A DNA stretch of 64,000 nucleotides, taken from NCBI GenBank assembly GCA_030429345.1, contig JAUIFJ010000015.1, forward strand, positions 1 through 64,000, written 5' to 3'. The notes beneath the pieces were generated by a model. The model was not told where the DNA came from, did no database searches, and saw only the letters and a list, made by a program, of their open reading frames with translations. The position numbers were made by a program, and so were the translations under genes. The DNA comes from a bacterium (GTDB lineage Bacteria; CAIWAD01). Positions 1-64,000 of this stretch are shown here, piece after piece. Position 1 is the first letter of the stretch; each line of letters begins with the position of its first letter.

Positions 1-19
1 CGGCTACACACAGACAAAG

Positions 20-52
20 AACCCCGGTTCCGGAAGAACCGGAACCGGGGTT
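20..52 (-). terminator. Intrinsic terminator after the first secreted-protein gene
   Basis: A perfect 14-bp stem (20-33 pairing with 39-52) with a 5-nt loop lies about 50 bases beyond the stop codon of the minus-strand gene. Read on the minus strand it is followed by a T-rich run (ttctttgt), so it fits a Rho-independent terminator for that gene. Confidence 0.8.
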
Positions 53-104
53 TGCATTCAACATAGACTCGGAGCAAGGGACACTTGACTCCGGTCGTTC
101 CATA

Positions 105-3100
105 TCATTTCACCAGCAACACCTTGTGATGCATCTGCTGCTCACCGGCCTGGAGGCTGAGGAAGTAGCTGCCGCTGGCCAGGCCGCTGCCGTCGAGGGT
201 CAGGCTGTGGGTGCCCTGCAGAAGCGGGGTGCCCTGGATCAGCTCGCGCACCAGGCGACCGCGCAGGTCATAGAGAGCCAGGTGGACCGTGGCGGGAGCA
301 GCCAGCTGGAAATCGATCCGTGTCACAGGGTTGAAGGGATTCGGCGCGCTGCGCAGTGCCAGGCTCTGCGGCAGCAACAGCGCGTCGCCGCCGACGGAGG
401 TACTGGTCTCGCCAAGACGCAGCAGATGGATGTTCTTGATCGGCTGGATGCAGCATTGCGTTCGCAGGCGGATCTGCTCGATCCAGCCCAGGTAGGCCCC
501 GCTTGCGCCCGCGGCGGTCATTGCCGTCTCACGCAGGTCGCGCAGTTCGGTATTGGCATAGAAGGTGCCGTGCCAAAGGCGCGGAGGCTCGGCGGGATCC
601 GCCGTGGCGAGCTCGTGTCCGCCGATGTAGAGGCGATCCCCCGTCCCGTCCGGATTCTTGCGAATAAAGGCCAACGCAGCCCGCGTGTCTTCTCCGGATC
701 CCCAGAGCTGCAGGGCCGGTTCCGTCTCCCGGCCCTCGTCTGGACGCAGAACGGCCTCCGCCGTTTCCCAGCGCAGGCTGCCGTCGGCGAGCACGTGTCG
801 CACGCCGACACGGCTGTCGAAGGCCATGTCCAGTTCGGAGCTGGCGATGATCAGGCCGCCCCAGGGGTCCGGCACCAGGACATGCCGGTCGAAGGAATTC
901 CCGATGCCGCTGAACTCCTGGGTCCAGGCCGTGTTCCACTCCGCATCCAGGGCCAGCCCCTGCAGGGAATTGCGGCCATCGTCTTCCAGGTTCTGCCAGA
1001 CACAGGCCAGATCGCCTCCGGCCAGGCGGGCGACCTGCAGTTGCCGCCGGCGCCCCTCGCTTTCGATGATCGTCCCTCCGGACAGGATCCCGCCGTTCGA
1101 GGCCGTGATGCGCTGGTAGTAGTACAGGCGGTTCGCCAGGTCCTGCACCGAGTAGAACAGGACCGCCTCGCCTCCCTGGATCAGCATGTGTTCCAGGCCT
1201 TCGGCGACCAGCGGCGAATCCGTGATACGCAGCCCTTCGCTTCCCCACAGGCGTTCCCCCGTGGCCGAGAAGGCCTGCAGGCCGAGATCGCCGTAGAGGC
1301 TTTCGCTCGCGCCCCAGTTGCCGTCCCAGCCCAGGAGGACGCCTCCATCCGGATGGGATGCCAGCCGCAGGTTGCGCTGGTAGTGTCCGCTCTGGCCGCT
1401 CTCGTCGAAAGTCTCACAGGCGGAGACCGGCTCGGGCCACAGCGGATTCCCCCAGGCGTCCAGGTGATGCAGCCAGGCGCGCTGGCTCAAGTAGTCGCCC
1501 AGCTCGGCAGCCACATAGAAGCTGCCGTCCTCCGCCTTGTGGATCACATAGGATTGAGTGCGTTCCTCGATGTCGGGAAAGAGCACGCGACCGGCAGCCT
1601 CGAGCTGCAGCTGGCCGTCACTGCTTTCGATGAACTGCAGCATCAGCTTGTCGGCGCCGGCCCAGGTCGTGGACTCGACCCATCCGGCCAGCACCCCGTT
1701 GCCGTTGTCCGCCAGCTGCAGTCCCCAGGCATCGCCGGCGGGGCCCCAGACGATCTCGGCCCCCTCTTCCGCCTTCATCCGGGCACCGTCGCTGTCCAGC
1801 ACCTGGTAGCGCAGTCCCGGCGCTCCGCGCATTTCGTCGAACCAGAGGGCCTGCAGCCCCTCTCCGGCCGGAGACAGGATGACCTCGCTGGCCCGCGTCT
1901 GGCTCTCCTCGAGCTGCAGGGCCACCCCGTTCTCGGCCCAGGCGGTCTGCCAGTCGCTTTCCAGCGCCTGGACGTAGACATTGCTGCGCGGCTCGAAGCG
2001 CCGGTCCTGCCAGGCGATGTATACACGATCCTGCTCCTGCAGAATGCGAGGATCCTCCTGGATTCCGGGTACCAGCGCCAGTCCGCGGCCGCCTTCCTCG
2101 AAAAGCGTCTCTCCGGATTGCAGCACGCGCTGCATGTAGAGATCGGCCTCCTGGCTGCCTTCCTCGTTGCGGCTGTCCTCCCAGACGACCAGGCATTCGC
2201 CGGGCTGTGTCACAGCCAGGGCGGACGCGCTCTCGCGCACGCCCGGTTGTGCGGCGATGCGGCTTTGCGTGTCGGACAACTGGGACTGCAGCGCGGCATC
2301 AAGCCGTTGCATCCGCAGATCGCCGAAGAAATCCGTCGTCCGGTCCGTCCAGGCCAGCCAGGCTCCCGAGCCATCGGCTGCCAGGGCCGGCTCGAGCTGA
2401 AATCCAGATCCTCCTTGCACCAGCACGCCGTTCTCCGCTCCGGTGATCCCGCCCGCGGCGCTGACGTGCTGGGCGTACACATCGCCGTCCGGTCCGTTGC
2501 GCGTATCGATCCAGGCCAGCCAGACGCCGCCGTTGCCATCCGGCTCCAGGCGCAGGGAGGACTGGCTGCCGGGCGCCGTCGAAATGGCCAGGCCATCCTG
2601 GTAGATCTCGTCCATGCTGCCGTCGGGGCCCAGCCGGGCCAGGAAGAGATCCCAGTCCGAGTTGCGCAGGTCCGTCCAGGCGATCCAGCAACCGCCTTCT
2701 CCGTCGGGGACTCCCTTCAGGTCTCCGGCGAGGTAGTCGGAATCGATCAGCCCGCCCTGGTGCAGGAGGAGGTCCTGGTTCCAGAGCACGGAGCCCTGCT
2801 CCCCTTCGTCCATGATGCGGTTGATATAAAGACTGCCGCCGCCGCTGCCGTCGCGAAAGTCGAACCAGACAACGAAAGCGCCGCCGTTTCCGTCGGAAAT
2901 GGCCAGGGGTTCCGCCTGCTGATCCAGTTCCCCGCTGATCTGCAGGGGAGCTCCGTTGCCCCATCGCAGAGCCTGCGCTTCCGGATGCAGTTTCTGGGCA
3001 TAGACATCGAAGTTGCCGCCGCGGGCGTCGCCCCAGACGACGATCATACCCCCGTCCGATGTCGGCACGGCGCTGCGCAGCCAATTGACGTAGTATCCCG

Positions 3101-3218
3101 TGCGTACGGTGCGCAGGGCGCTGTCTGCGTCTCCGCCCCATTCGAAGGGCGGGTCCTCGGCCAGAAGGGGAGTCGCCAGCAGGGCCAGCGGTAGCAGGAA
3201 TCGGGTGGCGAAAGGCAT
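105..3218 (-). CDS. Secreted beta-propeller-like protein with C-terminal sorting domain
   Basis: A 1037-residue exported protein of unknown substrate. It begins with a clear signal peptide (MPFATRFLLPLALLATPLLA). The mature part carries at least seven repeats of about 50 residues with the core W-x-D-x-R, such as VVWGDARGG, AWTDLRNS, AWIDTRNG, VVWEDSRN and AWQDRR, often followed by D-x-Y-x-Q. This pattern suggests propeller blades. The last 80 residues (APNPFNPVT, LYDLRGRLV, LASGSYFLSL) form a FlgD-like / type A sorting domain, so cell-surface delivery by a type IX-like route is inferred. The start at 3218 is preceded by GGAGAG at good spacing. A longer reading frame upstream has no ribosome site and runs through repeat DNA. 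Adhesin or enzyme activity cannot be assigned. Confidence 0.85.
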   Translation of the reverse strand: MPFATRFLLPLALLATPLLAEDPPFEWGGDADSALRTVRTGYYVNWLRSAVPTSDGGMIVVWGDARGGNFDVYAQKLHPEAQALRWGNGAPLQISGELDQQAEPLAISDGNGGAFVVWFDFRDGSGGGSLYINRIMDEGEQGSVLWNQDLLLHQGGLIDSDYLAGDLKGVPDGEGGCWIAWTDLRNSDWDLFLARLGPDGSMDEIYQDGLAISTAPGSQSSLRLEPDGNGGVWLAWIDTRNGPDGDVYAQHVSAAGGITGAENGVLVQGGSGFQLEPALAADGSGAWLAWTDRTTDFFGDLRMQRLDAALQSQLSDTQSRIAAQPGVRESASALAVTQPGECLVVWEDSRNEEGSQEADLYMQRVLQSGETLFEEGGRGLALVPGIQEDPRILQEQDRVYIAWQDRRFEPRSNVYVQALESDWQTAWAENGVALQLEESQTRASEVILSPAGEGLQALWFDEMRGAPGLRYQVLDSDGARMKAEEGAEIVWGPAGDAWGLQLADNGNGVLAGWVESTTWAGADKLMLQFIESSDGQLQLEAAGRVLFPDIEERTQSYVIHKAEDGSFYVAAELGDYLSQRAWLHHLDAWGNPLWPEPVSACETFDESGQSGHYQRNLRLASHPDGGVLLGWDGNWGASESLYGDLGLQAFSATGERLWGSEGLRITDSPLVAEGLEHMLIQGGEAVLFYSVQDLANRLYYYQRITASNGGILSGGTIIESEGRRRQLQVARLAGGDLACVWQNLEDDGRNSLQGLALDAEWNTAWTQEFSGIGNSFDRHVLVPDPWGGLIIASSELDMAFDSRVGVRHVLADGSLRWETAEAVLRPDEGRETEPALQLWGSGEDTRAALAFIRKNPDGTGDRLYIGGHELATADPAEPPRLWHGTFYANTELRDLRETAMTAAGASGAYLGWIEQIRLRTQCCIQPIKNIHLLRLGETSTSVGGDALLLPQSLALRSAPNPFNPVTRIDFQLAAPATVHLALYDLRGRLVRELIQGTPLLQGTHSLTLDGSGLASGSYFLSLQAGEQQMHHKVLLVK

Positions 3219-3416
3219 ATCGGCTCTCCATGAATTTCGGCAAGCCTGAGAATCCCAGGCGGGGCGCAATGCAAGACTACCACTTTCTTGCGGAAAGGTG
3301 TCCCATGAAATGGTCACGAAATTCAAAATTCTCTGGGCCGAAGAACCCTTAGTACGATGAACTGGACGAATAGGGAAAGAAGGGGGAATCGCGGAAAGTG
3401 TCCAGGTGCAGGGAAG

Positions 3417-3472
3417 GAGTGTTAGCGACTTTTGTGGCGATGAAGCTGTGCACTGTGAGTAGGAGCGTGCAG
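3417..3472 (+). repeat. Dispersed repeat, locus 1 copy A
   Basis: A 56-bp unit starting AGTGTTAGCGACTTTT and ending in a 23-bp core (3449-3471) bounded by TGCAC and GTGCA around TGTGAGTAGGAGC. It differs from copy B only at a few transitions in the middle. The identical core occurs twice more near 31.7-31.9 kb. Confidence 0.85.
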
Positions 3473-3616
3473 CCGGGGGCCTGCCGAGGGCCTGCCGGGT
3501 ACACTGCCTCGGGAAACCAGTCAGGTCGTCTTCCAACGCGCTTGAGTGGACGTTTAGGCCTTTTGACACTCGACCAGAAAGCCCGGAAAGCCGCGAACTG
3601 TCCAGATTCCGGGCTG

Positions 3617-3672
3617 AAGTGTTAGCGACTTTTATGGCAACAAAGCTGTGCACTGTGAGTAGGAGCGTGCAG
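3617..3672 (+). repeat. Dispersed repeat, locus 1 copy B
   Basis: Second copy of the 56-bp unit, 200 bases from the first and in the same orientation, with the identical 23-bp core at 3649-3671. The core has short inverted ends (TGCAC/GTGCA) that could form a 5-bp stem. Confidence 0.85.
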
Positions 3673-3686
3673 AACCCAGAAGCAAA

Positions 3687-3719
3687 AGCCGGCCCCCTAC
3701 ACAAAACAGAGAGCCGGCT
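3687..3719 (-). terminator. Probable terminator of the Asp-box protein gene
   Basis: A 7-bp GC-only core stem (AGCCGGC / GCCGGCT) with a long loop lies just beyond the stop at 3741. On the minus strand it is followed by CTTTTGCTT. It is weaker than other terminators here because of its large loop. Confidence 0.55.
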
Positions 3720-3740
3720 CAGTCCTGACAGCACCCGGGA

Positions 3741-6566
3741 TCACTTGATCAACTGCACCTTCTGCGCGAGGGATGCCTTGCCGTCAAGAGTCGCCCGCAG
3801 CAGGTAGCTGCCGCTGGCAAGCCCACCGGCATCGAAGGCCAATTCATGGCTGCCGGCGGCCAGCTGCCGGTCTTCCAGCAGGGCCACTCGCGCGCCGATC
3901 AGATTGTACAGCTCCAGGCGCAGGTGACCAGCCTGTGGCATGTCCACGCGTACCCGGCTGCGCGAGTTGAAAGGATTGGGGTATGCCGGACTCAGCGCAA
4001 ACCCTTCCGGACCCCCATCGTCTTCCGGGTCTCCTACAGAAGTCAAATCGATCTGGCCACTGAAAGTGCCGTGCCCGTGCGTGCCGACGGCGACATAGCC
4101 GTCCTCCCGGCGGACATCCATGGCCGTGACCCAGACCGTGCCGATGGTATTCTCCCCTTCCAGCTGCCATTCGACGCTTTCGCCGTCCAGGTCGGTCGTC
4201 GACCAGAGGCCGGTGCTGGTGCCCAACAGGTAGAGCGTCTCGTCCTCCCAGGGTACGATCGTCAACCAGTAGCACGAAGGCCCGGCACCGCTGCCGTCCG
4301 GGAACTCTTCCAGGTTGCCGCCGATGTCTGTCCAGTTGAAGCCGCCATCCACGCTGCGGAAGACGCTCGGCACCTCGTAGTTGGTGAAGACGACCACCAC
4401 CTCGTCCGGGTTTTCCGGATGCGTTTCAATGCAGTGGATCCACCCGCCCGCCGGGAAGTCGGGAGAGGTCAGGTCCAGCGGCAGGGGATCATTGCCGAAG
4501 ACATTGTCCACCTGCAGCACGCGGCTGACGACATTGTTCTGTCCGTCGCTGTAGTCGTATACGCCGTACCAGGCGCGGCCGGCCGGCTCCTCGGCCATGC
4601 AGACGGCCGTGACCCAGCCCTGCGGGAAGTCGGTGCTCTGCAGATACTCCCAGTCCTGCCCGGGATCCGTGTCGTACAGTCCTTCGTTGACCCACAGGCC
4701 GCTGGTGCCTCCAAGCAGCATGCGGCTGTTGTCCGTCGGATCGAGCACGTAGGGCGTGATCCAGCGCTGGAAATCCCCCTCCGGCGTGATCCAGCTACCG
4801 TCGACGAAATTGTTGTCCTCGTCGTGAACGATCTGGACAAAACTGCCGCCGTACTGCGTCGAGGCGTATACGGCGCTGTAGCCGGGATCGGCATAGCCCC
4901 CGATGGCGCAGGCCATGCCGTCTCCGCCCCGGATATTGACCCACGGGATTTCCGCGTCTGCGCCCGAAGCCATCCATGTGCCGTTGTCCTGCATGCCGCC
5001 GATGATCCGCGGATCGCCCGCGTGGGCCGGATCCACGCTGACCCAGTAGAACTGCGTCGTCGGGTAGCCTTCGGCCAGCTCCCAGGGAAAAGGCGTGTTG
5101 GCGTCGGGCTGGAAGAAGGCGTCCTCCGCGCGGCTCACGCCGCCGTCATGGCTGGAATAGATGATGGCCGGCCATTCGGGATCAAAGGTGATCGAATGCA
5201 CGTCCGCGTGATGTTCGGGATAGGACACGTCCGCGCCTTCCGGTCCCGGCAGCAGGTTGTAGTAGTAGTTGTATCCGCCGATCCAGCTCGAGTTGAGATC
5301 CGTGGTAAAGCCGTCCAGGCTGCGGAATAGACTCGTGCCGCCAATGAAGACGGCCTCGGGATCCTCCGGCGACACGGCAATGCACATGTCGTAGCCGCCC
5401 TGTGATCCATAGTCGTAGCCGAAGGGCAGCTGCACCTGCTGCTGGAAATCGGGCATATTCACCGAGCGGTCTTCCCATGTCCCTTCGCCCGCGTCGTGGA
5501 ACCACAGGCTGTGGTCGCCGCCTGAGCCCTGGTAGCCGGCATTGGGCGTCTCCCCCAGGAAGTAGAGCTGCTCCTCGTCGGAGGGAGCGTGTGCGCAGAG
5601 CACGCGGTTCCAGACGGCGGGCCAGCCCTCCGGAGTGATCTCTTCCCACTGGATGCCGTCCGCGCTGCGCCAGATGCCGGGATCCGCGGATGCGCTGGAG
5701 AGCATGGCGTACAACACGCCGGAAGGAGTGCAGTGCACGTGCGTCCAGGCCTGGTTCTGCGGACCGAACTCCCCGAGCACGGTCTGCCAGGTCTCCCCGC
5801 CGTCCTCGCTGAGCTGGATCGTCCCGTAGCAGGCGGCCAGCACGCGATCCAGCGCCAGGCTGGAGCTATGCACGACGACGGCAAAGACGACATCGAAGGG
5901 ACTGCCGAAACTCGAGGGCGTGTCCGCCGTCGCCTCCAGCTGCTGCCAGCTGTGGCCTCCGTCGATGGATTTGAAGATCCCGTCGCCGAAATAGCCGGGC
6001 ACGCGGCTGTTGATGCTGCGGCTGCCGCTGCCCGTATACTCTCCGGTGCCGTAGTACCAGGTCTGCTCGTATCCTTCCCGCGTGTCCTGCGTCAGGCAGG
6101 TCACGCCGGGCAGCTGGTTCATCGGCGTCAGCCTTTGCCAGGTTTCGGCCCCGTCCAGGCTCTCGTAGAGGGCGCCCGTGACACTGCCCGCCAGCAGGCG
6201 GTTGTGATCCAGCGCGTCGACCACCAGGGCCCGCGTGCGGCCGCCGATGTTCACCGGCCCGCGGAAGGACCATTCCTGCGTGTTCAGCTCGCGCTGCCGG
6301 TCCTTGCGCACCTGTTGCAGCTGCCCCAGGGCAAAGGCCTGCTCGCGGCTGCGGATCGCCCGGGGGATCTCCCCCGTCTTCGGATTCCGCAGGCGCAGCC
6401 GTTCGTACTCGGCGCGTTTCTTCGCGTTGCCCCGGCTCAGGGGCGTGGGATGGTCCATGTTGAAGGCGGCAATGCTCTCCGGCTTTTTCTCCGGAGGCGT
6501 CTGCAGCAGGGCCAGGCCAAGGGTGGCCAGGCAGCCGGCGGCCAGGATCCAGCGCAGGGTTGTCAT
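3741..6566 (-). CDS. Secreted Asp-box / sortilin-like propeller protein with sorting domain
   Basis: A 941-residue exported protein. It has an N-terminal hydrophobic signal (TLRWILAAGCLATLGLALL) and multiple Asp-box turns of the S-x-D-G-x-x-W type: SLDGAETWQ, SIDGGHSWQ, SEDGGETWQ, SADGIQWEE and SVDGGFNWT. These are hallmarks of VPS10/sortilin and BNR-type beta-propellers. The tail (YPNPFNSRSRV, LYNLIGARV, LASGSYLLRA) is a type A sorting domain like that of the neighbour. The start at 6566 has AAAGGAG upstream; an upstream in-frame ATG at 6602 has none. No catalytic residues of sialidases are evident, so a binding, structural or hydrolytic surface role remains open. Confidence 0.87.
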   Translation of the reverse strand: MTTLRWILAAGCLATLGLALLQTPPEKKPESIAAFNMDHPTPLSRGNAKKRAEYERLRLRNPKTGEIPRAIRSREQAFALGQLQQVRKDRQRELNTQEWSFRGPVNIGGRTRALVVDALDHNRLLAGSVTGALYESLDGAETWQRLTPMNQLPGVTCLTQDTREGYEQTWYYGTGEYTGSGSRSINSRVPGYFGDGIFKSIDGGHSWQQLEATADTPSSFGSPFDVVFAVVVHSSSLALDRVLAACYGTIQLSEDGGETWQTVLGEFGPQNQAWTHVHCTPSGVLYAMLSSASADPGIWRSADGIQWEEITPEGWPAVWNRVLCAHAPSDEEQLYFLGETPNAGYQGSGGDHSLWFHDAGEGTWEDRSVNMPDFQQQVQLPFGYDYGSQGGYDMCIAVSPEDPEAVFIGGTSLFRSLDGFTTDLNSSWIGGYNYYYNLLPGPEGADVSYPEHHADVHSITFDPEWPAIIYSSHDGGVSRAEDAFFQPDANTPFPWELAEGYPTTQFYWVSVDPAHAGDPRIIGGMQDNGTWMASGADAEIPWVNIRGGDGMACAIGGYADPGYSAVYASTQYGGSFVQIVHDEDNNFVDGSWITPEGDFQRWITPYVLDPTDNSRMLLGGTSGLWVNEGLYDTDPGQDWEYLQSTDFPQGWVTAVCMAEEPAGRAWYGVYDYSDGQNNVVSRVLQVDNVFGNDPLPLDLTSPDFPAGGWIHCIETHPENPDEVVVVFTNYEVPSVFRSVDGGFNWTDIGGNLEEFPDGSGAGPSCYWLTIVPWEDETLYLLGTSTGLWSTTDLDGESVEWQLEGENTIGTVWVTAMDVRREDGYVAVGTHGHGTFSGQIDLTSVGDPEDDGGPEGFALSPAYPNPFNSRSRVRVDMPQAGHLRLELYNLIGARVALLEDRQLAAGSHELAFDAGGLASGSYLLRATLDGKASLAQKVQLIK

Positions 6567-6631
6567 CGGTCTCCTTTCATGGAACCGGAAGATGTGCGAC
6601 ACCGCCGGAGTTCAGTGCGGCCGTGTCGCGC

Positions 6632-7882
6632 CTAGAGGGCCAGGCCGGCGACCGCGCCGCTTTCGCGCAGGTCGTGGCCGCTCGGCTGCTGGAAGAGACG
6701 CAGGCCGAAGGCCGGCAGGGTCGCCAACAGGTGATCGAAAATGTCGGACTGGATGCCTTCGTAGTACACCCATCGCTGCTCGGTGCTGAAAAAGTAGATC
6801 TGCAGCGGCAGGCCGGTCGGGCCGGGTTCCAGTTGTCGCACAAGGAAGGTGTGATCCGGGTGCACCGGCTGGGTTGCCTTCAGGTAGGCTTCCACGTAGG
6901 CGCGGAAGGTCCCGATGTTGGTCATCGCCCGGCCGTTGATCAGGTCCTGCGGATCCCCCTGCCGTGTCGCATGATCATTGCGCGTATCCCGCCGCCGCTC
7001 GCGGACCAGGTCGGCGATCAGCTCGACCTCCTGCAGGCGATCCAGCTCCTCCTTCGTCAGGAAGTGGATGCTGCGCAGGTCGATGTGCAGCTTGCGCATC
7101 ACGCGGCGTCCGCCAGACTCTTCCATTCCGCGGTAATTGCGGAAGGAATGGGTCACAAGGGCGTAGGCCGGAATCGTCGATACGGTCTTGTCCCAGTTCT
7201 GGACCTTGACCGTGTGCAGGGTCATGTCGACCACGGTGCCGTCGGCGTTGAAGGCGGGCATCTCGATCCAGTCGCCGATGCGCACCATGTTGTTGAAACT
7301 GAGCTGGATCGAGGCGACCAGTCCCAGGATCGAGTCCTTGAAGACCAGCAGCAGCACGGCGGTCATGGCGCCCAGCCCGCTGAGCAGGGTCAGGGGGGAT
7401 TTCCCGAGCAGCGTGGCAAGCACGACGGCGCCCAGGTAGATCGCGACCAGGATCTTGACCACCTGGATGTAGCCCTTGATCGGCTTGTTGCGTGAGACCG
7501 GGTAGGTGTTGTAGATGTCGACGACCGTGTTGAGCAGGCCGTAGAACACGGAGAGCGCGACGAAGAGGATCCAGACCAGCGCTCCCTGGCGCATGGCCTG
7601 CTCGAAGGCCTCGAAGAGGGGGGCCGCGTAGGACAGGACCAGGGCCGGAGCCACATAGGCCAGCCGGTTGAGCACCTTGTTCTTGAGCAGGAAGTCGTCC
7701 CAGTTGGTGCGACTCCGGAGGATCAGCTTGCGCGCGGCGCGCAGCACGACGCCCGTCACCAGCCGGAAGACCAGCCAGGCCGCGAGAATGGCCAGCAAGA
7801 GCAGCAGGAGCTTGCTCCACAAGCGGGCGGCCTCGCCGTCCAGTCCGAATCCGGCGAAGAGGCTTGCAAGGGTATCTACCAT
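6632..7882 (-). CDS. MscS-family mechanosensitive channel, YbdG-like
   Basis: A 416-residue inner-membrane channel predicted to release solutes on osmotic downshock. Several N-terminal membrane helices lead to a pore-lining segment (LLSGLGAMTAVLLLVFKDSI). Next come the MscS beta domain (VRIGDWIEMPAFNADGTVVD, TVKVQNWDKTVSTIPAYALV) and a long C-terminal domain. The order and length match the YbdG/MscM branch rather than short MscS. I chose ATG 7882; the more upstream TTG at 7918 lacks a ribosome site, though the site for 7882 is also weak. It lies 65 bases upstream of the Asp-box gene on the same strand and is divergent from glutamine synthetase. Confidence 0.9.
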   Translation of the reverse strand: MVDTLASLFAGFGLDGEAARLWSKLLLLLLAILAAWLVFRLVTGVVLRAARKLILRSRTNWDDFLLKNKVLNRLAYVAPALVLSYAAPLFEAFEQAMRQGALVWILFVALSVFYGLLNTVVDIYNTYPVSRNKPIKGYIQVVKILVAIYLGAVVLATLLGKSPLTLLSGLGAMTAVLLLVFKDSILGLVASIQLSFNNMVRIGDWIEMPAFNADGTVVDMTLHTVKVQNWDKTVSTIPAYALVTHSFRNYRGMEESGGRRVMRKLHIDLRSIHFLTKEELDRLQEVELIADLVRERRRDTRNDHATRQGDPQDLINGRAMTNIGTFRAYVEAYLKATQPVHPDHTFLVRQLEPGPTGLPLQIYFFSTEQRWVYYEGIQSDIFDHLLATLPAFGLRLFQQPSGHDLRESGAVAGLAL

Positions 7883-7965
7883 GCCACGCAAGATGTGGAA
7901 TCGGCGGACGCGTCTCAAGCGGTGAAACTGATAAGGATCAAGTCCGGATTGCCGCCGTTGGCCAA

Positions 7966-8009
7966 CCTTGGGGGCCCGGTATCGCCCGTAACAGGACGGG
8001 CCCCGAAGG
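7966..8009 (+). promoter_or_regulatory. Leader hairpin before glutamine synthetase
   Basis: A GC-rich hairpin (GGGGCCCG 7971-7978 with CGGGCCCC 7997-8004, extended by CCTT/AAGG around one mismatch) encloses an 18-nt loop and ends four bases before the Shine-Dalgarno GGAG at 8013-8016. Its position suggests a role in translation or in protein binding, but no known riboswitch class is recognised. Confidence 0.5.
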
Positions 8010-8022
8010 ATTGGAGTCTGCC

Positions 8023-9558
8023 ATGCCCTCCCCCTACGCGCCGATTCACCCGGTCCAGGAGATCACCAACAAGCCCAACCGGGATCTGCAGCGCGCAGAC
8101 CTGCTCAAGGTGATCGAAGCGCGCGGCATCCGTCGCATCACCTTCCATTATACCGGGCTTGACGGCAAGCTGAAGGAACTGAAGTTTCCCGTGCTCAGCC
8201 GGCAGCAGGCGGACCGGGTGCTGGCGCGCGGCGAACGCGTCGACGGCAGTTCGCTGTTCAGCGGCATGGTCGGCGCGGGCCAGAGCGACCTCTATGTGAT
8301 CCCGCAGTACCGCAGCGCCTTCATCAATCCGCTGGACGAGGAAAGCCTGAACCTGGTCTGCCGCTTTGTGACACCGGGCGGGGAGCTGGCGCCCTTCGCG
8401 CCGGACAACATCCTGCGCCGGGCCCTCTCGCTGCTCGAGAACGAGGAGGGGCTGCGTCTCACGGGACTTGGCGAACTGGAGTTCTTCCTGCTCGGCCACC
8501 CCGAGCACGCGCTCTACCCGGCGCCCAAGCAGCGAGCCTATCACGCGACGGGTCCCTTCGTCAAGCACGGGGAGGTGCTGGACGAGATGATCGACGCCAT
8601 CAACCGTGCGACAAGCTCCGTGAAGTACGGCCACGCGGAGGTGGGCTTCATCGAGACCCTGCGCAGCGAAAGCGTCGAGATCGACGGCTGCCAGGCCGAG
8701 CAGATGGAGATCGAACTGCTGCCGCAGCCGCTGGACGACCTGGCGGACAACCTGGTGATCGCCCGCTGGCTGATCCGGCGCATCGCCTACGAACACGGGC
8801 TGGTGGCCACCTTCGCGCCCAAGCTGCAGGAATCGGCGGCGGGCAACGGCATGCATGTGCACCTGGAACTGCTGCGCGGGAACAAGGGCGTAATGCGCGA
8901 CGCGGGAGGCGGGCTGAGCACGGAAGCGCGCAAGCTGATCGCCGGCCTGTGCGCCAACGCCGCAGGATTGACGGCCTTCGGCAACACGGTGAGCAGCAGC
9001 TACCTGCGGCTGGTGCCGGATCACGAAGCGCCGACGCGCGTCTGCTGGAGCGACATGAACCGCAGCTCGATGATCCGCGTGCCCCTGGGCTGGCCGGAGG
9101 GAATGGAACACGCCCGCATGATCAATGGATCACAGGAATCGGAAAGCGACCTGCCCGCCAGCCAGACCGTCGAACTGCGTACTCCGGACGGCAGCGCGCA
9201 GCTGCCCCTGCTGCTCGCCGGCATGGCCATGGCCGTTCGTTCGGGCTTCCGCGACCCGGGCTCGCTGCAGCTGGCCCAGGATCTCTATGTCACCGGGGAC
9301 ATCCATGCGGACAGGGAGCTGCTGAAGCGCCTTCCGCGCCTGCCGGAGAATTGCGCCGCCAGCGCCGCGGAACTCGAGCGCCAGCGCGCCGTCTACGAAG
9401 ACGAGGGCATCTTCCCTCCGGCCGTGATCGAGTGGTGCCTGGAAAGCCTGCGCAGCCAGAACGACGACGGCCTGCACCCCTGGCTGGCCGGGCTGGACAG
9501 CGACGAGCGCCTCGAGGAGGTCCGCCGCCTGCTGCACAAGGACCTGCACCGGAACTAG
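8023..9558 (+). CDS. glnA: Glutamine synthetase
   Basis: A 511-residue cytoplasmic enzyme making glutamine from glutamate, ammonia and ATP. Family motifs seen: DGSS, GLGELEFF (metal-binding E-x-E), HAEVG then QAEQMEIELLP (further metal ligands), APKLQESAAGNGMHVHLEL (ATP loop and catalytic His) and the SSSYLRLVPDHEAP / RSSMIRVP block. The stretch between HAE and QAE is longer than the short spacer in Escherichia coli GlnA. This resembles a GS subfamily I recall from Bacteroidetes-type genomes. The E. coli adenylylation-site motif NLYDLPPE is not present; DLYVTGDI occupies a comparable place. Start 8023 follows GGAG at seven bases. It is monocistronic and faces the convergent dsrE-like gene. 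Confidence 0.92.
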   Translation: MPSPYAPIHPVQEITNKPNRDLQRADLLKVIEARGIRRITFHYTGLDGKLKELKFPVLSRQQADRVLARGERVDGSSLFSGMVGAGQSDLYVIPQYRSAFINPLDEESLNLVCRFVTPGGELAPFAPDNILRRALSLLENEEGLRLTGLGELEFFLLGHPEHALYPAPKQRAYHATGPFVKHGEVLDEMIDAINRATSSVKYGHAEVGFIETLRSESVEIDGCQAEQMEIELLPQPLDDLADNLVIARWLIRRIAYEHGLVATFAPKLQESAAGNGMHVHLELLRGNKGVMRDAGGGLSTEARKLIAGLCANAAGLTAFGNTVSSSYLRLVPDHEAPTRVCWSDMNRSSMIRVPLGWPEGMEHARMINGSQESESDLPASQTVELRTPDGSAQLPLLLAGMAMAVRSGFRDPGSLQLAQDLYVTGDIHADRELLKRLPRLPENCAASAAELERQRAVYEDEGIFPPAVIEWCLESLRSQNDDGLHPWLAGLDSDERLEEVRRLLHKDLHRN

Positions 9559-9571
9559 GGCGGGAAACCCG

Positions 9572-9907
9572 CTAGCAGGGGTGGATCACGCGCTCCGCGG
9601 TGGCCATCAGGGCGACGGTGTCACTCATCTTGCCCACTTCGCCGATCTTCAGGTTCTCCCGGACCCCGAAGTGGTCCAGGCAGGTGCCGCAGCTGGCGAT
9701 GCGAGCTCCGCCCGCCTCGAGCGCCTGCAGGGCCTCGAGCGCCGGCCCCTCTTCCGTGGTCAGGCGGACCGCGCCGTTTGCGCAGCCGATGAGATCCACC
9801 TTGTGTTCCGAAGCCGCCAGTTCCTTCAGGTAGGCCACCAGCAGCTTGCGGCCGAGGGCCTCGTCGCCGCGGCCCATGGTGTCGGCGTTGAGATAGAGTA
9901 GAGTCAT
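9572..9907 (-). CDS. DsrE-family protein, YedF C-terminal-like
   Basis: A 111-residue single-domain protein of the DsrE/DsrF fold, probably in sulfur or selenium relay chemistry. It resembles the C-terminal half of YedF: an N-terminal LYLNADTMGRGDEALGRKLL strand-helix, a LIGCANGAVRL strand and the cysteine motif SCGTCLDHFG, followed by ENLKIGEVGKMSD. The TusA-like N-terminal domain of full YedF is absent. AGGAG precedes ATG 9907. It is convergent with glutamine synthetase, with 13 bases between stops. The upstream flank is a tandem repeat array, so its promoter probably lies inside or beside repeat DNA. Confidence 0.85.
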   Translation of the reverse strand: MTLLYLNADTMGRGDEALGRKLLVAYLKELAASEHKVDLIGCANGAVRLTTEEGPALEALQALEAGGARIASCGTCLDHFGVRENLKIGEVGKMSDTVALMATAERVIHPC

Positions 9908-9931
9908 GCGTGATTCTCCTGTCGTAGGAAA

Positions 9932-10300
9932 CGTAGGGGTCGATCGCGATCGACCCTTACGAAAGGGCGCCATGCATCGCATCCGTGTGTTCGTTTCGTT
10001 CCATGGATCCCCCGATCATCGTCCATCGAAAGGGCCATGTCTCTCGTAGGGGTCGATCGCGATCAACCCTTACGGAACGGCGCCATGCACCGCATCCGTG
10101 TGTTCGTTTCGTTCCATGGATCCCCCGATCATCGTCCATCGAAAGGGCCATGTCTCTCACGAGGATCGATCGCGATCGCCCCTTACGGAAGGGCGCCATG
10201 CACCGCATCCGTGTGTTCGTTTCGTTCCATGGATCCCCCGATCATCGTCCATCGGGCGAGCCATGTCTCTCACGAGGATCGATCACGATCGACCCCTGCG
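9932..10300. repeat. 113-bp tandem repeat array built on a 20-bp palindrome
   Basis: Three full units and part of a fourth, starting near 9932, 10045, 10158 and 10271. Each unit opens with the palindrome GGGTCGATCGCGATCGACCC or a diverged form (exact at 9937-9956), then a GCGCCATGCA..CGCATCCG block, then a block ending CCATGTCTCTC. Units are near identical over most of their length, implying recent duplication. The fourth, most degenerate palindrome overlaps the 3' end of the DUF1289 gene. The array fills the 375-base gap between genes. Confidence 0.9.
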
Positions 10301-10477
10301 CCCGCGCTTCTTCACCGCCGCCAGTCGTTCGAGCACCTCTTGTTTCCGGATCGCATTGAAGGATGGCCACCCGGAAATCTCCTCCTTGGTCCTTAGACAG
10401 CCCAGACAAACGCCAAGCCCGCGATCAAACTCGCAGACTCCGATGCAGGGGGATTCGGGGTGGGATTCCGGGTTCAT
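10283..10477 (-). CDS. DUF1289 protein
   Basis: A 64-residue protein with the DUF1289 signature: PCIGVCEFDRGLGVCLGCLR followed by TKEEISGW. Four conserved cysteines suggest metal binding; the function of the family is not established. Start 10477 follows AGGAG closely. The last codons (GRRGRS, stop) are encoded by the fourth copy of the palindromic tandem repeat, so the array has either supplied or eroded the natural C-terminus. It is divergent from the secreted-protein gene to its right. Confidence 0.85.
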   Translation of the reverse strand: MNPESHPESPCIGVCEFDRGLGVCLGCLRTKEEISGWPSFNAIRKQEVLERLAAVKKRGRRGRS

Positions 10478-10595
10478 GGGTCTCCTGACTAAAGCTGGTC
10501 TAAAGCGCACCGGTTCTGCGTTTTTGCCGAATCGACTGTTGCACTCCCTGTTCGATTTCGCAAGGATAGGGTGGGAAAAACCTGGAGATGGCTCA

Positions 10596-11108
10596 ATGGC
10601 CGTACGCCTGATGATCCTTTGCCTGTGCCTGCTTTGCAGCTTGGCGGCTCACGCCGGCGAGCTGAGCGGTCAGCTTGCGGACCAGGACAGCCGGATCGCG
10701 GTCGCTGACGCCCAGCTGATCTGCCTCTGCACCGAAACCGGCCAGCGCTGGATGACCCGCAGCCATGAGGACGGCAGCTACGCCTTCAAGGATCTTCCCC
10801 CCGGCACCTACTGGATCGCCGTCGCGCATCCTTCCTACCATGGCGCGCGCCAGGAAAACCTGGTGCTGACCCGCAGCAATCTGCTGGAACAGGACTTCGA
10901 CATGGTGGCCCTGGCGGACCCGGAAGCCAACCGACAGGAAGTCCACCAGGCCGGCGAACTCAAGCGCAGTGATCAAGGCGGCGGCAACCGCAGCGGCAAA
11001 TCCGGCGGCACACGGGAAAACGTGCGCAAGCTGAAGAACACGGTCATGATGAAGCTGACCGAAATGTTCCTGCGCGCCGTCGGCGAATCCTCCGACGAGC
11101 CGGAGTAG
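10596..11108 (+). CDS. Secreted carboxypeptidase-regulatory-like domain protein
   Basis: A 170-residue exported protein. After a signal peptide (MAVRLMILCLCLLCSLAAHA) comes one CarboxypepD_reg-like beta sandwich, shown by GELSGQLADQDSRIAVADAQ, DGSYAFKDLPPGTYWIAV and RQENLVLTRS. A polar Gly/Ser-rich linker and a helical C-terminus (NVRKLKNTVMMKLTEMFL) follow. Start 10596 has GGAG eight bases upstream. The frame can be extended back through the tandem repeats, but that extension is an artefact of repeat DNA. Its stop is one base from the convergent O-methyltransferase stop. Function unknown. Confidence 0.8.
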   Translation: MAVRLMILCLCLLCSLAAHAGELSGQLADQDSRIAVADAQLICLCTETGQRWMTRSHEDGSYAFKDLPPGTYWIAVAHPSYHGARQENLVLTRSNLLEQDFDMVALADPEANRQEVHQAGELKRSDQGGGNRSGKSGGTRENVRKLKNTVMMKLTEMFLRAVGESSDEPE

Positions 11109-11109
11109 C

Positions 11110-11772
11110 CTACCTCTTCAGCGCCATTCCCAGGCCGTCCGCGATCGGCAGCAGGGCCGGCTCGACCCGTTCGTCGCCGTGGATCTTTTCCGCCAGGGCG
11201 CGCAGGGCCAGCGTGCTGGGGTCCTCCTTCAAGGGATCGGCCACATCCCCGCCCCAGAACATGTTGTCCACAAGGATCACGCCGCCGGGCCGCAGCAGGC
11301 GCAAACCGATTTCGTAGTACAGGTCATAGCCCGTCTTGTCGGCATCCAGGAAGAGCAGGTCGAGCCAGCCCCGCCCCTGCTCCTTCTCGAGTTCCAGCAG
11401 GCTCTGCTCCGCCGGTCCGAGGCGCAGCGTCACACGGTCGGCGAGCCCGGCCTTCTCCCAGTAGCGGCGCGCGACGGCCGTATACTCCTCGCTGATGTCG
11501 CAGCAGACCAGGCGTCCGTCCGCCGGCAGGGCCCCGCCGATGCAGAGGCTGCTGTAGCCGGTGAAGGTCCCGACCTCGACGGCCTGTCTCACGCCCATTG
11601 CGCGGACCAGCAGGCCCAGGAAGGCCCCCTGCTCCGGGGCGATCTGCATGTTCGCGTTGGGAAGGGCCGCGGTCTCCTCCCGCAGGGCGCGCAGGACGTC
11701 CGTATCACGGAAGGCGCGCGGCCGGTACCAGGACATGAAGGCCTCGCTGAGGCCGAAAGTGCTCTTCGACAT
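11110..11772 (-). CDS. SAM-dependent O-methyltransferase (family 3)
   Basis: A 220-residue class I methyltransferase of the caffeoyl-CoA / catechol type. It shows NMQIAPEQGAFLGLLVRAMG, the SAM-binding glycine loop VEVGTFTGYSSLCIG, an acidic strand end (CCDISEEY), and LDLLFLDADKTGYDLYYE with the metal-binding aspartates typical of this group, then GGVILVDNMFWGGDV. The start at 11772 follows AAGGAA. It is last in a likely four-gene minus-strand operon after the alcohol dehydrogenase. A palindrome identical in core to the upstream tandem array lies in the 46-base gap between them. Substrate unknown; small hydroxylated aromatics are usual for the family. Confidence 0.88.
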   Translation of the reverse strand: MSKSTFGLSEAFMSWYRPRAFRDTDVLRALREETAALPNANMQIAPEQGAFLGLLVRAMGVRQAVEVGTFTGYSSLCIGGALPADGRLVCCDISEEYTAVARRYWEKAGLADRVTLRLGPAEQSLLELEKEQGRGWLDLLFLDADKTGYDLYYEIGLRLLRPGGVILVDNMFWGGDVADPLKEDPSTLALRALAEKIHGDERVEPALLPIADGLGMALKR

Positions 11773-11800
11773 GTATTCGTTCCTTGATGTTCTGGCAAGA

Positions 11801-11816
11801 GTCGATCGCGATCGAC
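11801..11816. repeat. Solo copy of the GTCGATCGCGATCGAC palindrome
   Basis: The 16-bp core palindrome of the array at 9.9-10.3 kb recurs here, followed by the same CCCTAC. It sits between the alcohol dehydrogenase stop and the methyltransferase start and could act as an intercistronic hairpin or a protein site. Confidence 0.75.
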
Positions 11817-11818
11817 CC

Positions 11819-12865
11819 CTACCCGGGTTTGACCAGGCACACCCCGTCCGTGGCAAAGGTGCTCATCCGCTGCAACAGCCCGCCGGCTCCCTCCAGGCCG
11901 TGGCGCTCGCTGATCAGCTCCTGCGGACGCAGCCGTCCGGCGGCCACCTGCTCCAGCAGGCGCGAATAGCTGGCCCGCGGACACCCCAGGCTGCCCAGGA
12001 GCGCCAGTTCCATTTTCGTGATCCGGTCGATGGGCAGGGACAACACTCCGCGTTCCTGCGCCCCCGTGATCCCCAGCTGCAGGTGGCGGCCTCCGCGACG
12101 CAGGCTTTCGAGAGCCGGCAGGCAGGTCAGGCCCAGGCCCAGCGCGTCCACGGTGCCGTCCACGCCGCCGCCCGTGCGCTCGACCAGATCGGCCGGCGTG
12201 TCCGCTCCTCCGGGCAGCGCCGCTACCGCGCCCAGGGCCAGCGCCTGCTCCCGGGCCTTCGCCGACGGGTCCACGGCGATCACGCGCAGGTCGAGCAGCC
12301 GGGCGATCATGATCACGCTCAGTCCCAGCCCTCCGCAGCCGAAGACCGCCAGCGTCGAGCCGGGGGAAAGCGCCAGGCGATCCGCCAGGCCGTGCCAGGC
12401 CGTCATGAAGCGGCAGCCCAGTGCGGCGGCGGCCTCCAGGCCGATCTGCTCCGGAAGCGGCACCAGGTTGTGATCCGCCTGGGGAACGGCCACGTACTCG
12501 GCGAAGCCGCCGTCGAAGCTCATGCCGAAGGACTTGTACTCCAGACACAGGTTGGCCTGTCCGGCCGCGCACCACCGGCAGCTGCCGCACCCGCTGTGGA
12601 AGGGCACGATGACGCGCTGCCCGACCCGGAAGCGCTTGACCTCGCGTCCCGTCTCGACCACCTCGCCGCTGATCTCGTGCCCCGGCACACGCGGAAACTC
12701 CGCCGGCAGGCGCCAGGCCCAGTCGCCGATCCAGAAATGCCAGTCGCTGCGGCAGACCCCGCATGCGCAGACCTTGACGACCACTCCTTCCGGGGCCGGC
12801 TCGGGAGTCGGACGCTGTCCGACCTGCAGGTCCTCGCCATAGGCGCTCATCCAGGCCGCTTTCAT
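11819..12865 (-). CDS. Zinc-dependent alcohol dehydrogenase (MDR family)
   Basis: A 348-residue NAD(P)-linked medium-chain dehydrogenase. It has the catalytic zinc ligands CACGVCRSDWH and GHEISGEVVE, a structural zinc loop with four cysteines (HSGCGSCRWCAAGQANLC) and a Rossmann motif FGCGGLGLSVI. AVDPSAKAREQALALGA suggests NAD preference through its aspartate. AGAGGAAG precedes ATG 12865. Its start overlaps the stop of the Nudix-like gene by four bases (ATGA), so the two are translationally coupled. The native substrate cannot be read from sequence. Confidence 0.92.
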   Translation of the reverse strand: MKAAWMSAYGEDLQVGQRPTPEPAPEGVVVKVCACGVCRSDWHFWIGDWAWRLPAEFPRVPGHEISGEVVETGREVKRFRVGQRVIVPFHSGCGSCRWCAAGQANLCLEYKSFGMSFDGGFAEYVAVPQADHNLVPLPEQIGLEAAAALGCRFMTAWHGLADRLALSPGSTLAVFGCGGLGLSVIMIARLLDLRVIAVDPSAKAREQALALGAVAALPGGADTPADLVERTGGGVDGTVDALGLGLTCLPALESLRRGGRHLQLGITGAQERGVLSLPIDRITKMELALLGSLGCPRASYSRLLEQVAAGRLRPQELISERHGLEGAGGLLQRMSTFATDGVCLVKPG

Positions 12866-13296
12866 TTCGCTTCCTCTCCCGGAATGGGGTACACGGTGCC
12901 CGCGCGGATTCCCTTGAGCAGATGCCGTGTCACACGCTCGAGACGGTGGGGCTCGCGTATACTCACGTCAAGGGACTGCCACTGGAACCCGGTGACAGCC
13001 CTGGCCAGGTCCTGACACTCGCCGACCAGGCAATAGAGCATGCCGCTGGAGTGGGAGCGGATCACGTGACTCAGTCCCTTCCACCGGGGGGTCTGGCCGA
13101 TCCTGCCGGCAAGCTCCTCGCCCGCGGAGACGAGCGAGGCGCCATCCGGAAGACGGCCTTTCGGCAGTTCGCGGGGATTGCAGCTGGAGAGCAGGATTTT
13201 CCCCCTGCAGAGCAGGGCGATGCAGACCTGGATCGGTAGGTGGGAAGGGGGGACGTTGTTCATGGCCGCGGATTCGGTTTCCCTGCTCTTGTTCAT
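12862..13296 (-). CDS. Degenerate Nudix-fold-like protein, copy 2
   Basis: A 144-residue protein I cannot assign firmly. The segment ELPKGRLPDGASLVSAGEEL followed by AGRIG sits where a Nudix box would be, but the REXXEE catalytic core is not preserved. A following block WKGLSHVIRSHSSGMLYCLV is shared almost word for word with the gene upstream (WKGLSHRTHSEKSGMLCNMV), as is the RVTRHLLKG / NVTRFLLRT tail, so the two are tandem paralogues. Start 13296 follows GGAAGAAG. Its stop overlaps the dehydrogenase start by four bases. A non-catalytic ligand-binding or regulatory role is a guess; hydrolase activity looks unlikely. Confidence 0.7.
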   Translation of the reverse strand: MNKSRETESAAMNNVPPSHLPIQVCIALLCRGKILLSSCNPRELPKGRLPDGASLVSAGEELAGRIGQTPRWKGLSHVIRSHSSGMLYCLVGECQDLARAVTGFQWQSLDVSIREPHRLERVTRHLLKGIRAGTVYPIPGEEAK

Positions 13297-13370
13297 CTCT
13301 TCTTCCGGGGGAGTCAGCAGTAGGATGCTCCAAGAGCCTCCCGAATCCTTGCGCAGCTTCGCCCTGGCGC

Positions 13371-13772
13371 TCAGTCGCTGCCGGAACCGGGAATCTGCTC
13401 CAGCCGGTCTCCTTTCAGCGTCCGCAGAAGAAAGCGTGTCACGTTCTCCAGCGGCATGTCCCCTGAAAAAACCTCCCGGAGCGGCACCCAGCGACAGCCG
13501 ACAGGCGGATCCGCACCCGGGGCCGTTTCGCCGACCATGTTGCAGAGCATACCACTCTTCTCGGAGTGGGTCCGATGGCTCAAGCCCTTCCACTGAACGC
13601 GCAAGCCAAGGCCGGCCACGTGTGCATCGGCGTCGGCGATCAGCTGTTGGTCATTCGCAAGAACCAGGCGCTCGATCTGATGCGGAGGATCCGCGCTGAG
13701 TAATAGCCTGTCATTACTCAATATGGCCAGCCCAACAAAAATAGGCAAACCGGACTGCTGTGTGTTCTTCAT
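13371..13772 (-). CDS. Degenerate Nudix-fold-like protein, copy 1
   Basis: A 133-residue paralogue of the next gene downstream, with shared WKGLSH..SGML...VGE and VTRFLLRTLKG blocks. The N-terminal strand (IFVGLAILSNDRLLLSADPP) matches the start of Nudix folds, but the Nudix box region (LVLANDQQLIADADAHVAG) has lost all catalytic glutamates. Start 13772 has GGAG eight bases before it. It is first in a probable operon with copy 2, the alcohol dehydrogenase and the methyltransferase. The AT-richer 177-base gap upstream should hold their promoter. Function unknown. Confidence 0.68.
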   Translation of the reverse strand: MKNTQQSGLPIFVGLAILSNDRLLLSADPPHQIERLVLANDQQLIADADAHVAGLGLRVQWKGLSHRTHSEKSGMLCNMVGETAPGADPPVGCRWVPLREVFSGDMPLENVTRFLLRTLKGDRLEQIPGSGSD

Positions 13773-13949
13773 GCGTCCCGCTCCAGTAGTGTGCACACGT
13801 TCATCGGTTGGCCAAGGTGCGACAGGATACGGGTGATGCGCAAGCAGAGCTATGAATAAATTGAACGGATTACAGTGATACTATCCCCTGACGAACACAA
13901 AGTTCGCCCCCCACAGCACTACTGTTCGCAGGAAGGCTGCAGGGAAGGC

Positions 13950-14171
13950 TCAGGATTCGTATAGATAACCGTGGCGGGGCCGGTGTCGGATCACATCCGC
14001 CAGCGACCAGCCGTGAACCAGCCAGCCGATGAGCAGGACCCACAGGGCCAGGGCCAGGCCAAAATGAAGGAGCGCGTCCAGCGGACGGCCCTGGAGCAGC
14101 TGTCCACTGCCCGGCAGCAGCAGGCTGGCACAGGCAAGAAGGGATGTCGGTCGGCGTGTTGGACGGGACAT
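13950..14171 (-). CDS. Small two-segment membrane protein
   Basis: A 73-residue protein with an Arg-rich N-terminus and two hydrophobic stretches (SLLACASLLLPGSGQLLQGR and LLHFGLALALWVLLIGWLVH). The PGSGQLLQGR turn between helices recalls the P-G-x-G-Q-x-Y-x-G loops of TM2/DUF5683-type proteins. GAGG lies four bases before ATG 14171. It is 99 bases downstream of the GT-C gene on the same strand. No function is assigned. Confidence 0.6.
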   Translation of the reverse strand: MSRPTRRPTSLLACASLLLPGSGQLLQGRPLDALLHFGLALALWVLLIGWLVHGWSLADVIRHRPRHGYLYES

Positions 14172-14270
14172 GAGGCCTCGGGGTCCTGCAGGTGTACGGG
14201 AAATCTGGATTGCGCTCTGCACGGAAAGGTAACACAGATTCACGTATCACGCAAGCCACTCCCCTGCGGT

Positions 14271-15794
14271 CTAATGGATGACAGACTCGAAGCGGACTCC
14301 TTGCGGAAGTCCCCTTGCCCACTCCAGCAGCGAGGCGCGGGCCTCCTCCCGCCGCTCCTCTTCCAGCAGGTAAAAGCCGACTGATGAACGGTCCGAGCTG
14401 ACCCTCCTTGACCCCAGCCGCAATCGCCCCAGCAGGCTCCAGCCATCGGGCAGGGTCGGGAACCAGTCCTCGTAGAGCATCACGAGCGGCACGCCGCGCT
14501 CCCGGCACAGGCGATCCGCCCAGGCGGGATCGGAACCGCGCAGCCGCTCCTGCAGCGCCTCCGGCGAGGACAGGCCCCAGAGATCGAGCACCGTGTTCGG
14601 ATTGCGGAAGCTGACCCGCCCCAGGTCGTTGACCGCAACGGGATGCGGCCAGTGCTCGCGGCTGAAGCGGGCCATCTGGGCCTGCTGCTCCTGGATGTTG
14701 CGTACTCCCCAGGGCGTCTCCAGGCTGGTCCTCAGGTAAGGCAGCGCGGCAAAGGCGAGCACTAGCGTCAGGAGAGCAGGCCGCATCCCGGGGAACTGCC
14801 CTGCCGGCCGCTCCCTGAGCCAGGAAGCGAAGACCGCCAGGACGACCAGCAGGGCCGGGAGCCAGACCTGGATCTCGTAGCGGTTGAGCCAGCCCGTGCG
14901 GCCCGCCAGCAGATGCAGCCCCAGCGCCGCGGCGCAGAAAAGCGCCAGGGGCTTGAGCGTGTCCTCCCCGCCTCGCCGCAGGCCAAGGTATACGCAGACC
15001 GCCGTCAGCGCGCCCAGCACGCGGCCCTGGGGAAGCTGGAGCGTATGCAGGGCGTTGGCCAGCAGGCTGGCGGCGGTTGCCGACAGTCCTTCCGCCGCAG
15101 CCGGCCCGGACTTGGCGAGCACGGAGGTTGGCAGCAGGGGCAGTCCCAGGTGATGCAGCCAGAGGGAATAGGCCAGCAGGGGAAGAAAGACGAGCGGAAG
15201 CAGCAACAGCCAGGAGCGGCCGCGCCGGAAGGCGATCAGCAGGATGGCCGGCAGGACAAGCGCCAACAGTTCATAGCGCACAAGGGGAGCGAGCACAAGC
15301 AGCGGCGCGAGCCGGCGCGCGCTTTTTCCACCCGCCAGGTCCCTCAGGCCGAGCAGGATCCAGAGGGCCAGCAATACCTGCAGGCTGTGTTCCATTCCGG
15401 TGTAGACCAGCCCGACCAGGTTGGCGAAGGCCAGCGCCAGCAGGGCCGAATAGGGCAGAGGGCCATAAGGCCGCAGAAAGGCGAGCACCGCCTTCAGGCT
15501 GAGCAGGCAGAAGCACAGATTGAGCAGCAGGGGCCACCAGGGCAGAAAGGCCGTGCCCGCGAAAGGCACCAGCAGCCAGGGCCAGAGAATGCTGGAGCTG
15601 GGAACGGAGATCTGCCCCGGCTCCATGCCCCAGTGGCCGGCGGCCAGGTTCTCGGCGAAATGCAGGTGGATCCAGGCATCGTCCAAGGAATAGGGCGCGT
15701 CGCCGCCGCCGAAACGGAGCGAGAGCCCGCCGACGACAAGCAGCCAGAGCAGGCCCGCCGCATACAGGCTCGCGCTAGCCTTCACGCGGATCAC
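14271..15794 (-). CDS. GT-C type multi-pass membrane glycosyltransferase-like protein
   Basis: About 507 residues with ten or more hydrophobic segments and a soluble C-terminus. An N-terminal loop holds [20 protein letters not shown], matching the first-loop acidic motif of polyprenol-phosphate-sugar dependent GT-C enzymes. A later [16 protein letters not shown] segment and a C-terminal domain ([20 protein letters not shown]) are typical of bacterial members. It would transfer a lipid-linked sugar on the periplasmic side. The start is a GTG overlapping the upstream ferredoxin stop by 20 bases; a second GTG three codons on is equally possible. Confidence 0.75.
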
Positions 15795-16185
15795 GGGGAT
15801 GCGCGTTCTCGCCGCTGGGGGCGTGCTGCAGGATCAGGTAGTCCTGGACAGGCACGCCGCCGATCAGGTGTTCCTGCAGGATCCGCTCGAGCACTTCCGG
15901 AGTGCAGCTGTGGTACCAGCAGCCTTCCGGATAGACCACGGCGATCGGCCCCTGGCGGCAGATGCGCAGGCAGTGGCTCTTGCTCCGGGCCACGCCGCCG
16001 GCCCTGTCCAGGCCCAGCTCGTTCAGCCGCTTCTTGAGAAAGGCGAAGCTTTCGCGGGACTGTTCCGCATTGCAGCACTTGGGCAGCGCCTGGTCGGCGC
16101 AAAGGATGATGTGACGCCGCAGGCGATCCAGGCCCAGTTCGCGGGCAACCTCCTGCAAAGTCTTTCCCGGGGCTTGATCAGGCAA
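15775..16185 (-). CDS. Thioredoxin-like 2Fe-2S ferredoxin
   Basis: A 136-residue ferredoxin of the thioredoxin-fold type. Cysteines in [18 protein letters not shown] and [20 protein letters not shown], followed by [18 protein letters not shown], match proteins binding a 2Fe-2S cluster. The start is a TTG at 16185, chosen because AAAGGAGG lies seven bases upstream. An in-frame ATG at 16248 has no ribosome site and would add residues lacking family similarity. It overlaps the GT-C gene by 20 bases and is divergent from PepF. The electron partner is unknown. Confidence 0.85.
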
Positions 16186-16375
16186 GGCGCGTCCTCCTTT
16201 CGGCACATCCGGAGGGGCAACTTGAATTTCCGGAGTCGATCCATACATTAAGATTTTTTCGGCCGGAGCCTGCCAGGGGGAAACCTCTTTCGCCTCGCGA
16301 CCGTCTATTTCACTTCCTCCATATAGTATCAACTGCCGACGGTCCTGCCGCGCGGCTCAAGCTAAAGGATCTTTC

Positions 16376-18199
16376 ATGACCACCAAGAATGCCGCCCCGG
16401 CGACTCCGGCGCGAAGTGAAGTCAAACCCGAGAACTGCTGGGACCTGACAAAGGTCTATGCGAATGATGCCGCCTGGGAAGCGGATCTGAAGAAGCTGTC
16501 CGAAATGAAGGGCAAGATCGCCGCCTTCAAGGGCACCCTCGCCGCATCCGCCGAAAAGCTGCTGGCCTGCCTGGAGTTCGACCGCGAACTCGATCTGCTC
16601 ATCGAGACCCTCTACGTCTATTCGCACCTGAAGGTGGCCGAGGACGGCAGCAACAGCGACAACCAGGCCCGCCAGGCCCGGCTGATCCAGCAGGCCAGCG
16701 AATGCAGCGCGCTTTTCGCCTGGTTCGCGCCGGAGCTGCAGGCCATTGACGACAAGACCATGAAGTCCTTCCTGGACAGCGGCGTGCTGGACGATTTCCG
16801 CATCAGCCTCGAGCAGATCCTGCGCTACAAGCCGCATGTGCTCAGCGAAAAAGAGGAACGCCTGCTCGCCATGCAGCAGGAGTTCGCCCAGACCTCCTAC
16901 CAGGGCTTCTCCGCCCTGACCGACATGGACCTGGAATTCGGCGAACTGGAAAGCTCCGAGGGCACGCGCCCTCTGACCCAGTCGACCTATTCCATGTTCA
17001 TGCAGGACGAGAACCGCGAGGTGCGCGAGAAGGCCTACCTGCAGTACAACAAGGTCTGGGAACAGCACAAGAACACGCTGGCCGCGCTCTACAACGGCAG
17101 CGTGCAGCGGGACATCTACCTGGCCCGTGTGCGCAACCATCCCAGCGCCCGCGAAATGAGCCTCTTCAGCGACAATGTCCCTGTCAGCGTGTACGACAAC
17201 CTGGTGGACACGGTCCGCGCCAACCTGCCCGTGTTGCACCGCTACTACAACCTGCGCGCCCGCATGCTGGGACTGGAGAAGCTGCAGACCTGGGACATGC
17301 GTGTTCCGCTGATCAAGGACATCAAGGTCAAGCACAGCTACGAGCAGGCTGTCGACGTGATCATCGACTCGCTCAAGCCCCTGGGCGACGAGTACTGCGG
17401 CGTGCTGCAGAAGGGCCTGACCGGCGGCTGGGTCGATCGCTACGAGAACAAGGGCAAGAGCAGCGGCGCCTTCAGCTCCGGCGGCTACCGCACGGCGCCC
17501 TACATCCTGATGAACTACAAGGACGAGGTCATCGACGACGTCTTCACGCTGACTCACGAAGGCGGCCACTCGATGCATTCGTGGTACAGCAAGAAGAACA
17601 ATCCCTACCAGCACTACGGCTACACGATCTTCGTCGCCGAGGTCGCCAGCACCTTCAACGAGCAGCTGCTGGCCCGCAAGCTGCTGGCCGACTCGACGGA
17701 CGACCTCTTCAAGGCCTACCTGCTCAACAAGCAGATCGACGACACCATCGGCACCATCTTCCGCCAGACCATGTTCGCCGAGTTCGAACGCGACACGCAC
17801 GCCATGGTCGAGGCCGGCCAGCCGCTGACCGTCGACAGCCTGCGCAAGGTCTACCAGGACCTGAGCGAGGCCTACTACGGACCGGACACGGAACTGACCG
17901 ACTACAACAGCATGGTCGGCATGATGATCCCCCACTTCTATCATGCCTTCTATGTCTACAAATACGCCACGGGCCTCAGCGCGGCCATTTCCCTGAGCGA
18001 GCGCGTGATGGAGGGCGGCGAGCAGGAGTTGCAGGACTACCTGGGCTTCCTCAAGTCCGGCGGCAGCAAGTATCCGCTCGAGCAGCTGAAGGATGCCGGC
18101 GTGGACATGACCCGTCCCGAGCCGGTCCAGAAGGCCATGGACCGCTTCGCCGGCCTGGTCAACCAGCTGGAAGAGGTCTACAAGCGCATGGGCAACTAG
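16376..18199 (+). CDS. pepF: Oligoendopeptidase F (M3 family)
   Basis: A 607-residue cytoplasmic zinc peptidase that degrades short peptides. The active site THEGGHSMHSWYS carries the HExxH motif. The upstream stretch SSGAFSSGGYRTAPYILMNY and the downstream ASTFNEQLLARKLL with its third zinc-ligand glutamate are typical of the PepF/M3B branch, as is GMMIPHFYHAFYVYKYATGL near the end. Length and layout match the family. Start 16376 follows AAAGGA. It is monocistronic with a strong terminator 24 bases after the stop. Confidence 0.96.
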   Translation: MTTKNAAPATPARSEVKPENCWDLTKVYANDAAWEADLKKLSEMKGKIAAFKGTLAASAEKLLACLEFDRELDLLIETLYVYSHLKVAEDGSNSDNQARQARLIQQASECSALFAWFAPELQAIDDKTMKSFLDSGVLDDFRISLEQILRYKPHVLSEKEERLLAMQQEFAQTSYQGFSALTDMDLEFGELESSEGTRPLTQSTYSMFMQDENREVREKAYLQYNKVWEQHKNTLAALYNGSVQRDIYLARVRNHPSAREMSLFSDNVPVSVYDNLVDTVRANLPVLHRYYNLRARMLGLEKLQTWDMRVPLIKDIKVKHSYEQAVDVIIDSLKPLGDEYCGVLQKGLTGGWVDRYENKGKSSGAFSSGGYRTAPYILMNYKDEVIDDVFTLTHEGGHSMHSWYSKKNNPYQHYGYTIFVAEVASTFNEQLLARKLLADSTDDLFKAYLLNKQIDDTIGTIFRQTMFAEFERDTHAMVEAGQPLTVDSLRKVYQDLSEAYYGPDTELTDYNSMVGMMIPHFYHAFYVYKYATGLSAAISLSERVMEGGEQELQDYLGFLKSGGSKYPLEQLKDAGVDMTRPEPVQKAMDRFAGLVNQLEEVYKRMGN

Positions 18200-18222
18200 C
18201 TCCCTGCATGCAGAACGATTCA

Positions 18223-18251
18223 GGGCGGCGCCTGCCGAGCAGGCGCCGCCC
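18223..18251 (+). terminator. Terminator of pepF
   Basis: A perfect 13-bp GC-rich stem (GGGCGGCGCCTGC with its complement) and a 3-nt loop, followed by TTTCC, lie right after the pepF stop. Confidence 0.85.
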
Positions 18252-18364
18252 TTTCCATTTCCTCCAGGTCCCGCATTTCCACATTGTTGTGACAGTCCCG
18301 GCAGACATTCTGATGAAGTTGTAAAGTTGCTTCAAGAGGACTTTCAAGGGAGCGGATACACCGC

Positions 18365-19483
18365 ATGAGCACACACACTCACCCCCGCTGGCTGGGCATC
18401 CTGCTCTGGGTCGGCGCCTTCCTGATCATGACCAGCGCCGTCATCTACCAGCGGACGACCGGTCCCACCTATCCCGCCAAGGGCACCATCACGGTGCAGG
18501 GCGAGGAGCTGCGCTACGAGCTGATCCGCAGCCAGAACTCGGACATCGACGCGGAAGTGGTGCTCCCCGACGGGGACGGGCTGAGGGCAACCCTGTACTA
18601 CAAGCGCTACAACACGGACGACGAGTTCAGGGCCGTGCCCTTCACGCCCCACGCGGAGTACCGCTCCAGCGGCCCCCTGCCCAAGCTGCTCTTCGTGCTG
18701 CTGCTCTTCGGAGCCTTCTGGGCGGGTCTCTTCTTCCTGCGCAGGCAGCTGGAGCGGCGCATTCCGCAGGGGCCGACCCACGAAGCGGTCGTCTGGCTGG
18801 CCATGTCCGCCATCAGCGTGCTCTGCCTGGTGGGTGGCGCGGGGCTGTACTCCGCATCCGTGGACGCATTCTGGACCCAGGTTCCCACGGGCGAGTATCA
18901 CCTGGGCGCCGACCTGCCGAAGCAGCCGGCGGCGGGCAAGCTGGAGTACTACCTGGACCTGCAGGGCGCGGCCGAGAGCCGTGTGCCGGCCGCCGGCGAG
19001 GAGAATGTCGTGATCCGCTTCAAGGATCCGGTGCCGGATCACATTCTCTTCCCGCATGTCTTCCTGATGTTCTTCGGCGTGCTCTTCGGCATGCGCACGG
19101 GGCTGGCGGCGCTCTTCGCGCCCTCCAGCATGCGGGCCACCGCCTGGCGGACCCTGGCGATCCTCAGCGCCGGCGGCATGTTCTTCGGCCCCATCGTGCA
19201 GAAGTATGCCTTCGGCGCCTTCTGGACCGGCTTCCCCTACGGCAAGGACCTGACCGACAACAAGATGCTCATCATGTGGCTGGCCTGGCTCTTCGCCGTC
19301 GCGCTGATCGGCTTCCGCGCGAAGAAGAAGGAACTGGTGAGCCGGCTGGTGGTCCTGGTAGCCATGCTGGCCATGACCGGAGCCTACCTGATTCCGCACA
19401 GCATGCGCGGCAGCGAACTGGACTACAGCAAGCTGGAAGAAGGCGTCGCGCCCCACGAAGCCATCGGCACCAGCGAAGACTAG
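18365..19483 (+). CDS. Conserved-looking multi-pass membrane protein, unknown
   Basis: A 372-residue integral membrane protein with about seven hydrophobic segments, such as WLGILLWVGAFLIMTSAVIY, KLLFVLLLFGAFWAGLFFL and MLIMWLAWLFAVALIGF. A periplasmic or cytoplasmic beta-rich loop (GTITVQGEELRYELIRSQ) sits between helices one and two, and a second soluble loop (PTGEYHLGADLPKQP) between helices three and four. No family is recognised. GGGAG precedes ATG 18365. A short membrane gene follows ten bases after the stop, suggesting a two-gene operon with a joint membrane role. Confidence 0.75.
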   Translation: MSTHTHPRWLGILLWVGAFLIMTSAVIYQRTTGPTYPAKGTITVQGEELRYELIRSQNSDIDAEVVLPDGDGLRATLYYKRYNTDDEFRAVPFTPHAEYRSSGPLPKLLFVLLLFGAFWAGLFFLRRQLERRIPQGPTHEAVVWLAMSAISVLCLVGGAGLYSASVDAFWTQVPTGEYHLGADLPKQPAAGKLEYYLDLQGAAESRVPAAGEENVVIRFKDPVPDHILFPHVFLMFFGVLFGMRTGLAALFAPSSMRATAWRTLAILSAGGMFFGPIVQKYAFGAFWTGFPYGKDLTDNKMLIMWLAWLFAVALIGFRAKKKELVSRLVVLVAMLAMTGAYLIPHSMRGSELDYSKLEEGVAPHEAIGTSED

Positions 19484-19493
19484 GATCTGTCCG

Positions 19494-19949
19494 ATGAACG
19501 GTGCCTGGATCCATCTGGCCGTCGTACACCTGGTACCCTGGTGCTGCCTGCTGGCCGGCGTACTCGCCCTGGTCGAATTGCGGCTTCCCTCCGAAGGCCT
19601 GTTCAAGGTGGCCGCGTTGTGCGGTGTGCTCGCCGCGCTGCTGGCCGCCGCCAGCTATTTCAGCGGCCCGGAAGCGGATGGCGTGCTGCGCGCCCTGGCC
19701 ATCGAGGATCCGGAAGCCCGCGGACTGGTGGAAGCCCATGCCCTGTGGGGCCGCGTGCTCTTCATCCTGACGGGTCTGGTGGGCGCTCTCTCCCTGCTGA
19801 GCCTGCTGCAGTACGCCCAGGAGGAGATCCCGCCCCGCTGGCAGCGTGTCACACTGGCCGCCTCTTCCCTGGTCCTCCTGCCACTGCTCGCCTGGACCAG
19901 CCACCTGGGCGGCCTGATCCGTCACACGGAGATCCGCGGCTTCTTCTAG
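19494..19949 (+). CDS. DUF2231-like four-helix membrane protein
   Basis: A 151-residue protein with four hydrophobic helices. Histidines near helix starts (IHLAVVHLVPWCCLLAG, VEAHALWGRVLFILTG, TSHLGGLIRHTE) and SYFSGPEA after helix two recall DUF2231 membrane proteins, which are suspected heme or redox proteins. It follows the larger membrane protein by ten bases and probably works with it. The assignment rests on pattern only. Confidence 0.65.
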   Translation: MNGAWIHLAVVHLVPWCCLLAGVLALVELRLPSEGLFKVAALCGVLAALLAAASYFSGPEADGVLRALAIEDPEARGLVEAHALWGRVLFILTGLVGALSLLSLLQYAQEEIPPRWQRVTLAASSLVLLPLLAWTSHLGGLIRHTEIRGFF

Positions 19950-20010
19950 GCCCTGACGGCTTTGTGCGACAAGTGCCGGACCAGAGCGCTGTCGCGGAGC
20001 CGCAAAAGAA

Positions 20011-20048
20011 AGCGGGCCGGGCACCGCTATCTCCGGGTGCCGACCCGC
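20011..20048 (+). terminator. Terminator after the membrane-protein pair
   Basis: A long GC-rich hairpin, AGCGGGCCGGGCACC pairing imperfectly with GGTGCCGACCCGCT, is followed on the plus strand by CCTTCTTCTT. It is preceded by AAAAGAA, so it may also work on the other strand. Confidence 0.7.
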
Positions 20049-20233
20049 TCCTTCTTCTTACCGCTGGGGTTCCCTTTCCCACAGTGAGGATCATTCTTCA
20101 AGCAACCGGGCAAGGCGCTTTGTTGTTCTCCGTTGACCGAAGACTATGCAGAGGGCGTGCCACTTTGCGTGCTGGAACGCAAGCTCCACGATTTCAAGCC
20201 CTTGCACGGGCAGGTGCCCTGCCGGGAGAAAGA

Positions 20234-20278
20234 AAGCGGGGGATCTGCACCAACGGATTCGGTGCAGATCCCCCGCTT
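20234..20278 (-). terminator. Terminator of the glutathione peroxidase unit
   Basis: A perfect 18-bp stem (20234-20251 with 20261-20278) and 9-nt loop lie just beyond the gpx stop. On the minus strand the stem is followed by TCTTTCTC. Confidence 0.85.
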
Positions 20279-20295
20279 GTGTGCGCTCTTTGGCT

Positions 20296-20871
20296 CTATT
20301 CGGGCAGCAGCTCCTCGATGCGCGCGATCAGGGTCTCGTCCTGTGGCTGCATGGTCGGCTCGAAGCGATCGACCACCTTGCCTTCGCCATCCACCAGGAA
20401 CTTGTTGAAGTTCCACTGGATCTCGCCCTGCTTGCCTTCGGGAGCCTCGGCCTTCAGCCAGCGAAAGAGCGGATGCGCATCCTCGCCGAGCACGCGCACC
20501 TTGGCGTACATGGGGAAATCCACGCCGTAGTTCGCGCTGCAAAAGCTCCGGATCTGCTCGCTGGATCCCGGTTCCTGGGCACCGAACTCGTTGCAGGGAA
20601 AGCCCATCACGCGCAGGCCGCGGTCGGCATAGCTCTCGTGCAGCTCCTGCAGGCCCTTGTACTGCGGAGTCAAACCGCATTCGGAGGCCGTGTTGACGAT
20701 CAGCAGCAGCTTGCCCTTGTGATCGCCCAGGCTCTCGACGGACCCGTCGATGCGTTCCAGTTGCATGTCCATGGCTTCCTTCCCTTCCTTCCGCTGCTCC
20801 GCGTTCAGCAGGCCCACCGACAGGAGCAGCATCCAGCCGGCCCGGGCAATTCGTTGGATTACAGTACTCAT
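20296..20871 (-). CDS. Glutathione peroxidase-family protein, probably exported
   Basis: A 191-residue thiol peroxidase. Conserved motifs are VNTASECGLTPQYKGL (peroxidatic Cys), FPCNEFGAQEPGS and WNFNKFLVDGEGKVV. The peroxidatic residue is cysteine, so thioredoxin rather than glutathione is the likely reductant. An N-terminal segment (RAGWMLLLSVGLLNAEQR) looks like a signal peptide, placing it in the periplasm. Its start overlaps the preceding gene's stop by four bases (ATGA). It ends a four-gene minus-strand run from the SIMPL gene, suggesting envelope oxidative protection. Confidence 0.9.
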   Translation of the reverse strand: MSTVIQRIARAGWMLLLSVGLLNAEQRKEGKEAMDMQLERIDGSVESLGDHKGKLLLIVNTASECGLTPQYKGLQELHESYADRGLRVMGFPCNEFGAQEPGSSEQIRSFCSANYGVDFPMYAKVRVLGEDAHPLFRWLKAEAPEGKQGEIQWNFNKFLVDGEGKVVDRFEPTMQPQDETLIARIEELLPE

Positions 20872-21254
20872 GCTTCGAAATCCATTCCACGCAGTTTGAG
20901 TTCACTGGCCCTCAGCAGGGCCGTCTGCACCAGGTCCCGCGCCAGGTGGCGATCCTTCCTGCGTAGACGCAGGCGCAGGGGATTGCGCGCGTCGGCGTGT
21001 ACTTCGCGCAGCAGGGACAGCCTGTCCACCGAAAGCAGCAGGCGGCAGCGCGGAAAGGTCTTCAACTGCAGGTCCGCAAGCTGCTCCAGCGGCAGATGCA
21101 GCACCTTCACCGGCGCCTTGATGAAATGGAACACGATGGCCCGCAGCTGGGTTTCCAGGACCAGGGAAGACGGTGTAAGACGCAGGATGCCGTGGCAGCG
21201 GCCCAGACCCGCCGTGTGACTGCGCAGACGCACCGGGAGTTCCATTGCGTCCAT
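20868..21254 (-). CDS. Unknown protein, possible PH-like domain
   Basis: A 128-residue cytoplasmic-looking protein. It is rich in short beta strands (GILRLTPSSLVLETQLR, KVLHLPLEQLADLQLKTF, CRLLLSVDRLSLLREV), with a basic C-terminal helix (RLRRKDRHLARDLVQTALL). The strand-turn pattern followed by one helix recalls bacterial PH-like domains, but this is only a fold impression. Its stop overlaps the peroxidase start and it begins four bases after the upstream lipoprotein gene. A second in-frame ATG three codons later is an alternative start. Confidence 0.6.
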   Translation of the reverse strand: MDAMELPVRLRSHTAGLGRCHGILRLTPSSLVLETQLRAIVFHFIKAPVKVLHLPLEQLADLQLKTFPRCRLLLSVDRLSLLREVHADARNPLRLRLRRKDRHLARDLVQTALLRASELKLRGMDFEA

Positions 21255-21257
21255 TGC

Positions 21258-21590
21258 TCAGTGGGTCTCGATGCGGCCCGGAGCCAGTACGACCGGCGGC
21301 CGTCCGCTGCGGACCCAGCCGGCCTGGTCTTCGCGCTTGACCTTGAACCAAAGCTCCGGTCCCCTCATGCCGCCGACCGCCAGGCTGTCCTCGATCAGCC
21401 AGCGCGTCCCGGCTTCGGCGCGTGTGACGAGCAGACCGCTCCCCGGAGCATCCAGCACCGGAATCTGCAGGGTGTCCGGCGCGATCCAGAGGTGGCCGCC
21501 CGGCAGGCTGCCCGCGACGCCCGGCGCGCTTTCCTGCTTGCCGCAGCCCAGGCACAGGACGCCGACCAGCAGCAGTGTACTCCATTTCAT
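21258..21590 (-). CDS. Small lipoprotein with SH3-like pattern
   Basis: A 110-residue lipoprotein with a lipobox (LLLVGVLCLGC) at the N-terminus. The mature part (LQIPVLDAPGSGLLVTRAE, RWLIEDSLAVGG, LWFKVKREDQAGWVRSGR) has the strand order and GW ending of bacterial SH3-like domains that bind peptidoglycan or metals. AAAGGAG precedes ATG 21590. It lies between the SIMPL and PH-like genes in a compact run. Confidence 0.75.
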   Translation of the reverse strand: MKWSTLLLVGVLCLGCGKQESAPGVAGSLPGGHLWIAPDTLQIPVLDAPGSGLLVTRAEAGTRWLIEDSLAVGGMRGPELWFKVKREDQAGWVRSGRPPVVLAPGRIETH

Positions 21591-21625
21591 TCTCGATCTC
21601 CTTTCGCCCCGATACCGAAGGCACC

Positions 21626-22348
21626 CTAGTCGGAGAGGTAATACTCGATCGTGCTCACCACCCGCACTTTCTTGATGTGCGGATTGTTGCGGTCGCGGCT
21701 CTGGATGCTGAATTGCCCCTGGGAAGCGCGCCGGATCTTGCCCAGGCGGCTGTCCGAGTCCTCGGCGAACTTCTCCGCCACGGCGCGGGCTTCCCGTGTC
21801 GCCTCCTCGACCATCTCCGGCTTCAGCTCGTTGAGTCCGGTAAAAATGTACTCCGTCTGGGCCATGTAGTTGTCGCCGCCGAGCACGAGTCCCTCGCGGC
21901 CCAGCTCGCTCAGGCGCCCCATCAGCGAACGCACTTCGTCGACGCGGCTGCTGTAGACCGTGACGACCTGCTGTGCCACGTAGCGATAGGCGGCGCCCCC
22001 CGAGTTGCCGTACTGCTGGGCGCTCTTGTCCGTGATCGCCGGCGCGCCGAGCGAGATCTCTTCGTCCCTCAGGCCGTTTCCGGTCAGGAACAGCCGAAGC
22101 TGCTCGCTGCCCTGGTCGATCTCGCCGTAGAGAGTCTGCAGATTGTTGGCCGCTTCCGTGAACTGGATCGGCCAGATGACGATGTCCGCAGGCACTTCCC
22201 GCTCGGAAAGGCCCTTCACCGTCACCGTGCGCTCAAAAGCCTTGAAGCGGATCAGCGCATTGCCCAGCTGGAAACCCAGGACCGCCAGGCCCAGAAAAAG
22301 CAGCAAGCCGTGCAGGGAAACGCGGCTGCCGCCGGAAGTCGATTTCAT
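21626..22348 (-). CDS. SIMPL-domain (DUF541) protein
   Basis: A 240-residue envelope protein anchored by an N-terminal helix (LHGLLLFLGLAVLGFQLG). The SIMPL domain starts TVTVKGLSEREVPADIVIWP and continues through DRNNPHIKKVRVVSTIEYYL. Family members are implicated in oxidative stress protection, which fits the downstream peroxidase. The start at 22348 follows GGAGG at four bases; an in-frame codon ten residues upstream lacks one. It is first in the run SIMPL, lipoprotein, PH-like, peroxidase. Confidence 0.88.
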   Translation of the reverse strand: MKSTSGGSRVSLHGLLLFLGLAVLGFQLGNALIRFKAFERTVTVKGLSEREVPADIVIWPIQFTEAANNLQTLYGEIDQGSEQLRLFLTGNGLRDEEISLGAPAITDKSAQQYGNSGGAAYRYVAQQVVTVYSSRVDEVRSLMGRLSELGREGLVLGGDNYMAQTEYIFTGLNELKPEMVEEATREARAVAEKFAEDSDSRLGKIRRASQGQFSIQSRDRNNPHIKKVRVVSTIEYYLSD

Positions 22349-22428
22349 GCAGCCTCCGGAAGTGGATTGAACCGGCAAAGTGGCATTTCCCGGCAGGCAT
22401 TGCAGTCCGCGGGGGGAAGACAGAAAAA

Positions 22429-22454
22429 GAGTCCGTCGCGCAAACGACGGACTC
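22429..22454 (-). terminator. Terminator of the LTxxQ-repeat protein gene
   Basis: A perfect 10-bp stem (GAGTCCGTCG / CGACGGACTC) and 6-nt loop are followed on the minus strand by CTTTTTCTG, a textbook intrinsic terminator 50 bases beyond the stop. Confidence 0.9.
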
Positions 22455-22502
22455 CGGTGCAGCGGCAGGGGATCGCGACCCTGCCGGATGCGGGGCTTCA
22501 GG

Positions 22503-23624
22503 CTACTGGATCAGGCTCATCCGGCCATCCAGCCGCAGGCCGGGGCCTGTGATGGTGTAGACATAGGTTCCGGATGCGACGCGCGTCCCCGCGTCGTTCC
22601 GGCCGTCCCACCGGATGCGCGCCTCGCCGGCGGTCTGTTGCAGGGGACCGATGTTCCTCACGCGTCGCCCCTGCAGGTCGTAGATCGTCAGGTTGACCGC
22701 CCCGCCCTCCTCCAGCGCGAAGGCCAGGGTGGTTGTCGGATTGAATGGATTGGGTGTGACACGCGCTTTCCCGGAGGGACGGCTTCCGGTCTGCGGCTTC
22801 TGTTCTTCTTCGAGGCCTTCGGGAACCTCGAGGCCCCACTCCTCCAGCTGCAAGCGCATGTTCTCGTGGATCACGGAGGGCGCGGCCCCCTCGGCCAGGA
22901 GGCTCTCGCGCAGCTTGTAAAGCTCCGCGCGCTGTTCGCGTTCGAGCGTCTCTTCCAGCATGCGACCCGGGCCGCGACGAGCGGAATCCTTCCCGTGGCG
23001 CCTTCCCTTCGCGGGCGGCTCCAGCCCCCACTCCTTCAGACGTGCATCACAGGCCTGGCGAATCTCTTCGCGGTCCTTTCCAGCATCCCGCAGGTCCCTC
23101 CGCAGGGAGTGGAGTTCGTCCCTTTGGCTTTCGCTGAGCCCAGGAAGGACGCCATGGCCCTTTCCACGCCCCTTGCGCTCCCGCGGCTCCGGCAGATCGA
23201 CTCCCAGGAGGGCAAGCTTCTCCCGGCGGGCCTGGCGGACTTCCCTGTGAGACGCGCCGTCGGCGAGCAGCTCCCGGCGCAGGGAATAGAGTTCCGCGCG
23301 CGTTTCGCTGTCGAGCTCTTCCATGAATCGCTGCGGACCGCGGCCCTCCTTCCTTCGCTCCGGCATCCCGGGCAGGTCGACTCCCCAGCCTTCGAGAAGA
23401 GTCCGTGATGCATCACGCATCGCGGAAGGCGCGGCCCCCTCCTGTTCCAGTTCCAGTCGTTGCTCGTGCAACTCGGCGCGCTGGCTGTCCGTCAGATCCT
23501 CCAGGAAGCCCTGTTGCCCGGGACCGCAGGGCCCTTCGCCCCTGGCCTGGATCGCGCTGTTGAAGCCCACCAGGGCGCCGAAAGCCGCGAAGGCCATCAG
23601 GCTCTTCTTCAATATGTGATGCAT
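22503..23624 (-). CDS. Secreted protein with four LTxxQ/Spy-like repeats and sorting domain
   Basis: A 373-residue exported protein. After a signal peptide come four repeats of about 60 residues (roughly 36-96, 97-157, 158-217, 218-278). Each has a core like LTDSQRAELHEQRLELEQEG and an end like LLEGWGVDLP. The core resembles the LTxxQ motif of Spy/CpxP/CnrX periplasmic chaperones and metal sensors, here in tandem. The last 90 residues (VTPNPFNPTTTLAFALEEGG, IYDLQGRRVR, SGTYVYTI) are a FlgD-like sorting domain, so surface delivery is inferred. AAAGGAGG precedes ATG 23624. Its own promoter matches that of the adjacent sigma-factor operon. Role proposed: surface or periplasmic sensor or chaperone of that stress response. 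Confidence 0.85.
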   Translation of the reverse strand: MHHILKKSLMAFAAFGALVGFNSAIQARGEGPCGPGQQGFLEDLTDSQRAELHEQRLELEQEGAAPSAMRDASRTLLEGWGVDLPGMPERRKEGRGPQRFMEELDSETRAELYSLRRELLADGASHREVRQARREKLALLGVDLPEPRERKGRGKGHGVLPGLSESQRDELHSLRRDLRDAGKDREEIRQACDARLKEWGLEPPAKGRRHGKDSARRGPGRMLEETLEREQRAELYKLRESLLAEGAAPSVIHENMRLQLEEWGLEVPEGLEEEQKPQTGSRPSGKARVTPNPFNPTTTLAFALEEGGAVNLTIYDLQGRRVRNIGPLQQTAGEARIRWDGRNDAGTRVASGTYVYTITGPGLRLDGRMSLIQ

Positions 23625-23649
23625 GCTGTCCTCCTTTGTGTTTCGCCTC

Positions 23650-23678
23650 TTGGACGAGGCGCGCATGCGATCGATTCC
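23650..23678 (-). promoter_or_regulatory. ECF-type promoter of the LTxxQ-repeat gene
   Basis: On the minus strand GGAATC, 16 nt, CGTCCAA, placing the transcript start about 20 bases before the ATG and just ahead of the ribosome site. It matches the promoter at 26011-26039 at every -35 and -10 base and in the CGCCT before the -10 element. Confidence 0.8.
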
Positions 23679-23713
23679 GGAATCCGGCAAATTTTCGCGA
23701 ACTCCTTCTCGCT

Positions 23714-24556
23714 TCAGGGGAGCTGGAGCCGGAACCAGATCTTCAGCGGATCCGCATCGGCCATGCCGCCGGGGCTCCCTTGTGGAGGGCCTCCGCCCCT
23801 CTCGCCGCCCGGGCCGCCACCGGGAGCTCTTCCCATTCCGCCACGGCCGCCACCGCCCCTGGCTTTTCCTCCGCCGGGAGGGCCACCGCCTTGACGCATG
23901 TCCCTGCCGGGTCGGGACCGGAAGGAACTCGGCTCTCGCGTCTCCACGAGGCCGAAGCCGATGCCTGAACCGGGTTGTATTACAGCATCCTGGCGGTCAT
24001 CCAATGATACGCCCAGTGGCAGGGCCAGCCACAGATCCCAGCCTTGCGGACCGGACACGAAACGGCTGCAGTCCTCCAGCGGTGAGTCGGCAGGCAGAAG
24101 CGAGGTCGACTCTTCTTCGTCCCGCAGGATGTGCACCTGTTCGGAAACACCCAGGCGATCGTTGAAAAAACGCCCTCTCCGTGGGCGATCCGCCTCGCCT
24201 TGCCTGTCGCCGGTGAGGCCGCCCCCTTCCCGTCCGCGCGGCTCCCGCAGCGGTCCGCGGAACTGCAGTCCCAGGGTCTTCCGCTTTCCCCCTTCCACAT
24301 CCATCCAGAAGGTGATCTCTCCTCTTCGCAGGCCGCGGGCGAGCATCGGGGATTCGCTCTGCAGCAGGATCCAGAGAGTATCCCCGGATGCGGCGAAGCC
24401 TGCCCGGGCGGGCGGGTCCTCGGCGCTCCACGCCGGGGAGAGGGAGAGCAACTCCCCGGCGCTCTGCGCCATCGGGACATCGATGGCCTGCATGCGACAG
24501 GATGAAAGGACGAGAAGTCCGAGGCCCAGGAGCCCCATGCGGCGAATGCGGATCAC
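23714..24556 (-). CDS. Lipoprotein of the ECF sigma operon, Gly-rich tail
   Basis: A 280-residue lipoprotein with lipobox LLVLSSC. Its central domain (SGDTLWILLQSESPMLARGL, EITFWMDVEGGKRKTLGLQF, WDLWLALPLGVSLDD) has the strand pattern of DOMON/CBM9-like beta sandwiches seen in FCB lipoproteins. A long Gly/Pro/Arg-rich stretch occupies about residues 220-265, before a final WFRLQLP strand. The GTG start overlaps the Spy-like stop by four bases, so it belongs to the sigma operon. Ligand unknown. Confidence 0.75.
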   Translation of the reverse strand: MIRIRRMGLLGLGLLVLSSCRMQAIDVPMAQSAGELLSLSPAWSAEDPPARAGFAASGDTLWILLQSESPMLARGLRRGEITFWMDVEGGKRKTLGLQFRGPLREPRGREGGGLTGDRQGEADRPRRGRFFNDRLGVSEQVHILRDEEESTSLLPADSPLEDCSRFVSGPQGWDLWLALPLGVSLDDRQDAVIQPGSGIGFGLVETREPSSFRSRPGRDMRQGGGPPGGGKARGGGGRGGMGRAPGGGPGGERGGGPPQGSPGGMADADPLKIWFRLQLP

Positions 24557-25062
24557 GGGCGCGCTCCTTCCCGGCCGGATGACGAACTGTCGGGGTCCGC
24601 GTGATGCAGTCGCTCCCCGCCGGGAGGCGGCGCGTCCGGATCGCCGGGGCCTCCCGGCCCTCTATGCCGCCCTGGTCCGCCGGGCACACCGGGTCCGCGG
24701 GGACGACCGCGGCGCCCTTCGCCGAAAGCCTTCTGCAGGCGTTCGAACTCTTCCGGCCCCAGGCTTTCGCGCAGCACCTGCAGCAGGGAATCCATCCGCG
24801 TCTTCATCAGCTCGCGGTGACCGCGGATCAGGCTGCTTGTCTCACGCGAATGCACCTCGAGCAGGGAATCCAGCTCCTCGCGCTGCGCCGCGTCCAGCTG
24901 CAGGCGGTCGAGCAGGAAGCCCTTCAGCATGCCCGGCCGATCGAACATGCGCATCTCGCTCATCCGCTTGTGATGCAGCCGTCCACCAAGGAACAGGCCG
25001 AGGAAGATGCCGATCACCAGGGTCATCACGAGCAGCAGGATGCTCTGGGTGCGCGGGCTCAT
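24553..25062 (-). CDS. Membrane-anchored Spy/CnrX-like periplasmic sensor
   Basis: A 169-residue protein with one N-terminal helix (SILLLVMTLVIGIFLGLFLG) and a helical periplasmic domain. That domain contains DRLQLDAAQREELDSLLEVH and MKTRMDSLLQVLRESLGPEE, the helix-hairpin pattern of CpxP/Spy and CnrX heavy-metal sensors. His and Met residues near the anchor (LHHKRMSEMRMFDRPGM) could bind metal. The C-terminus is a Gly/Pro/Arg-rich tail. It overlaps the anti-sigma stop by four bases (ATGA). By analogy with CnrYXH it would signal envelope or metal state to the anti-sigma factor. Confidence 0.82.
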   Translation of the reverse strand: MSPRTQSILLLVMTLVIGIFLGLFLGGRLHHKRMSEMRMFDRPGMLKGFLLDRLQLDAAQREELDSLLEVHSRETSSLIRGHRELMKTRMDSLLQVLRESLGPEEFERLQKAFGEGRRGRPRGPGVPGGPGRHRGPGGPGDPDAPPPGGERLHHADPDSSSSGREGARP

Positions 25063-25379
25063 CGGCTTCCCCCTTCCGCCAGATCCAGGCTGTTGGCCAG
25101 TGTCACATCAGGAAGGGACAGCAGCCGTGTGACAAGATCGCCCTCCGGCGCGCCTCCCAGGTTCCAGGCGCCCAGCAGCAGCAGCAGGCAGGCCGCGCCG
25201 AGGGCCAGCCGCGGAAAGAGCTCGCGGATCCAGCGATCCAGAAGGTCCTCCGGCTCGCCGGCCAGTCTCGGTTCCTGCAAGGCGTAGCGCAGACGCCCGC
25301 TGAATCCGGGGCGAAAGGACGGCGGCTCGGCTCCCTGCAGCAGGTCCTGCAGATCGCGTGTATCGGGTTCTTGCTTCAT
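25059..25379 (-). CDS. Probable anti-sigma factor
   Basis: A 106-residue single-pass protein. It has a 50-residue cytoplasmic part (DLQDLLQGAEPPSFRPGFSG, RLRYALQEPRL), one membrane helix (LALGAACLLLLLGAWNLGG) and a short periplasmic tail. Its size, topology and place between the ECF sigma gene and a Spy-like sensor, with four-base overlaps on both sides, indicate an anti-sigma factor. No zinc-binding HxxxCxxC motif is seen, so it is not of the ZAS type. Confidence 0.75.
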   Translation of the reverse strand: MKQEPDTRDLQDLLQGAEPPSFRPGFSGRLRYALQEPRLAGEPEDLLDRWIRELFPRLALGAACLLLLLGAWNLGGAPEGDLVTRLLSLPDVTLANSLDLAEGGSR

Positions 25380-25975
25380 GGAATCTCCTTCCCCTTGGTC
25401 CGGTCCAGCAACGGCCCCAGTTCCTCGCGCAGCTTCTGCGATCCTCGCGCCAGCCGGCTGAGCACAGTGCCCTTGGGCAGCCCAAGCAGCTCGGCCGTTT
25501 CCAGGGTCGAATAGCCCTGCAGCAGCCTCAACACGACGACGGCGCGCCAGGCCGGCTTGAGCCGCCGTACCGCATCCTGCACGAGCCGGCTGCGCTCGCG
25601 GGCATCCAGGACCTCTTCGCCGGAAAGCCGCGGCTCCAGGGAACCGAGCTCGGATGGCTCCAGCCCCAGCCAGCGCCCCAGGACACCTTGCCGCGAGCGC
25701 AGACGGTCCAGGCAGCGATTGATGGCCACGCGCGTCAGCCAGGTGCCGAGCTGCGCCTCGCCGCGGAAGCGGTGCAGGTTGGCGTGCAGGCGGATGAAGA
25801 CCTCCTGCCCGACATCCTCTGCATCCATGCCGGACCCCAGCATGCCGATGACCGTGGCCGCCACGCGTCCCTCGTGCCGCTGGACCAGTCTTTCGAAAGC
25901 GGATTCGTCGCCGCCCCGCGCCTGTTCCAGGTCCGGACCGTCTTCCCCCAGGTGGATATTGGCGCTCTTCGTCAC
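25376..25975 (-). CDS. ECF-type RNA polymerase sigma factor
   Basis: A sigma-70 family factor of about 199 residues. Region 2 is ESAFERLVQRHEGRVAATVI, then DAEDVGQEVFIRLHANLHRF and GTWLTRVAINRCLDRLRSR. Region 4 is AWRAVVVLRLLQGYSTLETA and LLGLPKGTVLSRLARGSQKL. The GTG at 25975 is chosen because the operon's own promoter occupies 26011-26039; the upstream ATG at 26041 would lie before the transcript start. The stop overlaps the anti-sigma start. Autoregulation is inferred from the promoter it shares with the LTxxQ-repeat gene. Confidence 0.9.
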   Translation of the reverse strand: MTKSANIHLGEDGPDLEQARGGDESAFERLVQRHEGRVAATVIGMLGSGMDAEDVGQEVFIRLHANLHRFRGEAQLGTWLTRVAINRCLDRLRSRQGVLGRWLGLEPSELGSLEPRLSGEEVLDARERSRLVQDAVRRLKPAWRAVVVLRLLQGYSTLETAELLGLPKGTVLSRLARGSQKLREELGPLLDRTKGKEIP

Positions 25976-26010
25976 GGCCTGGAGCGGTCCCCTATTGTGG
26001 ATGGCATTTC

Positions 26011-26039
26011 TTGGACGAGGCGGGCAGGACATCGATTCC
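26011..26039 (-). promoter_or_regulatory. ECF-type promoter of the sigma operon
   Basis: On the minus strand GGAATC, 16 nt, CGTCCAA, with CGCCT just before the -10 element. It is identical in all boxed bases to the promoter at 23650-23678, which supports autoregulation by the sigma factor encoded just downstream. Confidence 0.8.
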
Positions 26040-26094
26040 ATGACGGAGTCGGCCCGCGAACTGCGAAACGGATGCCGAAGGGGATTATTGCAGA

Positions 26095-26119
26095 AAGCCC
26101 CGGCTCGCGGCCGGGGCTT
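26095..26119 (-). terminator. Terminator of the M6-like gene
   Basis: A perfect 10-bp stem (AAGCCCCGGC / GCCGGGGCTT) with a 5-nt loop, followed on the minus strand by TCTGCAATAAT, separates the M6-like gene from the sigma operon promoter. Confidence 0.75.
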
Positions 26120-26148
26120 GCAGGAGGGATCAGGTTGGTGGAGAGGGA

Positions 26149-29100
26149 TCAGTCGTGATACAGGCTTCCGTCGGGGCCCGGGTAGTCCCAGGTCGGACGC
26201 ACCCGGTAGTTCCAGTTGCCTTGCAGCTGGGACATGCTCTCATCGTCCCAGACGAGAGGCTGGCTGCCGTCCCAGGGCAGCTCCCGATGCAGCGGAAACG
26301 CGCCCGTGCTGTTGGGGGAACGCAGGATCTGCAGGCCGGAAACGGGGGGATCCAATGGCGACACCACCAGGCGGGGCCGGTTCTGCGCCAGCTGGATCGA
26401 CAAGGCGGGCGCCGTCGGACCGGAAATCCCCCGGACCGGCAGGTGCCCCGCATGCCCCGGTCCGCGCAGCTCGTGCCACAGAGGCCAGGAGGAAGTGAGC
26501 AGATCGTAGCACACCAGCTCGCCGTCTTCCTGGAGCAGGAGATGCAGGCTGCCGTTCTGCATCAGGGGAACGGGCCGGCGGCGACAGTCCGTCAAGTGGA
26601 TCTGCCCTTCCTCGATCAGGGGATCATAGGAAGACTCGTCGGCAAGAAGCAAGTCCAGGCCCAGTCCTTCGCGCAGGCGCAGAAGGTCCGCTTCGCCGTC
26701 CTCGTTGTGATCCAGCAGCCAGAGGGTCTGGGGCACATTGGCGGCGATCGTCTGCGGGCTTTCCATGCGCCAGGGCCAGAGCGGATCGCTCAGATCCAGC
26801 TGCCGCAGCCCGCCCTGATCAATGCCGTCCGCCAGGCGGTCCAGCGAATGGAAGAGCAGTCCTGTCGGCTCCCAGGCGGAATGGCCGGGCAGGGGCAGCA
26901 ACTCCTGCGGACCATGCCCGTCGACGGTGCTGCCGGCGAAGGTGCGCGCGCTGTAGCCCCAGGTCTGCTCGCTTTCCGACCAGGAAAGCAGGAGCAGCAC
27001 CTGCTGATCCGGCTGCAACCCGGGCTGCTCGGTCAGGGCAAGCACGGCGCAGTCGACGAGGCCGTTGTGCAGGAAATCGGCGCAGAGCAGCTGCTGCCAG
27101 TCCACATGCATGGGAGCGAAGTCGGTCGGATCCACTTCCAGCAGGACCGTGCCGTCCAGGGCAATCAGCGCCAGGGCCGGCTGGGCGTCGGGGCCGCCCC
27201 CCAGCAGGAAACGGGGTCCCAGTGCATCACCTCCCGCATAGGCCAGATGTGTGACAGGCAGGATCTCCTGGGGCAGGGAGATCTGCTGCCGCGCGTCGTC
27301 CACCGGGGTGCCGTCGGTGGAACGCAGCAGCAGCTCGTCGCCGTCCACGAGGGCCAGGATCGTCTCTTCGGCGATGGCGGTTTCCGCGAAGACCATTGCA
27401 GGGCCCGGATCCACCAGGGAAATCGGCCAGCCACTCAGCGGCTGCGGCGCGTTCTGCGGTCCCGTATCATAAAGAACGGCTTCATCCGCCGTGATCACCA
27501 GCAGCTCTTCGGGGCTGTGCTCCGGGCCGGCAGCCTGCACGCAGAAGAAATCCAGCACTTCGCCACGGGGCGTCAGGCTGCCTCGGTGGACCAGTCCCTC
27601 TCCGTATACATCGAGGGTGCCGTTCTGCAGCAGCACCAGCGCGTCCGGGGAACTGGCCGCGCGCCATTGCGGATCCGCCATCGGCAGCACCGCACGCCGC
27701 GGCGGACCGATCCGGCGCTGGACCGTCATGAAGTTGTCCCGGTAGTTCCCGGTGTCGATGTCCCGCGACCGCACATTCAGGTCCAGGGTCCAGGTTCTTC
27801 CAAGCCACAGAACGGATTCCTGGATCTGGATCGAGTGCTGTGGCACATCCACTTGGAAGGATTGGAGAGGCAGATGAAAGTTGAAAGCTCCATCGATGTC
27901 GCCGTATACCGGATCCAACGAACAAAAATCGGGTGAATCATCGAGAACAAATGCTTCAACGTTTGAGAATCTTCCCCCCAGGTTGAGAACCGGAATGACC
28001 AGGTCTTCCTGTAGATTCATTGGCACTTCCAGGGAAGCGGTCTCGACCGGGACGATGTGGTGCGGCTCCGAGGAGTCCAGCGGATTGCCCACTTCGACAT
28101 GGATGTCCGGCTGCACAGAAAAGTAGAAATCGAGGTATACAGAGTCCGCGGAACTCCAGCTTCCGCGATCCAGCAGGCTGTTGTTCTCGCTGGGAAAGGG
28201 GGCATGGCTTTCGGCGAAGCGGCCAGGTCCCAATGGCAGCAGCTCGGAGCGAATCAGTTCCGGAACACGCTCCTCGCCGAGCACGCCCTGGACCAGGTTG
28301 CCATGGCTCTGATAGACCAGCCCCCTGCCGTTGGCGACCAGGGAGGCCGGATAATGCGCCATCAGGTCCCCCGGCTGGTTGGCAAAGGCCTGAAAGGCCA
28401 TCATCTCTTCGGGCTGGAAGGGATTGCGCCAGTAGACCAGGTCCTGGTCCAGGTTGAAGGCATAGGTCGAATCCTGCCCGCCGCCCAGGTAGAGCTCGAC
28501 GGCATCCTGGGCCCAGCCAAGCCGCAGGCGGTCCACGGGGTTCAAGGGCGCCGGGAAATGGATGTCGGCATAATCCCCTGTAAACTGCGCCGCGCCGATC
28601 TCGCCCTCCGCCATGAGGTCCCATGCACCGGATCCGCGGGAATCGCTGCTGACGGGGTCGAAGCCCGTCTCACGAAGATTCCCGCAAACCTGCAGCAGCA
28701 TCTTGGCCAGATAGCCGACGGGGATGTAGTCGCGGACAAGACCATCTCCGGATCCGATTTCGTACCACAGATTGCTTACCGCGAATCCACTGTGAGGGTA
28801 CGAGAGAGTATGCCCCGGCAGATGATTGCCTGACAGGAGAAACAATACCGGGCGAGTAGGGCCACGGTCGGACAAATCCAGACCCTGCGCCTCCAGGCTA
28901 CCGATGAAGCCTGTCCAGCTCTGCATGTCGAAAATGTTGACACGCCAGGGGTTTCCCTCTGGATCACAGGCCCATCCGGGATAGGTCCCGTACCAGTCAC
29001 AACGGCGATTATCGGGGACGATGTTGCAGACGACACTATCCTGCTGGACGCGGAAGTAGTCAGCCAGGGAGCCGGATTGCAGCAGAAGTCCAGGTGAGTG

Positions 29101-29637
29101 CGAATCCAGGAATTCTGCAAAAAAGTGATCGTATATCTGATCCAAGGTCAAATCTGTATCGTCCCAAAGGAAAAAGTCCTCATCCTCCCAAAGAAGGGAA
29201 TCAACCGATTCCGCGTAGAGTCGAATCGGAACGACGGCGAGTTCTATGTTTGCGCCAAGCGGTAGAACAGGATCTGATTGATAGTCCATCTCGGAGCGAG
29301 AGCTCCGCCATTCTGCAAGAAGGCCAATCCGATTTGGCACAGTATCACTAGGAAAAACCTCTTCTGAACCGTTCAAATTACCATCACTTGCATCAGCGGC
29401 GAAATAGAATGGCTCGTCACTGGCCAACGGCATCAATCCCGAATGCCCCCCTTGCCAATCTCTAAACTCTCCCGATTGGTGACCAACCAAAGGACTGCCA
29501 TCGGCAGAGCAATAGGCTGTGCCATTGTTGCTGTGATATAAATATAGAGCGGCAGTATCGATCTCCGCGTGTAGGCCAAAAGCTGCCATGGACACTGCGG
29601 GAACTGCCAAAGACAAGATGATCGAGAACAGGTTCAT
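26149..29637 (-). CDS. M6-metallopeptidase-like secreted protein lacking the zinc motif
   Basis: A 1162-residue exported protein with signal peptide MNLFSIILSLAVPAVSMA. Its first 400 residues follow the layout of immune-inhibitor-A (M6) peptidases: a VVPIRLY strand, a domain opening SGSLADYFRVQQDS, a GSGAWDLMAEGE turn and PLNPVDRLRLGWA. Where HExxHxxGxxD should lie (about residues 300-320) it reads YIPVGYLAKMLLQVCGNLR, with no histidine or glutamate. The rest is a beta-rich region with propeller-like strands. No sorting domain is seen at the C-terminus. ATG 29637 has GGAG ten bases upstream. A binding pseudoenzyme is the most likely reading; catalysis by another site cannot be excluded. Confidence 0.7.
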   Translation of the reverse strand: MNLFSIILSLAVPAVSMAAFGLHAEIDTAALYLYHSNNGTAYCSADGSPLVGHQSGEFRDWQGGHSGLMPLASDEPFYFAADASDGNLNGSEEVFPSDTVPNRIGLLAEWRSSRSEMDYQSDPVLPLGANIELAVVPIRLYAESVDSLLWEDEDFFLWDDTDLTLDQIYDHFFAEFLDSHSPGLLLQSGSLADYFRVQQDSVVCNIVPDNRRCDWYGTYPGWACDPEGNPWRVNIFDMQSWTGFIGSLEAQGLDLSDRGPTRPVLFLLSGNHLPGHTLSYPHSGFAVSNLWYEIGSGDGLVRDYIPVGYLAKMLLQVCGNLRETGFDPVSSDSRGSGAWDLMAEGEIGAAQFTGDYADIHFPAPLNPVDRLRLGWAQDAVELYLGGGQDSTYAFNLDQDLVYWRNPFQPEEMMAFQAFANQPGDLMAHYPASLVANGRGLVYQSHGNLVQGVLGEERVPELIRSELLPLGPGRFAESHAPFPSENNSLLDRGSWSSADSVYLDFYFSVQPDIHVEVGNPLDSSEPHHIVPVETASLEVPMNLQEDLVIPVLNLGGRFSNVEAFVLDDSPDFCSLDPVYGDIDGAFNFHLPLQSFQVDVPQHSIQIQESVLWLGRTWTLDLNVRSRDIDTGNYRDNFMTVQRRIGPPRRAVLPMADPQWRAASSPDALVLLQNGTLDVYGEGLVHRGSLTPRGEVLDFFCVQAAGPEHSPEELLVITADEAVLYDTGPQNAPQPLSGWPISLVDPGPAMVFAETAIAEETILALVDGDELLLRSTDGTPVDDARQQISLPQEILPVTHLAYAGGDALGPRFLLGGGPDAQPALALIALDGTVLLEVDPTDFAPMHVDWQQLLCADFLHNGLVDCAVLALTEQPGLQPDQQVLLLLSWSESEQTWGYSARTFAGSTVDGHGPQELLPLPGHSAWEPTGLLFHSLDRLADGIDQGGLRQLDLSDPLWPWRMESPQTIAANVPQTLWLLDHNEDGEADLLRLREGLGLDLLLADESSYDPLIEEGQIHLTDCRRRPVPLMQNGSLHLLLQEDGELVCYDLLTSSWPLWHELRGPGHAGHLPVRGISGPTAPALSIQLAQNRPRLVVSPLDPPVSGLQILRSPNSTGAFPLHRELPWDGSQPLVWDDESMSQLQGNWNYRVRPTWDYPGPDGSLYHD

Positions 29638-29775
29638 TGATAGAGGCTCCAACTTTTCGAACTCCTCTTCAAGAACCATACCAGATTTTGTCAAGGCTAA
29701 GTTCTTATTTATGCATTTCTCGAACTATAAATCCACGTTGGACTGTCACGGCTGTCAGCAAAACTGAAGCATGTG

Positions 29776-31464
29776 TCAAGGCAGGTAGAGCAATTTCGAA
29801 TTGGCAACAGAGACACCATCCAAGTTCAAATCAATCAAGTACAAACCTCCGGCCAGGTCTTCCATATTTATGAGGGTGCTGAATTCCCCTGCTGAAACTG
29901 AATCAAACGACTCCCTGAGGGCCAATTGACCTTGGAGGTTGTAGAGCTTAAAGCTGACAACCGCGGTTTTTGCCAGTGTAAAGACCAATCGCACACTTCC
30001 GTTTGCTGGATTCGGGTATAAAGAGAAAACCGATTTCTTCTCATGCGAATTACTATTCACAGTTAGGGCAGGCGGAGAATATCTGTTCGCAAATAATCCA
30101 ATTTCTACGCCGCCCATGTGCTCTTCATGAATCGAAACGAAGCCCCCATCCAGGAAGTATGGGCGTTGCCTGCCACCGTATCGAGTGCCTGGCATTGCTA
30201 TGTATTCTTCATAGACCCAATCACCACCAGAAATCGAAAATCGCGCCAAGGCCGACCTAAAAATCGCATCTCCGGCATGCCTGGTGTACATCCATCCGGA
30301 TTGCAGAGGAAACAGCGGTGCAAAGCATAATTCTGCGTAGAGTGAATTCTGAACTACAAGACCATCAAGAGTAGTACGAATTATCCGGTTATAGACGCCA
30401 TTGCTGGATCTGCAATCCCCAAGGATAATAGCATGACTACCCTCGATAATCATCCCTGCGCCATGTAGATACTCATCTCCATCGTAAAGCAATACAGAGT
30501 CCCACACACCCGTCTCAAGATCAACCGTGAACCATCTATAATGACTCCAGGTCGGATCGGCTTGTGATGTGGTCACGAAGTACATGGTATCGTCAACGAT
30601 TCGAAGGAACTCATCGTGCCAGCTACTATTTCCATAGTACCGATCCAGGCCTGTATTCCAGACTACCACTCCACCAGCATCCAGTCTTGTAATCTGCGTA
30701 TTCTGCCAAACAATCCATCCATCTTGATAGGCTATTGGAATGGCTGTCCCCGTGTACTGCGATCCAGAGAGCGTATCCTCGTGAACAATTTGCCGGAGTT
30801 CATCGTCCACAACGATATACCTTTGACCAAAGGCCGCGCTATCCGGGTTGCTATAGCGCGCAAATCCCGATGTAATAATCGTCCTGTCTCCATTGGAGGC
30901 CAGCTTCATGCTGAATTTTCCATAATCCAGCGAATCCCCCCAGGTCGTCACACGCAGCGAGTCCAGCAGCGTGATCTGTCCTCCCGCATAATCGAGGTTC
31001 CACCAGTTGATTGTCGCCTGGTAGCGGTAGTCGTAGGGCCAGCCGGAGAGGAACTTCTCCTGGTCGAAGGTCATCAGCTGGCCCTGGCTGTTCACGTGTG
31101 AGACACCAAAGGCGCCCGGGTGCTCGAGCCACTGGTCGGGCAGGAGGATTTCCCCGTGGGGCGAGATCACCGTGGCCGCGCCATCGTTGTCCGCAGGATC
31201 GGCGACGAGGAAATTAGGGTGCCAGTATACGAGCAGGTTGCTGTCCGGCAGGACGTGCTGCTCGACGAAGTCAGAGTGCGCCGTGTTGTTGTCCAGGCGA
31301 ATGAACCAGTCGAAGCGGGTCGAATCCACGGGCCAGTCCAGCTGGGCGTGGGCTGGAAGCGACAAGAGCAGAATAAGCAGCAGGGAGGCAACACTGCATT
31401 CACGCAGGGCGGAGTGCCTTGAAAACAATGGCAAACGGCACAAGGATCTTGAGAATGGACGCAT
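29776..31464 (-). CDS. Secreted protein with type A sorting domain, AT-richer
   Basis: A 562-residue exported protein with a signal segment (SVASLLLILLLSLPAHA). Its mature body has repeated strand-rich stretches with W and D (TRLDAGGVVVWNTGLDRYYG, YRWFTVDLETGVWDSVLLY) suggestive of a propeller. It ends with a classic sorting domain: FSLYPNPANGSVRLVF, FKLYNLQGQL, LAGGLYLIDL. Base composition through its middle and C-terminal coding part is visibly less GC-rich than the rest of the window, and codons are correspondingly more AT-ended, hinting at transfer or relaxed selection. Function unknown. Confidence 0.82.
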   Translation of the reverse strand: MRPFSRSLCRLPLFSRHSALRECSVASLLLILLLSLPAHAQLDWPVDSTRFDWFIRLDNNTAHSDFVEQHVLPDSNLLVYWHPNFLVADPADNDGAATVISPHGEILLPDQWLEHPGAFGVSHVNSQGQLMTFDQEKFLSGWPYDYRYQATINWWNLDYAGGQITLLDSLRVTTWGDSLDYGKFSMKLASNGDRTIITSGFARYSNPDSAAFGQRYIVVDDELRQIVHEDTLSGSQYTGTAIPIAYQDGWIVWQNTQITRLDAGGVVVWNTGLDRYYGNSSWHDEFLRIVDDTMYFVTTSQADPTWSHYRWFTVDLETGVWDSVLLYDGDEYLHGAGMIIEGSHAIILGDCRSSNGVYNRIIRTTLDGLVVQNSLYAELCFAPLFPLQSGWMYTRHAGDAIFRSALARFSISGGDWVYEEYIAMPGTRYGGRQRPYFLDGGFVSIHEEHMGGVEIGLFANRYSPPALTVNSNSHEKKSVFSLYPNPANGSVRLVFTLAKTAVVSFKLYNLQGQLALRESFDSVSAGEFSTLINMEDLAGGLYLIDLNLDGVSVANSKLLYLP

Positions 31465-31643
31465 ACCTCAGTTTATGGAATAGGAGGGCTGAGATTCAAA
31501 GCCAAAAGCAGCGGACTTGACGAGGGGAGCGCAGACGTGCCAGCAGATCAGCCGCTAAATCGGCGCAGCTGGTTTCCATTCAATACTGCTGAACGACAAT
31601 TTCAGCCTCTCACGAACGACCGATCTGCTGTCGTGTGGGCTGG

Positions 31644-31718
31644 ACAATAAATAACGCCGTTCAAAGCTATGCACTGTGAGTAGGAGCGTGCAGAATCAAT
31701 TACCCGCCTTTCGTCCAG
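31644..31718 (+). repeat. Dispersed repeat, locus 2 copy A
   Basis: A 75-bp unit from ACAATAAATAACGCC to CGCCTTTCGTCCAG. The 23-bp core at 31670-31692 is identical to the cores at 3449 and 3649. The flanks differ from those at locus 1. Confidence 0.85.
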
Positions 31719-31880
31719 CCCTTTGGACAGCAATTATCTACCAGGTTCTACAATCTGGGAAGGCAAAACCCTGTGAATCCTTTCCAGCAGTAGGCAATTC
31801 GTTTTTTTCACGCCAAGATTTTAGTCAAACTGCCAAGAATGGCTGACCGTCTTTTTGCCACTCTCCGTCTGAAGTACTGT

Positions 31881-31955
31881 ACAATAAACAACGGCGTTTA
31901 AAGCCATGCACTGTGAGTAGGAGCGTGCAAACCCGATTACCCGCCTTTCGTCCAG
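31881..31955 (+). repeat. Dispersed repeat, locus 2 copy B
   Basis: Second 75-bp unit, same orientation, core at 31907-31929. It differs from copy A at a handful of positions, mainly beside the core. Confidence 0.85.
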
Positions 31956-32090
31956 TTCGCAGGACATGCGCAGGTGCGGATCTGGCCGAAAACTGCCGAA
32001 TGCATCCAGGCATCGCGCAGATCATCCGGCAACAGGCGCTTGTCAATTGGACTTCCCCTCAGCGCAGCACATCGCCGTCTAGACCCTCTT

Positions 32091-34349
32091 CTAGGGCATC
32101 GCATCCCAGCTTAGCGTCAGCAGGACACTGCGCCCCGGCGAGGGAAGAATCTCCCCGCTGCCGTGCAGGGGCCGGCTGAGGTGCTCGCGGATCTCGCGAT
32201 CCAGCAGGTTGCGCACAGCCAGCGCGAGCTGTACGCCTCCCGGGGCGTTCCAGTTCAGTCCACCGTCGAGTCGTGCAAATCCTGGCGTCGGGCTTTCGCC
32301 GAAGGCCTGGGATACGCGATCCTGGTTGCGCACGAAGCGTGCCGCCAGCCAGGTATCCAGCGCCAATCGCTGCCACAGCTTCTCGATCCGCAGCAGGCCC
32401 TCGAGAGGAGGAATTTCCGGCAAGGGTTCTTCGCGGTCGACATCCTCCGCATGGGTATACGCGGCCTGGGCGCTGAGCCGAAGGTCGGGCAGCGCAAGCC
32501 AGATCGCCTCCAGCTCGAATCCGGCGAAACGGGCCTCCTCCAGGTTGACGAAACGGCGTACGCCGGGACTGCTGGGCATGACAGGGGCCAGGCTGGTGTC
32601 GATGCGGGAGCTGATGAAGTTCCCGACCCGTGACACATAGATCGTCGCCTCCAGCTCGGCGCTCCGCAGCCTGCGGCCCAGCCGGAGATCCAGCTGCGTA
32701 TTCGCTTCGGATGCCAGGCCCGGCGTGCCCAGCAGGTCGTAGGCGTCGCTGCCCACCGGGAAGGAATTGATGTAGGTCTCGGTCAATCCGGGGCTGCGCC
32801 GCGCATGGGCCAGCCAGGCCCCGGCCTGCCAGCCGCCCGCCCACTCGCGTCCGAGACCCAGGCTCAGGCTGGGATCGGTCCAGGCGTGATCCAGTTCGCC
32901 CTGCCGCGAGGCGAAGCCGGCATCGGGACGACGCGCTTCCGCGCGGCTGTGCTCCAGACGGGCCGAGAAGCGTCGTGTCCATTCGCCTTTTTGCAGGCTG
33001 CCCTCGGCGAAGAGGCCGGCCCGCGTGATCCGGCCACCGTTCCAGACGGTATCGTGCATCACCCTGCCCGCCATCGGCCCCATGAGGACTTCGCGCCGCC
33101 GGGTGCCTTCCGCCTCCTCACGGCGCAGGTCGGCGCCGGCGTGGAGCACCCAGTCCCTGCCCTGCCAGCCCGTTTCGCCGCGCAGGCTTCCGCTGCGAGT
33201 CAGGGCGTCCGTGCGCGCGTCCATCATCCGGCCGGCTGTCGGGCGCTCCAGGTTGTCCATCACGTGGCGCACTCGATTCCCGTGTGCGCTGATCGTCCAC
33301 TGGCGCAGGTGGGCATGCTTCGCCGTGTGACGCCATTCCAGGCGGAACAGGTTCGTGCGGTCCGAGCGCAGATCCATCGGCAGGGCCGGGAAGTCCGTCA
33401 GCCCTGCGACATTGCGTGATACATCCAGCCGGAACTCGTCCGCATCGCCCGCCAGCCCGCCCAGCGAGAGTCCGCCGCTGGAGCGATCGAAGCGGGACGC
33501 CACGTCCATGCCCATTCCGTCCTCGTAGTCGCTGCCCTTCGACCAGGAGCCGTGCAGCGCCAGGTCCGTCTTGCCGAGTACCTGGCCGACAACCGCTTCC
33601 GCCCGTCCCACGGAGCCGTTGCTTTCCCCGCCCAGGCTGAACCGCCCATAGGGCCGGTCGCCCGCGCTCCACTGGGAAGGTTCGCTGCGCGCCAGCACCG
33701 TGCCCCCCAGGGTCGAGCCATAGCGGAAACTGTGCGGTCCCTTCAGTACCTGCAGTTGATCGAGCCGGTTCGGCGCCAGCTGGCTGGAAGGAGGATCCAT
33801 GCGGTTGGGGCAGGCCGCCGCCGCGCAGGCGCCCCCGTCGAGCACGATGTTCAGCTGATCGCGCCGGAAACCGCGCAGCACTGGATCCACGCCATGGCTC
33901 CCGCTCTTGCGCACGCCGCCGAAGAGGGGGGAGGCGACCAGCCGTTCTCCCCCGTCGTGTGACAGGCGATCCGCATCCTCCAGGCGCAGGCTCTCTCGTG
34001 TGCCGCCGGCCTTTCGCAGGCCGAAGACGGTGACGGGCTGCATTTGCAGCTGGGCAAGGGAGCGCCGCAGCGTGCCGCTTTCCAGGCTGGCGGCCAGCGG
34101 GACCCCGCTCAGCTGCCACTGGCCGTAGGACAGGTGGGAGAAACTCAGCGTATCCGCCCCGAAGGGTACCTGCAGCATGCCCCTGCGATCGCTCAACAGC
34201 TCCAGGCTACCGACGCGGCAATGGGCTCCGGCAATCGGCCGCCCGCTCGCCTCATCGAGCAATTGCAGGGTTGTGGGTGCAGTCGATTCTGCGGCCATTG
34301 CGCAATCGGGAAGCATGGCCAGCAGAGTGGAAAGGACGATGATAAACAT
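32091..34349 (-). CDS. TonB-dependent receptor, NosA/OprC-like (copper type)
   Basis: A 752-residue outer-membrane receptor. It has a signal peptide, a short CarboxypepD_reg-like extension (QLLDEASGRPIAGAHCRVGS), a plug domain (FGGVRKSGSHGVDPVLRGFR, DQLQVLKGPHSFRYGSTLGG) and a barrel ending in VLLTLSW. The plug loop CAAAACPNRMDPPSSQLAP closely recalls the C/M..MDPP motif of copper receptors NosA and OprC, so copper uptake is inferred. The start is ATG 34349 (GTG 34352 is equally placed after GGAG). No copper chaperone or reductase genes adjoin it. Confidence 0.83.
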   Translation of the reverse strand: MFIIVLSTLLAMLPDCAMAAESTAPTTLQLLDEASGRPIAGAHCRVGSLELLSDRRGMLQVPFGADTLSFSHLSYGQWQLSGVPLAASLESGTLRRSLAQLQMQPVTVFGLRKAGGTRESLRLEDADRLSHDGGERLVASPLFGGVRKSGSHGVDPVLRGFRRDQLNIVLDGGACAAAACPNRMDPPSSQLAPNRLDQLQVLKGPHSFRYGSTLGGTVLARSEPSQWSAGDRPYGRFSLGGESNGSVGRAEAVVGQVLGKTDLALHGSWSKGSDYEDGMGMDVASRFDRSSGGLSLGGLAGDADEFRLDVSRNVAGLTDFPALPMDLRSDRTNLFRLEWRHTAKHAHLRQWTISAHGNRVRHVMDNLERPTAGRMMDARTDALTRSGSLRGETGWQGRDWVLHAGADLRREEAEGTRRREVLMGPMAGRVMHDTVWNGGRITRAGLFAEGSLQKGEWTRRFSARLEHSRAEARRPDAGFASRQGELDHAWTDPSLSLGLGREWAGGWQAGAWLAHARRSPGLTETYINSFPVGSDAYDLLGTPGLASEANTQLDLRLGRRLRSAELEATIYVSRVGNFISSRIDTSLAPVMPSSPGVRRFVNLEEARFAGFELEAIWLALPDLRLSAQAAYTHAEDVDREEPLPEIPPLEGLLRIEKLWQRLALDTWLAARFVRNQDRVSQAFGESPTPGFARLDGGLNWNAPGGVQLALAVRNLLDREIREHLSRPLHGSGEILPSPGRSVLLTLSWDAMP

Positions 34350-34452
34350 CACGGAAAGCTCCAGAAGCGGAAAGGCTCGGCATTAGCATTCGCAAGATAA
34401 GGCGATCGACTAATCCGAACAATGTTCCGTGCCCGTCGCAGGTAAAAATGTG

Positions 34453-34488
34453 AAACGCCGTCCACCCCTTGCGGAATGGACGGCGTTT
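34453..34488 (-). terminator. Terminator of the TonB receptor / beta-helix lipoprotein operon
   Basis: A perfect 12-bp stem (AAACGCCGTCCA / TGGACGGCGTTT) and 12-nt loop are followed on the minus strand by CACATTTTTACC, 20 bases beyond the lipoprotein stop. Confidence 0.85.
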
Positions 34489-34509
34489 CTGGGAATATAG
34501 AGGAAAAGA

Positions 34510-35862
34510 CTAGTCGTTCCAGCGCACCCAGGCAGCCTGGGTCCAATCGTTGCTGGGGTCGATGGCGCCAATGAAGTCCACGCTGGTGAACCAGCTGCCG
34601 GAGGGGCTTACACCACTACCGTCTGCGGTTCCCCAGGGGGTGAAGTCCATGCCGGCGGCATCGTTGAAGAAGTCCATGGGGTAGACCATGTTGTTGGTGG
34701 CGGCATCACAGAAGCGCATGGAATCCGCTTCGCTGTTGAAGCCGCCGAAGTCGCCCGCTCCGTCCTGGTCATTGTTGTAGATCAGGGTGTTCGTGATCGT
34801 CAGCAGGTCGTTGTCGTAATTGTCGCTAGTGGCGTCGCCGTCACCGCTCTCGAGCTTCCAGTTGATGCCGGCGTAATTGGCGATCAGGAAATTGCTCAGT
34901 TCGCCTTCGAAGTCCTCGCGCAGGCGCATGCCGTAGTTCTTGTCCTCGGCGTCCTTGCCGGCGCCGAAGCCGTAAAGGGTCACATTGCTGAGGATGGGGC
35001 GCGTCGCGTCGCCGCTGCCCAGGGTCTTGCGGCCGTCGGACTCGAAGCCGTTGTCGGCGCCGGGGGCCTGCATGGCGAACCAGAACTGGCCGTTGCCGCG
35101 CCAGCCTTCGTCCATGTCGAAACTGTCGTCGTCGTTGTACATGCTGACCAGGTACTTGGCGCTGACATTGCCGCCGAACCATTCGAAACCGTCGTCGGTG
35201 CACTTGTAGACCTGGACGTGATCCAGCGTCGTGCCGCTGCCGCAGCTGTAGAGGCTCAGGCCGTTGAGCTCGCTGCCGGCGGCGATGCCGAAGCCGCAGT
35301 ACTCGATGCGCACGTAGCTCAGGCTGCCGCTGTCGTCACTGGAATTGCTGCCGCCGTAGGCGATGCTCTCGCTCAGGCCTTCCACGTCGCCCTCGCCGCC
35401 GCTGATGTTGTTGGGGGCCTCGCCGATCAGCACGATGCCGCCCCAGTCGCCGGCCGATTTGGTGCCGCGGCCGCTGGTGAAGACCACCGGCTGGTCGGCC
35501 GTGCCGTTGCAGTGCAGCTGGGCGCTCGGACGGGCCGTGTCGAAATTGGTGGCGTCGGCGCGCAGGGTGATGATGGCGCCCACGTCGTCCGGATTATCGT
35601 TGTGATACGCGAAGCTGACGGTGACGCCGGCCTCGATGGTCAGGTTCACGCCGGGCAGCACGTAGTACTTGCCGGAGAGGCTCATGTCGCTGCTCCAGGT
35701 GGTGTTCTCGGTGATCAGCGTACCCGGCAGGTCGGTGTAGACCTGGGGAATGGTCTGGTTGTTGCCGCCGTTGTCGTCATCGTCATCGTCGTCGCAGGCG
35801 GTCATGCTGAGCATGGTGGACGCGGCGACAAGGGCCAGAATCCAGTGCTTCTTGAGGGACAT
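34510..35862 (-). CDS. Surface lipoprotein with beta-helix fold, partner of TonB receptor
   Basis: A 450-residue lipoprotein with lipobox LSMTAC followed by a run of aspartates. The body carries DWGGIVLIGEAPNNISGGEG, LSYVRIEYCGFGIAAGSELN and LDHVQVYKCTDDGFEWFGGN, the pattern of right-handed parallel beta-helix proteins. It is encoded 69 bases downstream of a TonB receptor and shares its terminator, so the two form an operon. Similar receptor/beta-helix pairs are common in Bacteroidetes and Caulobacter-type genomes, where some are linked to phosphate supply; that link is recalled, not shown here. AGGAG precedes ATG 35862. Confidence 0.85.
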   Translation of the reverse strand: MSLKKHWILALVAASTMLSMTACDDDDDDDNGGNNQTIPQVYTDLPGTLITENTTWSSDMSLSGKYYVLPGVNLTIEAGVTVSFAYHNDNPDDVGAIITLRADATNFDTARPSAQLHCNGTADQPVVFTSGRGTKSAGDWGGIVLIGEAPNNISGGEGDVEGLSESIAYGGSNSSDDSGSLSYVRIEYCGFGIAAGSELNGLSLYSCGSGTTLDHVQVYKCTDDGFEWFGGNVSAKYLVSMYNDDDSFDMDEGWRGNGQFWFAMQAPGADNGFESDGRKTLGSGDATRPILSNVTLYGFGAGKDAEDKNYGMRLREDFEGELSNFLIANYAGINWKLESGDGDATSDNYDNDLLTITNTLIYNNDQDGAGDFGGFNSEADSMRFCDAATNNMVYPMDFFNDAAGMDFTPWGTADGSGVSPSGSWFTSVDFIGAIDPSNDWTQAAWVRWND

Positions 35863-35931
35863 CTTCACTCCTGTGTATTGCTTTGTGTCTCTGTCATGAA
35901 CACGTTGGTTGCGACGGATGTGTGACACCTG

Positions 35932-38604
35932 CTAGAGCTCGTAGCTGAAGCCCAGCGAAACGGTGCGGCCGGGGCTGTAGGTGTCGGTGACAATGCCGGA
36001 CTGCACGAACTCCACGTCGTCGTCCAGCAGGTTGGACAGGCTCAGCTTCGTGGTCCAGGCGCCCCACTCGCGGCTGGCCACCAGGTCCAGCTTGTGGAAG
36101 GGCTGCTCGTACTCGTCGTCGCCCTGGTTGAGGCTGCCGACGCTGCTGATGCGCTTGCCGAAGGTATTGTAGGCCAGGTTGAGCGTGCTGTTCAGCTCTT
36201 CGATCTTCCAGTAGTAGTTCAGGTTCAGCGAGTAGGGCGACTGGCCGTAGAGGGCGCGATCGCGGTTGGCCTGGTTGTGTACGTCGTCGGCATAGTTCAC
36301 TTCGCTGTGGATCAGCGTCAGGTTGCCCGACAGCTGCATCTGGCGGTTGAGGTTCTTGCGCAGCTCGAACTCCAGGCCGAAAAGGTCGGCCGAGTCCACA
36401 TTGTCGTACACTACCTCCGGCTGCTGGCTGTTGCGATGGCGCAGCTCGATGGGCTTGTCGAAGTGCTTGTAGAAGGCGCCGACGGCCGCCAGCTCACCAA
36501 TGCCGAAGTAGTACTCGTAGCGCAGGTCCGTGTTCGTGATGCGCGTGCGCTCGATCTCGCTGTTGCCGTAGGTCGTGCGGCCGCCGATGAAGTCGGTGAA
36601 GTAGAAGTCGGCCAGCTCGCGGAACTCGGGACGGGCCAGGGTCATGGAGGCGGCGCCGCGCAGGGCGGTATCGTTGGTGATGCGCCAGGTCGTGTTGAGG
36701 GCCGGCAGCACATCCGTGTAGTTGGTCAGCTCCTCGTCGTTCAGGTCCTGGGCATCCTGCTCCAGGCGCACGCCCAGGTTGACTTCCAGGGTCGGTGTGA
36801 CATTGATCTCGCCGCTGACGTAGGCCGCGAAGCGGTTCTGCACGGCCTCGTAGGAGTCGCTGCCGCGGGTGCTTTCGAAGAAGCGCAGCTGGCCGGCGGC
36901 GACCACGTCCGGGCCGAGGGCGCTTTCGGCGTCCGTGCCGCGCAGCTCGGTCGGGTAGGGGCTGCTCGTGCCCGAGTTGTCGTAGGTGAACTGGCGTGCG
37001 TCGAAGGTCCGGTCGCGGTTCATGTACTGCAGTCCGGTCTTCAGGCCCAGCTTCTGAAGCGGACGGAATTCGAGGCCCAGTTCCGAGTCGAGAATCCGGT
37101 CGTCCTGTTCGCTGAAGAAGTGGTAGTTGCCGCGCTGGGTCAGCACGATCTCGAAACGCCGTGTGACATCATTGAAGGCGTAGTGCGTGTTGCGCGTGTC
37201 CGGTTCCTCGCGGCGCGTGCTGCTCAGGCCCAGGCGCGCCTTGACGCGGCCTTCGGGCAGCATGGGCAGATCCTGCTTCAGCTCGAGGCTGTTGCTGAGC
37301 ATGCTGCGGCGCTCGAACTTGAGAATGTCCTGGCGGTAGTCGCCGTCGCTGTTGTAGTACGAACCCGAGACGCGGGTCGCCTTGTCCTCGGCCTGGTTCA
37401 CGTAGAGGTTGCGCAGGCCGACGGTCGTCCGCGGGCTGAGCTTGAAGAAGACGTTGACCATGGCGCTCAGGCCGCTCTTCTGGCTGCCGGAAATGCGCTC
37501 GTAGTCGGAAGCCAGCGCGCCGGGCTGGTAGAGGTTGCGGTAGTCGCCGTTCCGGTTGTCTGTCTTGTGGCTCCAGGAAAAGGACGTCACCAGGCCCAGT
37601 TCGCGCTCGTTGAACAGCTCATACCTGTCCGCGTAGGACAGGCCCCAGCTCTGGTTGATCGGAGCGCTGTCCATGCCGGGCGTCCAGTTGTTCTGGAAAG
37701 CGGAGGCGGCCTGCATGCCTTCCTCGGAACTCATGCGGCCGTCGCCGTTGGCGTCGTTGGTATTGCCCGGCAGCTCGCGGGTGCCGTCGTCGTAGCCCAG
37801 GAAGTCCGTGTCTCCGCCTTCGTAGCTCAGGAAGTCCTTCCCGGTGCTGGTGGTATTGAAGCTGGTGCTCATGCCCACCTTGAGGCTGCGCTGGTCCGGA
37901 AACTCGCGGGTCTTGATCTGCACGCTGCCGCCGCCGAACTCGCCGGGCTGGTCCGCCGTGTAGGTCTTCTGCACGGTGACATTGTCGACCAGGCTGGAAC
38001 TGAGCAGGTCGGCCGGTACTTCGCGGCGGTCGGGGTTGGTGGAAGGCAGGGCCGATCCGTTGAGCTGCACGTTGCTGTAGCGATCCCCCATGCCGCGGAC
38101 GAAAATGTCCTTGCCGTTCTGGATCGTCACGCCGGTGACACGCTTCAGCGCGCTGGCCACGTTCCCGTCGCCGCTCTTGCTCATCTGCTCGGAGCTGATG
38201 GCGTCGTTGACCGTGTCCGCCTTCTTGCGGGCGGTCAGCAGGGCGTTTTCGTTGTTGGTCTTGATCCGGCCCTGAATGACCACTTCCTCGCCCTTGAGCA
38301 CGAAGGGGACGCACTGCAGGTCAATCACCGTCTCTTCGTTGTCGATGACGACGACCTGCTTCTTCTCAAGCGCTTCGTAGGAAATGTGCGAGACCTGGAT
38401 GTCCCAGCTGCCCTGGTCGACGACGATGCGGTAGCGGCCGTCCAGGTCGGTCGAAGCGCCGGCCCGGCTGCCGACGACGACCACATTGGCGCCCACGATG
38501 GGCTCGCCGTCCTTGCTGCTGGTAACGGTGCCAGTGAGAGTGCCTTTGGCCTGGGCCAGGCCCGCGGCGAAGAGCAACACGACCAGTAGAGATCGAATGC
38601 GCAT
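35932..38604 (-). CDS. TonB-dependent receptor with regulatory-like N-terminal domain
   Basis: An 890-residue outer-membrane receptor. A signal peptide (LLVVLLFAAGLAQA) is followed by a carboxypeptidase-regulatory-like domain (GTLTGTVTSSKDGEPIVGAN), a plug (GVTIQNGKDIFVRGMGDRYS, NVQLNGSALPSTNPDRREVP, GEFGGGSVQIKTREF) and a long barrel ending RTVSLGFSYEL. The plug matches the receptor subfamily that pairs with beta-helix lipoproteins. GGAGG lies before ATG 38604. The phoBR genes lie close upstream, so phosphate regulation is plausible, although I found no convincing Pho box in the leader. The substrate is unproven. Confidence 0.88.
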   Translation of the reverse strand: MRIRSLLVVLLFAAGLAQAKGTLTGTVTSSKDGEPIVGANVVVVGSRAGASTDLDGRYRIVVDQGSWDIQVSHISYEALEKKQVVVIDNEETVIDLQCVPFVLKGEEVVIQGRIKTNNENALLTARKKADTVNDAISSEQMSKSGDGNVASALKRVTGVTIQNGKDIFVRGMGDRYSNVQLNGSALPSTNPDRREVPADLLSSSLVDNVTVQKTYTADQPGEFGGGSVQIKTREFPDQRSLKVGMSTSFNTTSTGKDFLSYEGGDTDFLGYDDGTRELPGNTNDANGDGRMSSEEGMQAASAFQNNWTPGMDSAPINQSWGLSYADRYELFNERELGLVTSFSWSHKTDNRNGDYRNLYQPGALASDYERISGSQKSGLSAMVNVFFKLSPRTTVGLRNLYVNQAEDKATRVSGSYYNSDGDYRQDILKFERRSMLSNSLELKQDLPMLPEGRVKARLGLSSTRREEPDTRNTHYAFNDVTRRFEIVLTQRGNYHFFSEQDDRILDSELGLEFRPLQKLGLKTGLQYMNRDRTFDARQFTYDNSGTSSPYPTELRGTDAESALGPDVVAAGQLRFFESTRGSDSYEAVQNRFAAYVSGEINVTPTLEVNLGVRLEQDAQDLNDEELTNYTDVLPALNTTWRITNDTALRGAASMTLARPEFRELADFYFTDFIGGRTTYGNSEIERTRITNTDLRYEYYFGIGELAAVGAFYKHFDKPIELRHRNSQQPEVVYDNVDSADLFGLEFELRKNLNRQMQLSGNLTLIHSEVNYADDVHNQANRDRALYGQSPYSLNLNYYWKIEELNSTLNLAYNTFGKRISSVGSLNQGDDEYEQPFHKLDLVASREWGAWTTKLSLSNLLDDDVEFVQSGIVTDTYSPGRTVSLGFSYEL

Positions 38605-38627
38605 GGTTCCTCCATATTCCCGAAACA

Positions 38628-38661
38628 AACATCGCCGGCTATTCCCGTAACCGGCGATGTT
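38628..38661 (-). promoter_or_regulatory. Leader hairpin upstream of the TonB receptor
   Basis: A perfect 11-bp stem (AACATCGCCGG / CCGGCGATGTT) with a 12-nt loop lies in the 5' leader, followed on the transcript by TGTTTCGGG. It could be an attenuator, or a second barrier to read-through from the upstream gene. Confidence 0.5.
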
Positions 38662-38775
38662 CCCATTTGAATCGCGCTCAAAGTGAGAGCGGGCAATCAA
38701 GAGACTGTGAGCCGCGTGTTAGATCTCTGTCAAGGTGATTCCGGGCTTGCTTCGGAAATCGGAAAGAGAAGAAGA

Positions 38776-38799
38776 ACCCCGGGCAGGACGCTCCGGGGT
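38776..38799 (-). terminator. Terminator of the nucleotidyltransferase gene
   Basis: A 7-bp ACCCCGG/CCGGGGT stem with a 10-nt loop, followed on the minus strand by TCTTCTTCTCTTTCC, lies directly after the stop at 38808. Confidence 0.75.
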
Positions 38800-38807
38800 C
38801 GTGCATT

Positions 38808-39617
38808 TCAGCGGGACGCGCCAGATTCCGGGGGCAGCTGGACTCCCTGCTCATCCAGCAGTCCCAGGCAGTCCTGGAACCAGGCGCAGGCTTCCCGGTG
38901 GCGATCCGCCAACTCGGCAAGCTGTCCGACGAACCACAGGCGCTCGAGGCGCGGGTGCAGCTCTTCAGGCAGTTCGTAGTAGATGTAGCGCGTAGCGAAA
39001 GTGGCGTGGGCCGGACGGTGCAGCAGCCCCAGGACCTCCAGCAGCGGTCGCAGGGTGAAGCCCATATAGAAGGAATGGGCCTCGATCCAGTTGCCCCGGG
39101 CGAGTTCCTTTTCCACCAGGCACTGGAAGAGGCGGAAGCGTCGGCGGCAGGTCAGCAGCTGGCGCTCGAGCTGCTCCCGCAGCTGCTCCCGCCCGGATGC
39201 ATCCAGCGGGCCGACGCGCACCTGCTCCTGCTTGTCGAAGTGGATCCGCGTGTCGCCGTGGATCTCGCGGGGAATGTGAATCCCCTCGCGATCAGGCTTC
39301 ATCAGGCTCAGGTCGATCAGCAGGAAGGGGCCGGCGTCCTCTAGACGAAAGAAAGCCTGGGGCTGGCCATTGAGGGTCGGCTGGGGCATCTCGAAGCGCA
39401 TCTCGACGGGAGACAGGACGGACAGGCAGGCTTCGACGGCATGGAAAGTATCCTGCTCGCGCCCATCCTCCACCAGCAGTCCCAGATCGATGTCCGACCA
39501 CTGGTCGACCCGCCCCCAGGCGGCCGCTCCGCCCTCGACCAGGGCCAGGGCCCAGGGCAGGGCGCCCAGGTCACGCACCAGGGCATTCAGAATCTGTTCA
39601 CGAGTCAGCATGCGCAT
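38808..39617 (-). CDS. Nucleotidyltransferase-fold protein
   Basis: About 269 residues with the polymerase-beta-like nucleotidyltransferase motif GGAAAWGRVDQWSDIDLGLL (G-S/A..x..SDID). A third acidic site lies in PFLLIDLSLMK, followed by a helical C-terminal half (LLTCRRRFRLFQCLVEKELA). The layout recalls antibiotic adenylyltransferases and related proteins of unknown substrate. Start choice is uncertain. TTG 39653 overlaps the phoR stop, while ATG 39617 or 39611 fits the ECF-like promoter at 39617-39645, which would give a nearly leaderless message. It may serve two transcripts: read-through from phoBR and its own stress promoter. Confidence 0.72.
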   Translation of the reverse strand: MRMLTREQILNALVRDLGALPWALALVEGGAAAWGRVDQWSDIDLGLLVEDGREQDTFHAVEACLSVLSPVEMRFEMPQPTLNGQPQAFFRLEDAGPFLLIDLSLMKPDREGIHIPREIHGDTRIHFDKQEQVRVGPLDASGREQLREQLERQLLTCRRRFRLFQCLVEKELARGNWIEAHSFYMGFTLRPLLEVLGLLHRPAHATFATRYIYYELPEELHPRLERLWFVGQLAELADRHREACAWFQDCLGLLDEQGVQLPPESGASR

Positions 39618-39645
39618 TGGACGAGGCGGCGGGGCATGCGTTTCA
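39617..39645 (-). promoter_or_regulatory. Third ECF-type promoter-like site
   Basis: On the minus strand TGAAAC, 16 nt, CGTCCAA, sharing the CGCCT and the full -10 heptamer with the two sigma-operon promoters 13-16 kb away. It overlaps the end of phoR and the start of the nucleotidyltransferase gene. Whether it is active is unknown. Confidence 0.6.
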
Positions 39646-39649
39646 GGAT

Positions 39650-41470
39650 TCAACCGGATCCGGCCTGTGCCGCCGCCTGTTTCGTTCCGCTACCGGGCAG
39701 CGAGGACGGAATGCGCAACTGGAAGCAACTGCCCTTGCCCGGTTCGCTGTCGACCGTGATGCGGCCTCCATGGGCCCGGGCAATGTGCTTGACGATGGAC
39801 AGGCCCAGGCCCGTCCCGCCCATTTTGCGGCTGCGGGCCTTGTCGACCACGTAGAAGCGTTCGAAGAGCCGCGGCAGGTCCGCCCCGGGAATGCCGATGC
39901 CCTGGTCGCGCACGCAGAGCTGCAGCTCGCTCCCGTCTACCCAGGCCTGGATCTGCACCTGGCCGCCGGGATCGCTGTATTTGATGGCGTTCTCCACCAG
40001 GTTGCTCAGGGCGCGCTCGATGCGGTGGCTGTCGATGGACCAGGCCAGGTCGGCGGGACAGTCCAGCTTCAGTTTCACCTTCCGTTCCGCGGCCAGGGAC
40101 TGGAAGAGTTCGCGCACCATGTCCAGCAGGGGAAACAACTCGATCGTCTGCCGATCGATGATTCCGCCATCGCGCTCCTCGCGCTCGATGCGGGAAAGCT
40201 CCAGCAGGTCGTCGATGATGGCGTTCATGCGGGTCACCTGGCGCTGGATGATGCCCAGGAAGCGCTCGAGGGTCTCGCGGTCGGCTCCGCCATCCTCGAG
40301 CAGGGTCTCGACGAAACCGCGGATCGAGGTGATCGGCGTGCGCAGCTCGTGTGAGACATTGGCCACGAAGTCCTCGCGCACGGTTTCCAGGCGCTTGAGC
40401 CGCGTGATCTCGTTGAGCACGCAGAGCGTGCCGATCACCTGCTCGCTCGAGTCGAGCAGCGGTGTCACGCTGACCGCGTAGTGGCGCGTGCCCTCTCCGT
40501 CCAGCTGCACCCGGTGCTCCGAGTCCCCGCCTTCCGCCAGGGCGCTCTCGAGGGCCTGCCGCAGGCCGTCGTGTTCCAGGCATTCGGGGAAGATGCGGCG
40601 CAGCAGGCGCGCCTCGCGCGTGCGCAGGTGGCTGCAGGCGGCGCGGTTGATGAAGACGGAGCGCATGTCGCGGTCGAGACCGATCACGCCCTCGTTCATG
40701 CTGTCGAGCAAAGCCTCGCGCATGTTGCGCTCGCGGGCCAGGGAGCGCACCTTCTCGTCGACGCGCTCGGCCATGTGATTCATGGCCGCTCCCAGGCTGT
40801 TCAGCTCCTCCACCTTGCCCTCTTCCAGGCGCAGGCTGAGGCTTCCGCTGGCGTACTGCTCCGCCGCCTGCCGCATCTGCTCGATGGGAACGGAGATCCG
40901 TCGCGTATACCACAGGCTCAGCAGGGCCGCCAGCAGCATGAAGCCGAGGCTGATCCCGAAGATCTCACGTTGCTGGGCCAGGATCGCCTTCTGCACCCCG
41001 CGCAGGGGCACCGACAGGCGGAAGACCGGCGCGTCCCCTCGCGGGTCGAGCAGCATGGCGTGATACACCATCTCCGCGCCCAGCGTCCGGCTGTAGCGCA
41101 CGGACTCGCCCGCCCCCGTCGCGCGGGCCTGGAGGATCTCCGGCCGGTTGCCGTGGTTGTCCATCAGCTCGGGATCCTCGTCCGTGTCGGCCAGGACCAG
41201 GCCTTCGCGGGCGATCAGCGTGAAGCGGGTGTCGGTGCGGCGGGCGGCCCGCGCGAGCAGGCTGTCGACGGCAGGGACCTCCGGATCGGAAAGGGCCTGG
41301 ATCACGAAGGGCGCCAGCAGCCGGCTCTGCACGCCCAGGTCGCTGGTCTGGCGCTCGATGGCGACGCGATGCAGGTGACGTCCGGCCACCAGGGCCAACA
41401 ACGCCAGGCTCAGGACCAGAACCGCGAGGGAGGGGGGATAGATCAACCAGAAGAGCTTGCGCGGCCTCAT
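39650..41470 (-). CDS. phoR: PhoR-like sensor histidine kinase
   Basis: A 606-residue inner-membrane kinase. TM1 (SLAVLVLSLALLALVAGRHL) leads to a periplasmic sensor region, then TM2 (ISLGFMLLAALLSLWYT), a HAMP linker and a PAS domain (LLDSMNEGVIGLDRDMRSVF). The dimerisation/phospho-acceptor box is FVANVSHELRTPITSIRGFV, and the ATPase domain has N (LVENAIKYS), G1 (DQGIGIPGADLPRLFERFY) and G2 (GGTGLGLSIVKHI) boxes. This is the PhoR layout. It follows phoB by 36 bases. Family knowledge: it phosphorylates PhoB under phosphate limitation. Good GGAAGGAA site at the start. Confidence 0.9.
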   Translation of the reverse strand: MRPRKLFWLIYPPSLAVLVLSLALLALVAGRHLHRVAIERQTSDLGVQSRLLAPFVIQALSDPEVPAVDSLLARAARRTDTRFTLIAREGLVLADTDEDPELMDNHGNRPEILQARATGAGESVRYSRTLGAEMVYHAMLLDPRGDAPVFRLSVPLRGVQKAILAQQREIFGISLGFMLLAALLSLWYTRRISVPIEQMRQAAEQYASGSLSLRLEEGKVEELNSLGAAMNHMAERVDEKVRSLARERNMREALLDSMNEGVIGLDRDMRSVFINRAACSHLRTREARLLRRIFPECLEHDGLRQALESALAEGGDSEHRVQLDGEGTRHYAVSVTPLLDSSEQVIGTLCVLNEITRLKRLETVREDFVANVSHELRTPITSIRGFVETLLEDGGADRETLERFLGIIQRQVTRMNAIIDDLLELSRIEREERDGGIIDRQTIELFPLLDMVRELFQSLAAERKVKLKLDCPADLAWSIDSHRIERALSNLVENAIKYSDPGGQVQIQAWVDGSELQLCVRDQGIGIPGADLPRLFERFYVVDKARSRKMGGTGLGLSIVKHIARAHGGRITVDSEPGKGSCFQLRIPSSLPGSGTKQAAAQAGSG

Positions 41471-41506
41471 GCGCTTCCTTCCCGGATCAGGTCCGCGGCG
41501 GGGCGG

Positions 41507-42226
41507 CTAGTCGGTTTCTTCGACCTCTTCGGCAAAGCGGTAGCCGACGCCGCGCACGGTCTCGATCAGGCGAGCCGATTCGCCCAGTTTCTTGCGCAGT
41601 CCGACCACCTGGACATCCACGGAACGTTTGGTCACAGGATAGCCTTCTCCGCGGATACTGTCCACGATCTGGTAGCGGCTGAAGACCCAGCCGGGACGAC
41701 CGGCCAACAGGGCAAGCAGATGGAATTCGGTGTAGGTCAACTCGAGGGCCTTGCCGTTCAGGGTCGCCCTGTGGCGGTTGGGGTCGATCTCTACGGGGCC
41801 GCGCTGAATGCGCCCGCTTGCCACAGGATGCGCGCCGCCGTCCTCTTCGCGCCGGCGTCGGCGGATTACCGCGCGAATGCGCGCGCAGAGCAGTTTGGGA
41901 CTGAAGGGCTTCGTGACATAGTCGTCTGCGCCGCTTTCCAGGCCCTGGATCATCTCCTTCTCCTCGCTGCGCGCGGTGAGCATGATCACCGGCGTCTGCG
42001 CCAGGCGGGGATGGGCGCGCAAGTCGGAACAGATCTGGTGGCCATTCTTGCCCGGAAGCATCAGGTCGAGCAGGATCAGGTCCGGCTCCATGCTTTCCGC
42101 GCGGGCCAGGGCCTCATCGCCTTTCTGCACCACCTCGGACTCGAAGCCCTCGCGGTGCAGGGTGAACTGGATCAATTCGACAATGTCGTCTTCGTCTTCC
42201 ACCACCAGGATGCGTTCTGCCTTCAT
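41507..42226 (-). CDS. phoB: PhoB-like response regulator
   Basis: A 239-residue OmpR/PhoB-family activator. The receiver domain (RILVVEDEDDIVELIQFTLH, PDLILLDLMLPGKNG with the phospho-Asp, PVIMLTAR, GADDYVTKPFSP) is joined to a winged helix (LTYTEFHLLALLAGRPGWVF, SVDVQVVGLRKKLG, IETVRGVGYRF). It forms an operon with phoR, spaced 36 bases. A GGGAGA site precedes the ATG. No pst or pho transport genes lie in the window; the TonB receptor operon downstream is the nearest candidate target. Confidence 0.9.
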   Translation of the reverse strand: MKAERILVVEDEDDIVELIQFTLHREGFESEVVQKGDEALARAESMEPDLILLDLMLPGKNGHQICSDLRAHPRLAQTPVIMLTARSEEKEMIQGLESGADDYVTKPFSPKLLCARIRAVIRRRRREEDGGAHPVASGRIQRGPVEIDPNRHRATLNGKALELTYTEFHLLALLAGRPGWVFSRYQIVDSIRGEGYPVTKRSVDVQVVGLRKKLGESARLIETVRGVGYRFAEEVEETD

Positions 42227-42327
42227 CCAGTCTCTCCCGTCAGATTTGGGATGCCGTCGATGCGAGGATCGGAATCGGAACCTCCTGCAGCGATTGTCTC
42301 AGAAAAAGGCAAAATGAAAGGCAACTG

Positions 42328-42843
42328 TTAGAAAGAAGTAAGTCCGATCCAGCCTGCCGGCCGTTGAATGGCATCGCGCTGCCCGCGTCCTTCCAGCTCA
42401 TCGAGGTGCTGGCGGAAGGTGGCGTAGTCGCTTTCCTGCAGCAGGCCGAGCAGGGGCTCGAGAACAACCAGATGCCCCCCCTTGCCGGCCAGGTGGACCA
42501 GACGCTCAACGTCCCGGCGGCCCAGGGCGAAAGGCAATCGATGGCTCGCCAGCCAATACAACAGGTCCCGCTCCAGATCCAGATCCACCAGCAGCGACCA
42601 GGGGCCGGGCAGGTCGAAATGCTCGGCCAGTCCCTGGAGCACCCGCAGACCGGGGCTGTGGTCGGGATCCCGCAGGATCGCCTGGATGCTGCCGGTTCCC
42701 AGCCCGGTCTCTTCGGAAAGGGCCAGCACACTGATGCCCTGACCCTGGCGCGCCTCGGCCATCAACCGTCGCAGGTTGCGGGCCACCAGGCCATGCAAGG
42801 GACGCGCCTCCGGATCCGGGCGCTTGCGCGCACGTGGACTCAT
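42328..42843 (-). CDS. XRE-like helix-turn-helix protein
   Basis: A 171-residue protein with an N-terminal lambda-repressor-type helix-turn-helix (ARNLRRLMAEARQGQGISVL, ALSEETGLGTGSIQAIL, LRVLQGLAEHFDLP). The C-terminal part (LLYWLASHRLPFALGRRDVE, LLGLLQESDYATFRQHLDEL) is helical and has no recognised family. GGAGG precedes ATG 42843. It lies 101 bases upstream of phoB on the same strand, so it could be co-transcribed. Target unknown. Confidence 0.75.
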   Translation of the reverse strand: MSPRARKRPDPEARPLHGLVARNLRRLMAEARQGQGISVLALSEETGLGTGSIQAILRDPDHSPGLRVLQGLAEHFDLPGPWSLLVDLDLERDLLYWLASHRLPFALGRRDVERLVHLAGKGGHLVVLEPLLGLLQESDYATFRQHLDELEGRGQRDAIQRPAGWIGLTSF

Positions 42844-43002
42844 GGTTCCTCCACTTCTGGAAACCCGTGCGTTCAGGTCTGGGGTCGATCGGGGGGGTTG
42901 TGCTTCAGGCGTCCGGATACGCCTTGGAATGGATACGGGACAAGGGCTGTATGGGTTCCCCTCTCCCTTCGAACAAACCTATCGGCACGATCACCCCCAA
43001 AA

Positions 43003-43024
43003 ATCGCTATCGGGATCGCTATCG
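43003..43024. repeat. 22-bp dispersed motif, copy 1
   Basis: ATCGCTATCG, GG, ATCGCTATCG: a 10-bp direct repeat around GG. The same 22 bases occur at 62265-62286. Both copies follow a C-rich run and lie in short intergenic gaps. Confidence 0.75.
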
Positions 43025-43052
43025 AAGGTTGCCCTCCCCTGCAGGGCTGGCC

Positions 43053-43898
43053 TCAGAAGGGAATCCCTTCCCAGAGCTTCCCCCACCAGCAAGCCTGTAC
43101 CCAGGCCAGCAGCAGCAGGCCCTGCAGCAGGCCTCTTCGGCGGGCATCAGCGCGGCCGGCATCCAGCCACAGGGCGATCAGCAGCACCAGGGGCAGGCCC
43201 AGCCGAACGAGCAGGTCGAAGGGAGAGAACCAGGCCAGGGGCAGGCTGGCCAGCCACAACAGGCCCAGCAGCGGCCCGCGGCCGAGCAGCGCGCAGAGGG
43301 TGCGCTTGCCGGCGCGCAGATCCTCGTCCCGGTCAGGCAGGGTGGTGGCAATGGCGGCGATGAAGGCGGTCAGCAACAAGAAGAGCCAGTCCCCGGTCGG
43401 AAGAGCGGCGGCCGATGCGCCGCTCACCCACAGGGCCAGCAGGGGCAGGACGAGTCCGACTCCGGCGGTCTGCAGGAATTCGCCGCCACCGCGGTAGTTG
43501 AGGCGAAGGGGCGGAAAACTGTAGGCCAGGAACAGTCCCAGCCCGGCAAGGGCCAGCAGGGGCAGGAGCCACTTGCCGACCAGGGCGCCCAGCCAGGCGA
43601 AACACAGCAGATAGCCTTCGGCGGCCAGCATGCCCGCCGCCTTCAGCTGCCGGGGCCGCAGTTCCCCGCGAGGCAGCACGCCGGAGCCGCCGCTGATCCA
43701 GGTCGGCTGTCCGGCATCGCTTCCGCGGTCCGCGAAATCGTTGAGCCAGACGATGGCCAGCTGCAACAGCCAGCCGCCAATCAGCAGCGTGATCCACGGC
43801 GCGTCCCCGCCGGCCGCCTGTGCTCCAATCAACAGCGGCGGCCAGAGGTTGAGCACGGACAAGGGCCGCGCCGAACGAATCCAGGCAACCGGCTTCAA
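43053..43898 (-). CDS. UbiA-family prenyltransferase (MenA-like)
   Basis: A 281-residue multi-pass enzyme that attaches a prenyl chain to an aromatic acceptor in the membrane. Both aspartate-rich motifs are present, IVWLNDFADRGSDAGQP and LPDRDEDLRAGKRTL, with the loop YSFPPLRLNYRGGGEFLQTA that is typical of MenA/UbiA relatives. A role in menaquinone or another quinone is plausible but no quinone genes adjoin it. The start is a TTG without an evident ribosome site, so the N-terminus is uncertain. A second family member lies at 54-55 kb. Confidence 0.82.
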   Translation of the reverse strand: MKPVAWIRSARPLSVLNLWPPLLIGAQAAGGDAPWITLLIGGWLLQLAIVWLNDFADRGSDAGQPTWISGGSGVLPRGELRPRQLKAAGMLAAEGYLLCFAWLGALVGKWLLPLLALAGLGLFLAYSFPPLRLNYRGGGEFLQTAGVGLVLPLLALWVSGASAAALPTGDWLFLLLTAFIAAIATTLPDRDEDLRAGKRTLCALLGRGPLLGLLWLASLPLAWFSPFDLLVRLGLPLVLLIALWLDAGRADARRRGLLQGLLLLAWVQACWWGKLWEGIPF

Positions 43899-43925
43899 GA
43901 GCGAAGCTGTGATTCAGAAGAACGC

Positions 43926-44037
43926 GCACGGAGAGCACAGAGAAGACAGAGAGCGCCGAGAAGAGATTGGGGCGGATTGCAGTGAACACCCATTCGATCT
44001 TCCTCCGTGTCCTCTGTCTTCTCCGCGCTCTCTGTGC
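43926..44037. repeat. Imperfect long inverted repeat, purine-rich arms
   Basis: The left arm (43926-43964, GCACGGAGAGCACAGAGAAG...) and the right arm (43998-44037, complement of GCACAGAGAGCGCGGAGAAG...) pair imperfectly over about 40 bp around a 33-nt spacer. Such GAGA/CTCT-rich elements recur in many uncultured-lineage genomes. This one sits between a CoA-transferase terminator and the UbiA start. Confidence 0.75.
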
Positions 44038-44054
44038 GAGATCTTAAATGAAAA

Positions 44055-44084
44055 GACCGCCCCGCCAGCAAGGGCAGGGCGGTC
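44055..44084 (-). terminator. Terminator of the CoA-transferase gene
   Basis: An 8-bp stem (GACCGCCC / GGGCGGTC), followed on the minus strand by TTTTCATTTAAG, lies 25 bases beyond the stop. Confidence 0.8.
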
Positions 44085-44109
44085 CATGGGATGCGTGTGC
44101 TACACTCCC

Positions 44110-45402
44110 CTACCCGGGAATGCTCAGGCCCCAGATCTCCCGGGCGCCCTTCATCAGCTCCTCGCGGAAATCGGGGTGGGAGATTCGGATCAGCTCGCGG
44201 GCGCGCTCGCGCAGGCTGCGGCCCTTCAGGTTGGCCACGCCGTACTCGGTGACGATGTGCTGCACGTGGGCGCGCGTGGTCACCACGCCGGCTCCGGGCG
44301 TCAGCGTCGGCACCAGGCGTGATACGGTGCCGCCGGCCGCCGTCGAGGGCAGGGCGATGATCGCCTTGCCGCCGGGGCTCAGCGCCGCGCCGCGAATGAA
44401 GTCCATCTGTCCGCCGACGCCGCTGTAGATTTGCGTGCCCATGGAATCGGCGCAGACCTGGCCGGACAGGTCGACCTGGATCGCGCTGTTGATGGCCGTC
44501 ACATTGGAGTTGCGGCGAATGTTGGCCGTGTCATTGACGTACTCGATATCCAGGAAGACCACTTCCGGATTATCATCGACAAAATCGTAGAGCTTGCGCG
44601 AGCCCATGGCGAAGCCGGTGACGATCTTGCCCGGATGCACCTTCTTGCAGGCGCCGGTGATCACTCCGCGCTCCACCAGGTCGAGCACTCCCTCGGCGAA
44701 CATTTCCGTGTGGATGCCCAGGTCCTTGTGCCCCGTCAGGTTGGACAGGGCCGCGTCGGGAATCGCGCCGATGCCCATTTGCAGACAGGCCCCGTCCCGG
44801 ATCAGCGAGGCCACACGCTCGCCGATCGCGCGGGTGGTTTCCGTCTGCCGCGCCGGCGGGAACTCATGCAGGGGCACATCCTCTTCGTATACGGCGTGGA
44901 AACGGTTGTAGGGAATGAAGGCGTCGCCATGGGTGCGCGGCATGCTGGGATTGATGTGGGCGATCACCTTGTTGGCCACCTCGCAGGCCGCCTTGGCCGC
45001 CTCGACGCTGATGCCCAGCGTACACATGCCATGGGCGTCCGGCGGGCTGACCTGCAAAAGGACCGTGTCCACCCGCTGCTCGCCATTGCGGAAAAGCTTG
45101 GGAATCTCGGAAAGGAAGATCGGCACGTAGTCGGCCTTGCCCTCGTTGACGATTTTGCGCGAGGGCGCTCCGACGAAGAAGCAGCGCAGGCGGAGATGCC
45201 CTTCCAGCTCGGGGGCGGTGACGACCTGGGCGCCTTCCGTATGCAGCTGCATCAGGGTGATGTTGTGCTTGTCCATGGCATGCTTGGCAATGCCTTCCAG
45301 CAGGCGCACCGGCGTAGAGGCCATGCTGTGAACCCAGACAAACTCGTTGCTTTCGATCGAGGCCACCACCTCTTCGGGTGAAGCCGCTTTATAGGGTGCC
45401 AT
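44110..45402 (-). CDS. Acetyl-CoA hydrolase/transferase family (4-hydroxybutyrate CoA-transferase-like)
   Basis: A 430-residue class I CoA-transferase of the Cat1/4-hydroxybutyrate type, moving CoA between acyl-CoA and a free acid. Seen are VSPPDAHGMCTLGISVEAAK, the active-site glutamate segment GIHTEMFAEGVLDL, VVFLDIEYVNDTANIRRNSN, and the glycine loop SGVGGQMDFIRGAALSPGGK near the end, with TEYGVANLKGRSLRERA. GGGAGG precedes ATG 45402. It is monocistronic. The physiological acyl group (acetate, butyrate, succinate or 4-hydroxybutyrate) cannot be told from sequence alone. Confidence 0.93.
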   Translation of the reverse strand: MAPYKAASPEEVVASIESNEFVWVHSMASTPVRLLEGIAKHAMDKHNITLMQLHTEGAQVVTAPELEGHLRLRCFFVGAPSRKIVNEGKADYVPIFLSEIPKLFRNGEQRVDTVLLQVSPPDAHGMCTLGISVEAAKAACEVANKVIAHINPSMPRTHGDAFIPYNRFHAVYEEDVPLHEFPPARQTETTRAIGERVASLIRDGACLQMGIGAIPDAALSNLTGHKDLGIHTEMFAEGVLDLVERGVITGACKKVHPGKIVTGFAMGSRKLYDFVDDNPEVVFLDIEYVNDTANIRRNSNVTAINSAIQVDLSGQVCADSMGTQIYSGVGGQMDFIRGAALSPGGKAIIALPSTAAGGTVSRLVPTLTPGAGVVTTRAHVQHIVTEYGVANLKGRSLRERARELIRISHPDFREELMKGAREIWGLSIPG

Positions 45403-45626
45403 TCGTCCTCCCGTTTCTCAGGCAATCTTCTAGTCGGGACTATCGTCATTTCCAGGCCGAGCTGGAGTATACCAACCGCCGCTCTGCCGGGGAACAACGA
45501 AGCTAGAACGCGGGATCCCTCCTTGAATTGACCCACATCAACGGAAGCCCGGAAAGCGGAAAAGAGAGAAGAAAAATCGCAGGAAACGGGTGGCGCCGCG
45601 CCCCCTGCCAGCCCCATCTTTCCCCC

Positions 45627-46496
45627 ATGATACACCTGGACAACCACAGCCAGCAGCGCGTCCTCCGCGCCCTGGCCCTGATGAGCGACGGCCGGGCGCG
45701 CCCGGAGCTCGACCTGGCGACCATCGCCGCCGAAATGCAGCTCAGCCCGGCCCACGCCCAGAAGCTCTTCAAGCGCTGGGTCGGCCTGAGCCCGAAGGCC
45801 TTCCTGCAGGCCCTGACCCTGAAAGCGCTGCGCGAACGGATCCTGCAGGAGGGCAGCCTGGAACACCTGGCCTGGGATTGCGGGCTTTCCGGCGGCTCCC
45901 GGCTCTACGACCTGGTGCTGAAGACCGAAGCCTGCACCCCCGGATCCCTGAAGCGGCGCGGCCAGGGCCTGGAGATCCGCTATGGCATCCATTCCGGCCC
46001 ATTCGGGGAGTTCCTGCTCGCCACCAGCGACAAGGGCATCTGCTTTCTGGGATTCCTGGCCCAGCGCGGATCCGCCGCCGGTCTGGAAGAATTGCGGAGC
46101 CAGTTTCCGCTGGCCCGTCTGCTCGAGGACAGGGAGGGAACGCGAGAGGTGGCGGAACAGGTCTTTCCCGTGCGGGACGCGGGCAGCGCGCTTTCCCTGC
46201 ACCTGCTGGGAACGCCTTTTCAGCTAAAGGTCTGGGAGGCCCTGTTGAGAATCCCCGATGGACAGCTGACGACCTACCAGGAGATCGCCCGTGCCTGCGG
46301 ACAGGACAAGGCCTCGCGGGCGGTGGGGGGCGGAGTCGGCGCCAATCCGGTTTCCTGGCTGATTCCCTGCCACCGCGTCATCCGGAAGATGGGCCTGCCG
46401 GGACACTATCGCTGGGGCGCGGGCGTCAAGCAAAGCCTGCTGGCCTGGGAAGGGACGCGGCGACCAGGCGAATCCTCTTGCGATCCAGAGGCTTGA
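45627..46496 (+). CDS. Ada-like protein: AraC-type HTH fused to O6-methylguanine methyltransferase
   Basis: About 289 residues. The N-terminal half is an AraC-type helix-turn-helix (IAAEMQLSPAHAQKLFKRWV, GLSPKAFLQALTLKALRERI). The C-terminal half is an alkylguanine methyltransferase (GTPFQLKVWEALLRIPDGQL, ANPVSWLIPCHRVIRKMG with the acceptor Cys in PCHRV). The Ada-A zinc domain that senses methylphosphotriesters is missing, so it repairs DNA directly but its inducing role is doubtful. ATG 45627 is used although no clear ribosome site precedes it; a leaderless message is possible. Confidence 0.87.
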   Translation: MIHLDNHSQQRVLRALALMSDGRARPELDLATIAAEMQLSPAHAQKLFKRWVGLSPKAFLQALTLKALRERILQEGSLEHLAWDCGLSGGSRLYDLVLKTEACTPGSLKRRGQGLEIRYGIHSGPFGEFLLATSDKGICFLGFLAQRGSAAGLEELRSQFPLARLLEDREGTREVAEQVFPVRDAGSALSLHLLGTPFQLKVWEALLRIPDGQLTTYQEIARACGQDKASRAVGGGVGANPVSWLIPCHRVIRKMGLPGHYRWGAGVKQSLLAWEGTRRPGESSCDPEA

Positions 46497-46559
46497 AGCC
46501 CACCTTGGATCGGCGGCCTTCGGGCCCATCCCCCCCTTAGGAAAAGCGAGAGGTTCCCC

Positions 46560-48083
46560 GTGGATCCTGACATGGAACACCCACAGGCAAACGCAGGACG
46601 ATCACGCCCCTCCGAAGCTCCCGCCATCCTGGAAGTGGATCTCGACTTCCGTCTGCAATCTGCCAGCCAGGCCTGCCGGACGCTGTTGCCGGAACTGGAC
46701 CCCAGGGATCCCTCCTCCGCGGCCCGGGTCCTTGAGCCGCTGCTTCGCACCTTGAAACGCCACCAGGCCGAATCCGGAGCCAGCGAGCTGCAGGCGATTC
46801 CGATCCGTTTCATGACGGAAGAAGACGGCGAGCGACAGCTTCCCCTGGCGCGCATCGAGACCCTGCGCAACGAATCCGGACAGCCTCGCGGACACAGGAT
46901 CACGCTGGCGGCGCCGGAAGGGCCTGGTTCAAGGGATCTTCCCCGTGTGCCCCAGGACAGGACGGTCTCTCCGGAAGAATGGCGCCAGGCCCGGTTGGCC
47001 TCCCTGGGGGCGCTCTGCGGGGGCGTGGCGCACAAACTGAACAACCTGCTGGTCAGCATCCTGGGACACGCGGAGCTGCTGGGGCTGCAGAACCTGGACG
47101 CCTCGGACAAGGACGCGGTGAACCAGATCCTGCACGCAGGCCTGAAGGCGCGCGATCTGTGTTCCGACCTGCTGCACCTCAACAGCCGCTCGCCGGCCAA
47201 CCTGGCCACGGTCAACCTGTGGCACCTGATCCACGAGAGCGCCCACCTCTTCAAGTTCAGCCTGCCCTCCGGCTGCCGTCTCGAATTGCGCGCGGAAGTG
47301 GAGGAAGCCTTTGTCCGGGCGGATCCGGCGCTGCTCAAGCGCATCATGCTGCAGATCCTGCTCAACGCGGGGCGCGCCGTTCCCGAGAACGAGGGACGGA
47401 TCGTGATCTCCCGTTCCCGGGACAGTGACACGGACTCCATGCTGCTGGATTTCTGGAACAACGGCCCGCCCCTGCCGCCGGATGTACACGAAACCATTTT
47501 CCGTGCCGGGCTCAGCCTCTGGTCCGGCGGAAGCGGCCTGGGCCTCTACATGGCGCGGGAAGACGCCCGCAGCATGGGCGCCGAACTGTCCTGCGTTCCG
47601 GAAAGGGATGGCGCACGCTTCCGCTTGAGATTGCCCTTGAGCCTGTATACGGAACACGCGCCGGGCACGAGTCCGGGCGGGGAGGAATGGCAGGGCAGCG
47701 GGGACATCCTGCTGATCGATGACGAGGAGAGCAACCTCAAGGTGCTGGAGATGGTGCTCAACCAGCGCGGCTTCCGCACCTTCTGCGCGCAAAGCGGAAA
47801 AGAGGGACTGGAACTCTTCGCGCGGCGTGCGGGCGACTGGGGCCTGGCCCTTGTCGATCTGCGCATGCCGGACATGGACGGGCGGGATGTGATCCAGAGC
47901 ATGCGCGAAGCCGCGCCCTCCCTGCCGATCCTGCTGACCAGCGGCATCGGGCCGGATGGCGCCTTGATGGCTCACGAATGCGGCGCCAGCGACTACCTGC
48001 CGAAACCCTTCACGGCGGCGCAGCTGGTGGAGACCATCCGCCGCTGGTGTCCGGAAGAATTCCGCCCCGGCGCGAGAAGCTGA
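46560..48083 (+). CDS. Hybrid histidine kinase with C-terminal receiver
   Basis: A 507-residue soluble signalling protein. The N-terminal input region (about 1-125) is PAS-like at best. The kinase has an H-box LCGGVAHKLNNLLVSILGHA, an N-box LLKRIMLQILLNAGRAV and a G-box WSGGSGLGLYMAREDARSMG. It ends in a receiver domain (DILLIDDEESNLKVLEMVLN, LALVDLRMPDMDG with the phospho-Asp, ILLTSGIG, YLPKPFTAAQLV). The H-box reads HKLNN where relatives usually have HDFNN. The GTG start follows GAGAGG. No DNA-binding output and no membrane helix are seen; the downstream partner is unknown. Confidence 0.88.
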   Translation: MDPDMEHPQANAGRSRPSEAPAILEVDLDFRLQSASQACRTLLPELDPRDPSSAARVLEPLLRTLKRHQAESGASELQAIPIRFMTEEDGERQLPLARIETLRNESGQPRGHRITLAAPEGPGSRDLPRVPQDRTVSPEEWRQARLASLGALCGGVAHKLNNLLVSILGHAELLGLQNLDASDKDAVNQILHAGLKARDLCSDLLHLNSRSPANLATVNLWHLIHESAHLFKFSLPSGCRLELRAEVEEAFVRADPALLKRIMLQILLNAGRAVPENEGRIVISRSRDSDTDSMLLDFWNNGPPLPPDVHETIFRAGLSLWSGGSGLGLYMAREDARSMGAELSCVPERDGARFRLRLPLSLYTEHAPGTSPGGEEWQGSGDILLIDDEESNLKVLEMVLNQRGFRTFCAQSGKEGLELFARRAGDWGLALVDLRMPDMDGRDVIQSMREAAPSLPILLTSGIGPDGALMAHECGASDYLPKPFTAAQLVETIRRWCPEEFRPGARS

Positions 48084-48129
48084 ACCCGTTCCGGATCCGG
48101 TCCGGAGCCATCAACCACGGAGAAGCCGC

Positions 48130-48813
48130 ATGCCACGGATCACCTTTCACAGCCATTCCTGTTTCGAGATCGTGGGCGCGGGCAAGCGCCTGCTGGTCGA
48201 CCCCTTCTTCAGCGGCAATCCCCTGGCCCAGGTCGGACCCGGCGATTTCGGCAAGCTGGACGCGATTCTGGTGACTCATGGCCACGGGGATCACATCGGG
48301 GACACGGAAGCCATCGCAAGGGCCACGGGAGCCCGGATCATCTCCGTCTACGAAATTGCCGGCTACTTCGAGGCCAAGGGCCTGAATGCCCATCCGATGC
48401 ACATCGGCGGAGGCCGCGAGTTTCCCTTCGGCCACCTGCAGTGGACCATTGCCCACCACGGCTCCACCGGCCCCGGCGGGGAAGCCCTGGGCAACCCGGC
48501 GGGCTTCGTGCTCACCATCGACGGCAAGAAGATTTATCATGCCGGTGACACGGGGCTCTTCCTGGACATGCAGCTGATCGGCAGCCACTACGGGCCGCTG
48601 GACCTGGCGCTGCTGCCCATTGGCGACAACTTCACCATGGGTATCCGTGACGCGGTCAAGGCCTGTGAATTCCTCAAACCGGCGCTGACGGTACCCATGC
48701 ACTACAACACCTTCCCGCCGATCGAAGTCGACCCGCAGGACTTCGCCAGGCAGGCGGAAGCGGCCGGACATGCCACCCGCGTGCTCGAGGTCGGTGAAAG
48801 CCTGGAGCTCTAG
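48130..48813 (+). CDS. Metal-dependent hydrolase, UPF0173 (metallo-beta-lactamase fold)
   Basis: A 227-residue hydrolase of the YtkL/UPF0173 type. ITFHSHSCFEI and LLVDPFFSGNP open the fold; AILVTHGHGDHIGDT is the HxHxDH zinc site, joined by AHHGSTG, KKIYHAGDTGLF and TVPMHYNTFPPI. Substrate unknown for the family. GGAG precedes ATG 48130. It is six bases upstream of aroC and 46 after the kinase, so the three may be co-transcribed. Confidence 0.92.
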   Translation: MPRITFHSHSCFEIVGAGKRLLVDPFFSGNPLAQVGPGDFGKLDAILVTHGHGDHIGDTEAIARATGARIISVYEIAGYFEAKGLNAHPMHIGGGREFPFGHLQWTIAHHGSTGPGGEALGNPAGFVLTIDGKKIYHAGDTGLFLDMQLIGSHYGPLDLALLPIGDNFTMGIRDAVKACEFLKPALTVPMHYNTFPPIEVDPQDFARQAEAAGHATRVLEVGESLEL

Positions 48814-48819
48814 CCCTCA

Positions 48820-49905
48820 ATGGCCGGAAACAGCTTCGGACAACTCTTCCGTGTGACAACGGCCGGCGAAAGCCACGGCCCGGGCCAGCTCGCCATCATC
48901 GACGGCCTGCCGGCGGGACTGGAGCTTTCTGTGGACGACCTGCTCCCCGACCTGCGCAGGCGCCGACCCGGGCAATCGGCCCTGGTCACGCAACGCCAGG
49001 AGGAGGACCTTCCCGAGATCCTTTCCGGCCTCTTCGAAGGGCGTACGACGGGCGCTCCGCTCTCGATCCTGATCCGCAACACGGACGCGCGTTCGAAGGA
49101 CTACGAGTCCCTGCGTGATACTTTCCGTCCGGGACACGCCGACTACACCTGGCAGTCCCGCTTCGGCAGGAGGGACCACCGCGGCGGCGGCCGCTCCAGC
49201 GCCAGGGAAACCGTTGCCAGGGTAGCGGCGGGCGCCGTGGCGCGCAAGCTGCTGGCGACGGCGGGAATCGCGGTCCTCGGCTGGGTCGACAGCGTGGGCG
49301 GGATCACCCTGCCCGCTTCCGGCGAGGACATGTATACGAGGGAGGAGGTCGAGGCCTCTCCGACACGCTGCCCGCACCCGGAAACGGCTGGACGGATGAC
49401 GGAGCTCATCGAGACCTGCCGGGAAGAAGGCGATTCCATTGGCGGGACGGCCGTGATCACGGCCACGGGCCTGCCTCCCGGCCTGGGCGAACCGGTCTTC
49501 GACAAGCTTCGCGCCGACCTGGCCAAGGGCCTCTGCAGCCTGCCGGCGGTAATGGGCGTCGAGTTCGGCGCCGGCTTCTCTGCCGCGGAAGCACGGGGAA
49601 GCGCCTTCCAGGATGCCATCGAACACGCCGGCCCGGAAGGGCTGCGCACACGAAGCAACCGCCACGGCGGCCTGCTGGGCGGCCTGAGCAGCGGCATGCC
49701 CCTGCGGCTTCGTTGCGCCGTCAAGCCCACCAGCAGCATCCCAATGGCCCAACAGGGCGCGGGCAGCGACGGATCCCCGAAGGAGGTTTGTGTCACAGGC
49801 CGCCACGATCCCTGCCTGCTCCCGCGCTTCGTCCCCATAGCCGAGGCCATGGTCCTGCTGGTCCTGGCGGACCACTGGCTGCGGGCGAGGAGTGCTGCAC
49901 TGTAG
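48820..49905 (+). CDS. aroC: Chorismate synthase
   Basis: A 361-residue enzyme converting 5-enolpyruvylshikimate 3-phosphate to chorismate with reduced FMN, the last shared step of aromatic amino acid synthesis. Signatures: NSFGQLFRVTTAGESHGPG, RRRRPGQSALVTQRQEEDLP, GRRDHRGGGRSSARETVARV, HGGLLGGLSSGMPL and RHDPCLLPRFVPIAEAM. It begins six bases after the UPF0173 stop with only a weak ribosome site, suggesting coupling. The 308-bp tandem duplication starts 19 bases after its stop. Confidence 0.97.
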   Translation: MAGNSFGQLFRVTTAGESHGPGQLAIIDGLPAGLELSVDDLLPDLRRRRPGQSALVTQRQEEDLPEILSGLFEGRTTGAPLSILIRNTDARSKDYESLRDTFRPGHADYTWQSRFGRRDHRGGGRSSARETVARVAAGAVARKLLATAGIAVLGWVDSVGGITLPASGEDMYTREEVEASPTRCPHPETAGRMTELIETCREEGDSIGGTAVITATGLPPGLGEPVFDKLRADLAKGLCSLPAVMGVEFGAGFSAAEARGSAFQDAIEHAGPEGLRTRSNRHGGLLGGLSSGMPLRLRCAVKPTSSIPMAQQGAGSDGSPKEVCVTGRHDPCLLPRFVPIAEAMVLLVLADHWLRARSAAL

Positions 49906-49923
49906 GCGACGGACCCCGGGAAT

Positions 49924-50558
49924 CTGCAGGCGAAGCCTGCAGTCCTGTAGGATGTTTCTTCCCACCTTGAGATCCACCCCGGAGAGGACGGATCACACCA
50001 TTCCCCTGATTCGCGGACCCCTACCTTGTTGGATCACACAGTCAAGGGTGGAACCCCCTGGAAAACTGCAGGCGAAGCCTGCAGCCCTTTTTGGTCGGCC
50101 GTTGCACGGCCGTGGAAATGGCGAGAATGTTCTGGTGATTCGGACCGAAAAGGGTAGTCAATAGAAAGGGCGAACTGTCCGCGAAGAAATCAACTATCTA
50201 GAACGGCCGTGCAACGGCCGAGCCACTCTAGCTGCAGGCTTCGCCTGCAGTCCTGTAGGATGTTTCTTCCCACCTTGAGATCCACCCCGGAGAGGACGGA
50301 TCACACCGTTCCCCTGATTCGCGGACCCCTACCTTGTTGGATTACACTGTCAAGGGTGGAACCCCCTGGCAAACTGCAGGCGAAGCCTGCAGCCCTTTTT
50401 GGTCGGCCGTTGCACGGCCGTGGAAATGGCGAGAATGTTCTGGTGATTCGGACCGAAAAGGGTAGTCACTAGAAAGGGCGAACTGTCCACGAAGAAATCA
50501 ACTATCTAGAACGGCCGTGCAACGGCCGAGCCACTCTAGCTGCAGGCTTCGCCTGCAG
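49924..50558. repeat. 308-bp tandem duplication with nested palindromes
   Basis: Two nearly identical 308-bp units (49924-50231, 50232-50539) plus the first 19 bases of a third. Each unit carries CTGCAGGCGAAGCCTGCAG-type palindromes at its start and about 140 bases in, and CGGCCGTTGCACGGCCG palindromes in both orientations. The loop of the first palindrome is inverted (GAA versus TTC) between units. The whole 734-base gap between aroC and the desaturase holds no gene. Confidence 0.92.
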
Positions 50559-50639
50559 CCCAAATCCCCGACCAACCAACCCCCATCCGGAGTCCTGGAT
50601 CACACGAGGCCGGGACCCCCTGTCCGAGACATCCATCCC

Positions 50640-51809
50640 CTAGGCAGGCTGGACCTTCAGTTCGCGCAGCAAGGTTTCCCAGTTGGACATCTTCTCGAGG
50701 ATCTCCCGGCGCAGCTGGTCCAGTTCGGCGCGCAGGGCGCGGGCCTGTTCGCTGCGGCGGCTGATGTGCTTGGCGCGGAGGGCGCGGTATTCGCTCCAGG
50801 CGACCTTGCTGCGCTGGTGCAGTTCTTCCAGGTTCGCCTCCAGGGCCTGCAGCTTCTCGCGGGCCTGGGCGGAGAGGCGCGTGATCCATTCCGGGTCCCG
50901 GCGCTCCAGGCGGCGCAGCCTTTCGCGGTGCAGGGCGAGGCGGATCGTCGCCTCCGGCACGCGCTTCAGGCCCCAGGCCTGGCGTGTGCGCTCCAGCAGC
51001 CAGATCACCCACTTGCCGGGATCGAAGTGCCAGGCGCGAATGCCGTTGCGGTAGTCGCCGGGGTAGGCGTGGTGATAGTTGTGGTAGCCTTCGCCGTAGG
51101 TCAGGAAGGCCACGAAGCCGCTGTCGCGGGCGCTGCTCTCGCCGTCGTAGGGCCTACGACCGAGCGTGTGACAGAGGCTGTTGATGAAGAAGGTCCCGTG
51201 ATGCACGAAGACGATGCGCGCCACGCCGCCGAAGAGGAAGCCGCTCAGCGCGGCCTGCAGCAGGCCGTAGCCCAGCAGCGAGCCGATCCCCAGGCCGACC
51301 AGGGTCGGCAGCACCAGGGACAGGCCGATCATCAGCTTGTGAATGTGGCGATCCTGCCAGACCAGGAAAGGATCCTTGAGCAGGTCCTTCACGTTGTCCC
51401 GGCTCAGCGGCGGTTGCTTGCGGATCAGCCAGCCTATGTGGGCATGAAAAAAGCCCTTGCGGATGTTGTAGGGATCGTAGGGCATGCCGTCGCGATCGAC
51501 GAAGCGGTGGTGGTAGCGGTGCTCGCTGGACCAGGTGATGGCGCTGTGCTCCAGGCTGGCCGTCGCCGCCAGCACCGCCGCCTTGCGCACCCAGGGCCTG
51601 GCGTCGAAACTGCGGTGCGCCACCAGGCGGTGATAGCCCACCGTGATGCCCAGTCCGGTGGCGTAGGCCATGAGAAGGAAATGCAGGATATCGAACAGCC
51701 CAAGGCCCCAGGTGGAGATGTACCAGGGCACGCCAACCAGCGCCACGACGGGACTGATCAGCAGGAAAAGGGTTGTTTTCCAGTTGATGGGGCGATCTTC
51801 TGTCTTCAT
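50640..51809 (-). CDS. Acyl-CoA / fatty acid desaturase with coiled-coil tail
   Basis: A 389-residue membrane di-iron desaturase of the stearoyl-CoA (delta-9) type. Histidine boxes: HRLVAHRSF, EHRYHHRF and EGYHNYHHAYPGDYR. There are two pairs of hydrophobic helices. After about residue 285 comes an extra charged helical region (LHRERLRRLERRDPEWITRL, AKHISRRSEQARALRAELDQ), predicted coiled coil, not found in the minimal bacterial enzyme. AAGGAA precedes ATG 51809. It is likely to set membrane fluidity. Electron donor unknown. Confidence 0.92.
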   Translation of the reverse strand: MKTEDRPINWKTTLFLLISPVVALVGVPWYISTWGLGLFDILHFLLMAYATGLGITVGYHRLVAHRSFDARPWVRKAAVLAATASLEHSAITWSSEHRYHHRFVDRDGMPYDPYNIRKGFFHAHIGWLIRKQPPLSRDNVKDLLKDPFLVWQDRHIHKLMIGLSLVLPTLVGLGIGSLLGYGLLQAALSGFLFGGVARIVFVHHGTFFINSLCHTLGRRPYDGESSARDSGFVAFLTYGEGYHNYHHAYPGDYRNGIRAWHFDPGKWVIWLLERTRQAWGLKRVPEATIRLALHRERLRRLERRDPEWITRLSAQAREKLQALEANLEELHQRSKVAWSEYRALRAKHISRRSEQARALRAELDQLRREILEKMSNWETLLRELKVQPA

Positions 51810-51930
51810 GGTTTCCTTCAGGATGAACCGATTCTCGGGAGTGCCTACCGAATGCCGAGCGACCCAGTTTAGGAAATCCGCCGAGCAGGGGCTTGACCGG
51901 CTCCGGAAAAAGCAAGTCCGCCGCCGGCGG

Positions 51931-54120
51931 CTACCGTCCCAGCGCGCCTTCCAGCGCCTCGGGTGAATCCAATGGCGCGGAGCAGCTGAAGTCTTCGCAA
52001 AGATAGACCCGGCAGCCCGTTTCCGGAATCTGCATCGCGCGGCACCAGGGCGTCAGGTCGTGCAGCGCATCCGCGTTGGCATGCGTCTTCAGCAGGCGCA
52101 CCTGGAAGGGCAGGAAGCGCCTGTCCAGGACCTGCAGCATCTCTCCGGCGGAGGCCCGGTCCGGCGCGCAGAGGACGATTTCGCTGCCTCCGTTCACCAG
52201 GTGATCCAGGGCGCAGAGGGCGCGATCCGCGCCATTGTGAGACAGCGCGGCTTCGGCCGCGATTCGCCCGGCCAGCGAGTGCGCGCGCTGCTCCAGTTCG
52301 GGCCGGGCCGTGAGACGGGCCAGCTGCACCAGGTTCTCGAGCGCCAGCGAATTGCCCGCGGGTAGGGCGCCGTCGTAAAAGTCCTTCTGCCGCGGAAGGG
52401 TTTCGCTGTACTCGGCGGCCGTCATGAAGTAGCCGCCGTGGTCCCGGTCCAGGTAGAGGCTGTCGCACTCCTGCTGCAGGCGCAGGGCCTCGCGCAGCCA
52501 GCGGGGATCGAAATCGGCCTGGTACAGCGCCAGCAGCCCGCCGATCAGAGCGGCGTGATCCATCAGCATGGCCGGTATACCGGCCTGCCCCTTGCGCCAG
52601 CGATGCAGCAGGCCGCCCTGTTCATCCCTCATCTCCCGAAGAACGAACTCCGCGGCTTCGACGGCGGCGGCATGAAAAGCCGGCTCCTCCAGGACAACTC
52701 CTGCCCGCGCCAGGGCGGCGATCATCATGCCGTTCCAGTCGCAAAGCACCTTGTCGTCCAGCAGGGGATGCGGGCGGGTCTCGCGGCTGGCGAACACTTG
52801 CCGGCGGGCCTTCTCCAGGGCCTCCAGATCGGTGCCCGGAGGAAAGAGTGTCTCACGAATGCCTTCCCCGGGTCCGCCGGGAAGACGCAGCACGTGCAGC
52901 CCCTCTTCGCGCCCGCTTTCGCCGGCCCAGTTCCCGGCTCCGTCGACGCCGTATGCCTGGCAGAAGAGCTCGCCTTCTTCGCCCGCCGCTTCCAGCAGCT
53001 GCAGCCTCTTCCAGGTGTAGAAGCGCCCCTCTTCCCCTTCGCTGTCGGCGTCCTCAGCGGAATGGAATCCGCCGGCGGGGTCCCGCATGCGCTGGATCAC
53101 ATAGCCGCAGGTCTCGCGGATCACGTCCTCGTAGAACGGGCGGCCCGTCTGCTGCCATGCGTCGCAGTAGACGGGAAGCAGCAGGGCCTGGTCATAGAGC
53201 ATCTTCTCGAAATGGGGCACACGCCACTCCCCGTCCGTCGAGTAGCGATGAAAGCCATGGCCGACCTGGTCGTAAAGGCCGCCGCGCCGCATTTCCTGCA
53301 GGGTCTTCTCCGCGGCGTGCAGCATCTCCGCGCGTGGAGTCCGCGCGTGTTGCGCAAGCAGCAGGGCCGTGTGCTGCGGAGTCGGAAACCTCGGCGCGCC
53401 GCCGAATCCGCCCCAGGCGGCATCGAAGCGCTGCAGGAGCTGGCTGGCCGCCGTTGCCGGCAGTGAAGGATCCACCTTGCCGGCAGGGCCCTCGAAGCGG
53501 CTGCGCTCGAGGGCCTGGCGGATCTGTGTCACCGTGTCACGCACTTTCCCGCGCTCGTCCCGCCAGGCTCCCGCCAGCGCGGGCAGCAGCTCGAGCATGC
53601 CCGGCCGGCCATAGCGCTGCTCCTGCGGGAAATAGGTCCCGGCGAAGAAGGCCTGGCCTTCTGGGTCCATCACAATGGTCAACGGCCAGCCGCCCTGGCC
53701 GGTCAGGCTCTGGCAGATGCTCATGTAGTGCGCGTCCAGGTCCGGGCGCTCCTCGCGATCGACCTTGATCGAGACGAATTGCTCGTTGAGCAGCGCGGCG
53801 ACGCTGTCGTCCTCGAAGCTCTCGTGTTCCATGACATGGCACCAGTGGCAGGTGCTGTAGCCGATGCTGAGAAAGACCGGGCAATCGCGCCTGCGCGCTT
53901 CCTCGAAGGCTTCCGCGGACCAGGGCTGCCAGTGGACGGGATTGTCCTTGTGCTGCAGCAGGTAGGGGCTCAATTCCCCGGAAAGGCGGTTGTATGACAT
54001 GCTTGCATCTCCCTTGGTTCCGGTTCCAGGCGCTTCGCTTCCACAGGCGGAAACAAGGAGGCCCGCCAGCAGCACGCAGCCGGGGATTCCTGTTCCCGCC
54101 CGCTTCCGGAGCAGTTTCAT
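51931..54120 (-). CDS. Thioredoxin-domain YyaL-type protein, probable lipoprotein
   Basis: A 729-residue protein of the DUF255/YyaL family: a thioredoxin-like N-terminal domain ([20 protein letters not shown], active-site CHWC) joined to an alpha/alpha barrel related to N-acylglucosamine 2-epimerases ([40 protein letters not shown]). Start 54120 adds a lipobox ([11 protein letters not shown]); a second start at 54000 (MSYNRLSG) has its own GGGAG, so a cytoplasmic form is possible. Its start overlaps the prenyltransferase stop by four bases. Exact reaction unknown. Confidence 0.9.
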
Positions 54121-55004
54121 GCGCTCCAAAGGGCGAGCCAGAGCAGCAGCAGGATTCCTTTCTGCCACTTCTTGTAGCGGGCGAAAGCCTGTGTCCGCAG
54201 GGCGGCCGTCGCCGGCAGGAAGAGCGCGAGGGCCGGCAAGGCGGCCAGTGGAGGCATTCCCGGCCAGCTGTGCCACAGAAGCGCCCCCGCCGCGACCAGC
54301 AGAAGGAGCAGGCTGAGGCGCGCCGCTTCCACCGGCGACCAGAGCACGGCAAGGGTCTTCTTGCCGCTCCGGCGATCGGCATCGATGTGACTCAGGCCGC
54401 TGCCCAGGGCGGAAGAAGCGCCCAACAGGAAGCCGCAGCACAGCAGCCAGGCGGTGTGATCCAGAAGAACACCGTGGAAATGACCGGCCACGATCAGCGG
54501 CAGGAGTACGCCGGTGCCGAGCGCTTCCAGCACTTCCCCGCCGCCGCGGTAATTGAAGGCAAAGGGCGCGAAGCCATAGGCCAGCACGCAGACCTCGGCC
54601 GCCAGCACCAGCACGCTCAGCGGACCGATGCCGCCCTCCTGCCAGAGGGCCAGCAGCAGGCAGGCCAGCAGCGAGAGGACGGCCACCACAAGAACGGAAC
54701 GGTGTCCCAGCCTGCCCGCCGCAAGGGGGCGTCTGGCCGCCGCGGCCGGATTCCCGTGTACCTCCAGGCCATCCGCGCGCCGGTCGGCGAGATCGTTGCA
54801 CAGGACAATGGCCAGGTGCGCCGGCAGCAGGAAGGCGCCCAGGGCCAGAAGACCGCCGGCATGTTGGGCCTGCAGCGGCCAGCCGGCCAGGTGCAGCCCC
54901 AGCCCTACGGGGAAGAGCAGCTTGGGAAAGGCCGCCGGACGCGCGCTGATCCACCAGGCGCGCCAGGAAGGCTTGACGGGCTGGATCTGTGTCAAGGTCG
55001 TCAT
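54117..55004 (-). CDS. UbiA-family prenyltransferase, second copy
   Basis: A 295-residue multi-pass prenyltransferase. The first aspartate motif is [20 protein letters not shown] and the second is [19 protein letters not shown], with the loop [20 protein letters not shown]. It shares the NYRGGGE loop with the copy at 43-44 kb but is otherwise clearly diverged, suggesting a different acceptor. It is coupled to the YyaL gene by a four-base overlap. ATG 55004 lacks a strong ribosome site; it is divergent from the unknown gene to its right. Confidence 0.82.
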
Positions 55005-55073
55005 GAATAGAAGTTGCCAAGCTATGCCCTGATGGACAATTCCTTCGGCTCCAGACTCCGTGAAAGAAGGTGT

Positions 55074-55805
55074 ATGACAGGCCCGAACCCACTCATCGAA
55101 TCGCTTTCCCTGCCCGCTTTGCTGGCGGATCGCCTGGCGGCCTGCGACCGGAAGGTGCAGGAACGGTCGGCCTCCTGGAACAGCCTGGCGCCCAACGGAC
55201 GCCGCGCCGCCTTGCCCGGCGAGATCCTCCTGCGGCACACTCCCCTACTGGAAACGGACCATGCCTGGGTCGCCTTTCTATGCGAGTATACAGAGTCTCT
55301 GCTGGAACATTTTCCCGAAAACCTCTTTTGCGACCTGGACGGTCTGGCGAGCGCTACCCGGCAAGGGTCGGCCCCGCTTTTTCATGCCCTGCTGGAACTC
55401 AACCTGCTCTATGGATGCAAGGGGCCGATCCGTTTCCGCTACGTGCATGATTTTCTCTATGGCTGGGACTGGGTCAAGTGGTTGCGTCGCACGCGCGGCA
55501 AGGCGGCAGAAACCCCGCCCTTTTCGATGAGTTTCCTGCAACACCTGCTGTCACGCGCAGGGGAGATCGGCCGGCAGCTCCAGGATCGTGATACAGGCTG
55601 GCAGGAACTGGCGCCCGGCGAGTTCCGCAACCCCTTTCCCTACAGTCGTGAGCAGACGGACGAGGCCCTTCTGCTGCGCGAGGCTTCCCGTCGCGGGCTG
55701 GTGCCGGTGCGGACCTGGGGAAAGCCGCTCTTCGAAGCCGCCGGTCTGGATCGCAACTGGCACCAGGAGCGCGAAGCCCTGGCCCGGGAACTGGGGTTGG
55801 CGTAG
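55074..55805 (+). CDS. Unknown protein of 243 residues
   Basis: I do not recognise this gene. The product is soluble and helical, with acidic N-terminal segments ([40 protein letters not shown]), an aromatic-rich centre ([20 protein letters not shown]) and a charged C-terminus ([15 protein letters not shown]). AAGAAGG lies just before ATG 55074; an upstream TTG in frame has no site. It stands alone, divergent from the UbiA gene and convergent with mnmA. Confidence 0.7.
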
Positions 55806-55820
55806 GGCCAAGGGTGTGTT

Positions 55821-55919
55821 CTCGCGCAGAGACGCAGAGACGCGATGGACATCCCGGTCAACCGGAGGCACCCGAACGTCCCGCTTCTCTTCTCTGCGGC
55901 CTCAGCGTCTCTGCGTGAG
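55821..55919. repeat. Inverted repeat between convergent genes, CGCAGAGACGC arms
   Basis: The left arm (CTCGCGCAGAGACGCAGAG, from 55821) and the right arm (ending GCGTCTCTGCGTGAG at 55919) are complementary around a roughly 50-nt spacer. It fills the 117-base gap between converging genes and could serve as a bidirectional terminator. It resembles in style the element at 43.9 kb. Confidence 0.75.
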
Positions 55920-55922
55920 GTC

Positions 55923-57017
55923 CTAGCTCTCTTCCCGCTCGAGAATCTTCTCGACCACCGCGCTTCCCAGGCAGCGCTCGCCGTCGTAGAACACGGTGAA
56001 CTGCCCCGCGGCGACTCCGGGGTCGGAGACATCCAGGGCAACCTGCCAGCGCTCTCCGTCTTCGGGTGTGACATGGCAGTCCCAGAGGCGCGGCCCGTGC
56101 CGCAGGCGGCACTGCAGACGGCCTTCGGGGGCCTCGGCCTGCAGCCAGTTGGGGGAGCCTGCGCGAAAGCGGCGACAGCGGCGCGCGGCGAGCCGCTCCG
56201 CGTGTGCCACATAGATCACGTTCTCGCCGATGTCCTTGTCCACCACGTACCACGGCCCGCCATGCAGGCCGATCCCCTTGCGCTGCCCGATGGTGTAGTA
56301 CCAGTAGCCCTCGTGGCGACCGATCACGCTCCCGTCCTCCTCGACGATGATCCGCCCTTCGCGCGTTCCCAGGTGATGTCGCACGAACTCGTCATAGGGG
56401 ATCTTGCCCAGGAAGCAGATGCCCTGGCTGTCCCTGCGTTCGCGGTTGGGCAGGTTCCAGCGCGCCGCCAGTTCGCGGACCCGGACCTTGGGCAGTGCGC
56501 CAAGAGGAAACAGGCAGCGGGCCAGCTGCTCAGGACGCATGCGGGCCAGGAAATAGCTCTGGTCCTTGACCGGGTCGACGCCGCGGCGCAGCACGGACCC
56601 TTGGCTTTCGTGATCCAGGCGGGCATAGTGACCGCTGGCAACACGGGAAAAGCCGCTGCCCGCGCTCTCCATGAAAGCACCGAACTTGATCCGGCTGTTG
56701 CAGAGCAGGTCGGGGCTCGGCGTGTGACCGGCGCGCAATTCCTGTACGACATAGGAGACCACGCGCTCCCAGTATTCCTCCTGCAGGGGAATCACCTGCA
56801 GCTCGACTCCCGCCTGCTCGCAGACGGCGCGGGCGTAGGCCAGGTCCTCCTCCCAGGGACAGTCCCCCAGGAAGGCCAGCTCCTCCTGCAGCCAGATTTT
56901 CAGGTAGAAGGCCGTCGGCCGGTGGCCCTGTTCCTGCAGCAGCCGGAGGGCCACGGAACTGTCGACACCGCCCGAGAGCAGCAGCGCGATCTCTTCTCCC
57001 TGCCGCGGCCGGATCAC
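55923..57017 (-). CDS. mnmA: tRNA-specific 2-thiouridylase
   Basis: A 364-residue enzyme that adds sulfur to U34 of Glu, Gln and Lys tRNAs. It has the PP-loop ALLLSGGVDSSVALRL, a catalytic Cys in DLLCNSRIKFGAF, VASGHYARL and DPVKDQSYFLARM. The second catalytic Cys lies in RDSQGICFLGKIPYDEFV, and YTIGQRKGIGL is conserved. The GTG start at 57017 overlaps the Rieske stop by four bases, giving tight coupling to a 2Fe-2S protein. Length is normal for the family. Confidence 0.94.
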   Translation of the reverse strand: MIRPRQGEEIALLLSGGVDSSVALRLLQEQGHRPTAFYLKIWLQEELAFLGDCPWEEDLAYARAVCEQAGVELQVIPLQEEYWERVVSYVVQELRAGHTPSPDLLCNSRIKFGAFMESAGSGFSRVASGHYARLDHESQGSVLRRGVDPVKDQSYFLARMRPEQLARCLFPLGALPKVRVRELAARWNLPNRERRDSQGICFLGKIPYDEFVRHHLGTREGRIIVEEDGSVIGRHEGYWYYTIGQRKGIGLHGGPWYVVDKDIGENVIYVAHAERLAARRCRRFRAGSPNWLQAEAPEGRLQCRLRHGPRLWDCHVTPEDGERWQVALDVSDPGVAAGQFTVFYDGERCLGSAVVEKILEREES

Positions 57018-57322
57018 AGTTCGACCTGGATCCTTCCGCCCTGCTCGCGCGCCGGGAAGGTGCGCAGGTCCTCGAAGGCCGGCGGCGTCAAGGCCGCTCC
57101 GGTGATCAGGCTGAAGCGCGCCCCGTGGATCGGGCACTCGATCTCCTCGCCTTCGCAGGGGCCGTCGTGCAGTTCGAAATCGTCATGGGTGCACAGGTTC
57201 TCCACCGCGTAGGGTTGTCCCTGGATGCGGCAGAGCAGCAGGTCGACTCCCAGCAGTTCCACCCGTCGCGGCTGCCCTTCCTGCAGGTCTTCCGCCGCGC
57301 AGGCATCCTTGTATTCGGCCAT
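57014..57322 (-). CDS. Rieske-type 2Fe-2S ferredoxin
   Basis: A 102-residue single Rieske domain with cluster ligands in ENLCTHDDFELHDG (C-x-H) and ECPIHGARF (C-x-x-H). It resembles ferredoxin components of dioxygenases and the small subunit of nitrite reductase. GGAGA precedes ATG 57322. It is translationally coupled to mnmA, and no oxygenase gene is near, so a role in sulfur or electron supply for tRNA thiolation is possible but speculative. Confidence 0.9.
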   Translation of the reverse strand: MAEYKDACAAEDLQEGQPRRVELLGVDLLLCRIQGQPYAVENLCTHDDFELHDGPCEGEEIECPIHGARFSLITGAALTPPAFEDLRTFPAREQGGRIQVEL

Positions 57323-57373
57323 GGGTTCTCCTCTCCGGCCGGGTTCTTCCGGCCGCCTGCAAGCATAACACGA

Positions 57374-58264
57374 TCAGGGGATTCTTGCCTTCGCCTTGCG
57401 CGAGGCCTGCAGCAGGTCCGCGCTGAACAGGGCCAGGCCGATCCAGATCAGGCTGAAACTGAGCAGCTGCCCCGGCTTGAGCGCCTCGCCGAAGAGGCTC
57501 ACCGCCAGCAGGAACTGCAGGCTGGGCGCCAGGTACTGCAGCAGGCCGGTGACGCTCAGGGGCAGTTCGCGTACTCCGCGGGCGAAGAGCCAGAGCGGAG
57601 TCAGGGTGACCAGGCCACAGAAGGGCAGGGCCCAGGGGAGCCAGGGGGGAGCCGGCCCGGAGGCCTGCGCGCTGCCGGCAACCAGCAGCAGGGCTGCCGG
57701 CACCAGGATCGTCGTTTCGATGAACAGCCCTTCCACGCTGCCGCGGCGCAGGCTTTTCTTCAACAGGCTGTAGCCGGCGAAACTGCTTGCCATGGCCAAA
57801 GCCAGCCAGGGCGTCGTCCCGGCGACGAGCACCAGGTTGAGTACGGCAATGGCCGCCAGGCCGACGGCGCACAAACGAGCCGCGTTGAGTCTTTCCCGCA
57901 GCAACACCATGCCCAGCAGCACATTGAGAAGCGGATTGATGAAATAAGCCAGGCTGATGTCGAGCACCCGGTCGTGCTGCACCGCCCAGAGAAAAAGGCC
58001 CCAGTTGCCGCCGATCAGCAGGGCGCAGATCGCGCGACGCAGGAGAACCCCGTCAAGGCGCACCAGGCTCTTCAGCAGATGGGAGGGCAGCCCGCGGTGG
58101 CGCAGTGCCAGCAGCAGCAGCGCCGTGCCCGCCGACCACAGGATGCGCTCCCCGAGCAGGACCCGGGCCGGAAGGCTTTCGACCAGTTTCCAGTAAAGCG
58201 GCGCCAGCCCCCAGAAGACGAAGGCGGCCGCCACGGAGCCCAGGCCCCGCGGTAGACGGTTCAA
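57374..58264 (-). CDS. rarD: RarD-like EamA-family permease
   Basis: A 296-residue inner-membrane transporter with ten hydrophobic helices. GSVAAAFVFWGLAPLYWKLV, RILWSAGTALLLLAL, WGLFLWAVQHDRVLDISLAY, FINPLLNVLLGMVLLRERL and LLQYLAPSLQFLLAVSLFGE are RarD signatures (chloramphenicol-sensitive protein family). Substrate unknown. The TTG start overlaps the SDR stop by four bases. Confidence 0.9.
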   Translation of the reverse strand: MNRLPRGLGSVAAAFVFWGLAPLYWKLVESLPARVLLGERILWSAGTALLLLALRHRGLPSHLLKSLVRLDGVLLRRAICALLIGGNWGLFLWAVQHDRVLDISLAYFINPLLNVLLGMVLLRERLNAARLCAVGLAAIAVLNLVLVAGTTPWLALAMASSFAGYSLLKKSLRRGSVEGLFIETTILVPAALLLVAGSAQASGPAPPWLPWALPFCGLVTLTPLWLFARGVRELPLSVTGLLQYLAPSLQFLLAVSLFGEALKPGQLLSFSLIWIGLALFSADLLQASRKAKARIP

Positions 58265-58956
58265 CGCGCCAGGGTCAGGGACGCGCCGCTGACCAGCCGC
58301 GAGGCCGGATCCGCCAGGAAGGAGATCACCTCGGCAATGCCTTCCGGCGGCAGCCAGGAGGAGGTGTCCGCATCCGGCATGGCCTCGCGGTTGGCGGGAG
58401 TGTCAATGATGGTCGGAATGACGGCGTTGACGCGAATGCCGTCGGGCAGCAGTTCTTCCGACAGCGAGCGCGTCAGGCCGAGCACGGCGGACTTGCTCGC
58501 CGTATACGCGGCCATGCTGGCGCCGCCGTCGTAGAGCGCGGGCCGTGCGCCGACCGTGATCACGCTGGCCGGCGACGCCTCGCGCAGGCGGGGCAGGGCC
58601 GAGCGAATGGTGTGATACAGCGAACGCAGGTTCATGTCCAGCATGCCTTCGAGATCCTCCGCCCCGGTCTCCGCCAGGCCGCCGAAGTGGAAGCCCCCCG
58701 CCATGCAGGCCAACGCATCCAGCCGACCCGCCGGCAGCGCCCTGAACCAGTCCTCGGCCGCCTGGGCTGAACTCAGGTCACACAGGGAGGCATGAAGCCT
58801 GCCTTCGCCCCGGAAGCCCTCCAGCAGGCGCTCCCTCTCCCGCTCGGTGAAACAGGGTACGTATACACTGCGACCGCCTTCCAGCAGGCTGCGCGTCACC
58901 GCGCTGCCCAGGAAGCCCGCGCCGCCGGTGACGACGGCCATGGACGTGCTGGCCAT
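58261..58956 (-). CDS. Short-chain dehydrogenase/reductase
   Basis: A 231-residue SDR with the cofactor motif VVTGGAGFLGSAVTRSL, CDLSSA and an LACMAGGFHFGG strand in place of NNAG. The catalytic Tyr-Lys lies in AAYTASKSAVLGLTRSL, and RVNAVIPTIIDTP follows. The usual catalytic serine region reads SVITVGARPALYDGG, without a clear serine at the standard place, so activity may be altered. AAGGAGG precedes ATG 58956. It is in line with MoaA upstream and RarD downstream. Confidence 0.87.
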   Translation of the reverse strand: MASTSMAVVTGGAGFLGSAVTRSLLEGGRSVYVPCFTERERERLLEGFRGEGRLHASLCDLSSAQAAEDWFRALPAGRLDALACMAGGFHFGGLAETGAEDLEGMLDMNLRSLYHTIRSALPRLREASPASVITVGARPALYDGGASMAAYTASKSAVLGLTRSLSEELLPDGIRVNAVIPTIIDTPANREAMPDADTSSWLPPEGIAEVISFLADPASRLVSGASLTLAR

Positions 58957-58969
58957 GAAATCCTCCTTT

Positions 58970-59317
58970 TCAGCCTTGCCTGGCGCCGGGCCAGTCTTCG
59001 CCTTCGTAGTAGCGCGTGCCCTGGTGCCCCTTGCGCGGGAAGGCCTGCCTGGCCCTCTCGCCCGGCGCTTCCACGTGGATCAAGGTGCGCGGCCGCCCGG
59101 ACTTGGGGTTGATCGCCCCGGGCGTGAAGCCCGTGATACGCAGCCGGCCGACCACGCGGTGCTCGTGGATCGTGTAGACCCAGTGTCCGACCTGCAGCTT
59201 CGAGGGGCTGCCCGCCATGTGGAACTCGTAGTCCTTGAGCCGGCCGTCGTAGAGGGAATCGACGAAGTCGGCCCCCTCGCCGGCCGGAATGGTCTTGGTG
59301 ATTCCGAAATCGCTCAC
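58970..59317 (-). CDS. Small PUA/ASCH-like domain protein
   Basis: A 115-residue protein beginning at a GTG just after the moaA stop, with GGAGG inside the end of moaA. The stretch KLQVGHWVYTIHEHRVVGRL, RITGFTPGAINPKSG, PRTLIHVEAPG has the strand-rich pattern of PUA-like/ASCH folds that bind RNA or nucleotides. This is a fold impression only. Coupling to moaA suggests co-expression with molybdenum cofactor synthesis. Confidence 0.65.
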   Translation of the reverse strand: MSDFGITKTIPAGEGADFVDSLYDGRLKDYEFHMAGSPSKLQVGHWVYTIHEHRVVGRLRITGFTPGAINPKSGRPRTLIHVEAPGERARQAFPRKGHQGTRYYEGEDWPGARQG

Positions 59318-59318
59318 C

Positions 59319-60323
59319 CTATCCTCCGATGTAGGACATTTCGATGCGTTGTCCCTGCCCGGCGCTGCCGCGGCGCTCGGAATAGCGGTCCGAGCGGCGG
59401 CTCCACAGGCCCTGCAGAAGCTCGCGCAGCTTCCCGTCGTCCGCTCCCGCGCGCAGGGGAGTCTTGAGGTTGCTTCCCCGTGTGGCAAAGAGGCAGGTGT
59501 AGAGCACGCCCTCGGCGCTGAGGCGCAGCCGCGTGCAGTCGCCGCAGAAAGCCTGGCTCACGCTGGAGATCAGGCCGATCTCCCCGGCCCCGTCCCGGTA
59601 CTTCCAGCGCCGGGCCACTTCGCCGCGATAGGCCGCCCCGACAGCCTCCAGGGGCCAGCGCTTCTGCAGGCGCTCGAGGATCTCCGCGGACGGAACGACG
59701 GATTCGCGGTTCCAGCCGTTGCTGTTTCCCACGTCCATGAACTCGATGAAGCGCAGGGTTCGTCCTGTCTCACGGCAGTGTTCCGCCAGGGGCAGGAGGT
59801 CCTCCTCGTTGAGGCCGCGCTTGACCACCATGTTGATCTTGACCGGTCCCAGGCCCGCTTCTTCCGCGGCGCGAATGCCTTCCAGCACATGGGAAACGGG
59901 AACGCCCACGTCGTTGATGCGCTGGAAGACCTCGTCGCGCAGGGAGTCGAGACTGACCGTGACACGCTGCAGGCCCTGCCGCTTCAGCTGCTCCGCGTGA
60001 CGGGGAAGCAGCAGGCCGTTGCTGGTCATCGCCAGGTCCAGGCCCGGCCGCGCCAGCATGCCGACCAGCGTGCTGCAGTCGTGGCGCAGGAGCGGTTCGC
60101 CTCCCGTGAGACGCACCTTCTGCAGGCCAAGCTCCTGCAGCAGACCGACCACCCGCGTGATCTCCTCGAAACTCAAGAGCTCCTTGCGCGGCAGGAAGCG
60201 ATAGCCCTTGCCGAAGGTCTCGGCCGGCATGCAGTAGCTGCAGCGGAAGTTGCAGCGGTCCGTCAGCGAGATCCGCAGATCCCGCAGGGGGCGCTCCAGG
60301 CTGTCCGTCAGGGTCGTTGTCAT
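59319..60323 (-). CDS. moaA: GTP 3',8-cyclase MoaA
   Basis: A 334-residue radical SAM enzyme for the first step of molybdenum cofactor synthesis. It has the radical SAM cysteines TDRCNFRCSYCMP, RLTGGEPLLR, VTVSLDSL, the C-terminal 4Fe-4S cysteines SQAFCGDCTRLRLSAEGVLY followed by TCLF, and the functional double-glycine terminus (SYIGG). GGAAG precedes the ATG. It heads a minus-strand run with the PUA-like, SDR, RarD, Rieske and MnmA genes. No other moa genes are in the window. Confidence 0.96.
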   Translation of the reverse strand: MTTTLTDSLERPLRDLRISLTDRCNFRCSYCMPAETFGKGYRFLPRKELLSFEEITRVVGLLQELGLQKVRLTGGEPLLRHDCSTLVGMLARPGLDLAMTSNGLLLPRHAEQLKRQGLQRVTVSLDSLRDEVFQRINDVGVPVSHVLEGIRAAEEAGLGPVKINMVVKRGLNEEDLLPLAEHCRETGRTLRFIEFMDVGNSNGWNRESVVPSAEILERLQKRWPLEAVGAAYRGEVARRWKYRDGAGEIGLISSVSQAFCGDCTRLRLSAEGVLYTCLFATRGSNLKTPLRAGADDGKLRELLQGLWSRRSDRYSERRGSAGQGQRIEMSYIGG

Positions 60324-60495
60324 GGCTTCCGTGTGTTCGTTGCCCTCTGCCGGCCCGGCCGGTCGCGATCCGCGCGAGCGGGCGCTTCATGGTAAGGCAA
60401 TCCCGCTTCGAAATCGAGATCCGGCAAGCGCATTCAGCGACGGAGAAGAAAAACCGGATCTCTGGTGAAACCTCTTGCCAGGGACGAAATCAAAG

Positions 60496-60514
60496 TGATA
60501 TCATGATGACATCA
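60496..60514 (+). promoter_or_regulatory. Palindromic operator before the SPFH/Arc operon
   Basis: TGATATCATGATGACATCA is a 19-bp palindrome with only two mismatched base pairs outside its centre, just before the Shine-Dalgarno GGAGG at 60518. Its AT-rich symmetric form suits binding by the Arc-type ribbon-helix-helix protein encoded two genes on, implying autoregulation. Confidence 0.65.
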
Positions 60515-60530
60515 ATCGGAGGATCTGGAC

Positions 60531-61400
60531 ATGTTGAAAGACATCGAACGTAAAGCGGCCAATGGGCTGCCGATTCTGCTGTTGTTCATTCTGGCGGCTA
60601 TCGCCTGCTTCGTCGGCCTGATCGCCAGCGCCAGGGCCGATTTCGTGCCCGGCATCCTTGGTAGCCTGCTGACCCTCGTCTTCTTCATCCTGATGATGGC
60701 CGGCTGCTTCATGGTCAATCCCAACGAGAGCCGCGTGCTGCAGCTCTTCGGCCGCTACGTGGGAACGGTGCACGACCAGGGCCTGCGCTGGGCCAATCCT
60801 TTCTTCACCAAGCGCAAGATCTCGCGGCGCGTGCGCAATTTCGAGACCTCGAAAGTCAAGGTGAACGATGCCGGCGGAAACCCGGTCGAGATCGCCTGCG
60901 TGGTGGTCTGGCAGGTGGTCGACTGCGCCGAGGCCTGCTTCGAGGTCGATGATTTCGTCAACTATGTGCATGTGCAGAGCGAGGCCGCCGTCCGCAACCT
61001 GGCCACGGCCTACCCCTACGACAGCCATGGCGAAGACGTGCTCAGCCTAAGCGGCGACACGGGACAGGTCAGCCTACAGCTGCAGAAGGAGATCCAGGAT
61101 CGACTGGACAAAGCGGGAGTCAACGTAATCGAGGCGCGCATCAGCCACCTGGCCTATGCCCAGGAGATCGCCGCCGCCATGCTGCAGCGCCAGCAGGCGG
61201 GGGCCGTCGTGGCCGCCCGCTCGAAGATCGTCGAAGGCGCGGTGGGCATGGTCGACATGGCCCTGGAACAGCTGAGCCGCAAGGAGATCGTCGAACTGGA
61301 CGAGGAGCGCAAGGCGGCCATGGTCAGCAACCTGCTGGTCGTGCTTTGCAGCGATCGCCACACCCAGCCGGTGGTCAACACGGGCACGCTCTACAACTAG
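60531..61400 (+). CDS. SPFH/Band 7 membrane protein
   Basis: A 289-residue membrane protein. Two N-terminal helices ([39 protein letters not shown]) precede an SPFH domain ([64 protein letters not shown]). The helical tail includes [20 protein letters not shown]. Such proteins form membrane scaffolds. GGAGG precedes ATG 60531. An Arc-type DNA-binding gene follows after three bases. I recall this pair as conserved in several FCB-type genomes. Confidence 0.9.
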
Positions 61401-61403
61401 ATC

Positions 61404-61586
61404 ATGGCGAAACGGAAGGCATTCCTGCTGCGGCTGGATCCGCGGCTGCTGGAAGCCCTGCAGCGCTGGGCCGGGGATGATCTGCGCAGTCTGAACGCCC
61501 AGATCGACTACCTGCTGCGCCAGAGCCTGAAGCAGGCGGGACGCAAGCTTCCTGAAGCTGGCGAAAGCGAGGAAGGGAAAGAATAG
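61404..61586 (+). CDS. Arc-type ribbon-helix-helix DNA-binding protein
   Basis: A 60-residue protein with the ribbon strand [20 protein letters not shown] followed by the helix [19 protein letters not shown], as in Arc/MetJ repressors. The polar tail is acidic. It is encoded three bases after the SPFH gene and is the likely repressor acting at the palindrome before that gene. No toxin gene is adjacent, so this is not a standard toxin-antitoxin pair. Confidence 0.85.
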
Positions 61587-61639
61587 GAAGCGGTCACCTC
61601 GCGGCCATGGGATCGACACCTCTGCAAAGAGGAGGTCTC

Positions 61640-61744
61640 ATGCAGCAAAGACACAAACAGAAACCCTGCGACGGCTTTTGCCTTGTCGCGCAGCTCATCA
61701 GCCTGGTCGTCTTCCTGTGGATGGTTTCGATCCAGCTGGCATGA
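61640..61744 (+). CDS. 34-residue single-helix membrane peptide
   Basis: A short open frame with a near-perfect ribosome site (GAGGAGG, four bases before ATG). It encodes a basic, Cys-containing start (MQQRHKQKPCDGFC), then a hydrophobic helix (LISLVVFLWMVSIQLA). The stop abuts the terminator hairpin at 61746. I do not know the family; the strong site, the TM helix and the terminator argue that it is a real small gene. Type I toxin or small regulatory peptide are possible roles. Confidence 0.55.
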   Translation: MQQRHKQKPCDGFCLVAQLISLVVFLWMVSIQLA

Positions 61745-61745
61745 A

Positions 61746-61776
61746 AAAAGCCCCGTGCGCAGTGCACGGGGCTTTT
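61746..61776. terminator. Bidirectional terminator between small gene and tRNA-Gln
   Basis: A perfect 13-bp stem (AAAAGCCCCGTGC / GCACGGGGCTTTT) with a 5-nt loop. The minus strand continues with two more T residues, the plus strand with TTTTGCG, so it can stop both the tRNA and the peptide transcript. Confidence 0.9.
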
Positions 61777-61784
61777 GCGTTGTA

Positions 61785-61856
61785 TTGGCCTGCAGGGATT
61801 CGAACCCCGATTGCTGGAACCAGAATCCAGAGTCCTAGCCATTGGACGACAGGCCA
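61785..61856 (-). tRNA. tRNA-Gln (anticodon CUG)
   Basis: Full cloverleaf on the minus strand: acceptor TGGCCTG/CAGGCCA, D-stem GTCC/GGAC, anticodon stem CTGGA/TCCAG with loop TTCTGGT (anticodon CTG), and T-arm loop TTCGAAT. CCA is not encoded. Confidence 0.95.
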
Positions 61857-61909
61857 ATTGACAGAACGCAGATTATACCATTGCGGCAGCAAAAAGCAAT
61901 GGGAGCCTT

Positions 61910-62209
61910 TCAGTCACCGAGCTTGTCGAGCCCGTCCTTGACATCCTTCGCCGTCTCGCCGGCCTTCTTGACCCCGTCGCGAACCGACTCGTAGGTCTCC
62001 TTGCCTTTCTCCTTCAGCGCCTCCAGCTCATCCGGCATGGGCGTCCCGGTCATCTCGAACCAGACCAACGCGCCAATAAGGATCAAAAGCAGAAAGAGGG
62101 CCATCTTGAAGAGCTTCTTCAGCACGGCATAGACGATCACGATCAGCAGGCCAATGGCAATGGCCAGCAGCATGGGGCTGCCCAGCACCTTGTCGATGAA
62201 TGCTTCCAT
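61910..62209 (-). CDS. Small membrane protein with amphipathic helical tail
   Basis: A 99-residue protein with two adjacent hydrophobic helices (LLAIAIGLLIVIVYAVLKKL, MALFLLLILIGALVWFEM). A charged repetitive tail (KEKGKETYESVRDGVKKAGE, TAKDVKDGLDKLGD) has a Lys/Asp heptad-like pattern resembling YtxH/LEA-type stress proteins. The ribosome site GGAG is rather far from ATG 62209. Function unknown; envelope stress is a guess. Confidence 0.7.
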   Translation of the reverse strand: MEAFIDKVLGSPMLLAIAIGLLIVIVYAVLKKLFKMALFLLLILIGALVWFEMTGTPMPDELEALKEKGKETYESVRDGVKKAGETAKDVKDGLDKLGD

Positions 62210-62264
62210 GGGAACGGGTTCTCCTCTGTGAGTAAGAAAGGTAGGATTCCCCCCCTCCCAAACA

Positions 62265-62286
62265 ATCGCTATCGGGATCGCTATCG
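62265..62286. repeat. 22-bp dispersed motif, copy 2
   Basis: Identical to the copy at 43003-43024, again after a C-rich run. It lies in the divergent gap between the small membrane protein and the GT39-like gene, 20 bases before the latter's ATG. Confidence 0.75.
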
Positions 62287-62305
62287 CTACTTTTGCCCCT
62301 TGCAC

Positions 62306-63835
62306 ATGACACGATTGATCCGACACCTCCACCCCATGAACAGCCCGTTGCCAGTGCTCCTGCTGGCGCTGCTGGTCCGGCTGCTTCACCGCCCCGGCTT
62401 CGTCTTCTCCGATGATGCCCACTATCTCTTCGTGGCACGCTTCGGGGAAGCGGCCTACGAAGGCTATCCGATCATGCCGCTGCGCGTGGCGCACATCGGC
62501 CTGCTGCGGTTCGCGGAAAGCCTCTTCGGGCCCGGCGACTTCGCCTGGACCCTGTTCCCGCTTCTCCTCTCTCTCCTGGCCGTCCTCGCCGTATACCGCA
62601 TTGGGCGACTGCTGACGGGGCAAGCCGCGACCGGCGCCTGGGCGGCCCTGCTGCTGGCGCTGGTCCCCGTGGAGGCCGTCATGGCCGGAACCGCCTTCGC
62701 GGATACGGGAGCGGCGGCCTGCATAGCGGCGGGCATCTGGCTGCTGGTCGAGAGCGAACACGGGCGACGGTGGCTGCTCTGGCCCGGGGCGCTGCTGCTC
62801 GGCCTTTCGCTGCTCTTCAAAATGATCGCCCTTTGGCTGCTCCCCCTGCTGGCGATCGCCCAGCTGGCGGCGTGGATCACGGAGCGCAGGGAAGCAAGAC
62901 CCTTGAGCCTGCAGCCGGCCCTGTGGGCCGCGGGATGCGGCATCGTGCTCGTGCTCGCCGCGGAGGCCGCCGTATATCACATCGATCGCGGCGACGCCCT
63001 GCACCGCTTCCGCATGCAGGCCCTGAATCACGAACTCTGCCCGGACGATTTCTTCAAACCCGGCAGCGCGCGGGGCTACGAGACCCCGGAGGACCGCGGC
63101 CCGGCCCTGGCGCGCCTGCTGCTGGAACGCAATCCGCGCTCCCTGTTGCTGCGCCGCACCTCCATGGGCCTGCCCCTGCTGGCCCTGCTGGCCATCGCGA
63201 CGGTCGGCAGGCGTCGAGCCTGGCGCTGGGTCAGCCTGTGGTTTCTTGGCCTGCTGCTGCTTTTCTGGGGCGGGACGACCTCCTTCTCCTCCTGGCAGCC
63301 GCTACCCATGGACCTGCCCTGGTACATTCTGCCTCTGCTGGCCCCCGCTGCCCTGCTCGGCGGAGCCCTTCTGGCGGAGCAGAAAATGGCCCTGCAGCTC
63401 CCGGCTCTTTGCGGATTCGCCTTCCTCAGCGCGCACGGCAGCGGCCTGCTGCGCGACTATCTTGCCGTCGAAGACTGCAAGCGCCTGCGCGCCGCTTTCC
63501 AGGCCAGCGCGCCAACGACCGTTCACACGGACGGCTTCAGCCTCTACGCCCTGCGCGTACTGGCCATTCCGGCGCTGGAAAGCCGCATCGGCTTTGAAGA
63601 CACCCTGCTGACGGTGATGCCGGAAGGGTATTTCCTGAGGCATCGCCAGAACCGCCGCGAATGGCGCGCCATGGGCCATCGCCTGCTCGAACCCCAGCCG
63701 GAATGGCCCCTGCAGCGAGTGGAAGGCGGAGCCGGCATGAGCTATTTGCGTTTCGGAGAAAAGGAGGACCCGCCATGGAACCCGTCCCTGCCGCGCTACC
63801 CCGGGCCCTGGACGAAAACGGACGACGATTGCTAG
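62306..63835 (+). CDS. GT39/ArnT-like membrane glycosyltransferase
   Basis: A 509-residue integral membrane protein of the dolichyl-phosphate-mannose/ArnT type. The first loop has the acidic motif VFSDDAHYLFVARFGEAAYE. Many hydrophobic helices follow (LFPLLLSLLAVLAVYRIGRL, GALLLGLSLLFKMIALWLLP), and a periplasmic C-terminal segment ends it. It would transfer a sugar from a polyprenyl-phosphate carrier. The ATG at 62306 has no good ribosome site; 62336 is an alternative. The last 61 bases overlap the next gene. Confidence 0.82.
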   Translation: MTRLIRHLHPMNSPLPVLLLALLVRLLHRPGFVFSDDAHYLFVARFGEAAYEGYPIMPLRVAHIGLLRFAESLFGPGDFAWTLFPLLLSLLAVLAVYRIGRLLTGQAATGAWAALLLALVPVEAVMAGTAFADTGAAACIAAGIWLLVESEHGRRWLLWPGALLLGLSLLFKMIALWLLPLLAIAQLAAWITERREARPLSLQPALWAAGCGIVLVLAAEAAVYHIDRGDALHRFRMQALNHELCPDDFFKPGSARGYETPEDRGPALARLLLERNPRSLLLRRTSMGLPLLALLAIATVGRRRAWRWVSLWFLGLLLLFWGGTTSFSSWQPLPMDLPWYILPLLAPAALLGGALLAEQKMALQLPALCGFAFLSAHGSGLLRDYLAVEDCKRLRAAFQASAPTTVHTDGFSLYALRVLAIPALESRIGFEDTLLTVMPEGYFLRHRQNRREWRAMGHRLLEPQPEWPLQRVEGGAGMSYLRFGEKEDPPWNPSLPRYPGPWTKTDDDC

Positions 63836-64000
63836 CGGACTACCTCAAGCGGGAACGACGCTCCTGGCTGCGCGAACTGGAAGTCCTGGGAGAGCAGCTG
63901 GCCTGTGAACTTGAAAGGGCAAGAGAGAGCATGCCCGACGACGCGCCGCGCAGCGGAGGCGACCACTTCCTGTGGGAGGAGGAGAACCGCGAATTCGAGG
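63775..64000 (+). CDS. Start of an unknown gene, cut by the window end
   Basis: The first 75 codons of a gene with an excellent ribosome site (AAGGAGG) placed inside the GT39-like gene. The visible part is polar and helical (LLADYLKRERRSWLRELEVL, GEQLACELERARESMPDD) and ends within DHFLWEEENREFE. The 61-base overlap implies translational coupling. The family cannot be judged from this fragment. Confidence 0.6.
   Translation, partial: MEPVPAALPRALDENGRRLLADYLKRERRSWLRELEVLGEQLACELERARESMPDDAPRSGGDHFLWEEENREFE

Follow-up and report, generated by a model that had tools for sequence, protein, structure and literature searches.

A putative autoregulated ECF sigma factor module with a Spy-like sensor and a type IX-tagged tandem-repeat protein as its second output

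Closest described systems and layout of the locus

In Phocaeicola vulgatus, cirY and spy are induced when the anti-sigma gene of the CirYZ-Spy system is deleted, together with two genes downstream that have no transcriptional link to them (PMC13114119). This is the nearest experimentally studied arrangement that we found (PMC13114119), followed by CnrYXH of Cupriavidus metallidurans, in which Met123 of CnrX has a role as a metal ligand (PMC7689651). In Porphyromonas gingivalis, PorA, a T9SS-CTD protein, feeds into PorXY-SigP ECF signaling (PMC7712824).

The locus described here lies in a window of 64,000 nucleotides, which is the whole stretch of DNA analyzed. All module genes are on the minus strand, and the genes for the sigma factor, anti-sigma protein, sensor, and lipoprotein each overlap by exactly four bases (25376–25379, 25059–25062, and 24553–24556), as described in the initial annotation (Table 1). 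The repeat gene starts about 90 bp past the lipoprotein stop codon, and the GGAAT-N17-CGTCC copy found directly 5′ of it supports the earlier proposal that this gene is independently promoted. For the sigma gene, the GTG at 25975 was the better placed start, because the longer ORF from the ATG at 26041 would cross the sigma promoter. Near the module, a SIMPL (DUF541) protein is encoded directly downstream of the repeat gene (21626–22378, minus strand), a 1181-residue ORF without a Pfam match at E ≤ 1e-4 lies upstream of the sigma gene (26149–29694, minus strand), and a protein with a Por_Secre_tail domain is encoded at 29776–31464 (minus strand).

Table 1. Coordinates of the module features in the window.
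Feature	Position	Strand	Basis
ECF-type promoter GGAAT-N17-CGTCC of the sigma operon	26013..26039	-	Same motif and spacing 5′ of sigma in G001, G002, and G003
ECF sigma factor, 199 aa, GTG start	25376..25975	-	Sigma70_r2 3.6e-17, Sigma70_r4_2 4.2e-11; TIGR02937 above cut-off
One-TM anti-sigma protein, 106 aa, conserved F-x-P-x-F motif, without zinc-finger motif	25059..25379	-	Alignment with positional homologues
Membrane-anchored Spy/LTXXQ-superfamily sensor, 169 aa	24553..25062	-	Family profile against Spy structures
Lipoprotein, 280 aa, CBM9-like family, LSSC lipobox (by eye), Gly-rich C-terminal part	23714..24556	-	Homologue alignment
Second ECF promoter copy, 5′ of the repeat gene	23652..23678	-	Motif match
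Exported tandem-repeat protein, 373 aa, predicted signal peptide (by eye)	22503..23624	-	Unit profile, FlgD_ig, TIGR04183
Layout of the repeat protein: four two-helix LTxxQ-type units; T9SS/FlgD-Ig tail	residues ~40–275; ~288–373		

The CirY/CirZ-Spy system shares with this locus an ECF sigma factor, an anti-sigma protein, and a co-transcribed Spy-type protein, as well as induction by the sigma factor of its own operon and of unlinked genes, whereas a tandem-hairpin, T9SS-tagged protein is not described there (PMC13114119). CnrYXH likewise encodes together an ECF sigma factor, a membrane anti-sigma protein, and a membrane-anchored sensor of the same broad superfamily. However, the CnrX metal ligands, His/Glu and Met123, are absent here as a conserved set, and the output of CnrYXH is an RND metal efflux pump, in contrast to the exported repeat protein of this module; no efflux gene was seen in the module or at the motif-matching sites that were read in the genome of the window. 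The relation to Spy and CpxP of the LTXXQ family is visible in the profile match of the sensor to Spy and in the LTxxQ signature of both sensor and repeats, but the module sensor keeps a membrane anchor, and the repeats are tandem two-helix units of about 44 residues with an export tag. PorXY-SigP with PorA also links a T9SS-tail protein to an ECF sigma factor, although its sensor type is unrelated and SigP controls T9SS component genes.

The combination of sigma factor, anti-sigma protein, and Spy is of a known kind, and its exported tandem-repeat, T9SS-tagged output is new here. The initial annotation had regarded a tandem-repeat version with an export tag in the same regulon as novel. In the open-access literature searched, no paper was found in which a Spy-type sigma system is paired with a T9SS tag. 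The likeness to CnrX is not supported.

Promoters and distribution of the module

The promoter sequences 5′ of the sigma gene, GGAATCGATGTCCTGCCCGCCTCGTCCAAGA, and 5′ of the repeat gene, GGAATCGATCGCATGCGCGCCTCGTCCAAGA, have both hexamer regions and the spacing in common. A looser motif matched three times in the window, a count reached by 0 of 100 shuffles. In each of the family's four genomes (G000, the genome of the window, and G001–G003), GGAAT-N17-CGTC was located upstream of both the sigma gene and the repeat gene with identical spacing. The extended pattern GGAAT-N17-CGTCCRA gave nine sites in these genomes (about 14 Mb), seven of them at modules, and its reversed-pattern control gave none. 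G002 and G003 had two sites each, only those at the modules, and G001 had one, with its second module site reading CGTCAGA instead of CGTCCRA. G000 had four, of which an extra site at C52:4148 precedes a run of exported-protein genes (L027:4148-7418), one encoding a T9SS tail and one a Cthe_2159 carbohydrate-binding domain. The motif copy at C75:84989 of G000 was rejected as a regulon site; it sits in a long opposite-strand ORF and is probably due to chance.

Autoregulation, as put forward in the initial annotation, is strongly supported, since each of the four genomes has the same, genome-wide near-exclusive promoter 5′ of the sigma gene and of the repeat gene: the sigma factor probably controls its own operon and the repeat gene through these near-identical copies, with phylogenetic footprinting as evidence, which is strong but not transcription data. 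The regulon looks very small. A related motif of a second phylum, GGAAT-N16/17-KGTCTAA, had 32 genome-wide matches in 12 genomes, and 13 of these (both G099 sites included) were at modules; the off-module matches carry little weight because the reversed control there was not empty. The promoter pattern was not found 5′ of the repeat gene in G049, G127, and G128.

Scanning with a unit profile revealed the repeats in four of five genomes of the window's phylum. The second phylum, that of G049, had them in 17 of 82 genomes, and a third in two of four, namely G221 and G466. Among 386 other sampled relatives they were almost absent, and the tail-rich phylum of G029 (80 genomes) yielded one weak partial match and no module-type unit array. 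Relatives of the whole repeat protein mostly shared the FlgD/T9SS tail, and the unit-profile scan of those loci detected no units. The order sigma, anti-sigma, sensor, and repeat protein, whose conservation in relatives the initial annotation had put up as a check, was kept, as far as contigs extended, in G000–G003, in ten second-phylum genomes, and in G221, while G466 carried a rearranged set. About 4 kb separates the sensor and repeat genes in G072, and no module sigma operon adjoined the repeat gene in G127, G128, and G121. A DUF5659 gene lies 5′ of the repeat gene in several genomes. Versions of the module are present in at least three phyla. The sets of G221 and G466 adjoin genes for TolC, HlyD, and an ABC exporter; in G466, a single run (L238:3657-12001) encodes the sensor, TolC, HlyD, ABC, a MacB-type permease, DUF5659, a six-unit repeat protein, and the lipoprotein.

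Features of the encoded proteins

The anti-sigma protein of the window alone had no Pfam or NCBIfam match. It aligned with 13 positional homologues, and 9 of these 14 members matched the NCBIfam anti-sigma factor NF052375; G221 has a zinc-finger anti-sigma protein in place of the short one-TM type. The lipoprotein aligned with seven homologues, which are encoded elsewhere directly downstream of the repeat gene and one of which matched CBM9_1 (E = 1.7e-4). The CBM9-like lipoprotein gene is usually 3′ of the repeat gene, and in G000 it is 5′.

The window sensor taken alone was below the gathering scores of both Metal_resist (E = 1.7e-4) and LTXXQ. At the family level, membership in the Spy/LTXXQ superfamily is supported by profile searches, in which the sensor-family profile matched Spy structures (E = 2.1e-6) and 9 of 15 members matched LTXXQ. 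No CnrX chain was matched by this profile at E ≤ 1. The sensor had been proposed to be Spy/CnrX-like, and the Spy half of this proposal holds, but not the CnrX half, as the ligands are not conserved. Only Q60 and L101 were invariant in the alignment, and G18, G22, D91, and E104/Q105 of LTxEQ were nearly so. A single-sequence model of the sensor (pLDDT 67) gave no useful fold match.

The four tandem LTxxQ-like repeats reported initially were recovered as four units of 44–49 residues with E-values of 1e-18 to 1e-21 against the unit profile, whose training set of four genomes included these units. Their consensus is qLTeEQRxeLrxlvxeLRxqGAsREEIrxAVxxLLexWGiexPE, and the conserved residues (L, Q, G, W, and P) look structural and indicate no ligand. 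Module repeat proteins contain 2–6 units each, and 86 units were collected in total, including those outside modules. The arrays seem to have gone through further duplication within lineages, because half of the units (43 of 85) had their nearest relative in the same protein; mean identity was 53% within and 39% between proteins.

An AlphaFold2 single-sequence model of the window repeat protein (pTM 0.30) showed two helices per unit, flexible linkers, and a beta-sandwich tail, with pLDDT mostly 80–94 in the first three units. Spy is a multi-helix dimer of about 100 residues, in contrast to the units of about 44 residues. Pfam LTXXQ matched 1 of 13 units (E = 0.006), and a 35-unit profile found no Spy in the PDB. 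For the Spy-like hairpins considered earlier, the AlphaFold2 model supports a predicted two-helix hairpin per unit. Profile-profile comparison aligned the unit with the sensor over 37 of 44 columns at 77% probability, a value that between short helical profiles falls short of proving homology, compared with 3.6% and 0.2% for two other module families. Kinship of the unit to Spy or the sensor is suggestive only.

The tail of the repeat protein scored 43.4 bits with FlgD_ig (curated cut-off 27) and 29.4 bits with the T9SS type A sorting domain TIGR04183 (cut-off 23). The best fold matches of its model include FlgD, latent PorU, PorZ, and the T9SS SprA-PorV complex entry 8gl8. SprA (664 bits) and PorU (562 bits, cut-off 420) of the same genome were both over cut-off, and a PorV-like protein reached 196 bits, below the curated PorV cut-off. 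Family and fold both identify the tail as a T9SS CTD, and export of the repeat protein by T9SS is likely, given the match of the tail to the type A model and the SprA, PorU, and PorV-like genes of the same genome.

Possible functions of the module

Our preferred reading, held tentatively and at just short of an even chance, is that the locus is an autoregulated module for envelope stress, with an exported, multivalent helical protein as its product. Its gene content, promoters, conservation, tail type, T9SS genes, and hairpin prediction are backed by sequence, and we infer the direction of sensing, the type of stress, actual export, and the binding or chaperone activity. The Spy-like sensor would sit in the inner membrane by its anchor, its helical domain facing the periplasm, and in unstressed cells would make the anti-sigma protein retain the sigma factor at the membrane. 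Stress on the envelope, caused by misfolded or harmful molecules and not by one particular metal, would free the sigma factor, which would transcribe its own operon and, from the second promoter, the repeat gene. The repeat protein would cross the inner membrane by its signal peptide, and type IX export would then take it to the external side of the outer membrane or further out. There, its 2–6 amphipathic helical hairpins on flexible linkers may work as a holdase or multivalent binder, shielding the surface or trapping the harmful agent. The CBM9-like lipoprotein may be its envelope partner. CirYZ-Spy, counted as an independent parallel, supports the stress-module reading (PMC13114119).

A more specific proposal, which we consider rather unlikely, is that a Spy-derived helical unit was multiplied and combined with a type IX tag to yield a sigma-controlled chaperone-like protein beyond the outer membrane or a reporter of T9SS flux to the Spy-like sensor. 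To our knowledge, the responses to envelope stress known so far operate mainly within the cell or the periplasm. A small conserved regulon with a type IX-tagged second output would carry such protection out to the cell surface or, alternatively, couple the sensing of stress with secretion, and this in phyla that have received little study. Being compact, with a defined promoter and a seemingly very small regulon, the module lends itself to direct tests.

All module repeat proteins whose C-terminal end was read have the sorting tail, and this would also suit a feedback on secretion flux. In this scheme the repeat protein, while periplasmic, would bind the sensor or anti-sigma protein through its likeness to the LTxxQ helix of the sensor, and would be withdrawn by T9SS export. 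A block of export would then reset the sigma factor or set it off, and the module would monitor type IX secretion or outer-membrane traffic. The unit–sensor profile alignment and the precedent of PorA in PorXY-SigP (PMC7712824) point the same way, but such alignment of short helical profiles is no proof of homology and no T9SS component gene was present among the neighbours or regulon sites examined, and we regard this feedback as unlikely. It is fairly unlikely that the repeat gene encodes a conventional surface adhesin or a biofilm or matrix protein, with structural hairpins and an LTxxQ likeness arising as a convergent helix N-cap. Its lasting association with a Spy-type sensor operon in several phyla argues against this, as does the insertion of one unit in a periplasmic HlyD adaptor, although the units lack a Spy match, their conserved residues are structural, and the third G000 promoter precedes genes for T9SS-tail and carbohydrate-binding proteins.

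A response to heavy metals on the CnrYXH model, in which the sensor would detect metal as CnrX does and the exported repeat protein would bind it, is very doubtful. The membrane anti-sigma protein and the Metal_resist/LTXXQ sensor architecture agree with it, and H82-x3-M86 of the window sensor has a spacing that we take to resemble that of the His/Met ligands of CnrX, such as Met123. However, no conserved His/Met/Cys ligand set was found across 15 sensors: the aligned His was present in 8, HxxxM at that place in 3, and HxxxH in none, and Cys was almost absent. The units also contain little His (2.0%), Cys (0.2%), or Met (2.1%), and the sensor profile matched Spy, not CnrX. CnrX-type metal sensing is not supported.

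Units of the same type were also observed in other proteins. In G221 (C7), an HlyD/MacA-type periplasmic adaptor (L190:4310-5785), encoded beside the module and an ABC exporter, contains one inserted LTxxQ-type unit at residues 330–375. In G365 (L191:6404-8492), two nearby exported proteins, without a T9SS tail or sigma operon, carry the same units together with DADGDGIND-type motifs.
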